A DNA stretch of 51,583 nucleotides, from assembly GCA_027450145.1 (NCBI GenBank), contig DAIDKH010000029.1, forward strand, positions 1-51,583, written 5' to 3'. Below the pieces are notes generated by a model, which was not told the DNA's origin, made no database searches, and worked only from the letters and a program-made list of their open reading frames with translations. Origin of the DNA: Chthonomonadaceae bacterium. GTDB lineage: Bacteria; Armatimonadota; Chthonomonadetes; Chthonomonadales; Chthonomonadaceae. Positions 1 to 51,583 of this stretch are shown here, one piece after another (the first letter of the stretch is position 1; every line of letters starts with the position of its first letter). A program made the position numbers and the translations under genes.

Positions 1-466
1 AGGTTATTACCTTACGCCCCTCTTGAGTAACCAGTGTTTCGCCCTTACTTAGGTCAACGCGCCACTGCTTCTCCTTGCAGTAAGCTGCTCCTAAAATCGA
101 CATCGAAAGCTTCAGCGTCTCGGTAGCATCGTTCGCGCTTATGTGCACGGAACTTCGGCTTACTTCCCATTCGGAATGACCGTTGCTAATGACGTCTCGA
201 AACAACACATACAGGTCGGGATAATTGGTCTTAATGACATCGTAGTAGGACTGAGGTTTGAAGCCGATGACAGCACTCGCATTCATAGTGCCATTTGGCA
301 AGATCTGCGAGTAAGTTTTCATGATAATACTGTTTTGATCCTGGGCGCTGCTGGAGGAGTAACTCCCTAGGACCAGGCAAACTGTAAACATCACGCTTGT
401 GACGAACAGTCGCGATGTTGAGTGCGCCTTTATATACGCAAAATGGTGGTACATAGATGTTTCCAT
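1..466 (-). CDS. Secreted protein of unknown function, cut by window start
   Basis: An open frame on the minus strand runs off the left edge, so only the first 155 codons are seen. The N-terminus (about 40 residues) has basic residues, a hydrophobic stretch (LFVTSVMFTVCLVLGSYS) and a small-residue region ending SSAQ, which looks like a Sec signal peptide. The mature part has motifs such as NASAVIGFKPQSYYDVI and a polar segment around YPDLYVLFRDVISNG. I do not recognise the family. Two starts are possible: ATG at 466, or the next in-frame ATG at 454, which sits at a better distance from an AAAGGA sequence. The frame is uninterrupted and reads like real protein, unlike the overlapping frames. 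Confidence 0.7.
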   Translation of the reverse strand, partial: METSMYHHFAYIKAHSTSRLFVTSVMFTVCLVLGSYSSSSAQDQNSIIMKTYSQILPNGTMNASAVIGFKPQSYYDVIKTNYPDLYVLFRDVISNGHSEWEVSRSSVHISANDATETLKLSMSILGAAYCKEKQWRVDLSKGETLVTQEGRKVIT

Positions 467-985
467 CCTTTCCCATCGGCACAAAGTGTGCCGGACAACC
501 GTCGAGTTTACATGGTTACCACTTGATTTGAGATATTTAGAGCGATAGATTATGCAATACTGAGGCCTGGTAAAGACACACATCGCAAATTGCAATCGCA
601 ATAGAATTATAGGCATTTCGCGTTAAAAAATTGTTAAAAAAGCTACCCAATTTACCGCAATTGTTTACATTGATCATTCACAGGACAGGCATTAGGAGAT
701 CGCCCGTCTATGGTATTATTTGGGCGACCAACCATTTGATCATTTAGATATAAGTGTTCGTGGCTGCACCTATTTCTTGAGCCTCCGCATATACCTGTCA
801 TACCCAGTTAAGCGTTGTCACTTTGAGCTAATTTTTTGCAACCTATCGGGCATGGGATACCGCGACAAGTCTCTGGCGTCATTGGACTATTACCATGTAT
901 CCAGCAAAAGATTAAAGCCCGCTAAGGAAACTGACGAAGTGTGTCTCCTTTGCGGGCAATCTCGCACCGTGACGCATCAGCCGGG
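467..985. other. Intergenic region, AT-rich, candidate minus-strand promoter
   Basis: No convincing gene lies in these 519 bases; the plus-strand frames here lack RBS and protein-like composition. On the minus strand a perfect TATAAT (plus-strand ATTATA at 606-611) lies about 140 bp upstream of the truncated secreted gene, but no clear -35 is seen, so it is only a candidate promoter. The 600-660 stretch is rich in A and T runs. The right end holds the terminator of the ferritin-like gene, listed separately. Confidence 0.4.
917..957 (-). terminator. Rho-independent terminator of the ferritin-like gene
   Basis: Read on the minus strand, GCCCGCAAAGGA pairs with TCCTTAGCGGGC (11 of 12 positions) and is followed by TTTAATCTTTT. 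It lies about 30 bp beyond the stop of the gene ending at 986. Confidence 0.75.
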
Positions 986-1822
986 TCAGGGTGTAGTGCT
1001 ATCCAGTGCGATTGTGGGCGATTCTGTTTCGTAGAAGTTAGATGCAGCGTTATAGGTGTAGGATGTGGGATCGAAAGCACCCGCGGTACCCGGGGTCGGC
1101 GCTGTCACAAATGGGCCAAGTGCTTTCACGACATCATTAATGTTCTGAAACGCTGGTCCCGAAGTGCTAAACGTTCGCTCATATGCGATATTATTGGCCG
1201 CATGCCCTGCGCTACCTTGAACCTGCTCCGCTACACCCGAAAGGCCCGTTACACTGCTGAGGTTAAGATCCGCGGCGATAACCCTTCCAAAGGCACGATG
1301 CTCCGACTCAACACCCAGGATTTGCGCTGCAAGAACTTTGAGACCGGCAGTAGACAAGTCCCTAACTCCAATTAAATAGGCCGCAATAAATGCATCCTCG
1401 AGTGTCACGAGAGTATTTAGCGCCGTTTGAACCGACTGCGACGCATTGGACGTGGTGAACATGCCCATAGGAAAATAGAATGTCGTGGCTAAAGGTACCG
1501 CGCCAGCACCCGTTAGAGTCTGATAGTGCAAAGACTCCTGTTCACGCCCAGCTACCAAATACGCCTGATCGTTCACATTGCCGCTGAGACCCTGAGTATA
1601 AAGCACCGATTTCGTAAGGTTATCGTACATCACTGTGGCCAGCGCTTCGGCAGTGGCTGCTGCGTTTAAAATAGTACTATCCAGGTTAGTTGAGGCAGAG
1701 GCGCGCCCACCGCCACAGCCCACCAGTAGATTCGCCACGGAGAGCAGCCCAGCGGCGCCAGCGCCTGCAAGCAGCTTGCGCCTACTTACATCCAAATTCA
1801 TTTCCTTATCGAACGCAGTCAT
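986..1822 (-). CDS. Tat-exported ferritin-like domain lipoprotein
   Basis: A 278-residue protein beginning with a twin-arginine signal (SRRKLLAGAGAAGLLSVANL) that ends in a lipobox-like LLVGC. It is therefore likely exported folded and perhaps lipid-anchored outside the cytoplasmic membrane. The body is helical with spaced Glu and His residues (AATAEALATVMYDNL, GREQESLHYQ, TLEDAFIAAY, VESEHRAFGRV), the pattern of the ferritin-like/desiccation-related family (Ferritin_2 type), which can hold a di-metal site. Actual iron binding is inferred. The ATG has a strong SD (AAAGGAG). It follows a two-component operon on the same strand, separated by tandem repeats resembling response-regulator sites, and ends in its own terminator. 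Confidence 0.85.
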   Translation of the reverse strand: MTAFDKEMNLDVSRRKLLAGAGAAGLLSVANLLVGCGGGRASASTNLDSTILNAAATAEALATVMYDNLTKSVLYTQGLSGNVNDQAYLVAGREQESLHYQTLTGAGAVPLATTFYFPMGMFTTSNASQSVQTALNTLVTLEDAFIAAYLIGVRDLSTAGLKVLAAQILGVESEHRAFGRVIAADLNLSSVTGLSGVAEQVQGSAGHAANNIAYERTFSTSGPAFQNINDVVKALGPFVTAPTPGTAGAFDPTSYTYNAASNFYETESPTIALDSTTP

Positions 1823-1944
1823 TGAGATTGTCTCCTTTGTTCGCGATTGCGGTCACCGCCAATTGCATAGCAACCAGGTGTGGCGGGATAACTTCACACA
1901 ATCTAAGGTTACGCCTCAAATGCTAACGGCACATTTTCAATTCA

Positions 1945-1973
1945 ATTACAGTTTCATTACAAACTGCGTTACA
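1945..1973 (-). promoter_or_regulatory. Tandem OmpR/PhoB-type direct repeats upstream of the ferritin-like gene
   Basis: The plus strand shows ATTACA at 1945-1950, ATTACA at 1956-1961 and GTTACA at 1968-1973; on the minus strand these read TGTAAT, TGTAAT and TGTAAC. Spacings of 11 and 12 bp are typical of direct-repeat boxes bound by OmpR/PhoB-family regulators. The array overlaps the stop codon of just such a regulator gene and lies about 120 bp upstream of the ferritin-like gene. Regulation is an inference. Confidence 0.5.
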
Positions 1974-2676
1974 CATCGCCGGAGGTTAACCGATAACCAT
2001 ACCCTCTTACAGTAACAAGCAAACGTGGATGCTCTGGATGGGCTTCAATCTTTTTACGCAACCGATATACCGTTATCGCAACTGCTCCCGGCCCCGTATC
2101 GGCGTCAAAGCCCCACACATCTCGGAAGATCTGTTCCGTGGAAATTGCCTGTTCGCTACGACGAGCAAGGTAAAAAAGCAACGCGAATTCTCTATCTGTC
2201 AGATGAAGCGGTTCATTTATCTTAAAAGCATCCCTTATCGCACTATCAATCAGTAGATTACCTACGTGGAGCTTGGGTGGCGTTCCAGGTAATTCGAAAT
2301 GGTTGTTGTATTCCCCTGCCCGACGCAGCAGCGCCCGAACCCGAGCGACAAACTCTCGAGGTTCAAAGGGCTTAGTCAAATAGTCATCCGCCCCTAGTTC
2401 GAGACCGATAACTTTGTCTGAGTTATCGCTGCGCGCGGTTAGAAACAGAATTGGCATGGTGAACTGCTGTCGAAGCCGTCGACATAACGTAAATCCATCG
2501 CCATCTGGCAGGCCAACATCCAGTACCGCGAGGTCGAAACCTGCTGCCGATGCGTCCTTTTCCGCCTCGCGGAGCGTCGTAACTGATCGGCATTGAAACC
2601 CCTCAGCGATGAGCAACTTCTCAATTGCCCTCAGCAAGAACCGGTCGTCATCTACCAAAAGGATCCTGGCGCTCAT
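1969..2676 (-). CDS. OmpR/PhoB-family response regulator
   Basis: A 235-residue two-domain regulator. The receiver domain has the acidic pocket (D9-D11), the phospho-acceptor D53 (VLDVGLPDGDG), T80 and K102 (LTKPF). The C-terminal half is a winged-helix DNA-binding domain with EFALLFYLARR and a YRLRKKIE recognition-helix region, ending VRGYGYRLTSGDV. Its ATG overlaps the TGA of the upstream kinase gene by 4 bp (ATGA), so the two are translationally coupled and form a cognate pair. Possible binding repeats lie just beyond its stop codon, in front of the ferritin-like gene, making that gene a plausible target. Confidence 0.93.
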   Translation of the reverse strand: MSARILLVDDDRFLLRAIEKLLIAEGFQCRSVTTLREAEKDASAAGFDLAVLDVGLPDGDGFTLCRRLRQQFTMPILFLTARSDNSDKVIGLELGADDYLTKPFEPREFVARVRALLRRAGEYNNHFELPGTPPKLHVGNLLIDSAIRDAFKINEPLHLTDREFALLFYLARRSEQAISTEQIFRDVWGFDADTGPGAVAITVYRLRKKIEAHPEHPRLLVTVRGYGYRLTSGDV

Positions 2677-3839
2677 TCGTTACCATCGCAGTTTATTACA
2701 GCCGGAATGGTCACAGTAAAGGTTGTTCCGTGGCCGGAGGCGCTGTTCACGGCAATGTCTCCGCCATGCTCTTCCGCAATCCGTTTACAGTTATACAACC
2801 CCAAACCAAACCCATTTGCTTTTGTGGTGAAGAAAGGTTCAAAGATGCGTTGAACAGTCTCTTCGGGCATTCCGTGTCCAGTGTCCGCGACTGTGATCAT
2901 GAGCATCCCCACGGCAGTTGAAACTCCTATATTAAGTGTCCCACCTTTTGAATCCATCGCCTGAATAGCATTTAAACACAAGTTCACAAGCATCTGCTCT
3001 AAGCGGCCGGCGTCAGCCAGTGCCATCGGCATGTTCGCCTCACACTGTACAAACACTTGCACGTCGTACAACTCAGCCTGTACTCGAATGAGGTTCGCCA
3101 CCCTCAGGCAAAGCGCTTCAAGTGCTACGGGCCGGGTTTCTAGCACCGTGGGACTACAGTATGCCAGTAACCGTTGTGTAAGCGTGGTGAACCTGTCGAA
3201 ATGTTCGTCAAGTACCTCCGTGGAGGATTGTGGCAATGAAGCCATAGCTAATTTCATGGCACTCAAGATATTGCGAATATCGTGAGCAATTCCAGCTGCG
3301 ATCAGACCAGCAGTTGAGAGCTTCTCGAGTTCCACCATCCGCTGGTGAGCTACATTCAGTTCTACCTTGGTGTCATTCAACGCATCCTGGACCTGCCGCT
3401 GCATGATGCGATTTTCAGTGATATCTAAAAATGTCCACAGACGTGCAACAGGCTCACCAGACTTCCCTGTAATTGGGCATGTGTACCGACGCAGAATAAT
3501 AAGCGGCTCACCCTTAAGTTCTACCTCGTCAACCGCCGTGAGGTAAGGATCCGCATAAGCGCATTCCAGGAGGCTAAGAAAGCGTGCGCGATCCCGCGCT
3601 CGGCCAAGCGCCCATTGGCGAACCTTGTCGGGATCCATCTGTACTACCTGAGCAGCCGAAAGACCAAAGAGTTGAGTAAGTTTCCGGTTAGCAATGATGT
3701 CTTGCCTGTCCAGGCCACTTACCAGTACGCCGTAATCGGTAGCCTGCAGAAGCGCATGCAGCAACTCACGTTCAAGTTCGATATAGGCAGGGTTTACACC
3801 GACTTCCTCATATTCCTCGTTGCTCCCGTCCATAAGCAC
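2673..3839 (-). CDS. PAS-containing sensor histidine kinase, NtrB-like core
   Basis: About 388 residues with no membrane segment, so probably cytosolic. An N-terminal PAS-like domain (ATDYGVLVSGLDRQDIIANR through LWTFLDITENR) and a short coiled coil lead to the phospho-acceptor motif GIAHDIRNILSA (His near residue 186). The ATPase domain follows, with N box NLCLNAIQAM, VADTGHGMPE, FEPFFTTK and GFGLGLYNCKRI. The HDxRN form of the H box resembles NtrB-type kinases. A GTG at 3839 is preferred as start: it overlaps the stop of the upstream gene by one base and has GAGG seven bases upstream. ATG at 3833 is the alternative; longer starts would run into the upstream gene. It is coupled to the response regulator downstream. 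Confidence 0.9.
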   Translation of the reverse strand: MLMDGSNEEYEEVGVNPAYIELERELLHALLQATDYGVLVSGLDRQDIIANRKLTQLFGLSAAQVVQMDPDKVRQWALGRARDRARFLSLLECAYADPYLTAVDEVELKGEPLIILRRYTCPITGKSGEPVARLWTFLDITENRIMQRQVQDALNDTKVELNVAHQRMVELEKLSTAGLIAAGIAHDIRNILSAMKLAMASLPQSSTEVLDEHFDRFTTLTQRLLAYCSPTVLETRPVALEALCLRVANLIRVQAELYDVQVFVQCEANMPMALADAGRLEQMLVNLCLNAIQAMDSKGGTLNIGVSTAVGMLMITVADTGHGMPEETVQRIFEPFFTTKANGFGLGLYNCKRIAEEHGGDIAVNSASGHGTTFTVTIPAVINCDGNE

Positions 3840-4804
3840 TAAAACGCCTCGTTCAGTGCACCATCGGCAGCAGCTTCTAGTAGCGAAATACAACGCTGTA
3901 GGCCGCGAACACTCATCTGATATCGAGGTACGTGCACAGTTGAGGCTGGGAGAGCAATAGAAAGTGTGGGTGCAAGCGGAGTAAAAAGAAGCGTCTGACT
4001 GCCGCTGCGTGCGGCTGAAAGGTGAAACTCCACTCCCTCCGAGGCAAGCTTATCTGCTACCATAATCCCAAAGGACGGGTCGATGAAATTCCGTCCCTCG
4101 AATATGCGAATAGCTGGTAGATCCAGCCTTCCATCGCCAAGGTTGCTCACTGAAGGTACATCCGCATTTGCAACGAAACGCAAGTTCGGGGCGTGCCGCT
4201 GCAAATATGCAACGCCCTTACGGGCAACATCCATTGCACACTCCTCGGCCATAACACACATGAGTCCCACTTCGTTGTTGTCTACATTGCGTAGTGCAGT
4301 CATCGCAGCAAAAAGGGTCACACGCGGATCCAATGCCTTACCCTCAATCACATCACCCTCAATCACCGTCCGCTCGTCAAAGGTCCACACCGTGCGATAT
4401 GGTCGAATCCCGTCACCATAGAGCACCAACCGGTCTTCGTTTTCGAACGACCGTACCTCACCGCGTACCCGATAACTGAGTGCCGGATCCGCTGTGAGAT
4501 AGTCCAGGGCCTGAAGATTCGCTTCTGCAAATACGGAGGGAATGTTTCCCCAGGCTCGCGTATCAAATCCACCATCCGCTCGAGCGCCATAAACGCAGCC
4601 GCCGACTTCATCCATGTGGGAAACAAATAATACTTTTAGGTCGGCAGGGCGTGCGGCACCCTTCTGATACAGGCAGAAGCCGTCGCGAACGAACGTACGG
4701 CTATAATCCTCACCTAAATACGATGAGATTAGATTTACCACTGGTAAACACGCAGTGCCAATCGAAGGAGTTTCGGTGAGCACTTTGAGAAACTCTAATT
4801 CCAA
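3839..4804 (-). CDS. M42-family aminopeptidase-like metallohydrolase, divergent
   Basis: A 321-residue protein with the metal-ligand pattern of M42 glutamyl aminopeptidases/endoglucanase-M proteins: SHMDEVGG (H63, D65), GKALDPRV (D159), MAEECAMD (E187, E188), ANADVPSVS (D215) and a C-terminal H291. This is the expected order for a two-metal cytosolic peptidase that trims peptides from the N-terminus. The protein is shorter and more divergent than usual M42 members, so substrate is uncertain. The start is TTG behind GAAGGGG, with no ATG candidate at a good distance. It is the first gene of the operon with the kinase and response regulator, an unusual partner that could link sensing to peptide turnover. 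Confidence 0.75.
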   Translation of the reverse strand: MELEFLKVLTETPSIGTACLPVVNLISSYLGEDYSRTFVRDGFCLYQKGAARPADLKVLFVSHMDEVGGCVYGARADGGFDTRAWGNIPSVFAEANLQALDYLTADPALSYRVRGEVRSFENEDRLVLYGDGIRPYRTVWTFDERTVIEGDVIEGKALDPRVTLFAAMTALRNVDNNEVGLMCVMAEECAMDVARKGVAYLQRHAPNLRFVANADVPSVSNLGDGRLDLPAIRIFEGRNFIDPSFGIMVADKLASEGVEFHLSAARSGSQTLLFTPLAPTLSIALPASTVHVPRYQMSVRGLQRCISLLEAAADGALNEAF

Positions 4805-5161
4805 ATCAGTCCCCTTCCGGTTTGGTTGCCCGCCCTATGAACTACCCAACGGTTCATCCCGTTTAGTGCAAGTTTACCAGAGTGGTGAGCTTTTATTTGT
4901 GACAGCGCTCCGGCATAACTAAGCTCATGCGTAAGCCTCGGTATCCTAGCATTGCCAATCTATCCCCCAAAAGATGCCGAAATTATTGCTGTGTGCTCAA
5001 TTCAAAATGTGCAAATTGGCGTGGTACGAACGTCTTGTCATTTAGCATAGCGACACCATACGTTGGTTGACTGTAACCTAGGGATTCTGTTATAATTACC
5101 TCACTACATTGATGCCTGAAACACAGTTTTTGTGTTTAAGACCAGCGGGAAACAATCACTA
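4805..5161. other. Divergent intergenic region
   Basis: This gap separates the minus-strand peptidase-kinase-regulator operon from the plus-strand sensor kinase. It contains the strong plus-strand promoter at 5067-5096, listed separately. I see no gene. For the minus-strand operon no clear -35/-10 pair is visible. Confidence 0.5.
5067..5096 (+). promoter_or_regulatory. Sigma70-type promoter for the GAF-PAS kinase and dut
   Basis: TTGACT at 5067-5072 and a perfect TATAAT at 5091-5096 are separated by 18 bp. Transcription would start near 5103, about 60 nt before the ATG at 5162. Confidence 0.75.
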
Positions 5162-6937
5162 ATGACCTTTCAAAACGACGAGGTTCAGCTTCTCCAACAA
5201 GAGATTGAGCAGCTAAAGGCCGAGAATACGCGTCTGAAAAGCGAGCTAAACGACGAGCGCAAACGCGTTACAGAATTGCAGCGCGGTAACAGCGCCGCCG
5301 AAGCAACCGATGTACCCATCTCGTTCAGCGAATACGAAGAGGCCCTTAGACGACTGGTTCAGCGAACGGCAATGATCGTTCAGGCAGAAAAGTGCGTAAT
5401 TCTAGTACGCGATCGTGAGACCGGTGATCTCTTTGCCAGATCGCCCGCATGGGGTCTAACCGACGAGCAAGTGTTCTCCTACCGCATACCCGTTACTACA
5501 GGATTCTCTGGCGAGTGTTTTCGCACTGGCAAAGCACAAACCCTCGAAAACGCAATGCACGACCGCCGTGGAGCCGAAGAGAACCTCCAAGCCTACGGAG
5601 TTAAAAACGGAGTTTCTGTGCCTCTACTGATCGAAAAGCACGACGAAAACAGCCGGGTAGTAGATCGTACGATTATTGGCGTCTTGCACTGCTTTAACAA
5701 GCGCTATGGTTCGGAGTTTGTGGATGAAGACGTCCGCCTGTTGGAGCGGTTGGCACGCAATGCTGCAGCCGTTATTGCTAATGCGCAAGCCTACCAGGAG
5801 GTCATGGAAGAGAAACAGAAACTCGTTCAGACACTCGAGAGTCTTACTGCAGGGCTCATCCTCATCAATCAGCGCGGTCAAATTGCACAAATTAATGCCC
5901 AGGCTCGCGCGATTTTTCACCTTTCGTCCACTGCCTCGGTATCCGACAGCAAGTATACCGACGTGATCAAGCATGAGCAAGGTCTTCAGATAATTGACCG
6001 CTGTATTAAGGAGTGCTCCGGAGAAGCGCCAGACCTCCATCCTGACGAGGATGCTCCCCCGCGCGTTCCGGATGAGATTACAGTGACAGATGACGAAGGC
6101 GATGAGTATATCTACCAGGTACATGCCGCCGGGGTCCGCGACAATTCCGACGCACTTATCGGAACAGTTTTCATTTTTAATGACATCACGGATATCCGCA
6201 ACGTTGAAAAGATGAAAACGGAGTTTGTATCAATCGTCAGTCACGAACTTCGGACACCTCTCACTCCCATGAAGGGTTTCGTACGTACACTTCTCGACGA
6301 TGAAAACGAAGAGTGGTATGATCGCGAGAACAGGCGCGAATTCTATTCCATCATAGAGACGAACGTCGATCGCCTTAGTCGGTTGATCAACGACCTCTTG
6401 AACGTTTCAAGGATAGAACGCGGTGCTGGCATCGAAATGAATTGGCAGGAAGTGGAAATTCGCAAGGCAGCAGAGTCCGTCGTTGATATTCAAAAGGGGC
6501 GTACAGACAGGCACACTCTGGTGATAGATTTCGAGCCAGAAGAGTTCGTAGCCGAATCAGATCCAGACATCATTCAGAACATTCTACAAAACTTTGTCTC
6601 CAATGCCATCAAGTATTCCGAGGGTGGTGAGGTTCGTGTAATTGGCCGTTTGCAAGAGCCAAGCGAGGAATACCCTGACGGAGCGGTTCTATTAGGAGTA
6701 AAAGATCAAGGCATCGGGCTTACGCCTGCTGAAATTAAGAAAATAGGCGAGAAGTTCTTTCGGTCCGACAACAAGAAAGCACGTTCAGCGGGAGGTACTG
6801 GCATAGGCCTGTTCCTCGTTAAGAGCCTGATAGCTGCTCACCACGGCACCATGTGGGTCGAGAGCGAGGTCGGTAAGGGATCTACCTTCTGGTTCAAATT
6901 CCCTATCAAGCAGCCCGCAGCCGAACCGGCCCAGTAA
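5162..6937 (+). CDS. Cytosolic GAF-PAS sensor histidine kinase
   Basis: About 591 residues from the ATG at 5162; an in-frame GTG at 5132 would add ten residues but has no SD. An N-terminal coiled coil (EVQLLQQEIEQLKAENTRLK) leads into a GAF domain (roughly residues 55-210, with TTGFSGECFRTGKAQ and IIGVLHCFNK). A PAS domain follows (about 225-350, ending FIFNDITDIRNVEK), then HisKA with VSHELRTPLTPMKGFV (His near residue 361) and HATPase (NFVSNAIKYSEGG, VKDQGIGL, GTGIGLFLVKSL). With no membrane segment it should sense an intracellular signal, perhaps a small molecule bound by GAF. No response regulator is adjacent; the next gene, four bases on, is dut, so this is an orphan kinase in an operon with dUTPase. 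Confidence 0.93.
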   Translation: MTFQNDEVQLLQQEIEQLKAENTRLKSELNDERKRVTELQRGNSAAEATDVPISFSEYEEALRRLVQRTAMIVQAEKCVILVRDRETGDLFARSPAWGLTDEQVFSYRIPVTTGFSGECFRTGKAQTLENAMHDRRGAEENLQAYGVKNGVSVPLLIEKHDENSRVVDRTIIGVLHCFNKRYGSEFVDEDVRLLERLARNAAAVIANAQAYQEVMEEKQKLVQTLESLTAGLILINQRGQIAQINAQARAIFHLSSTASVSDSKYTDVIKHEQGLQIIDRCIKECSGEAPDLHPDEDAPPRVPDEITVTDDEGDEYIYQVHAAGVRDNSDALIGTVFIFNDITDIRNVEKMKTEFVSIVSHELRTPLTPMKGFVRTLLDDENEEWYDRENRREFYSIIETNVDRLSRLINDLLNVSRIERGAGIEMNWQEVEIRKAAESVVDIQKGRTDRHTLVIDFEPEEFVAESDPDIIQNILQNFVSNAIKYSEGGEVRVIGRLQEPSEEYPDGAVLLGVKDQGIGLTPAEIKKIGEKFFRSDNKKARSAGGTGIGLFLVKSLIAAHHGTMWVESEVGKGSTFWFKFPIKQPAAEPAQ

Positions 6938-6940
6938 GTT

Positions 6941-7414
6941 ATGATCGTCGCGCCCAATGGCATCGAAGTGAGCATAACGTACCTGCCTCACGGTGATGGT
7001 TTGCCTTTACCGGGTTACGCTACTGCCGGTGCGGCGGGAATGGATGTATACGCAGCAGTCGCAGACGATAAGCCGATCGTAATTCAACAGGGACAACGGG
7101 CACTGGTACCAACTGGTATAGCCATTTCGCTCCCGAGTGGGTATGAGGCGCAGATACGACCTAGAAGTGGTCTAGCCTTAAAACACGGAATCGGTATGGT
7201 CAATAGTCCCGGCACGATTGACAGCGATTATCGTGGCGAGATCATGGTTCTGCTTATAAACCATGGAGAACAGCCATTTGCAGTGCAGCGTGGGGTTCGA
7301 ATAGCCCAAATGATCGTCGCTCCGGTCTCTCGAGTAAATTGGAGTGTTATCGGTGAGCTAGGACCTAGTGCGAGAGGCGCCAATGGCTTTGGCAGTACTG
7401 GTACAACCGGGTAA
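6941..7414 (+). CDS. dut: dUTP diphosphatase
   Basis: A 157-residue trimeric-type dUTPase that hydrolyses dUTP to dUMP and pyrophosphate, keeping uracil out of DNA and feeding dTMP synthesis. All five conserved motifs are present in order: [10 protein letters not shown] (1), [10 protein letters not shown] (2), [14 protein letters not shown] with the catalytic Asp and Tyr (3), [10 protein letters not shown] (4) and the Gly-rich C-terminal arm [10 protein letters not shown] (5) that closes over the substrate. The length is normal for the family. It begins three bases after the stop of the sensor kinase and is probably co-transcribed from the promoter at 5067. Confidence 0.97.
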
Positions 7415-7577
7415 GTGGTGGAATCAACCCAACTAATACCATCGGCGCCTAGCGGTTAGGTAGGTCGCCATTAATCGATTTACTGTGGATGCGAAAATAC
7501 ACTATTTCTCGGCGAAGCGGTATAACCTGCACTCTTCCCATCCGTTCCGTTAGCAATTACAAACGGGCTAAATAACT

Positions 7578-8858
7578 ATGAATTGTTCGCAATGTTTCGA
7601 ACTTTTGCCAGACGATCACTCCGGCCCCTGCCCTCGCTGCGGTCATACCAATAATGCAGTACCTTCCGCTGAGTCAGTTGCCCCAATTATCGACTTCAAA
7701 CAGGTCAACGAGAACCTCACCAATGCTAATCTATGCCGTATCCGCGGCCAGTTCAGCGAGGCAATTGAACATTGCGTAGCGGCGCTAAAACTGGACAGCC
7801 AGAATCACACAGCGCATTCTCTGCTGGGCGACATATATCGTGACCAAGGCCGCCTGGAAGACTCGGCACAGTGGTATCGCATGGCCATTGACATTCATCC
7901 CAACCCCGTGGACGAAGCTCGCCTTTCCTCCGTTGAAAACGCAATCTCGAAGCTTGTGATTACTGAAGCCGACGAACAAAAGCAGCTGGCAGACGCTAAG
8001 GAATGGGGTGGTGGCACAACCAACCTCATGGGTGTCAAGCCTCAAAAGTGGCTATCCCTGATCACTGCAATTTCGGGCATCTTCCTGATTATCACTCTGA
8101 TCATACTATTCCGGCATCCAAGTGTAAAGGGACATCAGCGGACAGCCGGAATGCAGACCACAACTAGCGCCCAGCCTGCTCCCGCCCCAACATTGCAGCT
8201 TCCACCCCAACCTGTACCTCCAGTGGTCAACTCTACCGGTGGCGGTCTACCAGCAGACCAACCTGTAGGCGGAACTATTGAACCCAGACAAGACATTCAT
8301 TCTGCGCCTCCGCCACCTGCTCAATCGCAACTGCCAGCACAAGTTCAACAACCGCAATCACGGCTGCAAACGGCACCTGTATTACCCGCAATGCCGGGTG
8401 TTCCGCGAGGCGAAATCACCAACGCGCCCACCGACAATACGTCACCTGCAATGTCGTCCAGCCCGCTTACAAGCGCAATGCAAATCTCAAACATGCAGAA
8501 TACCGGAAATGGCGTGGTTGCGATCATCGTCACTGCGCCGTCAAACTGGGCCACAGCAGGTGGGCGCCAGGCGCAAACAACCCTAATGCGCAATATTCTG
8601 CGGGCCGCACGCACTGGGTTGGGCAGCAATCCTGATTATATTCAGGCACACGTGTTTGTTGAAGTAGCGTACGGATCAAACCAGCTTTCTATTGCAGATG
8701 GCGAGGTCGCTCGTGCAAGTGCCACTGCCACTAATCCGGATACTGCAAGTTATGACGCACTGCGCTCCGCCTTTGTATCCTTCCATTGGGTAAACTCCCG
8801 AACTACATCCGCAGGCGTCTCCGCTGGCTCCGCACCGCAGGTTAGTTCAGGGAATTAA
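7578..8858 (+). CDS. Zinc-ribbon, TPR, single-pass membrane protein of unknown function
   Basis: A 426-residue modular protein. It opens with a zinc ribbon (MNCSQCFELLPDDH then CPRCGH, two CxxC pairs). Two or three TPR-like helical repeats follow (NANLCRIRGQFSEAIEHCVA, HTAHSLLGDIYRDQGRLEDS), then one membrane helix (LSLITAISGIFLIITLIILF, about residues 155-180). A long Pro/Gln/Thr-rich linker (about 190-310) leads to a compact C-terminal domain of about 100 residues (VVAIIVTAPSNWATAGGR to FVSFHWVNSR) that I do not recognise. The layout implies a cytosolic zinc-ribbon/TPR part and an external C-terminal domain reached by a flexible linker. It stands alone between dut and the PhoB/PhoR-like pair. 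Its SD is weak. Confidence 0.8.
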   Translation: MNCSQCFELLPDDHSGPCPRCGHTNNAVPSAESVAPIIDFKQVNENLTNANLCRIRGQFSEAIEHCVAALKLDSQNHTAHSLLGDIYRDQGRLEDSAQWYRMAIDIHPNPVDEARLSSVENAISKLVITEADEQKQLADAKEWGGGTTNLMGVKPQKWLSLITAISGIFLIITLIILFRHPSVKGHQRTAGMQTTTSAQPAPAPTLQLPPQPVPPVVNSTGGGLPADQPVGGTIEPRQDIHSAPPPPAQSQLPAQVQQPQSRLQTAPVLPAMPGVPRGEITNAPTDNTSPAMSSSPLTSAMQISNMQNTGNGVVAIIVTAPSNWATAGGRQAQTTLMRNILRAARTGLGSNPDYIQAHVFVEVAYGSNQLSIADGEVARASATATNPDTASYDALRSAFVSFHWVNSRTTSAGVSAGSAPQVSSGN

Positions 8859-8912
8859 ATTTCAGTATACATTTGTCTCCCAATATTTTCGTGCAGTACT
8901 TCCTCCTCTGCA

Positions 8913-8921
8913 TGCTATAAT
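8913..8921 (+). promoter_or_regulatory. Extended -10 promoter for the PhoB-like regulator
   Basis: TGCTATAAT combines a perfect TATAAT (8916-8921) with the upstream TG of an extended -10 element. No good -35 is visible, as expected for this promoter class. It lies about 60 bp before the ATG at 8982. Confidence 0.6.
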
Positions 8922-8981
8922 AGTACGTTTGTTAATGCTTACAGCCTTATCCCGTTGCTTGAGGGGGGCACTTAATTCAGC

Positions 8982-9662
8982 ATGAAGATACTTTTGGTAG
9001 ACGACGAACTGCCAATACTTGAGGCGATAGCGTATAACCTCAAAAAAGAGGGCTACACTGTTATAACCGCAACTGATGCAGCGCAATGCCTTGAGGAGAC
9101 AAGACAGGAAAAACCGGACCTCATTGTTCTCGACGTGATGCTCCCATCAATGAGCGGGTTTGATATATGTAAAACATTACGTAAACAGAGTGACGTACCG
9201 ATCATAATGTTAACGGCACGGGCGGATGAAACAGATCGAGTTGTGGGCCTTGAACTTGGCGCCGATGATTATGTTACAAAACCATTCAACATGCGCGAAC
9301 TCGTTGCGAGAGTAAAGAGTGTCCTACGCCGATCTGCACAGGGTGAATTGGAATCTGAGATACTGGTTGTGGGCAAGATTAGGATCGATTCCACCCGACA
9401 TGAAGTTGCCATCAACGGAGAAACCATTACAGTTTCACCCCGTGAGTTCGAATTATTGCGATTTCTGGCATCCCATCCTGGGCAGGTGTTCTCCCGCCAA
9501 GTTCTACTAGATCGAGTATGGGGAACTGAAGCTTTCGTTGAGGAACGCACGGTAGACGTGCATATGCGCTGGCTTCGCGAGAAGATAGAGGACAATCCGT
9601 CTCAGCCAGAACAGATTGTTACAGTGCGCGGTGTAGGATATAAGTTTGTAAATCGCGATTAG
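8982..9662 (+). CDS. PhoB-like OmpR-family response regulator
   Basis: A 226-residue regulator. The receiver domain has D7/D8, phospho-acceptor D51 (IVLDVMLPSMSG), T78 (IIMLTARAD) and K100 (DDYVTKPFNMRELVAR). The C-terminal winged helix contains EFELLRFLASHPGQVFSR, LLDRVWGTEAFVEERTVDVH and the terminal VRGVGYKFV typical of PhoB/PhoP. A GA-rich sequence with six G lies 13 nt upstream of the ATG. The cognate kinase starts 12 bp after its stop. PhoB-like identity rests on overall resemblance; no phosphate-transport gene is nearby, so the signal is not fixed by context. Confidence 0.93.
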   Translation: MKILLVDDELPILEAIAYNLKKEGYTVITATDAAQCLEETRQEKPDLIVLDVMLPSMSGFDICKTLRKQSDVPIIMLTARADETDRVVGLELGADDYVTKPFNMRELVARVKSVLRRSAQGELESEILVVGKIRIDSTRHEVAINGETITVSPREFELLRFLASHPGQVFSRQVLLDRVWGTEAFVEERTVDVHMRWLREKIEDNPSQPEQIVTVRGVGYKFVNRD

Positions 9663-9674
9663 GTTGGAGTCGTT

Positions 9675-10727
9675 GTGTTAAATCGGTTACTGACTGAAAA
9701 ACTGCTTGATGAAGTCCATACTGGCGTCATTGGTGTAGATAGTTCTCGCCGGATTCAATCCGCGAACGCAGCGGCGTGCCAGCTCTTGGGTGCGCGGCAG
9801 ATGAACTTGGCTGGTCGGTCCTTGGTAGAGGCAACGCTTTCGTACGAGTTGTTGAATCTGCTTGTTGAGGCTGAACAGTGCGGTAACACCGTGGAGCGCG
9901 AACTTCGCCGAAGTGAGGCTACCGGCAGAACACTGAATGCGCGAGTGTGCCATGTCCCAAGATCTGAGGATGGCACAGAAGAGATGTACCTTATTCTCCT
10001 CGACGATGTTACCGAGTTACGGTATCTTGAAACTGTGCGCCGCGATTTTGTAGCCAACGTTTCTCATGAACTGCGAAGTCCACTTGCATCGATTCGCGCC
10101 ATGGCCGAAACGCTTCAAGACGGCGCCATACATGATCAGGCAGTTTCGTTACGGTTCCTGGAAATCATTATCGGCGAGGTTGAGCGACTTACTCGGCTGC
10201 TGGAGGATCTATTAATCCTCTCACGATCCGAGTCACAACTTCCAGAGCTTGCACCATTTGCCCTTGACTCTCTTCTGCGGGAAGTTGTGGAGCGGTTTCA
10301 GGCACGCGCAGATAAGTCTGGTGTCTCCCTCGTAGCAGACATTGCGAGTGACATTCTAGTGAGCGCAAATCGTGACCAAATGGAGCAGGTAGTTGTAAAT
10401 CTTGTCGATAATGGCATCAAATACACGCCTGCCGGTGGACAGGTAAGGGTTTCAACAAAACTTGGCCGCAGCGGGATTACCGTAGAAGTGGAGGATACGG
10501 GCATGGGAATACTGAGTCAGGACCTTCCTAGGCTATGGGAACGCTTTTACCGCACCGATAGGGCCAGATCGAGGCAGTCGGGTGGTACCGGGTTGGGCCT
10601 TGCAATCGTGAAGCATATTGTGGAGAACCACGGTGGGACAGTAGCAGTCACTAGTGAATATGGAATTGGGAGCCGGTTCAGCTTTACCCTACCATATGAT
10701 GTGAACACAAAACAAGCCACACGTTAA
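9675..10727 (+). CDS. PhoR-like PAS sensor histidine kinase, no membrane segment
   Basis: A 350-residue kinase starting at GTG with GGAG five bases upstream. A PAS domain (about residues 10-115, LLDEVHTGVIGVDSSRRIQS to ILLDDVTELRYL) is followed by the H box RDFVANVSHELRSPLASIR (H131), a second helix rich in LLEDLLILSRSES, and the ATPase domain with NLVDNGIKYTPAG, VEDTGMGI, LWERFYRTDRARSR and GTGLGLAIVKHI. The PhoR-type core matches its partner regulator. Classical PhoR has one or two N-terminal membrane helices; none is seen here, so the signal is probably read inside the cell or through a partner protein. Confidence 0.92.
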   Translation: MLNRLLTEKLLDEVHTGVIGVDSSRRIQSANAAACQLLGARQMNLAGRSLVEATLSYELLNLLVEAEQCGNTVERELRRSEATGRTLNARVCHVPRSEDGTEEMYLILLDDVTELRYLETVRRDFVANVSHELRSPLASIRAMAETLQDGAIHDQAVSLRFLEIIIGEVERLTRLLEDLLILSRSESQLPELAPFALDSLLREVVERFQARADKSGVSLVADIASDILVSANRDQMEQVVVNLVDNGIKYTPAGGQVRVSTKLGRSGITVEVEDTGMGILSQDLPRLWERFYRTDRARSRQSGGTGLGLAIVKHIVENHGGTVAVTSEYGIGSRFSFTLPYDVNTKQATR

Positions 10728-10751
10728 CCAGGTGTCTAGTTAAAACAGAAA

Positions 10752-10785
10752 ATGTCGGCGGAATGTATTTTAACTCCGCCGACAT
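10752..10785 (-). terminator. Terminator between convergent genes
   Basis: A perfect 11-bp stem, ATGTCGGCGGA and TCCGCCGACAT, with a 12-nt loop. Read on the minus strand it is followed by TTTTCTGTTTTAACT, fitting intrinsic termination of the acidic small-protein gene. The plus-strand side lacks a T run but may also end the PhoB/PhoR-like operon. Confidence 0.8.
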
Positions 10786-10815
10786 CGTGTAACAACAATC
10801 TGTAATTTATCGTCC

Positions 10816-11085
10816 CTATAGATCCTCTTCCTCTGTTTCGTCGTCATCCTCGGGCTCGTCATCATCGGCTACGCTTTCATAGGCGTCAGACTCGCGATAT
10901 GAATTGTCTTCTTCATCGCGTTCTAAAACTGCGCGATCCTCAAACGACATGGTACCACTCTTCTTGCGAGCCTCCTCGCTAATAAAGCGAACCTTAATGT
11001 CAGCCATCCAAAGTGGTATGTTCGGCATCGGTTTACCGGTCTCGGAGCATAGAACCTCTCGAACTTCAAAATCGTCTCTACGCAA
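10816..11085 (-). CDS. Small acidic protein of unknown function
   Basis: An 89-residue frame. The N-terminal half (VLCSETGKPMPNIPLWMADI, VRFISEEARKKSGT) looks folded. The C-terminal 35 residues are almost all Asp/Glu with a few Ser and Tyr (DDDEPEDDDETEEEDL), as in nucleic-acid-mimic or chaperone-tail segments. The apparent start is TTG at 11085 with GGAG ten bases upstream; the upstream frame stays open, so the start is uncertain. It is followed by a good minus-strand terminator, which supports it being a real transcription unit, possibly shared with the small membrane protein at 11162-11365. Function unknown. Confidence 0.55.
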   Translation of the reverse strand: MRRDDFEVREVLCSETGKPMPNIPLWMADIKVRFISEEARKKSGTMSFEDRAVLERDEEDNSYRESDAYESVADDDEPEDDDETEEEDL

Positions 11086-11161
11086 TTTAGGCGATCTCCC
11101 CTCGTCCTGAGCTCCAGGACGTAATTCTAGTGTTTCGTGATTTCTTCCGGCTGCAGCAAAT

Positions 11162-11365
11162 TCAATTACTGCGCTGGCTCACTTTGTGTGACATATAGCC
11201 GTTGGCAAGCATAAGAAGACCTGCGCCTAAGTAAACAATCGCGGTCTCCTTGGACGGTTTTGTACCGGTTTCGGCAATCCATTTACCACCGGATACGAAT
11301 CCCAGCGCGGCAATAACCAGTAGGAGACTGCCGATAACATTAAACATATTGAAGAAGCGCTGCAT
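11162..11365 (-). CDS. Small two-helix membrane protein
   Basis: A 67-residue protein with two hydrophobic segments, VIGSLLLVIAALGFVSGGKW (about residues 10-29) and AIVYLGAGLLMLANGYMSHK (about 42-60), joined by a short polar loop (AETGTKPSKET). The ATG has a good SD (GGAGAGAAG directly upstream). I do not recognise the family. It precedes the acidic small protein by 76 bp on the same strand and may be co-transcribed with it. Confidence 0.7.
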   Translation of the reverse strand: MQRFFNMFNVIGSLLLVIAALGFVSGGKWIAETGTKPSKETAIVYLGAGLLMLANGYMSHKVSQRSN

Positions 11366-11671
11366 CTTCTCTCCGTTGCGCTCACGTGCGCATCCAAGTA
11401 TTTACTCTCTAACCTATGATTATACCTCATGAGCCGTCGCACCGTGGGCATCATGCATACGCCAGCGGTGTTTGCGCCCATTCCGTGTCACACTCCACGG
11501 TAAGATCGTGGCAACATTACAACCGGTCATATGTCTATAAATTGAAGGCGACACGTGTCCTTATTCGGTTAGCATACGCGAATTGGGTGACAAAAGGTAA
11601 TCATCACGCTGTATAATAATTGCAATATGACGTAATCGCTGTATATTTCTACTACCGGAGGGTCTGTTTAA
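11366..11671. other. Divergent intergenic region with candidate promoters both ways
   Basis: For the minus-strand small membrane protein a TATAAT lies at 11419-11424 (plus-strand ATTATA), about 55 bp upstream, without a clear -35. For the plus-strand DUF6599-like gene, TATAAT lies at 11612-11617 with a GTGACA at 11587-11592, a long 19-bp spacer. No gene is seen in the gap. Confidence 0.45.
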
Positions 11672-12589
11672 ATGCTGAAGTTGTGGGCGCGAGCGCTGCC
11701 CGTTGCCGCTGCAGTCTGTTCAATAGGCTTGTGTACCGCCGCTAACGCGATCACCCTGCCACCGGCGGTTGCTGGTTTTAGGCTAACCACAGCCCCCAAA
11801 ACATACGGTCCCAGCACCCTTGCAGACCATGTAGATGGCGCCGCACAGGCAGTTATGCGGTACCACTTTAAAAGCTGTCTTTATGGCATTTACGCTCCCG
11901 GCGGCAGGGGTTCGCAAGTCATTACCGCAGATGTGTACACCATGGCCGATACGCTGGACTCGTTCGGTTACTTCTCCGCGCAATTAAGCCCGGGCGCAGC
12001 GTATGTAAAACACGTTTCCGTTGGTGCAGGTGGCTTTATGCTAAATACTAACGTAACGTTCTGGCGCGGGCCCTATGTTGTGAGTGTAACCATCGCAGCA
12101 AGTCAACCCACTGCCAATTTCCACAGCGCGATGTTCTCCATAGCGCGGGCAATCAACAGCCGATTATCGGGTTCGTCAGCGGAACCCTCTGGGCTGCACA
12201 TGCTGCCTGCCGGCCGGGTGCCCTATTCAGAAATGTTTCAACGGCGGGATGTTGGTGGGGAGCGATTTTTAACCAATGGATTTTCAGCGCGCTACGCGGC
12301 TGCGGGTGAGCAGGCAACTCTGTTCATCTGTACATATCCTTCTAACTCCGCCGCTTCGGCCGCGTATCACAACTACCTCTCTTCTAGCAGCAAACCCTTT
12401 TCACTGGCGCCTGGGGCTCATCCGCAACTGATACATGGACTGGGCTCCTCCGCATTTATGGTCAAAACCCGATTTACGGGCTCTGTCATCGCTGCCCTAA
12501 AAGGCAAATATGTAGTGGGAATGTTCAAAACGGCAAATGCATTAGTTGCCAAGCGCCTTGTGACCAGCACTATTGCACATCTTCATTAA
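11672..12589 (+). CDS. Secreted DUF6599-like protein
   Basis: A 305-residue protein with a clear Sec signal peptide (LWARALPVAAAVCSIGLCTA, cleavage near ANAI). The mature part begins LPPAVAGFRLTTAPKTYGPS and carries DHVDGAAQAVMRYHFKSC and ITADVYTMADTLDSFGYFSA, the pattern I associate with DUF6599 (an IDG-A-YL-Y-F motif followed by a Y-M-D-A-G-F segment). A second half with a similar plan (YSEMFQRRDVGGERFLTNGF, ATLFICTYPSNSAASAAYHN) suggests an internal duplication. The ATG has a strong SD (GGAGGGTC). It is first in a same-strand run with a Tat-exported DUF362 protein and a polyferredoxin, so a role outside the membrane in that redox pathway is inferred. Confidence 0.7.
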   Translation: MLKLWARALPVAAAVCSIGLCTAANAITLPPAVAGFRLTTAPKTYGPSTLADHVDGAAQAVMRYHFKSCLYGIYAPGGRGSQVITADVYTMADTLDSFGYFSAQLSPGAAYVKHVSVGAGGFMLNTNVTFWRGPYVVSVTIAASQPTANFHSAMFSIARAINSRLSGSSAEPSGLHMLPAGRVPYSEMFQRRDVGGERFLTNGFSARYAAAGEQATLFICTYPSNSAASAAYHNYLSSSSKPFSLAPGAHPQLIHGLGSSAFMVKTRFTGSVIAALKGKYVVGMFKTANALVAKRLVTSTIAHLH

Positions 12590-12636
12590 TCACCCAACGG
12601 TTATTAACACCTGGTGAGGAAGGAGCTTCATAATAA

Positions 12637-13653
12637 ATGGCCGAAGATAACAAGCGGGTGAAATCTCGCAGGCAGTTTCTGGAAGTTGCGGGAGGTGCGG
12701 CAGCACTCGGTGGGTTATATGGTCTCACGTTCTTTCAGGGTGAAGGCTTCGCCTCTCCGAAAAATATACGACCCGCACCGGCTCCACAACCCGGGATGCC
12801 TGATATCGCAGTAGTGGAGGGAAATCCATCCACATATGGCGACATTACGGAGCAGGCCGTCAACGCTATCGGAGGCATCAGCCGCTTTGTTAAGAAGGGC
12901 GACAAGGTAGTCATTACGCCGAATATCGGTTGGATGCGAACCCCAGATCAGGCAGCAACTACCCACCCGGCCGTTGTTAGAAAACTCGTGCAAATGGTGC
13001 AAAGCGCTGGTGCCTCCCGCATTACTCTCATCGATTATTCACTGGACGACTGGAAATTAGCGTTCCAGATATGCGGTGCAAATGATGCCGTGAAGGGTAC
13101 GATGGCAAGTCTATTGTCTCCGGATCACCCTACCATGTATCGCAAAGTATCTATTCCAAGCAAGGTTCCCAATAAAACAATTGATGGCGCTGAATATGAC
13201 CCGCGGCATCATTACGACCGCATTGAACAGATGTTGCCGCGCGACATTATTGAAGCGGACTGCTTCATAGTCAATCCTGTAGTGAAAGATCACGAGGCTG
13301 CGGTTATCACGATTGCGATGAAAAAACTGATGGGTTGTATCTGGAATAGAAAAGATTACCATCGCTACGGTCTCCATCCTTGCATAGCGGAACTCAACAT
13401 GTACCTGCGCCCCACCCTCATCGTTACGGATGCTACGCGGGCACTTCAGACAAGAGGTCCCAAGGGGCCAGGCATAGTTACCACGCCTAACAAGGTCCTT
13501 GCAGGAACCGATCCGGTGGCGATGGACTCCTATTGTTGTCAATTTCTAACCGTGAACGGAGTAACTCCGGATCAGGTTCCGCATCTGGTCATTGCGGATA
13601 GCTTGGGTAGAGGGAAGATAGATACCAGCAGCCTCAATATCAAGGAGGTCTAG
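12637..13653 (+). CDS. Tat-exported DUF362 protein
   Basis: A 338-residue protein with a twin-arginine signal (KSRRQFLEVAGGAAALGGLY), so it is exported folded and probably with cofactor. The body matches DUF362: DIAVVEGNPSTYGDITEQAV, a KKGDKVVITPNIG segment, TTHPAVVRKLVQMVQSAGAS, ECDCF-like EADCFIVNPVVKDHEAAVIT, KKLMGCIWNRKDYH, and GTDPVAMDSYC near the end. Members of this family are often linked to iron-sulfur proteins; some carry ferredoxin domains, but this one does not. It lies 47 bp after the DUF6599-like gene, with GAGGAAGGAG upstream of the ATG. A role as a partner of the polyferredoxin at 14534 is inferred from context. Confidence 0.85.
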   Translation: MAEDNKRVKSRRQFLEVAGGAAALGGLYGLTFFQGEGFASPKNIRPAPAPQPGMPDIAVVEGNPSTYGDITEQAVNAIGGISRFVKKGDKVVITPNIGWMRTPDQAATTHPAVVRKLVQMVQSAGASRITLIDYSLDDWKLAFQICGANDAVKGTMASLLSPDHPTMYRKVSIPSKVPNKTIDGAEYDPRHHYDRIEQMLPRDIIEADCFIVNPVVKDHEAAVITIAMKKLMGCIWNRKDYHRYGLHPCIAELNMYLRPTLIVTDATRALQTRGPKGPGIVTTPNKVLAGTDPVAMDSYCCQFLTVNGVTPDQVPHLVIADSLGRGKIDTSSLNIKEV

Positions 13654-13746
13654 GAAGGATTCAGGTTGACAAGGGGTCGTCTCGCGTAATTCACTTCAGT
13701 TCCCGATAACATTACTATACGCAACTACAACATTGGGAACCAGTAA

Positions 13747-14508
13747 ATGATCATCAAAGAGATCCATATCGACCACCTGCTTCCTCAGATCAAGGTTGGT
13801 ACTGGCGGAAGGTTTAGTGCTGCCAGTATCGCAGCCCTGGCTGCCAGCATAGACCATCAAGGTTTGTTGCAGCCAGTGTGCGCAGCCATATGTGATGACG
13901 GGAACATTCGTCTCATTGCTGGAGCCCGTCGCGTGCGGGCCGTACAAGTGTTAGGCTGGCAAACCATAATTTGTGTAGTGCGTTACGTATGCAGCGAGGC
14001 AGAAGCGGTTGCTCTTGCGATGGCAGAGAACCTTCATCGCGCCAACCCACCCGCCGTTGCATTTTCAAACAACATGACCGAACTGTTGAAGGCGCTTGGT
14101 TCCGTCGATGCAGTTGCCCTTGAGTTAGGTCTTCGGCCGGAGCGTGTAGGCAAGTTCGTTGAACCTAAGGTTTCTGTTTCTGGTAAAAAATCTGTGGATG
14201 CCGGCGACACTACTAGTTGCTCGAACACCCTCAACGCTGAACCACAAAAAACAGATGACGGGCATGTGGATGCCGGTGTAAGCAGCCACCATTGTAGACA
14301 CAGTGTGGATATGCAGATTGCAGTCGTACACGATGGTAAAAATAGCCGTCGATCTATTTTGACAGCTAACAAGAATTCGAAAGTGTCGAACTGCGATAAC
14401 CAAAGGTCGTGTAACGGCCGCTTAACCTGTAGTTGCATACCTGAGAAATTACGTGAACCGATTAGATTACTGATAGAATCGTTTCAGGAGGCACAAATGG
14501 TCTCCTGA
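13747..14508 (+). CDS. ParB/Spo0J-like domain protein with unusual C-terminus
   Basis: A 253-residue protein. Residues 1-100 follow the ParB N-terminal fold: IHIDHLLPQ, AASIDHQGLLQPV, IAGARRVRAVQVLGW (the GxRRxRA box) and AMAENLHRANPPAVAFS (the ENxHR box). A short HTH-like region follows (SVDAVALELGLRPERVGKFV). The last 120 residues are Ser/Asn/Cys/His-rich, with no recognised domain. True chromosome-partition ParB is usually next to parA, which is absent here. The gene sits between DUF362 and the polyferredoxin, so a regulatory or enzymatic role for the ParB-like fold is possible. The SD is weak. Its last codons overlap a mini-ORF and hairpins controlling the next gene. Confidence 0.75.
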   Translation: MIIKEIHIDHLLPQIKVGTGGRFSAASIAALAASIDHQGLLQPVCAAICDDGNIRLIAGARRVRAVQVLGWQTIICVVRYVCSEAEAVALAMAENLHRANPPAVAFSNNMTELLKALGSVDAVALELGLRPERVGKFVEPKVSVSGKKSVDAGDTTSCSNTLNAEPQKTDDGHVDAGVSSHHCRHSVDMQIAVVHDGKNSRRSILTANKNSKVSNCDNQRSCNGRLTCSCIPEKLREPIRLLIESFQEAQMVS

Positions 14509-14526
14509 CGTTTATTGGCAGGAGAC
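14484..14526 (+). promoter_or_regulatory. Mutually exclusive hairpins and mini-ORF before the polyferredoxin gene
   Basis: TCAGGAG (14484-14490) can pair with CTCCTGA (14502-14508). GTCTCCTG (14500-14507) can instead pair with CAGGAGAC (14519-14526). The shared middle segment means only one stem forms at a time. The second stem hides the SD (AGGAG, 14520-14524) of the ATG at 14534. Within the region AGGAGG (14486-14491) stands five bases before ATG GTC TCC TGA (14497-14508), a three-codon mini-ORF that is also the in-frame end of the ParB-like gene. Ribosomes ending there would open the SD-hiding stem. Translational coupling or attenuation is inferred. Confidence 0.6.
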
Positions 14527-14533
14527 TGTTTTC

Positions 14534-16690
14534 ATGGCAGATATACCTCAGGAGTTTCCGGTGAGCCGTGGGTGCGGTGGCTGTGGAGGCGGCTGCGGTT
14601 GCGCAAGCAAAGCACAATCTGGCGATCAGCGGATGAAGCTTGCAGACATAACATCGTTCCGCAAAAAAACCAGCGGCGACGCGGTCTCATCTCCAACAGG
14701 GATGTTCGCAACAAACGGTACGGTCGCCGCGGCAGACATCGGTGATGGCCCGTATGGTCGTTTTACAGCGGAGCAGAAGCGGAAAATGCGCGAACAGCCC
14801 GGCAATCGCGCAGCACATAACATAGTGAAGGTGCGGCGTACTGTACAAATCCTGACGTTCCTATTGTTTTGTGCTCTCTTCTTCCTGACTACCGCAACCA
14901 GGGAAAACAGCTATGGCATAAACAAGAATTTCTTTATGCTCATGGACTTTCTCAACACCCTCAAAAATGGTATTGCTTCTCATCACCTAGCAATCTATGC
15001 CATAGGTCCTGGCATTTTCATCTTGCTTCTCACACTGTGGGGCGGTCGCATTTTTTGTGGTTGGATATGCCCGTTAGGCACAGCAATCGACATTTCCGAT
15101 CGACTGTTGTACCGCAAGGGCAGGCTGTTCTACACGAAGAAGCGTAGCGATACACGTAGGTTTCGCAATTGGAAGTACATTTATCTGCTGGTCGGTCTTG
15201 GTGCACTGACATTTGGAGTGGACATTCTTACCTTTGGCGACCCAATCTCCCTCATCACGCGTACCTTTACATTTTGCATCTTTCCGCCCATCAGCTATGT
15301 ATGGAACGGCTTCCTAAACGTCGCTGACTCGCACTACATCCACGGAGGATCTCTTCTCTACAACCTTGGCTACAACATTGATAGCCTTCGCCTTCCTTCC
15401 GACCATTATTATAATGGCCTGGGAGTCCTCCTTATATTTGTGGGTCTCATTGGACTCTCCGGATACCAGGAGCGGTTCTGGTGCCGTAATCTATGTCCGT
15501 ATGGTGGTCTTCTTGCTCTAATTTCGCGCGTTTCCTGGCTCCGGCACTACATAAAAATGGACGGCTGCATACATTGCAAAAAGTGCGAATTCCAATCGCG
15601 GATGGGGTGCTACGATAATCTAGACAAAAATGCGAAACAAGAAGCGATGCACAGCATTAGTGAGTGCATTCAATGCTTCCGTTGCGAAACGGTCTGCCCC
15701 ACAGACGTTATTCAGATTCAGGCCCGTGTACCAGCGAGTATTAAGGAGGCGCTTCACCTTTCACCTGCTGGCAAAGCCCCGCGCCCAGAGCCTCAAACTG
15801 AGATCGATCTAGGCAAGCGACGTGTAGTCTCTGCTATAGGGGCCGGCGTGTTGTGGGGTACAGTAACGCAGAGCGCACCCAGTGCTTACCAAGGATCAAT
15901 AAGGCGATACAACAAAAACAACACAGCAATGCGGCCACCCGGTGCCCTACCCGAAAGCGAGTTCCTGGCAGCTTGTACACGTTGCGCAGAATGCATGAAG
16001 GTTTGTCCTACCAATGCCCTGCAACCTGCGACCTTTGAGTTCGGGCTTCAAGGTATCTGGACACCCATTCTAGTCCCATCCATTGGCCCATGCGCCGAAA
16101 AATGCACATCGTGCGGCGATGTATGCCCAACGGGCGCTATCCGTCCATTCACTTGGCAGGACAAACGGTACAAGTTAAAGATGGGCCTCGCAAGCGTCGA
16201 CCATTCTATTTGTGTCGCATGGAATGGCGGACGGGACTGCATCGTTTGTGCAGAAGTTTGTCCTTACTCAGCCGTGGTTTTTCGTGATACTTTTGACGAT
16301 ACCCTTCCAAAGGATCCCACCCTGCCTATCAACCATGTAGACGCTACGGGCAAGGAGGACAACCGAGGCCGGATGAAGCGTGTACCCACCGTTGATGAAC
16401 GCCTGTGTACCGGGTGTGGGCTGTGTGAATACCACTGCCCCGTTATGCCAACACATGCTATTGTTGTCTATACCTATCAAGAAGACCGCAACTTCAAACA
16501 GCCCAAAGAAAAATGGGATGATGGATTCTGGCGTGGTGACTGGGACGCGCGCAAGGACATTGGGAAAGATGCTGAGTATGCGGCCACGAAAGAGGAACTG
16601 GCAAAACACATAGCGATCGACGGTCCCAGTGGTGGTGGTGGCAGTGCCTCAGGTGCCGCGTATAATCCTGATCCAACAGGAGCTCAGTAG
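14534..16690 (+). CDS. Membrane polyferredoxin, NapH-NapG-like fusion
   Basis: A 718-residue protein. Residues 14-23 are a Cys cluster (CGGCGGGCGC). Residues 100-330 hold several membrane helices with the NapH/NosR signature CGWICPLG (175-182) and CRNLCPYGG (317-325). Two 4Fe-4S motifs follow: CIHCKKC (345-351) and CIQCFRCETVCP (378-389). At 428-446 a KRR-hydrophobic segment (KRRVVSAIGAGVLWGTV) resembles an internal Tat signal or anchor. After it come RPPGALPESEF and four cluster motifs: CTRCAECMKVCP, CAEKCTSCGDVCP, CIVCAEVCP and CTGCGLCEYHCP, the arrangement of NapG/MauM ferredoxins. I infer electron transfer from membrane quinol to external partners such as the DUF362 protein. A terminator follows. 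Confidence 0.88.
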   Translation: MADIPQEFPVSRGCGGCGGGCGCASKAQSGDQRMKLADITSFRKKTSGDAVSSPTGMFATNGTVAAADIGDGPYGRFTAEQKRKMREQPGNRAAHNIVKVRRTVQILTFLLFCALFFLTTATRENSYGINKNFFMLMDFLNTLKNGIASHHLAIYAIGPGIFILLLTLWGGRIFCGWICPLGTAIDISDRLLYRKGRLFYTKKRSDTRRFRNWKYIYLLVGLGALTFGVDILTFGDPISLITRTFTFCIFPPISYVWNGFLNVADSHYIHGGSLLYNLGYNIDSLRLPSDHYYNGLGVLLIFVGLIGLSGYQERFWCRNLCPYGGLLALISRVSWLRHYIKMDGCIHCKKCEFQSRMGCYDNLDKNAKQEAMHSISECIQCFRCETVCPTDVIQIQARVPASIKEALHLSPAGKAPRPEPQTEIDLGKRRVVSAIGAGVLWGTVTQSAPSAYQGSIRRYNKNNTAMRPPGALPESEFLAACTRCAECMKVCPTNALQPATFEFGLQGIWTPILVPSIGPCAEKCTSCGDVCPTGAIRPFTWQDKRYKLKMGLASVDHSICVAWNGGRDCIVCAEVCPYSAVVFRDTFDDTLPKDPTLPINHVDATGKEDNRGRMKRVPTVDERLCTGCGLCEYHCPVMPTHAIVVYTYQEDRNFKQPKEKWDDGFWRGDWDARKDIGKDAEYAATKEELAKHIAIDGPSGGGGSASGAAYNPDPTGAQ

Positions 16691-16699
16691 GCCTGATTA

Positions 16700-16769
16700 C
16701 CGCGGCAATGGTGACACAGATGTGTCGTTAAGCGTCCACTGTACCACTGCCGCGGCCCCGCCTCTTTTG
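16700..16769 (+). terminator. Terminator of the redox cluster
   Basis: CCGCGGCAATGGT (16700-16712) pairs with ACCACTGCCGCGG (16743-16755) with one mismatch, enclosing a smaller stem GACAC/GTGTC. A CTCTTTTG tail follows. It ends the polyferredoxin transcript and faces the convergent UvrA-like gene. Confidence 0.7.
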
Positions 16770-16831
16770 ATGTCCACTAAGTTATGGGCAACATTGTTTA
16801 AGCTCGTTCGGTACTTACGCAAGTCGTATAA

Positions 16832-19096
16832 TCATGCGGCAGGCATGTGCGCAAGATAATGGCCCGTGGATGTCTGTGCGCTTGCGGCCAAATCAAAGGG
16901 CGTACCTTCGAACTGAACGGTTCCCCCCTGTTGACCAGCTCCCGGTCCAAGATCGATTACCCAGTCAGCACGCGCAATGACATCTAGATTATGTTCAATG
17001 ACTATTACTGTGCAGCCATCATCCACGAGACGATCGAACAGCCGTATAAGTGTGTCGACGTCATTCATGTGCAAACTGGTTGTAGGTTCGTCCAAAACGT
17101 AGATGTTGCCGGTCTTACCCAGTTCAGCCGCAAGTTTAAGGCGCTGGCGCTCGCCACCCGAAAGCGTGGAGAGCGGTTGCCCGAGGGTCAAATACCCAAG
17201 GCCTACGTCATCAATCCCGCGTAAGACCTTTGCAATAGCGGGCTCTGAGAAGAACTGCACGGCATCGTTCACACTCATCTCGTACACCTCACTAATAGTT
17301 TTATCCCTTAGACGGTGCTCCAATACCGTGGGCAAAAACCGCTTACCCTCGCAGGTCTCGCAGCGCGTAATCATTGGGTCCAGGTGAGCTAGATCGGTGA
17401 ATATTACGCCCAGCCCATTGCATTCCGGGCATGCCCCCTTGGAATTTGCAGAAAACAGCGAAGGGTCTACATGGTTCGCCTTGGCGAACGCTTTTCTAAC
17501 ATTATCCAAAATACCTGTATACGTTGCAGTATTTGATCGTCGTGATCCTCTGTTAAGGCTCTGATCGATAACGACGATATCCGGATACGCTCGTGGTAAG
17601 CAGCCCAGGATCAGGGATGACTTCCCAGCCCCTGCCACTCCAGAAACGGCTGTGAGAATGCCTTTAGGAATTGTGACCGTCACGTCCTTTAGATTATTCT
17701 GTTTGGCATTGCGAATAGTCAATTCACCAGTGCGCTCTCGAACGCTCTGTTTTATTCGCTGATGTCGTTTCATGTGGTTGCCCGTGGCAGTACCACTATC
17801 GAGCAGTCCAGCATAATCGCCCTGGTACACTATCTCCCCACCGCGGTGACCAGCGTGGGGCCCCATATCTACTACGTGATCCGCAATTGCAATCATGTCA
17901 GGTTTATGTTCGACGATTAACACTGTATTACCCTTGTCGCGCAACTGCTTCATTAAGCCCGCCAAACGTCCTACATCCTGCGGATGCAGTCCTACTGAAG
18001 GTTCATCAAATACATAGGTAATATCTGTTAATGACGAACCCAGGTGTCGGACCATTTTTACACGCTGGCTCTCGCCGCCTGAAAGACTGGCACTCTCACG
18101 GTCCAGGCTCAGATATCCCAGGCCAATTGTAATCAGGTCATCCAACCGTGCAGTAAGTGCCGCCAGTATTGGACCAACCTGAGGCGCATGGATGGAACGA
18201 ACACAAACCGCCAAATCACTTACCTGCATCGCCGAATAATCCGCAATGTTATGGTTTCCAATTTTGCTGGCTCGCGCTTCGGCATTAATTCGGCTGCCAT
18301 TGCAAGCAGAGCAGGTCCTTCTGGTAAAAATGCGCTCGTATTCGGCACGTATGTGAGGTTGCAATGTTTCGGGATCCTTGCTGCCCAGTGACTTCTGAAG
18401 TTTGGCAACTACTCCCTGATAAGTGAGATTGACTTTCTCAATTTTGACTTTGCGGCCATCGTCCAAATAGAGCAGGTTTGTCCGCTCCTCGTCCGTGTAG
18501 TCCTTTATGGGCTTATCTGCGTCAAACATTCCGGATCGTGCATAGGGCGCCCAGCCCCACCAGCTGTCGACCTCAAACCCCCTGCACAGTAAGGCTCCTT
18601 CGTTGAGCGATTTGGTCTCATCGACAACGGCGCTCAAATCTATGGCAGCTACCTGGCCAATCCCCTCACATTCGAGGCACATACCTCGAGGATCGTTGAA
18701 TGAGTAACATGCAGGTGCTGCCAGATGGGGCTCGGCAGCACGGCAAAACAGCACGCGCAACATCTGCGCGGTATCCGTGACTGTAGCCACTGTAGACCTG
18801 GGGTTACCACCGAGGCGCTGCTGATCGACGATAATCGCTGCCGAGATATTCTGCAGGACGTCCGCGTCTGGTTGACCATATCGCGGCATAAACTGCTGCA
18901 CGAATGCCGGATAGGTCTCGTTAATCAGTCGTTGGCTTTCAGCGGCAATCGTGTTAAATACGAGCGACGATTTGCCGGAGCCAGAAACGCCAGTAAATAC
19001 AGTGATGCGCCGCTTGGGAATGTCCAGCGAGACGTTTTTCAGGTTATTTTCCCGCGCTCCACGAACAATAATTGAGCCGTATTCTCGGTGATCCAT
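16832..19096 (-). CDS. Short UvrA-like ABC ATPase (UvrA2/DrrC class)
   Basis: A 754-residue tandem ABC ATPase. The first half has Walker A GVSGSGKSSL (residues 36-45), Q-loop/zinc modules CLECEGIGQ (C140, C143) and CSACNGSR, signature LSGGESQRVK and Walker B FDEPSVGLHP. The second half has GVAGAGKSSL, zinc module CPECNGLG with CETCEGKR, LSGGERQRLK and VLDEPTTSLH. Full UvrA is about 940 residues; the missing part corresponds to the UvrB-interaction region, as in UvrA2/DrrC proteins tied to drug tolerance or damage protection. It is therefore unlikely to be the main repair UvrA. The ATG has AGGAG six bases upstream. The AHSA1 gene lies just upstream on the same strand. Confidence 0.9.
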   Translation of the reverse strand: MDHREYGSIIVRGARENNLKNVSLDIPKRRITVFTGVSGSGKSSLVFNTIAAESQRLINETYPAFVQQFMPRYGQPDADVLQNISAAIIVDQQRLGGNPRSTVATVTDTAQMLRVLFCRAAEPHLAAPACYSFNDPRGMCLECEGIGQVAAIDLSAVVDETKSLNEGALLCRGFEVDSWWGWAPYARSGMFDADKPIKDYTDEERTNLLYLDDGRKVKIEKVNLTYQGVVAKLQKSLGSKDPETLQPHIRAEYERIFTRRTCSACNGSRINAEARASKIGNHNIADYSAMQVSDLAVCVRSIHAPQVGPILAALTARLDDLITIGLGYLSLDRESASLSGGESQRVKMVRHLGSSLTDITYVFDEPSVGLHPQDVGRLAGLMKQLRDKGNTVLIVEHKPDMIAIADHVVDMGPHAGHRGGEIVYQGDYAGLLDSGTATGNHMKRHQRIKQSVRERTGELTIRNAKQNNLKDVTVTIPKGILTAVSGVAGAGKSSLILGCLPRAYPDIVVIDQSLNRGSRRSNTATYTGILDNVRKAFAKANHVDPSLFSANSKGACPECNGLGVIFTDLAHLDPMITRCETCEGKRFLPTVLEHRLRDKTISEVYEMSVNDAVQFFSEPAIAKVLRGIDDVGLGYLTLGQPLSTLSGGERQRLKLAAELGKTGNIYVLDEPTTSLHMNDVDTLIRLFDRLVDDGCTVIVIEHNLDVIARADWVIDLGPGAGQQGGTVQFEGTPFDLAASAQTSTGHYLAHMPAA

Positions 19097-19192
19097 TAGC
19101 TACTCCTACATATTATCAACCAGGAGTCGGCTCTTTCCGGCCTTACCGATTTAGGGCTCCGAATGCGGCGCCTGCCTGGTTTCTTGGCCAAA

Positions 19193-19603
19193 TCACCCTA
19201 ATGAGGCAACGACCTGTTCAAGATTGGCCATAAAGCGCTGCCAACCTCCCTTTGCGCCGTCGTAAAATTGTTGTTGATCCGGCTTGAAACCGGCCTGCTC
19301 CACACGAAGTAACGTACCAGTACTAACAGGGGTTAGAGTGTACGTGACAGTGGAATCAAGGCCGAACGCCACCCAGGAGTATTTTAGCTGCGAGCCCGGC
19401 GTGATCTGCAGCACCGTACAATCCACGGTTCCCCAGTCGCCGTTTAATTTGAACGCCTGGCCGGCCTTCAACTGAAAATCGTTTGGCATTAACCACTGTT
19501 CAATGAGATTGGAGTCCGTTAGTGCACGCCATACTTGATCGGGTGGCGAAGATAGTTCTCGTTCAATAGCAAGTGTAACTGTTCCGTCATTTATATCACT
19601 CAT
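19193..19603 (-). CDS. SRPBCC/AHSA1-family protein
   Basis: A 136-residue START-like (SRPBCC) protein with the AHSA1 pattern: TLAIERELSSPPDQVWRALT, a WLMPNDFQLKAGQAF strand, CTVLQITPGSQLKYSW, TLTPVSTGTLLRVEQAGF and the terminal helix GWQRFMANLEQVVASLG. Such proteins form a hydrophobic cavity and often act in stress or small-molecule binding; the bacterial role is mostly unknown. The ATG has GGGAG six bases upstream. It precedes the UvrA-like gene by 96 bp on the same strand; the two are likely co-transcribed, which fits a compound-response role. Confidence 0.88.
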   Translation of the reverse strand: MSDINDGTVTLAIERELSSPPDQVWRALTDSNLIEQWLMPNDFQLKAGQAFKLNGDWGTVDCTVLQITPGSQLKYSWVAFGLDSTVTYTLTPVSTGTLLRVEQAGFKPDQQQFYDGAKGGWQRFMANLEQVVASLG

Positions 19604-19934
19604 GGTCAGCTCCCACTATAAATTGGCAGTTAGGTTCGAATGTCGATTAATCAATGCCGCTTGCTTTTCTTGACGCAGTTTACCGCATTCCCCCGCCTTT
19701 TTCGCAATATAAGTTATTCACAATCGGCGCGGACTGCCGTCCTTTCTAGCTCGTTCGGTTAAAAGTGACTAAGGAGCACACCAGTCGCCGTTACTGCGCA
19801 GTTCTGCAAGTTACAGGTATGTCGAAGGTAACACACCAATACTCCACGCTAGGCGGGCTCATTCACGAAATCCTAAGGCAATATCGGTGGGGTACAATAG
19901 ATCTAAGTAAACCGTTTTAAAAGAGGATACGAGT
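19604..19934. other. Divergent intergenic region
   Basis: The gap separates the minus-strand AHSA1/UvrA-like pair from the plus-strand DUF6807 gene. A TACAAT about 40 bp before the DUF6807 start and a minus-strand TATAGT just before the AHSA1 start are possible -10 elements, but neither has a convincing -35. No gene, tRNA or long repeat is seen. Confidence 0.4.
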
Positions 19935-20804
19935 ATGGTGGAAATTCTTGAAGAAACTGGCCAGCTCATCATCAAAGTCGACGGGCAGGAATATGCCAAG
20001 TACTGCTTCGGCCCTGAGCGCACCAAACCCTGCCTTACGCCGTTGCGTGCAGCCAATGGACTGTCGCTCCTAGCCGATGCGCCGACTGACCACCGACATC
20101 ATCATGGGTTTTGGGTTGGACATGGCCGGGTGGACGATGTCGATTTTTGGGGAGAACGCCATAACTGTGGGCGTATTAACCATCGCGAATTCACCAGGAT
20201 TGACAAACCAGGTGACACGTGTAGCTTTACAGAGCTTTGCCACTGGGTAAGTTCCGAAGGCAAGCTCACTCTAACCGACACGCGGACGTTCACGTTCTAC
20301 CAGTCGCCATCGGACGCACGAATATTCGACTTCGAGATCACCTTAAAGCCACCCACTAAAGATCTTGTTCAACTACACCCTACAAACGAAGCCGGGCTCC
20401 CACAAATTCGTGTTGCAGATGGCCTGACAGTGAAGAGCGGTGGAACCCTCACCAATGCAGAGGGTAAAACGAACGAACGCGGTACATACCGCGCCGCGTC
20501 GGCTTGGGTCGACTGTTCGGGCAAATTGGGTCGACTTCAGTGCGGAATAGCACTCATGGATCATCCCGAAAATCCTGCATTTCCTACCAAATGGTTCACT
20601 CGAGATTACGGTCCTTTTGCTCCGAACTACGGATTATTTTTAGACGACCCAATTGAGATAACCCAAAGAAAGCCGTTGCGACTTCGTTACAGGGTGTTCA
20701 CTCATTCTGGCGACGTAACGGAAGGAAAAGTCGCAGAGGCCTGGGAAGATTATCAAAAATCGGTCGCTGGGACCGTCAAGCAGTCTGTGGATTCCGCTCG
20801 ATGA
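19935..20804 (+). CDS. DUF6807 (PmoA-like) family protein
   Basis: A 289-residue beta-rich protein. The family mark is the His-rich stretch DHRHHHGFWVGHGRVDDVDF (about residues 55-75), matching the DHPHHRG-W-G-VNGVDFW pattern of proteins annotated DUF6807 or PmoA-like. Despite that name they are not methane monooxygenase subunits; they are common near sugar-degradation genes, and a carbohydrate role is inferred. No signal peptide is seen, so it is probably cytosolic. The ATG has AGAGGA seven bases upstream. Its end overlaps the DUF1054 start by four bases (ATGA). Confidence 0.85.
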   Translation: MVEILEETGQLIIKVDGQEYAKYCFGPERTKPCLTPLRAANGLSLLADAPTDHRHHHGFWVGHGRVDDVDFWGERHNCGRINHREFTRIDKPGDTCSFTELCHWVSSEGKLTLTDTRTFTFYQSPSDARIFDFEITLKPPTKDLVQLHPTNEAGLPQIRVADGLTVKSGGTLTNAEGKTNERGTYRAASAWVDCSGKLGRLQCGIALMDHPENPAFPTKWFTRDYGPFAPNYGLFLDDPIEITQRKPLRLRYRVFTHSGDVTEGKVAEAWEDYQKSVAGTVKQSVDSAR

Positions 20805-21454
20805 CCGTAGAGAAAGTCTACTTACCTGCGGTGTTCGGTCAGGCACAGCTAGACATTTTCAAGATTGAAGATTTTCAAGAGAGGATGAGCAGGCTGCGGG
20901 TAGACATTACTCCGCGGCTGTTCACCTTAGGCGAATTGTTGTTAGAACCACTTTCCAAGGTTGTGCGCGAACCACTCTACTTGCATGTAGCCCGTCATCT
21001 CCGCAGAACGGTGAATCCACCCGTGGCTACCTGGGCGGCATTTGCAAGAACTCAAAGAGCTTACAAACCAACGGTACACATACGCACGGCGGTAAGCAGA
21101 GATGGAGTTCACACCAACATATTTGTAGAGGACTATGCTGAGGACCGTCCATTATTTGCACGGCAATTAATGGACAGAGCCGATGAAATGGCGAAATATT
21201 TCAGCGGTCATCCCTCAATAAAGGCATTTACCATCACTGACGCTGCAGATCGACCACTCGCCGGAGAAGGGCTTACTGCCGATGTGCTAAGGGAGTTTGC
21301 TATGAAATTGCAGACTAGTCGTACCCAACACAGCGTGTTCGGCCTTAAAGTGGCGCCATCTGCGCTAAGCGACACCGAAGCACTGTGCAATAACGTCATG
21401 CGCAATGTAAAGACTCTTTTACCAATTTATCGCCTGGGGATGGAACGCAGATGA
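20801..21454 (+). CDS. DUF1054 (YktB-like) family protein
   Basis: A 217-residue protein with the DUF1054 pattern: FGQAQLDIFKIEDFQERMSR at the start, an IRPKF-like DITPRLFTLGELL, HVARHLRRTVNPPVATWAAF, then RAYKPTVHIRTAVSRDGVHT and FVEDYAEDRPLFARQL. The family is best known from Bacillus YktB, whose fold is solved but whose function is unknown. No membrane segment or signal is seen. It is translationally coupled to the DUF6807 gene by an ATGA overlap, an association I have no explanation for. It ends 139 bp before recA. Confidence 0.87.
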   Translation: MTVEKVYLPAVFGQAQLDIFKIEDFQERMSRLRVDITPRLFTLGELLLEPLSKVVREPLYLHVARHLRRTVNPPVATWAAFARTQRAYKPTVHIRTAVSRDGVHTNIFVEDYAEDRPLFARQLMDRADEMAKYFSGHPSIKAFTITDAADRPLAGEGLTADVLREFAMKLQTSRTQHSVFGLKVAPSALSDTEALCNNVMRNVKTLLPIYRLGMERR

Positions 21455-21593
21455 ATGCTTTGTATGCCCAGACCACTCACTGCTCACGGCTATGTAGACG
21501 TATTTCTTGTATTTGTGCTATTCTTAACCGCCAATCATTTTTGCTTACCGGCAGTGACGAAGTGTCTCCTGTTTCCGTGAAAGGATATCAATT

Positions 21594-22649
21594 GTGGCAA
21601 TAGAAGAGGGTGAGGCCCGAATGGATCCGCGCAAATCTAAGGCGCTGGAGAGTGCCCTTAGTGGCATAGAAAAACAGTTCGGCAAGGGTAGCGTGGTTCG
21701 TTTGGGCCAAGCTGCCCGCTTGAACATCGACGCCATTTCTACCGGCTCAATTGCCCTCGATCTTGCTCTTGGAGTGGGCGGCATTCCGCGCGGAAGGATT
21801 ACGGAGATCTATGGAACAGAGTCATCCGGTAAAACGACAATAGCACTGCAATGCATAGCCCAAGCCCAAAAAATGGGCGGTATATGCGCCTACGTTGATG
21901 TTGAACATGCCATTGATCCAGAGTACGCACGAAAATTAGGCGTCGACGTTGATAATCTTTACATTTCTCAGCCGACTACGGGGGAGGAGGCGCTTGACAT
22001 AATGGATGCTCTCATAAGGAGTTCAGCCATTGACATCTGCGTCCTAGACTCGGTTGCGGCACTGGTTCCAAAAGCAGAGTTGGAAGGCGATATGGGTGAC
22101 TCCCACGTGGGAGTACACGCCCGACTAATGTCTCAGGCATTGCGAAAAGTTGCAGGGAATATCAACCGCACCAATACGGCTGCTGTTTTCATCAACCAAA
22201 TCCGGCAAAAGATCGGTGTTATGTTCGGTAATCCTGAAACGACAAGCGGCGGCCTTGCGCTCAAATACTATGCATCGGTACGAATGGAGGTTCGGCGCAC
22301 CGAAACTGTCAAGAATGGCACTGAAGCAGTTGGTGCGCGCGTAAAGGTTAAAGTAGTTAAGAATAAGGTAGCCCCACCCTTCCGGCAAGCAGAGTTTGAC
22401 ATATTGTTTGGCAAAGGCATCTCACGTGCCGGCAGCCTGCTCGACATTGGCGTCGATATGTCAATCATTACAAAGAGTGGATCCTATTTTTCGTTTGGAG
22501 ACACTCGACTGGGCCAGGGAAGAGAGAACGCGCGTACATTCCTTGAGGAAAATGAGGCCATAATGGCTGAAATTGAGAGTCGTATCCGTTCGCACGGGGC
22601 GCCCCAGGTGCTTGATGCGGTCGCGGAAGATGACGACGATCTAGAGTAA
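21594..22649 (+). CDS. recA: RecA recombinase
   Basis: A 351-residue RecA, the ATP-dependent strand-exchange protein of homologous recombination that also triggers the SOS response. Conserved parts are [10 protein letters not shown], Walker [45 protein letters not shown] (Walker B), the L1/L2 DNA-binding region around [18 protein letters not shown] and [19 protein letters not shown], and an acidic tail ending AEDDDDLE. The start is taken as GTG at 21594, with AAAGGAT upstream; ATG at 21621 would remove nine poorly conserved residues. I found no clear LexA box upstream. recX follows five bases after the stop. Confidence 0.97.
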
Positions 22650-22654
22650 ACTCG

Positions 22655-23158
22655 ATGAATGGTGACAACGGCAACGATATCTCGTTCGCAGAGGCAATAA
22701 AACGAGCACGTACGGTGGCCACTCGGTATATGACACGCACCGCGCGCAGTTATTCGCAGGTTACAAACCGACTGTCTAAAGAGGGCTTCGCCGATGAGGT
22801 CATTCAATCAGTCCTGAACGAGTTCGTTACCAACGGCACGATCAACGATCAAGAATTGGCGCGGCGCTGGGTGGAGGATCGGGCAACACGCAAGCAGTAC
22901 GGCGCCAGACGGCTGATTAAAGAGCTGGAAACACATGGTGTCTCTCGAGAGACGGCAGAGCAAGCGATGACGCAATTAGACCTTGAGACCGAGGTACAAA
23001 ATGCGCAAACAGCAGTCTCCAGGCGATGGCACGACCAGGCACTGCATGAAATGTCGCCGCTTGAACGGCAGCGTCAACTTTCACGGTGCTCCGGATTTTT
23101 GTTCCGCCGCGGATATTCCACAGAAGTTATTCGGCAGGTATTGAAGAACCTAACCTAG
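22655..23158 (+). CDS. recX: RecX regulator of RecA
   Basis: A 167-residue RecX, which binds RecA filaments and limits their growth or activity. The family's three-helix repeats are visible: ARTVATRYMTRTARSYSQVT with RLSKEGFADEVIQSVLNEF, then INDQELARRWVEDRATRKQY with GARRLIKELETHGVSRETAE, and a last repeat SRCSGFLFRRGYSTEVIRQV. The length is normal. It lies five bases after recA with little SD of its own, so its translation is probably coupled to recA. A structured RNA region and rny follow. Confidence 0.93.
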   Translation: MNGDNGNDISFAEAIKRARTVATRYMTRTARSYSQVTNRLSKEGFADEVIQSVLNEFVTNGTINDQELARRWVEDRATRKQYGARRLIKELETHGVSRETAEQAMTQLDLETEVQNAQTAVSRRWHDQALHEMSPLERQRQLSRCSGFLFRRGYSTEVIRQVLKNLT

Positions 23159-23190
23159 AACTATACAACATCGTCCAAAAAGGTAACTAT

Positions 23191-23328
23191 AGCGTGTCTT
23201 TACGCTTAGCATAGCATCCGGTTGCAGGTTGAGAACATGGTTTCAGGCACAAACTGTGCGCGTTGAGGCAGTGAGATACCGATGAAATATCGGTTAAATC
23301 ACTTGCCCATAACCAAACCTTATCTGCT
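23191..23328 (+). ncRNA. Candidate structured RNA in the rny leader
   Basis: Several stems nest in a multibranch shape. A separate hairpin AGCGT/ACGCT lies at 23191-23206. A closing stem is built from AGCA (23213-23216) with TGCT (23325-23328), GGTT (23220-23223) with AACC (23316-23319), and GGTT (23227-23230) with AACC (23311-23314). Inside it are a small hairpin GCACA/TGTGC (23247-23259) and a two-part stem GGCAGTGA (23267-23274) with TCACTTGCC (23299-23307), capped by ACCGAT/ATCGGT (23278-23294). I do not recognise a known riboswitch or 6S RNA. It could be a leader of rny or a small RNA. Confidence 0.45.
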
Positions 23329-23388
23329 TCAGAGGCTCCACCTCGGGACCAGGCGCGTATTTTCACGCCATTGTTTGGAGGTGAGGCA

Positions 23389-24957
23389 TTGACAATAGTT
23401 GAAAAGTACATAATCGAATTTATCCTCGTTGCGCTTGCGACTAATGCCATCACCCAAGTGTGGCTGGTAAGGCGCATTGAGGCGCGCGAGGCAACGCGCG
23501 TTCAGGAGGATGTCGAGCGCAAGAAGCAAGAGGCCGAGCAGCTCAAATCTCAAATGATTCAGGAGGTAGAGGCTGCAAAGCGCAATGCTCAGTTACAGGC
23601 ACGCGAGGAAGCCCTAAAATATCGTGCAGAGATTGATGAGGAGAACCGCGAAAAGCGGGCCGAGGCCATTGCTCTTGAAAGAAGGCTAGCTCAAAGGGAG
23701 GAGAGCTTGGATCGGCGAGGGGAGTCGCTGGAGCGCCGTGAACTACAAGTCCAGCAGCGGGAAAATGCGGCCGTAATCCAAATACAGGAACTGGATTCCG
23801 CGCTTCTGGCACACCGAAAAGCGACGGAAGAGCTGGCGGGCATGACTAGCGACGAAGCGAGAACCCTCCTAATGAGAGCGATTGAAGACGAAAGCCGTCA
23901 GGATGCTGCCCGACTGATCCGTGAAATTGAAGAGGACGCCCGGCGCGAAGGCGAGCGTAGAGCACGCAGCATCGTCACTGAGGTGATACAACGCTGTTCT
24001 GTCGATCAGACGTCCGAGACCACCGTCGCCGTAGTCCCTCTGCCCGGCGATGAGATGAAGGGCAGAATTATTGGCCGTGAGGGACGCAATATCCGTGCGT
24101 TTGAAACGCTGACTGGTGTGGACCTTATTATTGACGATACACCAGAAGCCGTAGTGTTATCCAGTTTTGACCCCATTCGCCGAGAAATTGCCCGCATCAC
24201 GCTTACTAACCTTATCGCCGATGGCCGGATCCATCCTGGAAGAATTGAAGAGGTCTTCCGGAAGTCGCATGCCGATGTGGAGGGCCGCATACAGGAAGCA
24301 GGCGAAAAGGCTGTTCTTGATACCGGAATGACCGGTTTAGCGCCAGACATTGTGACATTGCTCGGCAAGATGAAATACCGTACATCCTACGGACAAAACG
24401 TCCTCAATCATTCAGTGGAAGTCTCGCACCTATGCGGGATGCTAGCATCCGAGATTGGTGCAGACGTCTGGACCTCGCGCAGGGCAGGTCTTCTTCATGA
24501 CCTGGGCAAGGCTGTTGACCACGAACTTGAGGGTCCGCATGCGCTCATAACCGGGCAGCTATTACGGCGTTACCACGAACCTGAAGCCGTAGTCCACGCT
24601 GCCGAGTCACACCATCACGATGTTGAGCCTTGTACAGTGGAGGCAATTCTAGTTATTTGCGGGGATCAGATTTCGGCAGCGAGGCCGGGTGCGCGTAGGG
24701 AACCATTGGAAAGCTATGTGAAACGTGTGCGTAGGCTAGAGGAGATTGGCGACAGCTTTCCAGGAGTTGAAAAAACGTTTGCCGTGCAGGCAGGCCGAGA
24801 AATACGCATCATTGTGCGACCGGACCTGATGGACGATCTTGCGTCCGCGCGGCTGGCCCACGATATGGCAAAGCGCATAGAGTCTGAGATGGACTACCCC
24901 GGTCAGATTAAGATTACGGTAATACGTGAATGGCGTGCGGTTGAATTCGCCCGATAG
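23389..24957 (+). CDS. rny: Ribonuclease Y
   Basis: About 522 residues. RNase Y is a membrane-anchored endoribonuclease that begins mRNA decay in many bacteria lacking RNase E. An N-terminal membrane helix (IIEFILVALATNAITQVWLV) leads to a long charged coiled coil (to about residue 200), a KH domain (MKGRIIGREGRNIRAFETLT with VDLIIDDTPEAV) and an HD domain with GLLHDLGKAVDHE and AAESHHHDVEP. The C-terminus AFAVQAGREIRI-like segment is typical. The start is TTG at 23389, directly behind a near-perfect GGAGGTGAGG; an earlier TTG at 23371 would place the SD inside the gene. ymdB follows 24 bp later, the usual neighbour. Confidence 0.95.
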   Translation: MTIVEKYIIEFILVALATNAITQVWLVRRIEAREATRVQEDVERKKQEAEQLKSQMIQEVEAAKRNAQLQAREEALKYRAEIDEENREKRAEAIALERRLAQREESLDRRGESLERRELQVQQRENAAVIQIQELDSALLAHRKATEELAGMTSDEARTLLMRAIEDESRQDAARLIREIEEDARREGERRARSIVTEVIQRCSVDQTSETTVAVVPLPGDEMKGRIIGREGRNIRAFETLTGVDLIIDDTPEAVVLSSFDPIRREIARITLTNLIADGRIHPGRIEEVFRKSHADVEGRIQEAGEKAVLDTGMTGLAPDIVTLLGKMKYRTSYGQNVLNHSVEVSHLCGMLASEIGADVWTSRRAGLLHDLGKAVDHELEGPHALITGQLLRRYHEPEAVVHAAESHHHDVEPCTVEAILVICGDQISAARPGARREPLESYVKRVRRLEEIGDSFPGVEKTFAVQAGREIRIIVRPDLMDDLASARLAHDMAKRIESEMDYPGQIKITVIREWRAVEFAR

Positions 24958-24981
24958 GCACTAGAACGGATCAGTCATTAA

Positions 24982-25800
24982 ATGCGCGTTCTCATGGTTG
25001 GCGATGTTGTAGGCAAATCCGGCAGACAACTGCTGACCGCAATTCTGCCTTCCATTCGCGTTGCTGAGCGAATCGACTTTGTCATTGTAAACGGTGAGAA
25101 TGCCGCGGCCGGCGTAGGTATCACCCCTGAGATTGCAGACCAGCTTCTTAGCCACGGTACCGATGTGATCACCTTGGGCAACCATGCATGGAACCGCCGT
25201 GAAATACATGGGTACCTGGAGACCCAGCATCGAATTTTGCGGCCCGCCAACTATCCACCTGGTGTGCCCGGATGCGGTATGAACACGTATAATTGTAGGG
25301 GCATCTCTGTTGGTGTGATTGTCCTGCAGGGCCGGGTGTTCATGGAACCCATTGACGATCCCTTCCGCACAGTTGACTACCTTTTAAGTAAAATTTCTCA
25401 CAATACGCCTATTGTATTCGTCGATTTTCACGGCGAGGCTACGTCAGAGAAACAAGCTTTCGGGTACTATGTGGATGGACGTGTTACGGGTGTTTTTGGC
25501 ACCCATACGCATGTTCAAACTGCCGATGAACGCGTGTTACCTGGTGGCACTGCGTATATTACAGATGTTGGCATGACTGGCCCCGTTCAATCTGTTATAG
25601 GCATGAAATATGATAGCGTTATTCCCAGGTTTCTCACTGGCCTGCCATCTCGTTTCGACGTGGCCGATGGTCCTGCGCTAGTGTGCGCAGTGGTTGTAGA
25701 AGTGCGTGCCGTAGATGGAAAAGCTACATCTATCAAACGGCTGCAGATTTCGCAGCAAGACGCTGATGCGTTGCTGCATCACGAGGAGACCCGACAATGA
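24982..25800 (+). CDS. ymdB: YmdB-like metallophosphoesterase
   Basis: A 272-residue calcineurin-like phosphodiesterase of the TIGR00282/YmdB type. The metal and catalytic motifs are all present: LMVGDVVGKSGR, VNGENAAAGVGI, TLGNHAWNRREI, VDFHGEATSEKQAFGYY, GVFGTHTHVQTADERVLPGG and ITDVGMTGPVQSVIGM. In Bacillus the homologue hydrolyses 2',3'-cyclic nucleotides and acts in biofilm and nanotube development; a link to RNA decay is suggested by its constant position after rny. It shares an ATGA overlap with the next gene, so the secreted Gly/Met-rich protein is translated from the same message. Confidence 0.94.
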   Translation: MRVLMVGDVVGKSGRQLLTAILPSIRVAERIDFVIVNGENAAAGVGITPEIADQLLSHGTDVITLGNHAWNRREIHGYLETQHRILRPANYPPGVPGCGMNTYNCRGISVGVIVLQGRVFMEPIDDPFRTVDYLLSKISHNTPIVFVDFHGEATSEKQAFGYYVDGRVTGVFGTHTHVQTADERVLPGGTAYITDVGMTGPVQSVIGMKYDSVIPRFLTGLPSRFDVADGPALVCAVVVEVRAVDGKATSIKRLQISQQDADALLHHEETRQ

Positions 25801-26900
25801 CATTGCTCTCATGGCGCAAGTCCAGCCTGGCAGTTGCAGCGGTAATTGGCGCATGCCTAGCTCCCGCAGCGAGCAAGGCGCAGAGCCCATCTGGTATCGA
25901 CATTTTCTATGGTGCTGGAGTAAATGCAGGGCTGTTTCGGCTCGCCGGATGGGGAAGCGGAACAATTGCAGCCGATACGCATGACTCCTACATCGGATCA
26001 GAGTCGCTCAATATAAAAACCCAGGGTTACTACCAGGGTGGTTCTATTGACCTCAAAAACCCAGTTTCGCTTGCTCCGTACCTATCTAACCCCAACGCCT
26101 ATCTTCAGTTCACCATAAAGCAGCCACTCTTTGCTCAGCGAAGCGGCTACGGTGGAGGGATGATGGGAGGATATGGTGGTCCTGGCGGTATGATGGGTCC
26201 AGGTGGGCCAGGTGGAATGATGGGCGGCCCTGGCGGTATGATGGGCCGCGGTGGTCCCGGTGGAATGATGGGGCGTGGAGGCCCTGGTGGAATGCCCGGT
26301 GGCCCTGGCGGAATGATGGGCCGAGGCGGTGCTGGTGGAATGTATGGCAGGCGAGGTGGATATGGAGCCGGCGCAGGCAATTACCAAACGAAGCGAGCAA
26401 CGCCATTAACGTCGCTTCGCGTTCAAATAGTAACAACAAGCGGTGCGTCTTATGAGGAATTGCTGCCTCTAAAATACGCTGTGAGCCACAACAACTGGCA
26501 AGTCGTTAGTATCCCCGTGGATGCCATTAAGGGTATCACCCCAGAAACCTCCTCGGTCAAAGTAATAAGAATATTTGGCAACGGACCTGGCTCACTCTTG
26601 ATCGGCAAAATCTCGGTGGCGGTGGATGCTTCTCCGCTAAGCGACACGCAGATGGATGAACAGGTAGTAGCAACCAAACAGTTCGTGCGATACCAGGCGA
26701 CAGCGACAGCTGGAACGCGGCCCGTAAAATTCAGCTGGGACTGGGATGCCTCGGACGGAATTCAGTCCGAAAGCACCGGCCGAACCGTCTACCACGCCTA
26801 CTACCTGCCTGGGGACTACAAAGTTACTGTAACCGCATCTGATCCCTACACCAATCGCGTTTTGGGCCACATTACATTCAATGTGCATGTGCACAACTAA
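25797..26900 (+). CDS. Secreted Gly/Met-rich protein with PKD-like C-terminal domain
   Basis: A 367-residue protein with a signal peptide (SSLAVAAVIGACLAPAASKA, cleavage near AQS). A first domain (about residues 35-110, FYGAGVNAGLFRLAGWGSG, NIKTQGYYQGGSIDLKNPV) looks like a carbohydrate-binding-type beta sandwich that continues after an insertion (LRVQIVTTSGASYEELLP to KISVAVDASPLSD). The insertion (about 115-190) is a Gly-Met-Pro repeat built on GGPGGMMG. The last 80 residues resemble a PKD fold (KFSWDWDASDGIQSES, AYYLPGDYKVTVTASDPYTN). Surface or extracellular location is likely. It overlaps ymdB by four bases and ends the recA-rny strand run; a hairpin follows. Function unknown. Confidence 0.75.
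   Translation: MTLLSWRKSSLAVAAVIGACLAPAASKAQSPSGIDIFYGAGVNAGLFRLAGWGSGTIAADTHDSYIGSESLNIKTQGYYQGGSIDLKNPVSLAPYLSNPNAYLQFTIKQPLFAQRSGYGGGMMGGYGGPGGMMGPGGPGGMMGGPGGMMGRGGPGGMMGRGGPGGMPGGPGGMMGRGGAGGMYGRRGGYGAGAGNYQTKRATPLTSLRVQIVTTSGASYEELLPLKYAVSHNNWQVVSIPVDAIKGITPETSSVKVIRIFGNGPGSLLIGKISVAVDASPLSDTQMDEQVVATKQFVRYQATATAGTRPVKFSWDWDASDGIQSESTGRTVYHAYYLPGDYKVTVTASDPYTNRVLGHITFNVHVHN
26155..26365 (+). repeat. Gly/Met codon repeat inside the secreted PKD-like protein gene
   Basis: About 210 bases of imperfect tandem units encoding GGPGGMMG and variants (GGMMGRGG, GGMPGGPG), built from GGTGGAATGATGG-like DNA blocks. Adjacent units are nearly identical at the DNA level, so the array could change length by slippage. 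It interrupts a beta-sandwich-like domain. Confidence 0.8.
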
Positions 26901-26922
26901 CTGATCAAAGAATAGAAAGATT

Positions 26923-26951
26923 GCTGCCGCAGTACACGTTATTGCGGCAGC
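26923..26951. terminator. Strong hairpin after the rny-ymdB operon
   Basis: A perfect 9-bp stem GCTGCCGCA / TGCGGCAGC with an 11-nt loop, 22 bp after the stop of the PKD-like gene. No T run follows on the plus strand, so it may be a weak terminator or an mRNA-end stabiliser. Confidence 0.5.
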
Positions 26952-27119
26952 CCTCACTTGCAGCCACCACAATCACCATAAATTTCGGTATATCGATGAG
27001 GTCCTGGTAACTACGTCGGGCGCATTACGTTCTTGCCGTCACAACCACCGTGGCAGTATTTACCCCATAAGGTGAACTAGGTCTCTATACATTGCAGATT
27101 AGAAGGAGTTACTTTTACA

Positions 27120-28106
27120 ATGAAGATCGGTATTTTCACCGCGCTTTTTCACGATCGCCATATTGAGGAGAGCCTGGACTTCATTGCCGAAGCAGGAATT
27201 CAGATGGTAGAACTTGGGGGCGGTGCATATCCTGGCTGCCGTCACCTTAATGACATGGGCGGAGTACAGACGCTGCTCGAAGATGCTGGTGCGCGGAAGC
27301 GGCTGATGCACGCCCTCGAAGTGCGTGGTCTTGGCCTGTCGGCTATATCCGTTCACGGTAATCCCATCCACCCTGTCTCCTCTGTAGCGGCCGAACATCA
27401 TCAGGCATTTCACGATGCAGTCCTGCTAGCGGAAAAGCTGGAGGTGGGTGTCGTCAATGGCTTTAGCGGATGCCCGGCTGGATCCAAGGGCGCACATGAT
27501 CCGAACTGGGTTACCTGTGCCTGGCCCGACGAGTTTCGCGACATCCTGGCGTATCAGTGGAACGAAGTAGCAATACCCTACTGGCGCGAACAGAATGCGT
27601 TTTTAAAGCAGCATAACGTAAAGTATGCAATAGAGGCGCATCCCGGCTTCCTGGTTTACAACCCTGAAACCGTGATTAAGCTTCGTGAGGCCGCCGGCGA
27701 GCAGATCGGCGCAAACTTTGACCCATCCCACTTCTGGTGGCAAGGGATCGACCCGCTAGCAGCGGTACGGTACCTTGGTCCCCTCGGCGCAATCTTCCAT
27801 GTTCATGCAAAGGATACGCGCATTGATCCTATTAACTCTGGTATCAATGGAAATCTCGACGTTAAGAGCTATGGTGCTATCAGCGAACGAAGCTGGGTAT
27901 TCCGTTCGGTAGGATACGGCCATGATCAAGCCTGGTGGAATGACTTTGTCACTACTTTGCGGATGGTCGGTTATGATTTTGTCCTCTCAATTGAACATGA
28001 GGATGGCATGATGTCGACGCGCGAGGGGCTCACCAAGGCCCTGGATACCCTAAAGATTGCTGTTGTTAAGGAGCAGCCAGGTGCCATGTTCTGGGCACGT
28101 GACTAG
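27120..28106 (+). CDS. Sugar phosphate isomerase/epimerase-family TIM barrel protein
   Basis: A 328-residue AP-endonuclease-2-like TIM barrel. The N-terminus MKIGIFTALFHDRHIEESLD starts the first strand. Metal-ligand segments appear in order: KYAIEAHPGFLVYNPETV (Glu), IGANFDPSHFWWQGIDP (Asp, His), IFHVHAKDTRIDP (His) and FVLSIEHEDGMMS (Glu). These features fit sugar or inositol isomerases of the IolE/IolI/xylose-isomerase-like superfamily. The exact substrate cannot be told from sequence. The ATG has AGGAG about 11 bases upstream. It stands alone, with a long inverted repeat just after its stop codon, and may serve carbohydrate breakdown along with the lyase and glycosidase genes elsewhere in the window. 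Confidence 0.87.
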   Translation: MKIGIFTALFHDRHIEESLDFIAEAGIQMVELGGGAYPGCRHLNDMGGVQTLLEDAGARKRLMHALEVRGLGLSAISVHGNPIHPVSSVAAEHHQAFHDAVLLAEKLEVGVVNGFSGCPAGSKGAHDPNWVTCAWPDEFRDILAYQWNEVAIPYWREQNAFLKQHNVKYAIEAHPGFLVYNPETVIKLREAAGEQIGANFDPSHFWWQGIDPLAAVRYLGPLGAIFHVHAKDTRIDPINSGINGNLDVKSYGAISERSWVFRSVGYGHDQAWWNDFVTTLRMVGYDFVLSIEHEDGMMSTREGLTKALDTLKIAVVKEQPGAMFWARD

Positions 28107-28128
28107 CGCCAATTAGCGGGTGCGTCCT

Positions 28129-28189
28129 TGAAAATGCTATGCATTTTACCGGTTTAGGCAGCACGCCGTAAAATGCATAGACATTTTCA
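28129..28189. repeat. Long near-perfect inverted repeat
   Basis: A 21-base left arm (28129-28149, starting TGAAAATGCTATG) matches the reverse complement of a 22-base right arm (28168-28189) except for one extra base, with an 18-base GC-richer centre. It lies 22 bp after the sugar isomerase gene. The arms are AT-rich and no T run follows, so a simple terminator is not the only reading; a protein-binding palindrome or MITE-like remnant is possible. Confidence 0.75.
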
Positions 28190-28215
28190 TGGATTTTAGT
28201 TAAAATTATTTAGTA

Positions 28216-28269
28216 ATGGAGGATTCTAAATTGGCTTTGTGGAACAACGCTTCAGGCGGTTACCAATAA
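28216..28269 (+). CDS. Possible leader peptide before the ECF sigma gene
   Basis: A short frame ends one base before the sigma factor ATG. From ATG at 28216 it has 17 codons (MEDSKLALWNNASGGYQ). From the in-frame TTG at 28231 it has 12 codons and a good SD, GGAGG, seven bases upstream. The only purine-rich sequence near the sigma ATG is AGGCGG inside this frame, so translation of the leader could couple to that of the sigma factor. It is too short for composition tests; existence is inferred from SD and spacing. Confidence 0.35.
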   Translation: MEDSKLALWNNASGGYQ

Positions 28270-28270
28270 A

Positions 28271-28891
28271 ATGGGGCCACCGTCGCCACTGGGGAGGGAT
28301 ACAGGTCGTTTAGCCGCGGAGGGCTTTTTACCGGAAACACCGTTCGAGCGGACATTAGTGTCCAGACTGCAGGAGGGTGAGCCCGAGGCGCTTGCGGGTC
28401 TGTTTGAATTGTACGTCGACAGGGTATATGCCTATTCCAGGCAGATACTTGGTAACAGGGAGGATGCAGAGGAGGTTACCTCCGAGGCATTTCTCCGCGC
28501 ATTCACGCACGCTGTCTCCTTTCGAGGGGAGGGATCGTTCAAAGGCTGGCTGTTTCGTATCGTTCGTAATTTGTGCCTGGACAAAAAGCGTCAACCTAGG
28601 CTGATGCTAATGGATAGCGATTACGAAACTGAACACAGTTCTGATCAAGGCCGGGCGCAACAGAAAATGGAAACCGCAGTGATGGTTAGGAACGCCTTAG
28701 AGGACCTTAACGAGGAATACCAAACTATTCTGCTGCTGTGCGACGTGGAGGAATGGGATGCGGGAGAAGCCGCCCAAATTCTTCAGCGCACATTACCGTC
28801 GATCAAGTCGCAGCTCTATCGCGCCAGACGTGCGCTCCGCAACCGACTGCAGGAGATGTATACGGGGGAAACAACTACAAATGCAATGTGA
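28271..28891 (+). CDS. ECF-type RNA polymerase sigma factor
   Basis: A 206-residue sigma-70-family factor of the extracytoplasmic-function kind, which directs RNA polymerase to stress-type promoters. Region 2 is seen as ALAGLFELYVDRVYAYSRQI, NREDAEEVTSEAFLRAFTHA and FKGWLFRIVRNLCLDKKRQ. Region 4 is LEDLNEEYQTILLLCDVEEW, AAQILQRTLPSIKSQLYRAR and RALRNRLQEMY. There is no region 3. The first 25 residues (PSPLGRDTGRLAAEGFLPET) are a nonconserved extension. The gene overlaps the start of a zinc-finger anti-sigma gene by 11 bases, a normal sigma/anti-sigma pair. A short leader frame abuts its start. Confidence 0.93.
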   Translation: MGPPSPLGRDTGRLAAEGFLPETPFERTLVSRLQEGEPEALAGLFELYVDRVYAYSRQILGNREDAEEVTSEAFLRAFTHAVSFRGEGSFKGWLFRIVRNLCLDKKRQPRLMLMDSDYETEHSSDQGRAQQKMETAVMVRNALEDLNEEYQTILLLCDVEEWDAGEAAQILQRTLPSIKSQLYRARRALRNRLQEMYTGETTTNAM

Positions 28892-29171
28892 TGAAGTACG
28901 ACGAATCGCCGATCTCTATATCGATAATCAGTTGGATGAGGATACGGCGGATTCAGTGCAGAGGCATCTATTTGTATGTGCCACCTGTAACCATGATATT
29001 GAAACGGTGCGCACGGCCGTAGCACTCTTGAAGGCGAACATCGCCTCGGAACAACCTACCTCGTCGTTTAAGGACCGTACAACCGCAATGCTGTTTGACA
29101 GGCTGCGTGATCACCTTCACACTTCATCGCCCAATCTCTCCGCAATCCAGTGGCCATTACCCATAGACTAA
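28881..29171 (+). CDS. Zinc-finger anti-sigma factor (ZAS/zf-HC2), soluble
   Basis: A 96-residue protein from the ATG at 28881 (GGGGG upstream). It begins MQCDEVRRIADLYIDNQLDE and carries the ZAS motif HLFVCATCNHD (HxxxCxxC) with an N-terminal Cys, the standard zinc site of anti-sigma factors. It lacks a membrane helix, unlike most such proteins, so it should act in the cytosol, perhaps releasing the sigma factor on thiol oxidation as in the RsrA type. The start inside the end of the sigma gene implies coupled translation. Longer upstream frames are shadows of the sigma gene. Confidence 0.8.
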   Translation: MQCDEVRRIADLYIDNQLDEDTADSVQRHLFVCATCNHDIETVRTAVALLKANIASEQPTSSFKDRTTAMLFDRLRDHLHTSSPNLSAIQWPLPID

Positions 29172-29195
29172 CTCTGGCACCGAGGAGGACCAACA

Positions 29196-30167
29196 GTGAC
29201 CCAAGTTCGTAAAGCCGTCATCACCGCAGCTGGTCGCGGCACGCGCATGTACCCAGCTACAACAACCATCCAGAAAGAGATGCTGCCTCTTATGGATCGC
29301 GACGGAATTTGCAAGCCTGCCATACAGATAATTATTGAGGAGGCGCTGCAAAGTGGCATCGAAGAGGTTTGCCTGGTTGTAAACCCACACAACCGGGCAC
29401 AGATTGAACAGCATTTTGCGCCGCTCTCTCCCGAGGTGCTACGCACGTTTAAAGGGAAAGACTGGGCACTGCTTCAAAGTGCTCGAATACAGGAGATAGC
29501 CGCTCGTCTCACTTTCGTGGTTCAGGAAGTGCCAGACGGGTATGGGCACGCAGTGTACCAGACTAAAGATTGGGTTGGCAATGAACCGTTTCTCCTCATG
29601 TTAGGCGACCACATCTACACGGCAGCCGGGCCAAAACGATGCGCACGACAAATAATCGATGTTTTTAACCAATACGGCGCCTCTATTTCCGCCGTTCAGC
29701 AGACTCCCAGCGAATTGCTTCACCTTTTTGGCACGGTACGCGGCAACCGAGTTTCGGAGCAGCCTCCTACGTACGATGTTGAAATAATCCATGAGAAGCC
29801 TTCTCGCGAATATGCAGAGAAAAACCTGGTACAGCAAGGCCTGTTACATGGCATGTACCTCTGCTTCTTCGGCATGCACGTACTATCACCTGCCGTCTTT
29901 GACTGCCTCCAGTACGCAATCGATAACAACTTACGCGAAGGTGGTGAAATTCAGTTTACTAGTGCGCAAGAGCGATTGCGTGCGTCGGGAGAACGGTATA
30001 TGGCCTTCGAGGCTGAAGGTGATCGCCACGATATAGGAATCCCGTTCGGCTTCGCGCAGACTCAGGCAGCGCTCGCGATAAACTCCATCTACAAGGAGCA
30101 AATGCTGGCGGCATTGGTGCGCACCTTAGCAGTTCCTCAGAAGGATGTACCGGAAGCATTTCGCTGA
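29196..30167 (+). CDS. galU: UTP-glucose-1-phosphate uridylyltransferase
   Basis: A 323-residue nucleotidyltransferase that makes UDP-glucose from UTP and glucose-1-phosphate, feeding glycogen-like, cell-wall and exopolysaccharide synthesis. Motifs: KAVITAAGRGTRMYPATTTI with KEMLPLMD (nucleotide and metal site), IQIIIEEALQSGIEEVCLVV, VVQEVPDGYGHAVYQTKDW, FLLMLGDHIY, FGTVRG and a C-terminal EGDRHDIGIPFGF. The longer insertion after DRDGIC is within family variation. The start is GTG with AGGAGG seven bases upstream. Its 3' end overlaps the convergent signalling-ATPase gene by 31 bases. Confidence 0.93.
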   Translation: MTQVRKAVITAAGRGTRMYPATTTIQKEMLPLMDRDGICKPAIQIIIEEALQSGIEEVCLVVNPHNRAQIEQHFAPLSPEVLRTFKGKDWALLQSARIQEIAARLTFVVQEVPDGYGHAVYQTKDWVGNEPFLLMLGDHIYTAAGPKRCARQIIDVFNQYGASISAVQQTPSELLHLFGTVRGNRVSEQPPTYDVEIIHEKPSREYAEKNLVQQGLLHGMYLCFFGMHVLSPAVFDCLQYAIDNNLREGGEIQFTSAQERLRASGERYMAFEAEGDRHDIGIPFGFAQTQAALAINSIYKEQMLAALVRTLAVPQKDVPEAFR

Positions 30168-32935
30168 ATTGCAGCGGGAGCAGTCACATGGCTTAGTGCT
30201 AACCTGATTGCAGCATCCAACGAGAGGGAAGACCCCAACAAAAGCTGCGTCTGGAGGTTCGATTTGCCTAGAACTTTTTCCAGCGCAGCCAAGCTGGCAC
30301 TGTGCAACCGCTTCTCCTCCGGTGTGGACGGAAGCACCAAATCAGTTCTGAACTGACGTGCGGCACCAAATAATCTTGCCGAGGTCTCGCAGGATTCGCA
30401 CTGTAATTCCTGCTCTGCACGCACCTCAAGCGCATACACAAGGGATGCCCAGTCTCCGTTATTACGACATCCCTTGAAGCATTCTCCAAAATGTGCTCGT
30501 ACCCCGGCGACGTTCCCCTGTCTCCATTCTAGAACGCCAAGAATCCGGTGGCAGTTGACCATTCCTTGCGCGTGCTTTAACAATTGAAAAAGCGCGACGC
30601 TTCTCTGATAGTAATTCCTTGCGTCTTCCAGATCACCACGAGCCTCAAGTACTGCTCCCAAGTCCATCAACACGATGGCTTGCCCGCGCAGGTCTCCGCA
30701 CTCTTCAAGAACAGAGAGAGAAGCTTGCAGGTCCACAATGGTGTCTATATTACGATTTCGGCTGTACACTATTCGCGAGAGACTAACGGTTGCATAAGCC
30801 AACATCCGATCTGCACCAATATGCTGCATTAGGTTCACTGCTCGCCTTAAATAGTCCTCCGCTGTATCGAGATCACCCTTGCGCGAAATAGAACCGCCAA
30901 GGCCAACAAGTGCATTACATTGCACAACACAGTCACCAATGCGCTCACCTAAGGACAGGCACTCAATCTGCGTGTTCATACTCGCAGCATACTCACATAC
31001 GCTGTCTTGCAGTACACCAAATAGAAACATGGCATCACCGCGTTCTGTGCTGTCTTGCATACAGGCCGGCAGATTAATGACCAATTCACCCAACCGTACA
31101 GCTTCTCGGTAGAAGCCTCGAATGTTCAGCCACCGTGCCATCACCCGATACATCGTGAGTATCCATCGTCCTTGCTCCTCATTCACTGCACTCTTCAAGC
31201 CAAACGTCATTAAGGAACGATAATTATCGACCTCGGCATCCAGCCACCGCAACGCGTCTACTTGCCGATGGTCCGTTAGCATTTGGATATGCAACTCAGC
31301 TCGATCAGCGTAGTAACGGACAAGTCGCCACTGCAGACCCTCAATTGTCTCAGGCTGTAATGAACTCACCAGAAGCTCGGTTGCGAAGTGCCTGACCGTT
31401 TCTAGCATGGAGTACCTGTATTCATGAGGCGTGAAGTTCAACATGCTCTTATCCGCTAGGGATTCAAGAAGCAGGTCAACGCGAGAAATACGATCGCCAT
31501 ATACATCGCAGAGTGCGTGTACCGCCTCAGGCTCCCAGCTCGCGGCGAAAAGACTGAGAACCCAGAGAAATTCGCGTTCGTCCTGGTCTAAAAGTTCATA
31601 GCTCCACTGAATGGTCGATCGCAATGTACGGTGATGCGGTAAGTTACCTGCACCGTCGTTAGATAGCAACCGCAGCTGATCGCTCAATCTTTCGGCGATC
31701 TGCCGTGCACTCATTGTGCGTATCCTCGCAGCAGCCAATTCTATTGCAAGAGGTATGCCGTCTAGGCGGCGACAAATCTCGACTATTGGGGCATAGTTAT
31801 CCAGGTGCAACGCGTAATCGGGTCGAACTTGAGCCGCGCGCTCTACAAACAGGCGCACGGACTCTGGCGGACTGGATGCAACTTGCAGGGCATCCTCTGC
31901 AGAAGGCAGCTGCATTCCTGCGAGCCGGAAGACATCCTCACCCTGAACCTGCAATACCTCGCGGCTAGTAGCCAGTATTTTCAAGTTTGAACATCGTGCA
32001 AGAAGAACCTCGGCGAGTCGGGCGCATTCAGCGGATACTCGTTCGCAGTTATCCCACACCAAGAGCATATTTCGGGGCCCTATGGCGTCTGCCAAAGCCG
32101 CCTCAGGTCTTTGACCACTGTCCTCGGGGACACTTACAGATTTCATCACCGTGATAACTACGAGGTCAGGATTGTTGAGACTTGCTAATTCGGCATACCA
32201 AATTCCGTCGTCAAACGCATTCATCAGTGTAGAGCACACCTTAAGCGCTAAGGACGTCTTTCCAGTACCGCCGCTGCCCAGGATCGTTACCAAACTGCCT
32301 GCCAAAATGCAAGCCCGCAGGCAGTCAACCTCATCGGTCCTACCAATAAATGAGCTTGTAGCCTGTGGTAAGTTGGTCCTGTGATGTGTAATTGCGCCTT
32401 GCAAAGGCTCGAAATGCTGTTCGATGCCGTTGGAGCATACTTGCCAGATCTCTTCGATCCCGAAATCGCGAAGTTCACATAAACCTAGTGAACGCAATGT
32501 AATAGCGTTACCAGCAGCGTTCTGGGTGCGGGCTGCCACAGATCCACTGACAACAAATTGCCCCCCGATACATGCTGCCCGCATGCGCGCACAACGGTTA
32601 ATTACAGACCCAAAATAGTCGTTGTCCCGCTGATGAACCTCACCGCAATTCAATGCAAGCCGAGGTTTTACGTCTCCGTAAAGCCCGTAGAAAGAAGATT
32701 GGAACGTCCGTAAAATCTCAACCCCACAACTGAGAGCATCGGTAACTTCTGTGAATACAACAAAAAGGCTCTCCGCCTCTCCTCGGGGCTTTACAATCAT
32801 TCCTCCGGCGGCGGTCACCCGCTCCGTGATTATCTGCTCATACAAGTTGACCGCACCAACAAAGTCACCGCTGTTAAATTCCCATAAGCGGCCGCTGTTT
32901 GCGAGGTCTACAAGAAGTACCGAAATATCTATCAT
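30137..32935 (-). CDS. Cyclase-like, NB-ARC ATPase, TPR signalling protein
   Basis: About 932 residues. The first 165 residues match the class III cyclase fold: VLLVDLANSGRLWEF (metal Asp10), AGGMIVKPRGEAESLFVVF and DYFGSVINRCARMRAACIGG. At the second metal site the usual GDG reads GEA, so catalytic activity is doubtful. A STAND-type NB-ARC domain follows with P-loop ILGSGGTGKTSLALKV (about residues 219-235), LLVWDNCERV (Walker B) and ILATSREVLQVQGEDVF. A winged-helix region and many TPR-like helical repeats make up the rest. The start is ATG at 32935; TTG at 32941, nine bases after GAGGG, is equally possible. Such proteins usually act as ligand-gated signalling switches or transcription regulators; no DNA-binding domain is seen. 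Confidence 0.88.
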   Translation of the reverse strand: MIDISVLLVDLANSGRLWEFNSGDFVGAVNLYEQIITERVTAAGGMIVKPRGEAESLFVVFTEVTDALSCGVEILRTFQSSFYGLYGDVKPRLALNCGEVHQRDNDYFGSVINRCARMRAACIGGQFVVSGSVAARTQNAAGNAITLRSLGLCELRDFGIEEIWQVCSNGIEQHFEPLQGAITHHRTNLPQATSSFIGRTDEVDCLRACILAGSLVTILGSGGTGKTSLALKVCSTLMNAFDDGIWYAELASLNNPDLVVITVMKSVSVPEDSGQRPEAALADAIGPRNMLLVWDNCERVSAECARLAEVLLARCSNLKILATSREVLQVQGEDVFRLAGMQLPSAEDALQVASSPPESVRLFVERAAQVRPDYALHLDNYAPIVEICRRLDGIPLAIELAAARIRTMSARQIAERLSDQLRLLSNDGAGNLPHHRTLRSTIQWSYELLDQDEREFLWVLSLFAASWEPEAVHALCDVYGDRISRVDLLLESLADKSMLNFTPHEYRYSMLETVRHFATELLVSSLQPETIEGLQWRLVRYYADRAELHIQMLTDHRQVDALRWLDAEVDNYRSLMTFGLKSAVNEEQGRWILTMYRVMARWLNIRGFYREAVRLGELVINLPACMQDSTERGDAMFLFGVLQDSVCEYAASMNTQIECLSLGERIGDCVVQCNALVGLGGSISRKGDLDTAEDYLRRAVNLMQHIGADRMLAYATVSLSRIVYSRNRNIDTIVDLQASLSVLEECGDLRGQAIVLMDLGAVLEARGDLEDARNYYQRSVALFQLLKHAQGMVNCHRILGVLEWRQGNVAGVRAHFGECFKGCRNNGDWASLVYALEVRAEQELQCESCETSARLFGAARQFRTDLVLPSTPEEKRLHSASLAALEKVLGKSNLQTQLLLGSSLSLDAAIRLALSHVTAPAAIQRNASGTSF

Positions 32936-33030
32936 GCCCAAGGCAAGGTTCCCTCGATGATCAGTAATTGTGGTACATAATAGACGTGAACTTACACACT
33001 TATTATACGCCACCTGGGGAGATGACTACA

Positions 33031-33711
33031 GTGAACGCCAAAATGGCAGCCGCACAGGCCGCCGTCGGCCTGGTAACGAGCGGCATGAAACTTGGGCTAG
33101 GAACGGGTACCACGGCCTATTTTGCCATTCACGAGATTGCCCGACGCATTAAGGATGAGAATCTCGAGGTTGAGGCTATTGCAACATCCAACGAAACAGC
33201 GACATTGGCATCCAGCCTGAATATTCCGCTGATAACGTTTGCCGATTGTTGTGATCTAGACTTGACCATAGACGGAGCCGACGAAATTGATGAAAGGTTT
33301 ACGCTCATTAAGGGAGGCGGCGGCGCACTTGTGCGCGAGAAAATCGTCGCCTCGCGCAGCAGGCAGATGGCCGTGATTGCGGATGAGAGTAAGTTGTGTC
33401 ACCACATCGGTAAACACGCCATTCCCGTGGCAGTATTACCTTTTGGGCACGAGTCCACCGCGCACAAGTTGTCAAGGCATGCTAAATCTATTAGGATGCG
33501 TATGAACACAGACGAGACCCCATACGTTACCGACGACGAACTATACATCTATGATCTGCAGTGCGATACTGGCCTGGATCCACTAGATATAGAGCGTGCC
33601 GTTAAAGAGATATCCGGCGTAGTGGAGATCGGTATCTTCAATGGAATAGCAACGATGGCGTTTATAGGCTACGCAGATGGGCATGTGGAGAAGCTGCTAC
33701 CTCACTGGTAA
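33031..33711 (+). CDS. rpiA: Ribose-5-phosphate isomerase A
   Basis: About 226 residues. RpiA interconverts ribose-5-phosphate and ribulose-5-phosphate in the pentose phosphate pathway. Conserved motifs: LGLGTGTTAYFAI (phosphate loop), LDLTIDGADEID with catalytic Asp, LIKGGGGALVREKIVA, VIADESKL and IGIFNGIATMAF near the end. The start is taken as GTG at 33031, nine bases after GGGGAG; the ATG at 33022 touches that SD directly and is unlikely. It is divergent from the cyclase-like gene and converges on hflX with a 15-bp gap. Confidence 0.95.
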   Translation: MNAKMAAAQAAVGLVTSGMKLGLGTGTTAYFAIHEIARRIKDENLEVEAIATSNETATLASSLNIPLITFADCCDLDLTIDGADEIDERFTLIKGGGGALVREKIVASRSRQMAVIADESKLCHHIGKHAIPVAVLPFGHESTAHKLSRHAKSIRMRMNTDETPYVTDDELYIYDLQCDTGLDPLDIERAVKEISGVVEIGIFNGIATMAFIGYADGHVEKLLPHW

Positions 33712-33726
33712 TCATCTTGAAAAAGA

Positions 33727-35007
33727 CTAAACAGCCGGGGCGATCGTGAATTTGGCAACATGACCTGCGGCGTAATGCGTTAAACGTGCATCTACCGTAA
33801 TCCCTGCCTCACTGTACTCTAGGTGATTAACCCTTCCGTACTCATAGCATCGGGCGAGGAGATCAGTTCGATTATATGGCAGGCAAATATGTACTGGTAC
33901 CAACTGCTCCTCCAACATGCGCACCATCTGTTGGGTCATCTCGTCAACACCATACCCGGTCAGGGCGGATATCGAAGCACTATCAGCCGTATCTGCAAGG
34001 GCTACCCGCAAAGCAAATTGATCCTTAACGGCATCGGCCTTATTGAACACCGTCATGACAGGCTTATCCGATGCCCCCAGTTCATCAAGCACGTCCATTA
34101 CCGCTTGCATCTGCGTCTCATAGTGAGGGTGTGCGGCGTCTACCACGTGTACAAGAAGATCTGCCTCGACGGTTTCCTCCAGGGTGGCGCGGAATGCGGC
34201 TACAAGGTGTGTCGGTAGGTTGCGCACAAACCCTACGGTGTCTGTAACGAGGATTGACCATCCATCTTCTAGAGACACTCGGCGCGTCGTCGGGTCGAGC
34301 GTCGCAAACAGTTTTGCGTCTGTAAATACTTCACTTCCAGAAAGCCGATTAAGCAAAGTGGATTTACCCGCGCTTGTGTACCCCACTAGAGCGACCGAAG
34401 GAAACGGCAACTGACGTCTATGAGCACGCTGATTTTGGCGCGTACTCCTAACCTCTACCAGTTGTGCTTCTAAATCACTGATAGTGTCTCGTACCTTGCG
34501 GCGGTCGGTTTCTAGCTTGGTTTCTCCCTGTCCACCTCTTACTCCAATGCCGCCCTGTTGTCGTTCAAATTTGGTGTAGAGGTTACCTAGTCTGGGCAAG
34601 AGGTACGTTAGTTGTGCCAGAGATACCTGAAGCTTACCCTCGCGCGTGTGTGCGCGCTGAGCGAAAATATCGAGAATCAGCTGCGTGCGGTCAATGACGC
34701 GACATTTGACTGCCTCTTCAAGGTTACGGGCTTGAACCGGAGATAGCTCACTGTCTACCACTACCAAATCTGCTCCGGTATCCTGAACTCCAGCGAACAG
34801 TTCTTCCGTTTTTCCGGGACCAATGTAATAGGCCGCATCGGGACGGCGGCGCCGTTGATAAAACTCACCAACTACGAGACCACCAGCTGTGGACACGAGG
34901 TCTTTAAGCTCTTCAATAGCATAAGGCCGTATCTCGTCGTCGGGCTCTACCGATACTAGCAATGCTTTCTCAACCGATGTATTGTCAGTGTAACTGTTTT
35001 TTGTCAT
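33727..35007 (-). CDS. hflX: HflX ribosome-associated GTPase
   Basis: A 426-residue GTPase that splits stalled ribosomes under heat or antibiotic stress. The N-terminal nucleotide-binding region has YYIGPGKTEELF and VDSELSPVQARNLEEAVKCR. The linker has LPRLGNLYTKFERQQGGIGV and GQGETKLETDRRKVRD. The G domain has G1 GYTSAGKSTLLNRL, switch I TLDPTTRRV, G3 DTVGFVRNLP and G4 FNKAD, followed by a C-terminal domain. The ATG has no SD, and a promoter lies immediately upstream such that the transcript would begin at or next to the ATG, suggesting leaderless translation. Confidence 0.95.
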   Translation of the reverse strand: MTKNSYTDNTSVEKALLVSVEPDDEIRPYAIEELKDLVSTAGGLVVGEFYQRRRRPDAAYYIGPGKTEELFAGVQDTGADLVVVDSELSPVQARNLEEAVKCRVIDRTQLILDIFAQRAHTREGKLQVSLAQLTYLLPRLGNLYTKFERQQGGIGVRGGQGETKLETDRRKVRDTISDLEAQLVEVRSTRQNQRAHRRQLPFPSVALVGYTSAGKSTLLNRLSGSEVFTDAKLFATLDPTTRRVSLEDGWSILVTDTVGFVRNLPTHLVAAFRATLEETVEADLLVHVVDAAHPHYETQMQAVMDVLDELGASDKPVMTVFNKADAVKDQFALRVALADTADSASISALTGYGVDEMTQQMVRMLEEQLVPVHICLPYNRTDLLARCYEYGRVNHLEYSEAGITVDARLTHYAAGHVAKFTIAPAV

Positions 35008-35012
35008 AGTCT

Positions 35013-35041
35013 ATTGTCCGTTAGCAGCATGTAAAAGTCAA
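35013..35041 (-). promoter_or_regulatory. Promoter of hflX, probably giving a leaderless mRNA
   Basis: On the minus strand TTGACT (35036-35041) and GACAAT (35013-35018) are 17 bp apart. Only five bases separate the -10 from the ATG, so +1 falls at about the first base of the start codon. Confidence 0.6.
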
Positions 35042-35609
35042 GTACATTCTCGTAAATCTTCCCGGATGTGCTAAACACACAGCGCATATTCCTTTCAATC
35101 AATCGTGCTTCCGCGATAATGTCTTATTGACACTGGCGCGTACCCGTCCTTTGAACACGCAAGATCCGCCGCTAATTCACAAATATGCGCAGTAATGGGG
35201 TTGCATATAATTCGACGTCTGTGACGGCGAACGAACGGGATTGTGATATACGGCTCCTGCTAGCATGTATTAAACTACTGTTGAGGGCAACCTAAATGAA
35301 ATTCATGTATCGGTAGTTGGTGCCGGTGATGTAACTATCTAAGTTTGTAGCAAGCACTTTTCGGCCCTTGGTACTCTTCACTCACCGCGCAATAAAAATA
35401 AGCCAGTGCATCACTGCCCTCTAAACTCTTACTGCCAGGTAAGTCGGCCCATTAATCTCTTGCATGCAGGGAAATCACGCCAATTCGGTGAAGTTGAAAT
35501 GGCGGATTAGCTACGCCCTGCATTTCTGGTTACGACCGCAGAAGCGTGTCTCATTGATGTGCGAATCGTGGCCCGCTTTAGATAAGCTTACGATAATCGA
35601 GGGTGACCT
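35042..35609. other. Long intergenic region with a nested hairpin
   Basis: No gene is seen in these 568 bases between hflX and the heparinase-like gene. A TATAAT lies near 35210 without a -35. The clearest structure is at 35464-35523: ATGCAGGG pairs with CCCTGCAT, and inside it CGCCA (35478-35482) pairs with TGGCG (35500-35504). It lies about 90 bp before the heparinase-like start and could be a 5' leader structure or operator. Confidence 0.4.
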
Positions 35610-37460
35610 ATGATTAATCTTCTCTCTCACCGACTAACTGCTAGGCAAATTTCTGCGATGATACCCTCGGCTCGAACTGGAACTCTACACGAATTTGGCC
35701 ATGCTTCCTGGCATGATGCCGCAAACGATCCTCGGCTAGCTAATCTGGTAAACAAGGTGATTGCTGCTGCACGTGCCGAATTGCACCGCCCCATGCCTGA
35801 GCTCAATGACGATTTGTACACAGAGTTTAGCAGGACTGGTCGACGGCTGGGCTTTGAAGCACCCTATTTTGAACGCCGTAGGCTCCTGGGCCAGTCAGCA
35901 ATCGCCGCGCTAGTTGATACGAGTGGCGCCACTGAAGATCTTCAAGACACACTTAATGCCCGTCTTTCCTCCATTTTGGACGAAGACTCTTGGGCACTCC
36001 CTGCCCATGTCTACAACCCCACAGGTAGAGACAGCAAGTATATAGATCTCTTTGCTGCAGAAACGGCATATACTTTGGCAGAACTCACCAACGTCTTTTC
36101 CGCTGTCATACCGCAGGATTTGCAGTTGAGAGTCCTGCAGCGCGTTCGCGCGACCGTCTTTGAACCGTATATAGACCATGCAGATAGCTTCCATTTCACC
36201 CATGACACGCACAACTGGAACGCAGTTTGTCACCAGGGTGTCGTTGGTGCCGCACTTCTATTAGAGCCGGAAGCAAAAACAGTCGGATCGATCCTAGAAA
36301 TTGCCAGCACGCGACTAAGGCGGTTTCTCGAGGGGTTCACGCCAGACGGCGGATGTACCGAGGGACCGGGGTATTGGCAATATGGCTTTGGCCGATTTAC
36401 CGCACTAAACCAACTCCTGGAAACGATTACTAATCGTGAACTGTCACTCTTCACCGATGACGAACGAATCCCATTGATCGCACAATATCCACTAAATGTT
36501 ATTCTTGCAGATGGATATGTTGCAAACTTCTCCGATTGCGCTCAACGAATGGAATTTGATCCGTGGCTAATGGATTACTTGGGGAACCGGCTAAAGCTCA
36601 AGGCATTGAATGCCATCGCCCACGAAACGTTCGCACGAGTAATTGAAACCGATCCATCACCCACTGCGGCAGACTTTTATCAACTATCGCGCCTGATTAC
36701 AATGCTCCCTCATGCTGGTGAAGCTGAAAATAAGGGCATGGTTGACACGCTCTTACCGGATCTTCAAGTACTTTGCGTTCATCGACGGGACTGCAGTGGC
36801 AAATTGTGGGAATTGGCTGCCAAGGCAGGTCACAATGCCGAGCATCACAACCACAATGATTGTGGCAGCTATTTATTGAACATTGCTTCCACGCCAATCA
36901 TAACCGAGCTGGGGTCCCCAGAATATACGCGAGAGTTTTTCGGACCAACTAGATATAGCTTTCTCGCTGCTAGAAGCGCCGGTCATTCAGTACCAATTGT
37001 AAATGGAATTGAGCAAGCGGCTGGTGTGGAATATCGCTCGCGTCTCATTCGATGCGATGTGACGGCCCACACGATTCTTTTCGAAGTAGATCTCACTGCG
37101 TGTTATCCCAAGGAAGCGAAGTGCAAATCCCTCGTTCGGGAGATACTTCTAGACGCACCCGCTGCGTGGTTGCAGATTACCGACCGGTTCGTATTAACGA
37201 CACCTGCCTCAGTAGAAACCGCTATCATGCTGGCCGATGGTGACATTTTGGACCGTGGCGACGACTTACTCATTACGATCGGTGCAGTGCCCCTAAAGCT
37301 GACGCCTGGACCAGATTGCGCCGTGTCGTCGATCGAAAGGCTGAAATTTCGCCCGAGCCACGGCTCGGAGATCACTGTTCACCGTGTAAGGTTACGGGCA
37401 GCGGCTCCTGCAACTGAGGGCGTGCTGCAGTACACTTTAACGTCCGGTTCAGGAGAATAG
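35610..37460 (+). CDS. Heparinase II/III-family polysaccharide lyase-like protein
   Basis: A 616-residue protein with the two-part layout of this family. First comes an alpha-helical toroid (about residues 40-350) with THDTHNWNAVCHQGVVGAAL and TPDGGCTEGPGYWQYGFGRF. A C-terminal beta-sheet domain starts with GHNAEHHNHNDCGSYLLN, holding conserved His and Asn, and ETELGSPEYTREFF-like sequence. The family includes heparinases, alginate and other uronate lyases; the precise substrate is not readable. No signal peptide is present, so it probably acts on imported oligosaccharides or in an unusual export route. The ATG has GAGGGTGA upstream. It fits with the GH67 and GH106 genes as part of acidic glycan use. 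Confidence 0.87.
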   Translation: MINLLSHRLTARQISAMIPSARTGTLHEFGHASWHDAANDPRLANLVNKVIAAARAELHRPMPELNDDLYTEFSRTGRRLGFEAPYFERRRLLGQSAIAALVDTSGATEDLQDTLNARLSSILDEDSWALPAHVYNPTGRDSKYIDLFAAETAYTLAELTNVFSAVIPQDLQLRVLQRVRATVFEPYIDHADSFHFTHDTHNWNAVCHQGVVGAALLLEPEAKTVGSILEIASTRLRRFLEGFTPDGGCTEGPGYWQYGFGRFTALNQLLETITNRELSLFTDDERIPLIAQYPLNVILADGYVANFSDCAQRMEFDPWLMDYLGNRLKLKALNAIAHETFARVIETDPSPTAADFYQLSRLITMLPHAGEAENKGMVDTLLPDLQVLCVHRRDCSGKLWELAAKAGHNAEHHNHNDCGSYLLNIASTPIITELGSPEYTREFFGPTRYSFLAARSAGHSVPIVNGIEQAAGVEYRSRLIRCDVTAHTILFEVDLTACYPKEAKCKSLVREILLDAPAAWLQITDRFVLTTPASVETAIMLADGDILDRGDDLLITIGAVPLKLTPGPDCAVSSIERLKFRPSHGSEITVHRVRLRAAAPATEGVLQYTLTSGSGE

Positions 37461-37526
37461 CGGATGCTCGCCCACAATGGCTGGTTTGCTGGGACATATA
37501 GCGTCAATAGACACGGAGCTATCGAG

Positions 37527-38696
37527 CTATGACGAGGCGGTTCCTGGTGCATCCACGTCTATGGTGCTGGCTTGAGTAGATGCATCAAAAGTGCTGCCAT
37601 CATGGTTGGGTGAGGACACCGTCGGCATAATATAGACCGATTGCGTCGGAAATGGAATGGTTATACCCTCTTGATTGTAGCGACGGTGGAGAGCCTTTAT
37701 GAATTCCGATTGCAATTTATACTGTGCGTTGAATTCCTTAACTCGAAGTCCCACTGTAAAGTTAATCGAAGAACCGCCAAACTCTTTCCACGTAACTGAC
37801 GGCGCCCAATCGGGATCAGCACCGGGAATCTCAGTCTGTAGTACGGATGCGACTTCTAATGTGATGCGTTCCACCTCCTGCAAATCACTATCATAAGCCA
37901 CTCCGCAGGAGACATACAAAGACATGTCTGCTACCGGTAAAGTGTAGTTTGTAAAAACAGATTGGCTCAGTTTCGCATTTGGAATAACAACCACATTGTT
38001 AGGCAGCAGACGAATGCGGGTATTACGCCAGCCTATCTCCATCACTGTCCCCTGCTGCCCTGATTCCAGCTGTATGAAATCGCCTTCGCGAATCGGCCTG
38101 TCAAGACCGAGGTAAAAACCGGCAAACAGATTAGATAGCGTATCCTGTGCTGCAAGTGCTACAGCGAGGCCACCCACGGCGCCACTTGCCAAGAGAGGAC
38201 TTAAGTTCACCCCAGACGTGCTAAGAATGTAAAGCAATGCTATTACAAACACAATAATATCGAGTATCTTGCGCAAGGTATTAACCTGATGTGCAATATC
38301 TCGTGATGAAACTCCGTGCGCTAATGCGGTGTTGGTGCGCCACACCATGAATAGGTTAATGGCACGAATAACCGCCCAAGTTGTTACTATAATCGCGATC
38401 ACGTCGAGGCCGCGCGATAGCAACATTGAAAGGTGCGGACTTTGGTCAATTAGTGGGAATGATGCAAGGGAATAATAAACACCAGCCAGAACCAGTACCC
38501 ACGTTAGAAGAGAACGAAGAGTACGAACGAGCCCTTCCTCATGCTCACTTCCACTGTTGCTAATATACTTGCGCATTATAGACGCGCCAGTGAGCCTTAC
38601 TAAAAGAGCCGCGACAAGAAAAGCTGCGAGTATGCCCGCAGCGGTAAGAAGGGATATTAAATTATGGTGGAACCATGCCACGTGAAAGTTGGCCAA
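37527..38696 (-). CDS. MscS-family mechanosensitive channel
   Basis: A 389-residue channel that releases solutes on hypo-osmotic shock. Four membrane helices are visible (starting LISLLTAAGILAAFLVAAL, LLTWVLVLAGVYYSLASF, VIAIIVTTWAVIRAINLF, IIVFVIALLYILSTSGV). The last is followed by the pore-lining MscS helix LASGAVGGLAVALAAQDTLS and the NLFAGFYLGLDRPIREGDFI loop, then the beta domain and the alpha/beta cage (TNYTLPVADMSLYVSCGVAYD). An extra Asp/Ser/Thr-rich tail of about 35 residues ends the protein. It starts at TTG, six bases after GGGGGG. A TACTTA/TAAGTA dyad lies about 25 bp upstream. Confidence 0.92.
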   Translation of the reverse strand: MANFHVAWFHHNLISLLTAAGILAAFLVAALLVRLTGASIMRKYISNSGSEHEEGLVRTLRSLLTWVLVLAGVYYSLASFPLIDQSPHLSMLLSRGLDVIAIIVTTWAVIRAINLFMVWRTNTALAHGVSSRDIAHQVNTLRKILDIIVFVIALLYILSTSGVNLSPLLASGAVGGLAVALAAQDTLSNLFAGFYLGLDRPIREGDFIQLESGQQGTVMEIGWRNTRIRLLPNNVVVIPNAKLSQSVFTNYTLPVADMSLYVSCGVAYDSDLQEVERITLEVASVLQTEIPGADPDWAPSVTWKEFGGSSINFTVGLRVKEFNAQYKLQSEFIKALHRRYNQEGITIPFPTQSVYIMPTVSSPNHDGSTFDASTQASTIDVDAPGTASS

Positions 38697-38721
38697 ATCG
38701 GACCCCCCTAAATCATAACAT

Positions 38722-38738
38722 TACTTATAATTTAAGTA
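38722..38738. promoter_or_regulatory. Small dyad in the mscS promoter region
   Basis: TACTTA and TAAGTA form a 6-bp inverted repeat around TAATT, overlapping an AT-rich stretch that could serve as a minus-strand -10 for the MscS gene. Operator function is only a possibility. Confidence 0.3.
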
Positions 38739-38947
38739 CGATTATCTTACCTAGGTGAACGCCTGGTAATTAATTGCCAGCTTTAATGCACGATCGAAAA
38801 AAAACCGAGATCCCACGGATTTACTACAAATCCCCACATCGACTCCAAAACGCAGCCAAATTGGGTCACATGGATGCGGACATCAATGTACAACGCCATC
38901 GACATCCGCAAGCATGTCGGCCCATGGTGCCTTCTAATGGTGGTGTT

Positions 38948-40441
38948 TCACTTTACCTGGTTGACAAGGAAACGCGGCCATAGAGGAGCTGCTTGCGTAA
39001 TAGAGAGGTTTGCATACGTGCTTAGGTAGTTTCCAGGATCTGGCACGTAGATGCTCAACCCATGCGACCCATCTTGTCCGGTGGGACCATGGGCGTTCTC
39101 AAGTATTGCCCCTGTGGGACCAATCAACGCATTCTGAACATTCGCGGCAGCCTGCTGCATGTTAACCGGTGCCGAAGATGTGCGGATGAGGTCGCAGTAA
39201 TCCCAGAGGTCCTTGAAATCACGGTATGCGGTAGTGTAGTGTTGTGCTCCGCCCTGTGACCTGTCTGGAAAAGTTGGATCCTGCCGTAACCTGTAAATGA
39301 GGTCTTGCTGATCTTGAATGTGCTGGTTGAGCGCGCCAGCCAGGCCGTTCAGAGCCGTCGCTACCTGTCCCATTCGACCTAGATCCACCATTGACTGTGT
39401 AAGCTCAGAGGCGTAACCATTTGTGCTGTTTACATATGCCGGATAATTCACAAATTCCTGAATAATGTGGTCACCCAGGTCGCAGGGGGTGTCGTTCCCC
39501 GAATCCGCCTCCAAGTCACCAACCCATTTGTCATATGGATACCCTGGCGCAGGCGGACTCTCTTCAGAACCCACCATGATTTTAGCGGAATTGCGCAGCT
39601 GGTAGGCCACCTCTGTCATCTGCTCGAGTGAAGCATCGAAAATAATCATATCAACCGGCTGAGCAGAAGTCGCCAGCGCCCCCGGCAGTTCCCAGGTTTC
39701 GATCTCATTCTGTGTTTCATCGTCGACGGCCACTGCCCTTGGGGGTGAGGCCTTCGCTGCTACCCCTCGGTAGACGTTCTCCCATCCAGAGCCATGGTCC
39801 CAAACCAGTACTGCAAGGTGATCCGCTGGATAGTTTGTCGACCCCCACTTAACGAAATCGGCGAGCGAGCGCCAGTTACCCATATCCAGTGTGCCATTAG
39901 GCCTACCATTCGGATCCGGCAGAGTATCGGCCATCCCAGAGGTATTGACCGGTGTAGTTCCTGTTGGATCGGCCAGCCGGTCGCTCTGCAACACAGTGGT
40001 GTTTCCATTCTGAATGGCAGCAACGTCCGCAGCAGAATGATGATGAATGTAATATCTTCGCACACCATAGAAGGTTGGTGCACAATTCGGACAACTGTTT
40101 GTCATTGCGGCAGGGATCTGTTTCCACTGCACCACAATGTTGACGTTGCTATCGGATCCAACAGAGGCAAGCTGCGCTATGTTTTGCAGACTGTATGGCT
40201 GCAGATTATTTGCCGCCTGCATGTAGATAAGAATCGTCCACTTCGCGCGTCCATCTGTGTGAGGGGTTGCCGTACAAACTGAACGAGCAGTATATGCGGG
40301 GGGTGTAGATGGCGGAACAACCGGTGGTGTGGTGCTCGAGGATCCACCACCAGATCCACAACCTTCTACCAGAACTGCGGCGAGCAGCATGACAGCGCCT
40401 AGTAATCTTCGCACCCGATAGCCAGAACGTAAGGGAGTCAA
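38948..40441 (-). CDS. Clostripain-like (C11) lipoprotein with Ser in place of catalytic Cys
   Basis: About 497 residues. The signal RRLLGAVMLLAAVLVEGC ends in a lipobox, so it is a lipoprotein with a Gly/Ser/Thr/Pro-rich spacer. The C11 fold follows: KWTILIYMQAANNLQPYSLQ, LAVLVWDHGSGW (catalytic His), MIIFDASLEQMTEVAYQLRN and IMVGSEESPPAPGYPYDKW. In C11 peptidases the FDA is followed by the catalytic Cys (FDACLM); here the codon is TCA, Ser. It may be inactive, a Ser variant, or a binding protein. The start is TTG at 40441, nine bases after AAAGGA; GTG at 40489 has no SD. Terminal repeats are not seen. Confidence 0.82.
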   Translation of the reverse strand: MTPLRSGYRVRRLLGAVMLLAAVLVEGCGSGGGSSSTTPPVVPPSTPPAYTARSVCTATPHTDGRAKWTILIYMQAANNLQPYSLQNIAQLASVGSDSNVNIVVQWKQIPAAMTNSCPNCAPTFYGVRRYYIHHHSAADVAAIQNGNTTVLQSDRLADPTGTTPVNTSGMADTLPDPNGRPNGTLDMGNWRSLADFVKWGSTNYPADHLAVLVWDHGSGWENVYRGVAAKASPPRAVAVDDETQNEIETWELPGALATSAQPVDMIIFDASLEQMTEVAYQLRNSAKIMVGSEESPPAPGYPYDKWVGDLEADSGNDTPCDLGDHIIQEFVNYPAYVNSTNGYASELTQSMVDLGRMGQVATALNGLAGALNQHIQDQQDLIYRLRQDPTFPDRSQGGAQHYTTAYRDFKDLWDYCDLIRTSSAPVNMQQAAANVQNALIGPTGAILENAHGPTGQDGSHGLSIYVPDPGNYLSTYANLSITQAAPLWPRFLVNQVK

Positions 40442-40622
40442 CAGTTTCAGTCCTTTCGATGCGTCTCGTTGAAAAAGACGTGCCGACACTAGAAATAAGA
40501 CGATGCACCTAGCTCACGGTTAGAGACAATTTTGCAGCTTCTCGATGATTATCTCTTTAAATCGTGAAGGAATAATCCGTGCCATAGTTCAATCACATAT
40601 AATTGTGACTTCACGGCAGAAT

Positions 40623-42362
40623 ATGCCCCGAAGTTCCACGGAGGCAGCACCACTGAACAACCAATTCACTGCGGAAGTTCATAACATTAAACGTTCGTCC
40701 GACCCGACACCTAAACTGGGCCCAGGCAAAGTACTTCTTCGCTTATGGCGGTTGGCAGCCCTTCCCATTGCGGTGCTCATCACGGCGATCACGTACCATG
40801 GAGCTCAACTAACAACCGAGGATCTATGGGTCGTTCTGTTGGTAACATTGCTTCTCTGTTGGGTAGGGTACCCTGCTTCCAGCCGGTATTCACGGCATCC
40901 CGCGCTTTACACACCACTTTTAATAGCTGTCTCCCTGTGGGCTCCACGGCCGGATGCTGCAACTGCAGCGCTGGCAGCTGGTCTGCTCATATCACGGGCC
41001 GGTAGATTCCCTCACAGCGATAGGCGCGCGATGCGCTACGGCGCCGCACAACTTACCATTGCCGCTGCAATTGGTTCGTGGCTATTTCACGGATTGCCTC
41101 TTCGCCCCGTTTGGGCCGCCGCACTAGCTGCAGGCTCCGGTTTTGTAGCAGTTGGCTTCCTGTTGGAAACATTGAAATGGCCCGTTCGTGGATATCAACC
41201 ACAACTAAGGGCCGCCGACCGTTGGCTGCTGCCGTTGACGCTGGAGATGCCAGTCATTGTGCTGCTCACCCCGATCGCAATACGTGGGCACGTACCAGCT
41301 GCACTCGCGGCAATCGCTTCCTTGCTGATGATTGGTCGCCTCGTTGCACAGGCAGGTGAAATTCGAGACCTTCGACGCCAGCTCACAGCTGCCGAGGCTA
41401 TGGGCAGGGCCAGTACTACCAACATGGAACACGCAACCACCACAGCCTTACTTCAGCGGTTCCTAGAACTGGCACAAGCATTGGTAGAGGCCGACATTGC
41501 GCTCGTGTGGACGCTCGACAATAGTTCTGGTGAACTTACACCGGCAGTATCATGTCCTGATCCCGGCGCGTACCGCAACAAGACTGCCCTGTTTGGTGAA
41601 GGGCTTATAGGCCATGCTGCGGCCAGAGTGAGTCCTCGTCTTGTCGCGGATGCTGCTCGAGATCCCTACAGAGGTCAGCAAGAAACTGCGGCTGGTGCGT
41701 GGCTGCTGTACCCCATTGTGGTTCACGGACAGGTACTAGGAGTGGCGCACTGGGTAAGAAGTACTAGTCGACCATTTACACCAGAGGATATCGAGCGCCT
41801 GGACGCTTTGGCGCCTCAGGCAACAATTGCACTGGAAAACATCCAAATCCGCGCACAGTTGTTGCAGCTGGCCGATACTGATGGACTTACCGGCCTGTGG
41901 AATCAACGAAGAATGAACCAAATCCTTCGTGATGAGGTGAGGCGCTGCAACCGCTACCACCGGCCGCTCTCCATCCTCATGCTGGACGTAGACAGCTTTA
42001 AATCCTTCAACGATACGTTCGGTCATCCGCGGGGCGATCAGCTACTGTGCACTATTTCTAGTCTACTAAGTTCAAATGTGCGTAACGTCGATTTTGTTGG
42101 CCGCTTTGGCGGCGAGGAGTTTCTTGTGGTGCTACCGGAAACAGACAAAGACCACGCGGGACTGCTGGCAGAACGAATACGTTCCGCAATTGAAGATCGT
42201 GGATATATAATCGTCAATGATACCGAGATTCGCCGGACGGTGAGCATAGGCCTTGCAGGTTGCCCCGAGGACGCGCTTAATCCCATGGACCTTCTCCAGC
42301 GGGCTGATGAAGCACTTTACCGGGCGAAACGGTCAGGTAAAAATTGTGTGATTTGGGCTTAG
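40623..42362 (+). CDS. Membrane GAF-GGDEF diguanylate cyclase
   Basis: About 579 residues from the ATG at 40623; a start at 40545 would add 26 residues, and neither has a clear SD. The N-terminal half holds several membrane helices (ALPIAVLITAITYHG, LWVVLLVTLLLCWVG, ALAAGLLISR, LEMPVIVLLTPIAIRG). A GAF domain follows (about residues 275-410, ALVWTLDNSSGELTPAVSCP). The C-terminal GGDEF domain has LADTDGLTGLWNQRRMNQIL, MLDVDSFKSFNDTFGHPRGD and GRFGGEEFLVVLPE with an intact GGEEF site, so it should make cyclic di-GMP. RNVD five residues before it is the RxxD inhibitory site. Output proteins are not adjacent. Confidence 0.88.
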   Translation: MPRSSTEAAPLNNQFTAEVHNIKRSSDPTPKLGPGKVLLRLWRLAALPIAVLITAITYHGAQLTTEDLWVVLLVTLLLCWVGYPASSRYSRHPALYTPLLIAVSLWAPRPDAATAALAAGLLISRAGRFPHSDRRAMRYGAAQLTIAAAIGSWLFHGLPLRPVWAAALAAGSGFVAVGFLLETLKWPVRGYQPQLRAADRWLLPLTLEMPVIVLLTPIAIRGHVPAALAAIASLLMIGRLVAQAGEIRDLRRQLTAAEAMGRASTTNMEHATTTALLQRFLELAQALVEADIALVWTLDNSSGELTPAVSCPDPGAYRNKTALFGEGLIGHAAARVSPRLVADAARDPYRGQQETAAGAWLLYPIVVHGQVLGVAHWVRSTSRPFTPEDIERLDALAPQATIALENIQIRAQLLQLADTDGLTGLWNQRRMNQILRDEVRRCNRYHRPLSILMLDVDSFKSFNDTFGHPRGDQLLCTISSLLSSNVRNVDFVGRFGGEEFLVVLPETDKDHAGLLAERIRSAIEDRGYIIVNDTEIRRTVSIGLAGCPEDALNPMDLLQRADEALYRAKRSGKNCVIWA

Positions 42363-42404
42363 ACCAGAAAGTAGAAATAGCAACCTAGCAGGAGGAAGCG
42401 AACG

Positions 42405-43202
42405 GTGAAATTAGCCTGTCAAGAGGGTCTCGCAGTTGGCAGCGATTTAAAGCAAAAACTGGATTTGCTTGCTGAGGCAGGGTATGAAGGCATTGAGTTT
42501 TCGGGCAGCGGATTAAAGGAGCGTATACCAGAAATCCTGAGGCTTACCGCAAATCATCCTGTAAAACCTTCCACGATCTGCGCAGGATTTAGAGGGTGCC
42601 CACTTGATGCAGATAAACGCGAGCGGGAACTAGCATCTAGTGACATTGTAAGCCTGCTGCACACCGCCGGAGAATTAGGTATGGTGGGTCTTATCATGGT
42701 CCCTGTATTCGGTGGCCCGCGCATTCCCGATTTATCACCATACTCGAGTGCCATGAAGTTAGAACTTGAACTTCTGACCAAACTTTGCGACGATTGGGCG
42801 GTTGTCGCTGAAAGTGCCAACACCTGCCTTTTGCTTGAACCCCTGAACAGATATGAGACCCACCTGCTTAAAACTCTGGAAGACGCGGTAACTATCTGCA
42901 ACCGCGTGCAAAGTCCTCACCTCAAGATCATGGCAGATTTTTTCCACATGTCTATAGAGGAAAGCAGTATTCCAGATTCCATTGAGGCGGCCGCGCCACA
43001 TATTGCCCACGTGCACCTCGCGGACAGTAATCGCCAACTACCAGGGTACGGTCATACGGACTTCGCTTCAGGTTTTGCAGCGTTACGCAAGCACAGATTT
43101 ACCGGGTATATGGCACTAGAGTGTGGCAATCCTGCAGAAAATAAGCAGGAGGGCTTAAAACATGCGGCCGAGTATCTAAACAATTGCCTAGCCCTACGCT
43201 GA
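42405..43202 (+). CDS. Hydroxypyruvate isomerase/sugar isomerase-like TIM barrel protein
   Basis: A 265-residue AP-endonuclease-2-like TIM barrel. Segments: MKLACQEGLAVG at the first strand, LAEAGYEGIEFSGSG, MVPVFGGPR, TCLLLEPLNRYETHLLKTLE (Glu ligand and the NRYE motif), LKIMADFFHMSIEESSI (Asp, His), IAHVHLADSNRQLPGYGHTD (His) and TGYMALECGNPAE (Glu). The NRYE and DSNR-PG-GH motifs resemble hydroxypyruvate isomerase/tagatose-epimerase-like enzymes. The start is GTG with AGGAGG nine bases upstream. The next genes, 22 bp on, are a GatC/AtzG-like protein and an amidase, so it may act in the same catabolic unit. Confidence 0.87.
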   Translation: MKLACQEGLAVGSDLKQKLDLLAEAGYEGIEFSGSGLKERIPEILRLTANHPVKPSTICAGFRGCPLDADKRERELASSDIVSLLHTAGELGMVGLIMVPVFGGPRIPDLSPYSSAMKLELELLTKLCDDWAVVAESANTCLLLEPLNRYETHLLKTLEDAVTICNRVQSPHLKIMADFFHMSIEESSIPDSIEAAAPHIAHVHLADSNRQLPGYGHTDFASGFAALRKHRFTGYMALECGNPAENKQEGLKHAAEYLNNCLALR

Positions 43203-43224
43203 ACGTTGTAATGAGGATGGGTAC

Positions 43225-43437
43225 ATGCAAGACGATTACTCGCAAACTTTGTTTGATGCATCTGTTCGACCGCTTCTGGAGATCCAGATTGATCCTAGTC
43301 TGGATGCCCGCCTTCAAACGGAGCTTAAACAATTAGACCAGTTGTTTCGAGAGCTACGTGCATTTAAGATCGACTCAATTGGTGAACCTGCAATATTATT
43401 CCGTGCCGGTTATGGTAGCGGAGATATTGACGAATGA
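43225..43437 (+). CDS. Small GatC/AtzG-like partner of the amidase
   Basis: A 70-residue helical protein (VRPLLEIQIDPSLDARLQTE, LKQLDQLFRELRAFKIDSIG, EPAILFRAG). Its spacing of helices and the terminal EP-AILF segment are like GatC and AtzG small subunits, which wrap around a partner amidase to stabilise it. It starts with ATG and a GAGGATGGG upstream, and its stop overlaps the amidase start by four bases. The identity is based on this arrangement and a weak pattern match, not on a firm motif. Confidence 0.6.
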   Translation: MQDDYSQTLFDASVRPLLEIQIDPSLDARLQTELKQLDQLFRELRAFKIDSIGEPAILFRAGYGSGDIDE

Positions 43438-44840
43438 TCAGCGAACATGACATACCGATAACGTTTAGATCACTAGGTCACCTGGCGAAAGCAATAGGCA
43501 GCGGTGAGCTTACATCGCAACAATTAACAACGGATTACCTTGAACGGCTCCAGAAACAGGGGGCAGCCCTTAATGCCGTGGCGCAGGTGATAGCAGAGCA
43601 GGCACTGGAAGCCGCCTACCATTGCGACCAGATGAAAAGGACTGGCAACCCGCTAGGTCCACTTCATGGCATACCATTCGGCGCTAAGGACCTTTTTGCC
43701 GCACTGGGCACCGAAACGCACTGGGGCTCGCCTGCTCATGACGACCTTGAATGGAATTACGATTCGTTCGCGGTTAGTGCACTGAAATCTGCAGGTGGGA
43801 TCCTAGCCGCAAAGCTGGCGATGGTAGAGTTGGCAGGTGGTGGCGGGTATAGCGACGCATCCGCGTCAGTAACTGGTCCGTGCCTGAATCCATGGAACAG
43901 GGCCCGATGGGCCGGCGGATCTTCGTCGGGTTCAGGAGCGGCGGTTGCTGCAGGTGCTGTCAACTGCGCATTAGGAAGCGAAACGTGGGGAAGTATAACC
44001 GTTCCCGCGGCTTTCTGCGGAGTTTGTGGCCTTCGTCCCACTTACGGGCGAATCTCACGATATGGGGCAATGGCGCTCTCCTGGTCCATGGACAAAGTTG
44101 GTGTACTGGCACGAACCGCAAACGACTGCGGTATTCTGCTGGAAGTCCTTGCCGGACCAGATCGCCGAGATCCTTCGTGCGTTGGACCCGGCTTTAAATG
44201 GGAACCAGAACGCTCGTTGAGCAAAGATTTGCGCGTTGGCATTTTGCAACATGATATGTCGAAAACGCCGGAAGTGGAGCAGGCCTTTCAATGCGCGTTG
44301 GATGCTTTACAGCGCATAGGTATTAGGATGATGCCCGCGGAGTTGGATGACACTGCACCAGTAGCTGCCATAGCGTCACTTACGATTATGGCGGAAGGCA
44401 GTACCGCACACAGAGATTTTATACTGGGCAGTAAATTTACTTGCCTGGCGGATGAGGATCAGAAAGCTGGGCTGCTCGCTGGGCTAGCTATCCCTGCTGC
44501 GGATTATATCAGGGCACAGCAAATCCGTACCGTGGCTGTTCACCGTCTCAATAAGATATGGGCAGAATATGACCTACTGATTAGTCCTACGCTTCTAACA
44601 GAGGCAATGGCAGCGGACCGGCCGTTTAGTGAGCACCAAACGCCCTGGGGTGGTAATGGCGGACCCGGCAACTTGGCCGGGTGGCCATCACTATCCGTTC
44701 CAATGGGGTTCGGCCCAACTGCTATGCCGCTGGGACTTGAATTTATCGCACCCGCATTTGGCGAGCAAGATATGTTAAGACTTGCGCACGAGTACCAGGT
44801 CGTAACAGATTGGCACCTGCACATTCCTTCTGATTTTTAA
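43434..44840 (+). CDS. Amidase-signature hydrolase
   Basis: A 468-residue amidase with the Ser-cisSer-Lys triad. The Lys is in PFGAKDLFAALGTETHWG, the Gly/Ser-rich nucleophile region is WAGGSSSGSGAAVAAGAVNC, and the catalytic loop is LGSETWGSITVPAAFCGVCG with LRPTYGRISRYG. Trp replaces the usual Gly in the DTGGSI-type loop, which is common in catabolic amidases and argues against a tRNA-amidotransferase GatA. The likely job is cleaving a small amide or an acylated amine. It is coupled to the small GatC/AtzG-like gene by ATGA and ends 77 bp before the SIMPL gene. The substrate is unknown. Confidence 0.9.
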   Translation: MISEHDIPITFRSLGHLAKAIGSGELTSQQLTTDYLERLQKQGAALNAVAQVIAEQALEAAYHCDQMKRTGNPLGPLHGIPFGAKDLFAALGTETHWGSPAHDDLEWNYDSFAVSALKSAGGILAAKLAMVELAGGGGYSDASASVTGPCLNPWNRARWAGGSSSGSGAAVAAGAVNCALGSETWGSITVPAAFCGVCGLRPTYGRISRYGAMALSWSMDKVGVLARTANDCGILLEVLAGPDRRDPSCVGPGFKWEPERSLSKDLRVGILQHDMSKTPEVEQAFQCALDALQRIGIRMMPAELDDTAPVAAIASLTIMAEGSTAHRDFILGSKFTCLADEDQKAGLLAGLAIPAADYIRAQQIRTVAVHRLNKIWAEYDLLISPTLLTEAMAADRPFSEHQTPWGGNGGPGNLAGWPSLSVPMGFGPTAMPLGLEFIAPAFGEQDMLRLAHEYQVVTDWHLHIPSDF

Positions 44841-44893
44841 CGCCGTCTGACACATATTTGGTTCAAGTGTCGTCTTATGGTTAGCCGGAAAAC

Positions 44894-44903
44894 TGACCGG
44901 TCA
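44894..44903. promoter_or_regulatory. Palindromic operator candidate before the SIMPL gene
   Basis: TGACCGGTCA is a perfect 10-bp palindrome within 25 bp of the SIMPL gene start, and a second CCGG half (ttagCCGG) lies eight bases before it. It resembles TetR-type half-site spacing. No regulator gene is adjacent. Confidence 0.3.
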
Positions 44904-44917
44904 ACCGGAGACTATAC

Positions 44918-45697
44918 ATGAAACTAAAACATCACTTCAATTTTGCAGCCTTAGGACTACTCTGTGTTATGGGAACTGCAATGTACACTAACGCCAGTGC
45001 TCAAACTGAGGCGCCCAAACCCGAGGTACCGAAAATAACTGTCAATGCGACAGGTGAAGTACGCGTAAAACCAGATGCCGCTGAAATCTCCGTAGGAGTA
45101 GAAAACATCGGCGCAACCGCATTAAGCGCCGCGGCGGAAAACGCCAGGCAATCCAATGATGTGCAGGAAGCTGCAAAACTCGCAGGTATTACACCGGATG
45201 ATATTCAGACGCTGAACTACTCTGTAAATCCGATCTACAGCTATCCGCCTGCAGGTAGCAGCGCACCAATAAAAATAACTGGCTACAAGGTTTCCAACAC
45301 AATTCGGATTACGGAACCGAACATTGCGATGTTAAGCACAGTATTGGATGGCGTAACCAAAGCCGGATCGAATACCATTAACTCGATCGAATTTACAATT
45401 CGCAATTCCGCTAAGGTAGAGGATAAGGCATTGCGCATTGCTGTACTTCGGGCGCGAGCAAAGGCGAAAATTATCGCGACTGCCGCAGGTATGAAATTGG
45501 GGAACCCCATCAGCATTAACTTGGGCCAAATCTACCATCCCGTCCCTATGGGGATGATGCTTATGGAGCGCAGTGCCAAACTTTCTGAGGCTGCCCCTCC
45601 CATTTCTGGTGGCAAGCAGACGATCAGTGTATCTGTTACTGCGGTATTTAGCATGTTGCCAGCCGTACAGTCTGCAAAAATACCCAGTGGAACATGA
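44918..45697 (+). CDS. Exported SIMPL (DUF541) domain protein
   Basis: A 259-residue protein with a signal peptide (ALGLLCVMGTAMYTNASA, cleavage before QTE). The DUF541/SIMPL fold follows: KITVNATGEVRVKPDAAEIS, ENARQSNDVQEAAKLAGITP, IQTLNYSVNPIY, GYKVSNTIRITEPN, INSIEFTIRNSAKVEDKALR and LRARAKAKIIATAAGMKLGN. These proteins sit outside the membrane; functions are poorly known and linked to envelope or oxidative stress. GGAG lies seven bases before the ATG. Its last beta strand (SVTAVFSMLPA) is repeated in frame just after the TGA stop. A terminator follows. Confidence 0.9.
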   Translation: MKLKHHFNFAALGLLCVMGTAMYTNASAQTEAPKPEVPKITVNATGEVRVKPDAAEISVGVENIGATALSAAAENARQSNDVQEAAKLAGITPDDIQTLNYSVNPIYSYPPAGSSAPIKITGYKVSNTIRITEPNIAMLSTVLDGVTKAGSNTINSIEFTIRNSAKVEDKALRIAVLRARAKAKIIATAAGMKLGNPISINLGQIYHPVPMGMMLMERSAKLSEAAPPISGGKQTISVSVTAVFSMLPAVQSAKIPSGT

Positions 45698-45733
45698 GTA
45701 CCTGTTACTGCAGTTTTTAGCATGTTGCCAGCC
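45629..45733 (+). repeat. In-frame direct repeat across the SIMPL stop codon
   Basis: A 36-base unit at 45629-45664 and another at 45698-45733 are identical at 33 of 36 positions, with a period of 69 bases (23 codons). The second copy is in the same frame, starts right after the TGA and reads VPVTAVFSMLPAS before a TAA at 45737-45739. So the gene's 3' end is duplicated, with the stop codon between copies. Confidence 0.85.
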
Positions 45734-45767
45734 TCCTAATTCGATAAGGCCACTGGATTAGATTTTG

Positions 45768-45802
45768 AAGGGGGAGATGTACGAATTTAATCCCCCTTAT
45801 TT
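45768..45802 (+). terminator. Rho-independent terminator after the SIMPL gene
   Basis: A perfect 8-bp stem AAGGGGGA / TCCCCCTT with a 15-nt loop, followed by ATTTCTT. It lies about 70 bp after the SIMPL stop and about 145 bp before the convergent GH67 gene's end. Confidence 0.8.
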
Positions 45803-45943
45803 CTTGGTAAGCATTCAGTATTTAATATTTGACGCCGATGCCCGCAATTGATTACCATCGCGCATGCGTTCGGTCCGCGATTTTAATTGTCTTAGTATAG
45901 TGATTTTAGAATTGCGCTGTGGGTTGGTATCTTCACCTACAGC

Positions 45944-48100
45944 CTAATGAGGGTTTCCAGGTGCGTGAGGATACTTCAGTCGTTTGTAATATTCAAGTCC
46001 GTGCTGAGGCGGTGGTGTTTCACTGGGCAAGGTCAATTCATTTAGGCTTTGAAAATATGATACGCACGCATCGCGCCACAGGGATGCATCTTTAAGTTGT
46101 ATTTGAAGATACGCTGAGACCTGATAAAATCGGCTAGCGTCTACGACATCACTTATGGTCGCCCACTTTCCGATCATACGTTCCACACCATCTACTCCAT
46201 CCGTGTATCGTATTACAAGCTCCTGCCATAAAGTTCTTCCAGATGCCAACATAAATCCCCAAGGTAGGTGGTGGAACCATAGTAGTAAATTGCTTGGCAC
46301 AGTGTTGAGGTCGGAATAGGTCTGGGATAGTTTTTGCGAATATTGAAGTACAGCTCCACTACCCTGCGCAGTTCTATCAAAACCAATGCCTATATGATCC
46401 GCACAATTATAATAGGTGGGATTCCAGTCGGTTCGACCTGAGTTATCTATCCACGGTCCAGGTCCGTGGTGGTGGCCAGTTCCCATCTGATGTGCCAGTC
46501 CCAATGGTGCCATGTAGTTAACTGCGATCTCGTGTGATCGCAACATGATGTCCGAAATCAGTTCCACGGCCTCGGGTTGGCGTGTCAACGTCATGCTAAC
46601 CCATTCACGCGCAATCGCTTCGGGATCGAGATCAGGATTCCAGGCAAGACGGCCAAACGCAAACCAGTTCGCCTGATCGAATGTTGAACCACACCAGTTT
46701 CTTGATGAGCCAATGTTAGCAACGCCCGCAGCCATACTGCGACACGAACGAAACAGGGAGCCATCTACCACTCGAGCGACGGTGCTGCCACGGCCCCAGC
46801 GATCTGTATCAGTCTTTAGAACCTCGTGCCAAAAGCTTGCAAGGTAAACGAGGTGAGTTTGAAATCCAAGGTACTCTTTGGTGATCTGAAATTCGATTCC
46901 GACGTTGGTATTTGGCATAGCCCCAAAAAGTGGGTTTATTGGTTCTCGTGGCTGAAAATCGAGCGGTCCATTCTTCACCTGCAACACGACATTGGAACGA
47001 AACTGACCGTCAAATGGTGTCAGTTCCGTGTATGCTTGTGTAACACGGTCACGTGCTACGTCGTTGGAATACACAAAGGAACGCCATATTACCACACCTC
47101 CCCAGGGTTCAAGCGCATCTGCACACATATTCGCGCCTTCAACATGCGTTCGGTTATAATCCTTTGGCCCTGGTTGTCCCTCTGAATTCGCCTTTACCAG
47201 AAATCCTCCGAAGTCGGGAATAAGGAGGTAGATGCGATTGGCCAGTTTCTTCCACCAATCTCTGACTTCAACCGCCAAAGGGTCCGCAGTGGTCAACTCG
47301 CCAATTTCGATTGGCGCACTAAACTTCGCCGATAGATAAACTCGCAAGCCAAATGGCCGGAATTGGTCGGCCAACGCCGCTACCTTTACCAAAAACCCAT
47401 CGGTAAGTGCTTCACTGCTTGCATTAACATTATTAACGACAACACCATTGATCCCGACTGATGCATTAGCACGTGCGTAGTCAATCATACGGGGATCGAC
47501 GTACTCTGGAAGTTCCCACCAGTTGAATATGGAACGCCCAGCGTAACCACGTTCAACCCAGCCGTCAAGATTGTCCCAATGGTTAAGTAAACGAAACATT
47601 ACCTTGGGAACGGATTCTACACAAAAATCAGAATTAAACAAACCTGTCTGCAGTGCCCTTAGAAGGCCAAATACACCGTAGAGCAACCCAGTGTCCTCAT
47701 TGGCGGCTATTAAAGTTGTGTGGAATCCGTTGACATCCACAGTGCCAATGAAATAGCCCTCCTTGCCAAGGTGGTCAAGTGGCAAACCGAGAGCCGAAAT
47801 CAATGGCATTGTGTTCGAAGTGCCCACGCACAGAGTGCCTTCACCGGTGACGGCAGTCGATAACAGCGGAGTTACGCCTAACATACCGCAAATGCCTCTC
47901 AAGAGTTCATCACGCGCAGCAGCGAGCGTCTTGGACCCGCTACAACCTGGAAAGACCAATGACCGCAGAAGACGGTTACAGGCCGCGCAGTAAGGAGGCT
48001 CTAATGCGCGGTACCGCATCCACAGTTCGTATCCGTCCTCCGACACATTCTTCTGGTTAGTCTCAGGAAAGGAACAATTGTCGGCATCGAATTCTAACAT
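45944..48100 (-). CDS. GH67 alpha-glucuronidase
   Basis: A 718-residue glycoside hydrolase family 67 enzyme, which removes 4-O-methyl-glucuronic acid from the non-reducing end of xylo-oligosaccharides. Markers are ELWMRYRALEP near the start, RLLNHWDNLDGWVERGYAG, SIFNWWELP, INGVVVNNVNA, the acid/base region PDFGGFLVKANSEGQPGP, the LTPFDGQF and VKNGPLDFQPREP motifs holding the Asp/Glu base pair, and GTGHHHGPGPWID. There is no signal peptide, so it acts on imported aldouronic acids. AGGAG lies seven bases before the ATG. A dyad 67 bp upstream may be an operator. The gene is good evidence for xylan use. Confidence 0.95.
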   Translation of the reverse strand: MLEFDADNCSFPETNQKNVSEDGYELWMRYRALEPPYCAACNRLLRSLVFPGCSGSKTLAAARDELLRGICGMLGVTPLLSTAVTGEGTLCVGTSNTMPLISALGLPLDHLGKEGYFIGTVDVNGFHTTLIAANEDTGLLYGVFGLLRALQTGLFNSDFCVESVPKVMFRLLNHWDNLDGWVERGYAGRSIFNWWELPEYVDPRMIDYARANASVGINGVVVNNVNASSEALTDGFLVKVAALADQFRPFGLRVYLSAKFSAPIEIGELTTADPLAVEVRDWWKKLANRIYLLIPDFGGFLVKANSEGQPGPKDYNRTHVEGANMCADALEPWGGVVIWRSFVYSNDVARDRVTQAYTELTPFDGQFRSNVVLQVKNGPLDFQPREPINPLFGAMPNTNVGIEFQITKEYLGFQTHLVYLASFWHEVLKTDTDRWGRGSTVARVVDGSLFRSCRSMAAGVANIGSSRNWCGSTFDQANWFAFGRLAWNPDLDPEAIAREWVSMTLTRQPEAVELISDIMLRSHEIAVNYMAPLGLAHQMGTGHHHGPGPWIDNSGRTDWNPTYYNCADHIGIGFDRTAQGSGAVLQYSQKLSQTYSDLNTVPSNLLLWFHHLPWGFMLASGRTLWQELVIRYTDGVDGVERMIGKWATISDVVDASRFYQVSAYLQIQLKDASLWRDACVSYFQSLNELTLPSETPPPQHGLEYYKRLKYPHAPGNPH

Positions 48101-48166
48101 GAGGCATCTCCTACTGCACGTAACAGAATTCGTTCGTCACTACACCAAAGTAAGACTATTTGAGTA

Positions 48167-48191
48167 ATGTACCGTGATACACGTAGTACAT
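48167..48191. promoter_or_regulatory. Operator-like dyad between GH67 and TMEM175-like genes
   Basis: ATGTAC-CGTG, a 3-base centre, then CACG-TA-GTACAT: 10 paired positions with a 2-base bulge. The position, between divergent genes and about 70 bp upstream of the glucuronidase start, suits a sugar-responsive regulator site, but no regulator is adjacent. Confidence 0.4.
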
Positions 48192-48274
48192 GTTCATCTA
48201 ATCGGCCCCGCACGTCCTGTTCAAGGAAAGGTATCAACGATAACGGTAATATATTCATCGAAAGGTGGCAGCCA

Positions 48275-48847
48275 TTGGAAAAAGATCGACTGGCAGCATT
48301 TAGTGATGGGGTAATTGCTATCCTCATAACCATAATGGTACTAGAAATGAAGGTCCCGAGGGGCGATGACCTGCACGCTTTATTGACGGTAGCGCCTGTC
48401 TTCCTTTGTTATATGTTGAGCTTTGTTTATGTAGCCATTTATTGGAACAATCACCATCACATGCTTTATACAGTCAAGACGGTGAACGGCAATATCTTGT
48501 GGGCAAATATGAACCTCCTATTCTGGCTCTCCGTTATTCCATTTACCACAGCATGGGCAGGGGAGAACTATCTCGCTAAATTACCAACAGCGGTATACGG
48601 TGTGGTACTTCTATTGGCCGCAGCCGCATATTTCGTACTGCAGAGTGTGATCATCTCGTCACAGGGCAGGGAGTCACTCCTCGCTCGCGCTATTGGCAAG
48701 GATATTAAAGGTAAGGTATCGCCTCCATTGTACCTAGCTGGCGTGTGCCTATCTTTCGTTCACCCGTGGATTGCAGACCTCATTTACGTTTTTGTCGCTG
48801 CAATGTGGTGCGTACCTGATCGACGTGTAGAACGGCTTGTGAAATAA
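48275..48847 (+). CDS. TMEM175-family (DUF1211) potassium-channel-like protein
   Basis: About 190 residues. The first helix carries the family mark RLAAFSDGVIAILITIMVLE with the FSD motif of the pore, followed by EMKVPRGDD. Further membrane helices are FLCYMLSFVYVAIYWNNHHH, LFWLSVIPFTTAW, GVVLLLAAAAYFVLQSVI and YLAGVCLSFVHPWIADLIYV. Bacterial members conduct potassium as oligomers. The start is TTG at 48275 with AGGTGG six bases upstream, which places the FSD helix right at the N-terminus as expected; the 36 residues before it in the open frame are not membrane-like. No operon partner is seen. Confidence 0.87.
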   Translation: MEKDRLAAFSDGVIAILITIMVLEMKVPRGDDLHALLTVAPVFLCYMLSFVYVAIYWNNHHHMLYTVKTVNGNILWANMNLLFWLSVIPFTTAWAGENYLAKLPTAVYGVVLLLAAAAYFVLQSVIISSQGRESLLARAIGKDIKGKVSPPLYLAGVCLSFVHPWIADLIYVFVAAMWCVPDRRVERLVK

Positions 48848-48892
48848 GACGGCGCACGTTGCATTTTCCGTGGTTGACCGTGTTGGGTAAGT

Positions 48893-48927
48893 ATTTACGA
48901 CGGGACAAAAGTCTTGCGGCCGTAAAT
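48893..48927. promoter_or_regulatory. Dyad upstream of the GH106 gene
   Basis: ATTTACG (48893-48899) and CGTAAAT (48921-48927) form a perfect 7-bp inverted repeat with a 21-bp centre, about 80 bp before the rhamnosidase start. It could be an operator with arms one or two helical turns apart. No -35/-10 pair was convincing. Confidence 0.3.
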
Positions 48928-49004
48928 GGTAATATTTGGATGTGTCGCTATCACTGACGTTACCAATTACTCCACTTTGGCTTTAAATTCGAGGAATTAT
49001 CTTC

Positions 49005-51583
49005 ATGTCTGGTCTCAATCGCCGCGATTTTGTAATTTTAGCTGGTTCGTCAGCTGTTTCACTCATTGGCAGCAACTACATGAATAGTGCATTGGCTGGC
49101 ACCACGGCTTTTGCCGAAACTGTCGGCAGTAAACCTGTGGCTATTGAGGATCTTGAAGCAGAGTTTTTATCTCCACCGGACGATGCACGCCCTTGGGTCT
49201 ACTGGTTTTGGCTAGACGGTAACGTGACACGAGACGGAATATCCGCTGACCTTGAAGCAATGAAGCGCGTAGGTATAGGCGGCGTGCTCATAATGGAAGT
49301 GGACCAAGGCACGCCACCCGGTCCGGTCTATTTCATGAGTTCAGAGTGGCAGGCAATGTTCAAGTTCGCATGTGAAGAAGCTGAGCGACTGGGCCTGAAG
49401 GTAAATATGGATAATGCTGCAGGCTGGTGCGGAAGCGGTGGTCCTTGGATTACCCCAAACCTCTCGATGCAGCGAGTAGTTTGGACGGAAGCAGAGATTA
49501 TTGGTGGTGACGTGAATATTACACTCCCACACCCAGAAACAGCTTACGATTATTATCGAGACATCGAAGTCCTTGCCTTTCCAATTCCTCCTGGCGGTCA
49601 CACTGGCAAAGACTTCAGGCTACCAGATTACCAAAACCTTTCGTTGGGAGGATCAGGAGGCGCCCAGGATAATATTCCCACCAGCGCGAATTGGCCAGTA
49701 TGCCCACCCGAAGAGTGTATTAAGCATCGCACGATTCGGGATCTTTCAGAGTATCTCGATACAAAAGGTCAGCTTAAATGCAAACTTCCGGATGGAAAAT
49801 GGACAGTGCTCCGCTTTGGCCACACTACCACTGGAGTACCCAATCATCCAGCTCCAAAAGGTGGGTTGGGCCTAGAATCGGACAAGCTTAGTAAATTCGC
49901 GACCACCTTCCACTTCAATTCATTTATCAAGAAACTGGCCAACAATGTCCAATCATTCGCTGGCACAGCATTCGTTTCAACCCACATCGACAGTTGGGAA
50001 ACCGGTACGCAAAATTGGACGCCGACCATGTTCGCGGACTTCAAACGGCTCAGGGGTTATGACTGTAAGGTCTTCATGCCTGCACTTACCGGCCGTGTTG
50101 TGGAAAGTATTGCTGTAACACAACGGTTTCTTTGGGATTGGCGCAAGACCATCTCGGATCTACTTGTAGAGAATTATGCGATCGCCATGCGTGAACTCGC
50201 AGGTGAGCACAACCTTCGGCTCTCCATTGAGGGATACTCCGGTGTACCGGCTATAGAAATGCAGTACGGCGGTGTTGCCATAGAACCCATGAGCGAATGT
50301 TGGTCGTGGCCGCGATATGGAAGTTCGCAGTCTGTTACTGAGATGACCTCCAGTGGGCACGTCTATGGAAGACGCATTATCGGACAGGAGACATGTACCG
50401 CCGGTTCAGATGAGCGTTGGCAGGGCCACCCAGCTAATATTAAGGCAATATGCGACTGGACGCTATGTCAGGGAGTCAATCGATTCGTCTTTCACAGATT
50501 TGCCATGCAACCATGGACCAATCCGCATTACGCGCCGGGAATGTCAATGGGACCGTGGGGGCTACACTATGAGCGGACTCAGACCTGGTGGGAGATGTCG
50601 AGCTCATGGCACGAATATGTGAGTCGTTGTCAGCATCTTTTGCGGCAAGGTTTATTTGTAGCGGACGTACTTTACATGCAGGCGGAGGGAGCACCCGAAG
50701 GAACACCCATAATGCCGGGCGCAGGTGACCCATATTACGCGCCTAAATACAAACACGACGCATGCCCTGCGGATGTGGTAATGCACAACATTGAGGTTAA
50801 AGATGGCAGGCTCACATTACCCGATGGAATGTCCTACCGCGTGCTCGTACTGCCAGATTCTCCCACGATGACGCCAGAGCTTCTAAAGCGATTAGCCGTA
50901 CTTGCAGACCAAGGGGCGACTATTTTAGGCGCGCCGCCAAGTGAGTCACCCAGCCTTACACACTACCCGGAGTGTGACGCCGAAGTCGCCCAACTTGCTC
51001 ACAGGCTCTGGAGTACCGGAAAGATTGTTGCGCACAAATCCCCAGACCAGGTCTTAACGGAACTTGGAGTTACGCCTGACTGTTCATCCGATGCGGACAT
51101 CGCGTACTGCCACCGCACTATGCCAGGAATCGACATCTACTTCGTATGCAACCGCGCCGCGTGGTCGGTTACTGCGCGAGCTACATTTCGAATTTCCAAC
51201 CTCCGACCGGAAATATGGAATCCACAAAATGGACACATCGAACAAACTGCCGCCTACGACTGCAGCGCGGACCGGACACACGTCACTCTTTTTCTAGAAC
51301 CTCATGGTTCACGATTCGTCGTTTTTAAACACGATCATCCAGCAAGTTTATCGATTTCAAAGGTCATCCACGGTAGCACTGATTTACTGGCGAATGGCTG
51401 GGAGACTCCATACCCACGCGATATTCGGGTTGTGGCAGCGTCGTATGGTCCTGCCGGTGATAACGCACGGACGCACAATGTATCTGCAATTGTCACGGCG
51501 CTCGTAAGCCAAGGCAAATTGAGCTTTCCTGTAGTAGAGATTGCAGATATAGGAGGTGATCCTGCATACGGTGTCGTGAAGAC
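49005..51583 (+). CDS. Tat-exported GH106 alpha-L-rhamnosidase-like protein, cut by window end
   Basis: The frame from ATG at 49005 stays open to the last base (859 codons), so the 3' end is missing. A twin-arginine-type signal (LNRRDFVILAGSSAVSLIGS) opens it. The GH106 mark follows: FLSPPDDARPWVYWFWLDGN, then VTRDGISADLEAMKRVGIGG and VLIMEVDQGTPPG. Later regions include NMDNAAGWCGSGGPWITPN, FVSTHIDSWETGTQNWTPTM, the SIEGYSG and IGQETCTAGSDERWQGHP parts of the barrel, and YEPMSEC-like sequence with metal or substrate residues. Family enzymes release L-rhamnose from pectin or other glycans. Export by Tat puts it outside the membrane. It begins the next glycan-use block beyond the window. Confidence 0.9.
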   Translation, partial: MSGLNRRDFVILAGSSAVSLIGSNYMNSALAGTTAFAETVGSKPVAIEDLEAEFLSPPDDARPWVYWFWLDGNVTRDGISADLEAMKRVGIGGVLIMEVDQGTPPGPVYFMSSEWQAMFKFACEEAERLGLKVNMDNAAGWCGSGGPWITPNLSMQRVVWTEAEIIGGDVNITLPHPETAYDYYRDIEVLAFPIPPGGHTGKDFRLPDYQNLSLGGSGGAQDNIPTSANWPVCPPEECIKHRTIRDLSEYLDTKGQLKCKLPDGKWTVLRFGHTTTGVPNHPAPKGGLGLESDKLSKFATTFHFNSFIKKLANNVQSFAGTAFVSTHIDSWETGTQNWTPTMFADFKRLRGYDCKVFMPALTGRVVESIAVTQRFLWDWRKTISDLLVENYAIAMRELAGEHNLRLSIEGYSGVPAIEMQYGGVAIEPMSECWSWPRYGSSQSVTEMTSSGHVYGRRIIGQETCTAGSDERWQGHPANIKAICDWTLCQGVNRFVFHRFAMQPWTNPHYAPGMSMGPWGLHYERTQTWWEMSSSWHEYVSRCQHLLRQGLFVADVLYMQAEGAPEGTPIMPGAGDPYYAPKYKHDACPADVVMHNIEVKDGRLTLPDGMSYRVLVLPDSPTMTPELLKRLAVLADQGATILGAPPSESPSLTHYPECDAEVAQLAHRLWSTGKIVAHKSPDQVLTELGVTPDCSSDADIAYCHRTMPGIDIYFVCNRAAWSVTARATFRISNLRPEIWNPQNGHIEQTAAYDCSADRTHVTLFLEPHGSRFVVFKHDHPASLSISKVIHGSTDLLANGWETPYPRDIRVVAASYGPAGDNARTHNVSAIVTALVSQGKLSFPVVEIADIGGDPAYGVVK

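Follow-up and report, generated by a model that had tools for sequence, protein, structure and literature searches.

The junction between a ParB-like gene and the polyferredoxin gene that follows it in an uncultured Chthonomonadaceae bacterium carries a real, conserved and genus-restricted element, which we interpret, with a probability of about one half, as a cis-acting element that couples the translation of the two genes by RNA unfolding. The window in which it was analyzed, meaning the whole 51,583-nt stretch of DNA, is a single contig (G000:C29) from an assembly assigned to this family (Armatimonadota). On the + strand, the operon comprises a DUF6599 gene (11672-12589), a DUF362 gene (12637-13653), the ParB_N-domain gene (13747-14508) and the polyferredoxin gene (14534-16690). 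Convergent to the latter, at 16832-19096 on the - strand, lies a 754-aa ABC-ATPase gene that we take, by eye from its sequence, to be UvrA-like. The features of the junction are as follows.

13747 to 14508, + strand: gene for a ParB_N-domain protein (Noc/ParB-like, 253 aa), upstream partner of the putatively coupled pair.
14484 to 14492, + strand: segment 1, TCAGGAGGC, 5′ arm of stem 1, within the last ParB-like codons.
14500 to 14508, + strand: segment 2, GTCTCCTGA, the arm common to stems 1 and 2.
14519 to 14526, + strand: segment 3, CAGGAGAC, which holds the polyferredoxin Shine-Dalgarno (SD) sequence AGGAG and serves as the 3′ arm of stem 2.
14484-14492 with 14500-14508: stem 1, 9 bp with one G-U pair.
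14498-14507 with 14519-14528: stem 2, 10 bp with two G-U pairs, covering the polyferredoxin SD.
14495 to 14531, + strand: extended stem 2, AAATGGTCTCCTG with CAGGAGACTGTTT, 13 bp in G000 and the MFE structure of a 66-nt junction fragment.
14497 to 14508, + strand: mini-ORF ATG GTC TCC TGA, proposed earlier; not conserved.
14534 to 16690, + strand: gene for the polyferredoxin (718 aa, a NapH/NapG-like membrane 4Fe-4S protein), downstream partner of the putatively coupled pair.
14548 to 14554, + strand: fourth copy, TCAGGAG, in polyferredoxin codons 5-7 (P-Q-E), a possible further partner of segment 2.

The ParB-like product matches Pfam PF02195 (E=1.3e-12) and, below the cut-off, TIGR04285 (E=2.4e-17). 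Near its C terminus it has two conserved cysteines followed by a conserved E-x-LREPI..SFQEA tail, and it evolves far faster than its neighbors (40-45% identity between congeners, vs 88-96% for DUF362 and polyferredoxin). The polyferredoxin contains Fer4 domains, with matches to TIGR00397 and TIGR02163 that fall below the cut-off; its ATG start is at 14534, with the SD AGGAG 9 nt ahead. An SD-like motif precedes 14 of the 26 genes in the window, so SD sequences are probably used in this organism; a 16S gene for checking the anti-SD was not found in the G000 assembly. A scan of the 3′ end of the ParB-like gene revealed no internal sigma-70 promoter for polyferredoxin. Separately, we noted that TGATAGAAT at 14471-14479 resembles an extended -10 element, which is weakened in G002.

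A preliminary description of this DNA had proposed three successive segments, the middle one able to pair with either neighbor, with one of the pairings hiding the polyferredoxin SD. Both points were borne out: the positions are as claimed, both stems are possible, and stem 2 includes segment 3 with its AGGAG. Stems 1 and 2 are mutually exclusive, as both use segment 2, within which the ParB-like stop codon TGA (14506-14508) falls. The predicted energies of the isolated helices are -14.0 kcal/mol for the 9 bp of stem 1 and -13.2 kcal/mol for the 10 bp of stem 2. Folding of 14460-14560 (101 nt), suggested in the same description, gave -27.6 kcal/mol, moderately better than shuffled sequences (z = -1.97). 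No Rfam family matched at the element when 14000-15000 was searched up to E=5. Further downstream, the first polyferredoxin codons (14536-14558, GAT ATA CCT CAG GAG TTT CC) are nearly invariant at synonymous sites and have two potential pairing partners, the SD segment and segment 2; the TCAGGAG copy that they contain (14548-14554) is also coding-conserved in the family.

We compared the junction across three genomes of the genus, G000 (the source species) and its congeners G001 and G002. Both congeners keep the DUF6599-DUF362-ParB-polyferredoxin order, with polyferredoxins 88-91% identical and ParB-like proteins 40-45% identical, and their junctions have the form TTTCAGGAGGC-(7 nt)-GTCTCCTGA-(variable)-CAGGAGA[C/T]. 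Segment 1 is invariant across the three species, synonymous sites included, as is segment 2, and all nine pairs of stem 1 form in each species. The loop of stem 1 (7 nt) varies among the three, with all pairs of both stems still possible; G002 has a spacer of another sequence and length ahead of the SD, and the distance between segments 2 and 3 is 11 or 13 nt depending on the species. Stem 2 has undergone three substitutions, UG becoming CA in one arm and C becoming U in the opposite one; they convert a U-G pair to C-G, a G-U pair to A-U and a G-C pair to G-U and keep all nine counted pairs. There were no both-sided compensatory changes in either stem among the three congeneric sequences, so the stem 2 substitutions are support for the pairing rather than proof of it.

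These patterns bear on two other readings of the junction. Stem 1 could be the functional structure and stem 2 a by-product, stem 1 serving to protect or process the ParB-like message at its 3′ end or acting as a partial terminator before polyferredoxin. Its perfect conservation would fit, and in G000 the hairpin and its T-rich tail were flagged as resembling an intrinsic terminator. However, G002 has no T-rich tail, and the pairing-keeping changes of stem 2 beside segment 2 would go unexplained; we regard this account as unlikely. The inverted repeat could also be a DNA site, for example an operator for the ParB-like protein encoded by the same gene, given the ParB_N domain of that product and the confinement of the palindrome to the 3′ end of its own gene. 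Against this, the spacing between segments 2 and 3 varies, both stems keep G-U pairs, which are mismatches in DNA, and parS-like sites are unspaced palindromes, making a DNA site highly improbable.

The preliminary description had also singled out a three-codon mini-ORF. The sequence itself is as described: AGGAGG (14486-14491) is followed by five bases and then by ATG GTC TCC TGA, which is simultaneously the in-frame end of the ParB-like ORF (M-V-S-stop). As a functional feature it did not hold up. The ATG is replaced by CTG in G001 and TCA in G002, so the mini-ORF appears to be an accident of the G000 genome, and we rejected it as a conserved element. The remaining GTC TCC TGA is invariant because it closes the ParB-like gene and at the same time supplies the arm common to both stems.

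Conservation of this kind may simply reflect chance, namely two SD-like sequences that happen to lie near an anti-SD-like stretch and are retained by descent and coding. Segments 1 and 3 are indeed SD-like and segment 2 anti-SD-like, and three species only were compared. We assessed chance by synonymous codon recoding and by reference to five orthologous genes of the three species. Among the amino-acid-invariant codons of these five genes, 19% are identical in all three species (Met and Trp excluded). At the 3′ end of the ParB-like gene, by comparison, the codons for S, F, Q, E, V, S and the stop are all identical, and the sole variable site is the third base of the Ala codon, which is the first base of the loop. 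The estimated chance of the F, Q, E, V and S codons all being identical is about 4e-4, and of 1447 windows in the five genes, each made up of eight amino-acid-invariant codons, only two, which overlap and both lie at the ParB-like end, have at least seven of eight codons identical, placing this codon conservation at the extreme. When the last 16 ParB-like codons were recoded synonymously, both stems were at least as strong as the natural ones in 18/5000 (G000), 3/5000 (G001) and 4/5000 (G002) cases, results that are not independent because the species are related. Judged from its sequence, the junction element is under selection at the nucleotide level, beyond chance, and we consider coincidence a very poor candidate given the rarity of both stems under recoding and the extreme codon conservation.

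Each of the three genomes of the genus has a single copy of the element (exact stem 1 pattern), located in every case where the ParB-like and polyferredoxin genes meet. A covariance model run against 31 genomes of the order recovered the three junctions with E < 1e-17 and nothing else below 0.02. A dispersed regulon of the same element was rejected, as exact patterns and the covariance model matched this junction alone in the three congeners. The DUF6599-DUF362-polyferredoxin order (11672-16690) is conserved across the order and also in other Armatimonadota families, while the ParB-like gene between DUF362 and polyferredoxin is an extra that, apart from this genus, was encountered in G006 alone, a member of another genus; relatives that lack the ParB-like gene have an otherwise identical operon and no element. 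In G006 the gene order is the same, the ParB-like protein is 30% identical and the element is absent; a different, AT-rich hairpin is present that does not touch the SD of G006, which lies elsewhere and in a different context. The corresponding G006 junction (L069, 4900-5000) contains an AT-rich inverted repeat, TCTGTTTTT...AAAAACAGA, immediately 3′ of the ParB-like stop. Homologues that keep the gene order and lack both stems, which the preliminary description had named as evidence against its proposal, are thus represented by the more distant G006 only, and both congeners keep the stems. The single match per congener, the absence of the ParB-like gene from other relatives and the different hairpin of G006 indicate that the element belongs to the genus.

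We modeled the effect of ribosome position by removing the 5′ RNA that a ribosome would cover and computing, for a range of fragment choices, how much energy it would take to free the SD. In G000 the predicted cost was 4.3-14 kcal/mol with a ribosome over segment 1 vs 0.1-4.0 kcal/mol with a ribosome at the stop codon, and in G002 it was 2.4-12.3 vs 0.5-4.3 kcal/mol. With the leading edge of the ribosome over segment 1, stem 2 dominates in the model and the cost is at its maximum. In G001 the contrast between ribosome states was large in short fragments, disappeared when 25-40 nt of polyferredoxin were included and was small in longer ones. Compared with recoded controls, the contrast was unusual in G002 (6/1000), marginal in G000 (62/1000) and not unusual in G001 (894/1000). 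In untranslated RNA, the cost of opening the SD was no higher than in recoded controls. The predicted ground state is stem 2 in G000, stem 1 in G002 and neither stem in a longer G001 fragment. In snapshots of the growing RNA, stem 1 forms first in all three species. Later, stem 2 replaces it in G000; in G001 the takeover is transient, and in G002 it is partial and brief. Together, the ribosome modeling and these snapshots make the direction of coupling plausible and point to a resting state that differs among the species.

Coupling of translation by RNA unfolding is an accepted model and is also reported for positively spaced gene pairs; its examples include E. coli rpmI-rplT (+52 nt), MS2 coat-lysis and f1 VII-IX (reviewed in PMC12548453). 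The junction resembles these systems in that one arm of a helix holds the downstream SD and the other falls within or close to the 3′ end of the upstream ORF, so that a ribosome translating or terminating there would open the helix. Sequestration of the SD by a helix overlapping the upstream ORF end is predicted to be possible in all three species through stem 2, and exposure of the SD by a ribosome at the upstream stop is predicted clearly in G000 and G002 and weakly, depending on the fragment, in G001. The junction differs from the known systems in having a further hairpin of about equal strength inside the ParB-like ORF that competes for the same arm; there is no sequence relation, and the junction is known here from sequence and folding predictions. 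Translational attenuators of the erm/cat type have a short leader peptide and drug-dependent stalling, with ribosome position selecting between exclusive pairings. The junction shares with them mutually exclusive helices, one of which hides an SD. Here, however, the upstream ORF is a gene of 253 codons and the mini-ORF is not conserved. The competing stem 1 is thus reminiscent of attenuators, but the defining feature of the erm/cat type, a short leader ORF with its own SD, is absent, as the mini-ORF start is missing in both congeners.

A further comparison is E. coli iraD, where CsrA acts through translational coupling at an SD-sequestering structure with GGA-type motifs, an overlapping stop/start and a short ORF (PMC5574718). 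The junction has in common with iraD the predicted SD-sequestering structure, the putative coupling to an upstream ORF and the GGA-type motifs, here putative CsrA sites; the overlapping stop/start and short ORF are particular to iraD. With this precedent, the CAGGAG motifs in segment 1, segment 3 and the 14548 copy could be CsrA sites, one of them over the SD, in which case bound CsrA would repress polyferredoxin translation or shift the balance between the stems. A csrA gene is present in all three genomes of the genus (PF02599, above the cut-off), and nowhere else in the window do three same-strand copies lie within 75 nt. On the other hand, CAGGAG doubles as a strong SD motif, the GGA triplets in segments 1 and 3 fall in stems and not in loops, csrA sits on another contig, and CsrA alone would leave the conservation of segment 2 unexplained; control by CsrA is improbable in our estimation. 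The csrA gene itself is L174 (G000:C108:6834-6986), with no flagellar neighbors identified within the 3 kb read.

Under the coupling interpretation, stem 2 would bury the polyferredoxin SD, and a ribosome finishing the ParB-like gene would cover segment 2, open stem 2 and expose the SD, since the 5′ arm of stem 2 is the stop-codon end of that gene. The same ribosome may then reinitiate about 25-26 nt downstream. Stem 1 would compete for segment 2, being the first to form during RNA synthesis, and could hold it when no ribosome is nearby, while a ribosome over segment 1 only would favor stem 2. The folding in vivo, the coupling of translation and the role of stem 1 are what we infer from the pairings and folding models. 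Weighing against this reading are the small sample of three sequences, the fading contrast in G001, the ordinary cost of opening the SD in untranslated RNA, the variable ground state, and the intact operon of relatives that have neither the ParB-like gene nor the element. The preliminary description had spoken of a translational switch or stop-start coupling device: the coupling idea survives comparison with two congeners, while a bistable switch is unproven, the ground state varying. A "two-state switch" is less certain than a "coupling element" because the ground-state stem differs between species. We propose only tentatively, and as a rather doubtful extension, that the genus has its own two-state RNA switch: the position of the ribosome on the fast-evolving ParB-like gene, possibly modulated by CsrA, would decide whether an anti-sequestor or an SD-sequestor hairpin forms and thereby set the output of the membrane polyferredoxin.

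Translational coupling itself is already well known. If our interpretation is true, the junction would provide a well-delimited coupling element in the Armatimonadota, a phylum in which little is known of gene regulation, and would indicate that an extra gene placed inside an existing DUF362-polyferredoxin operon can control the gene behind it.
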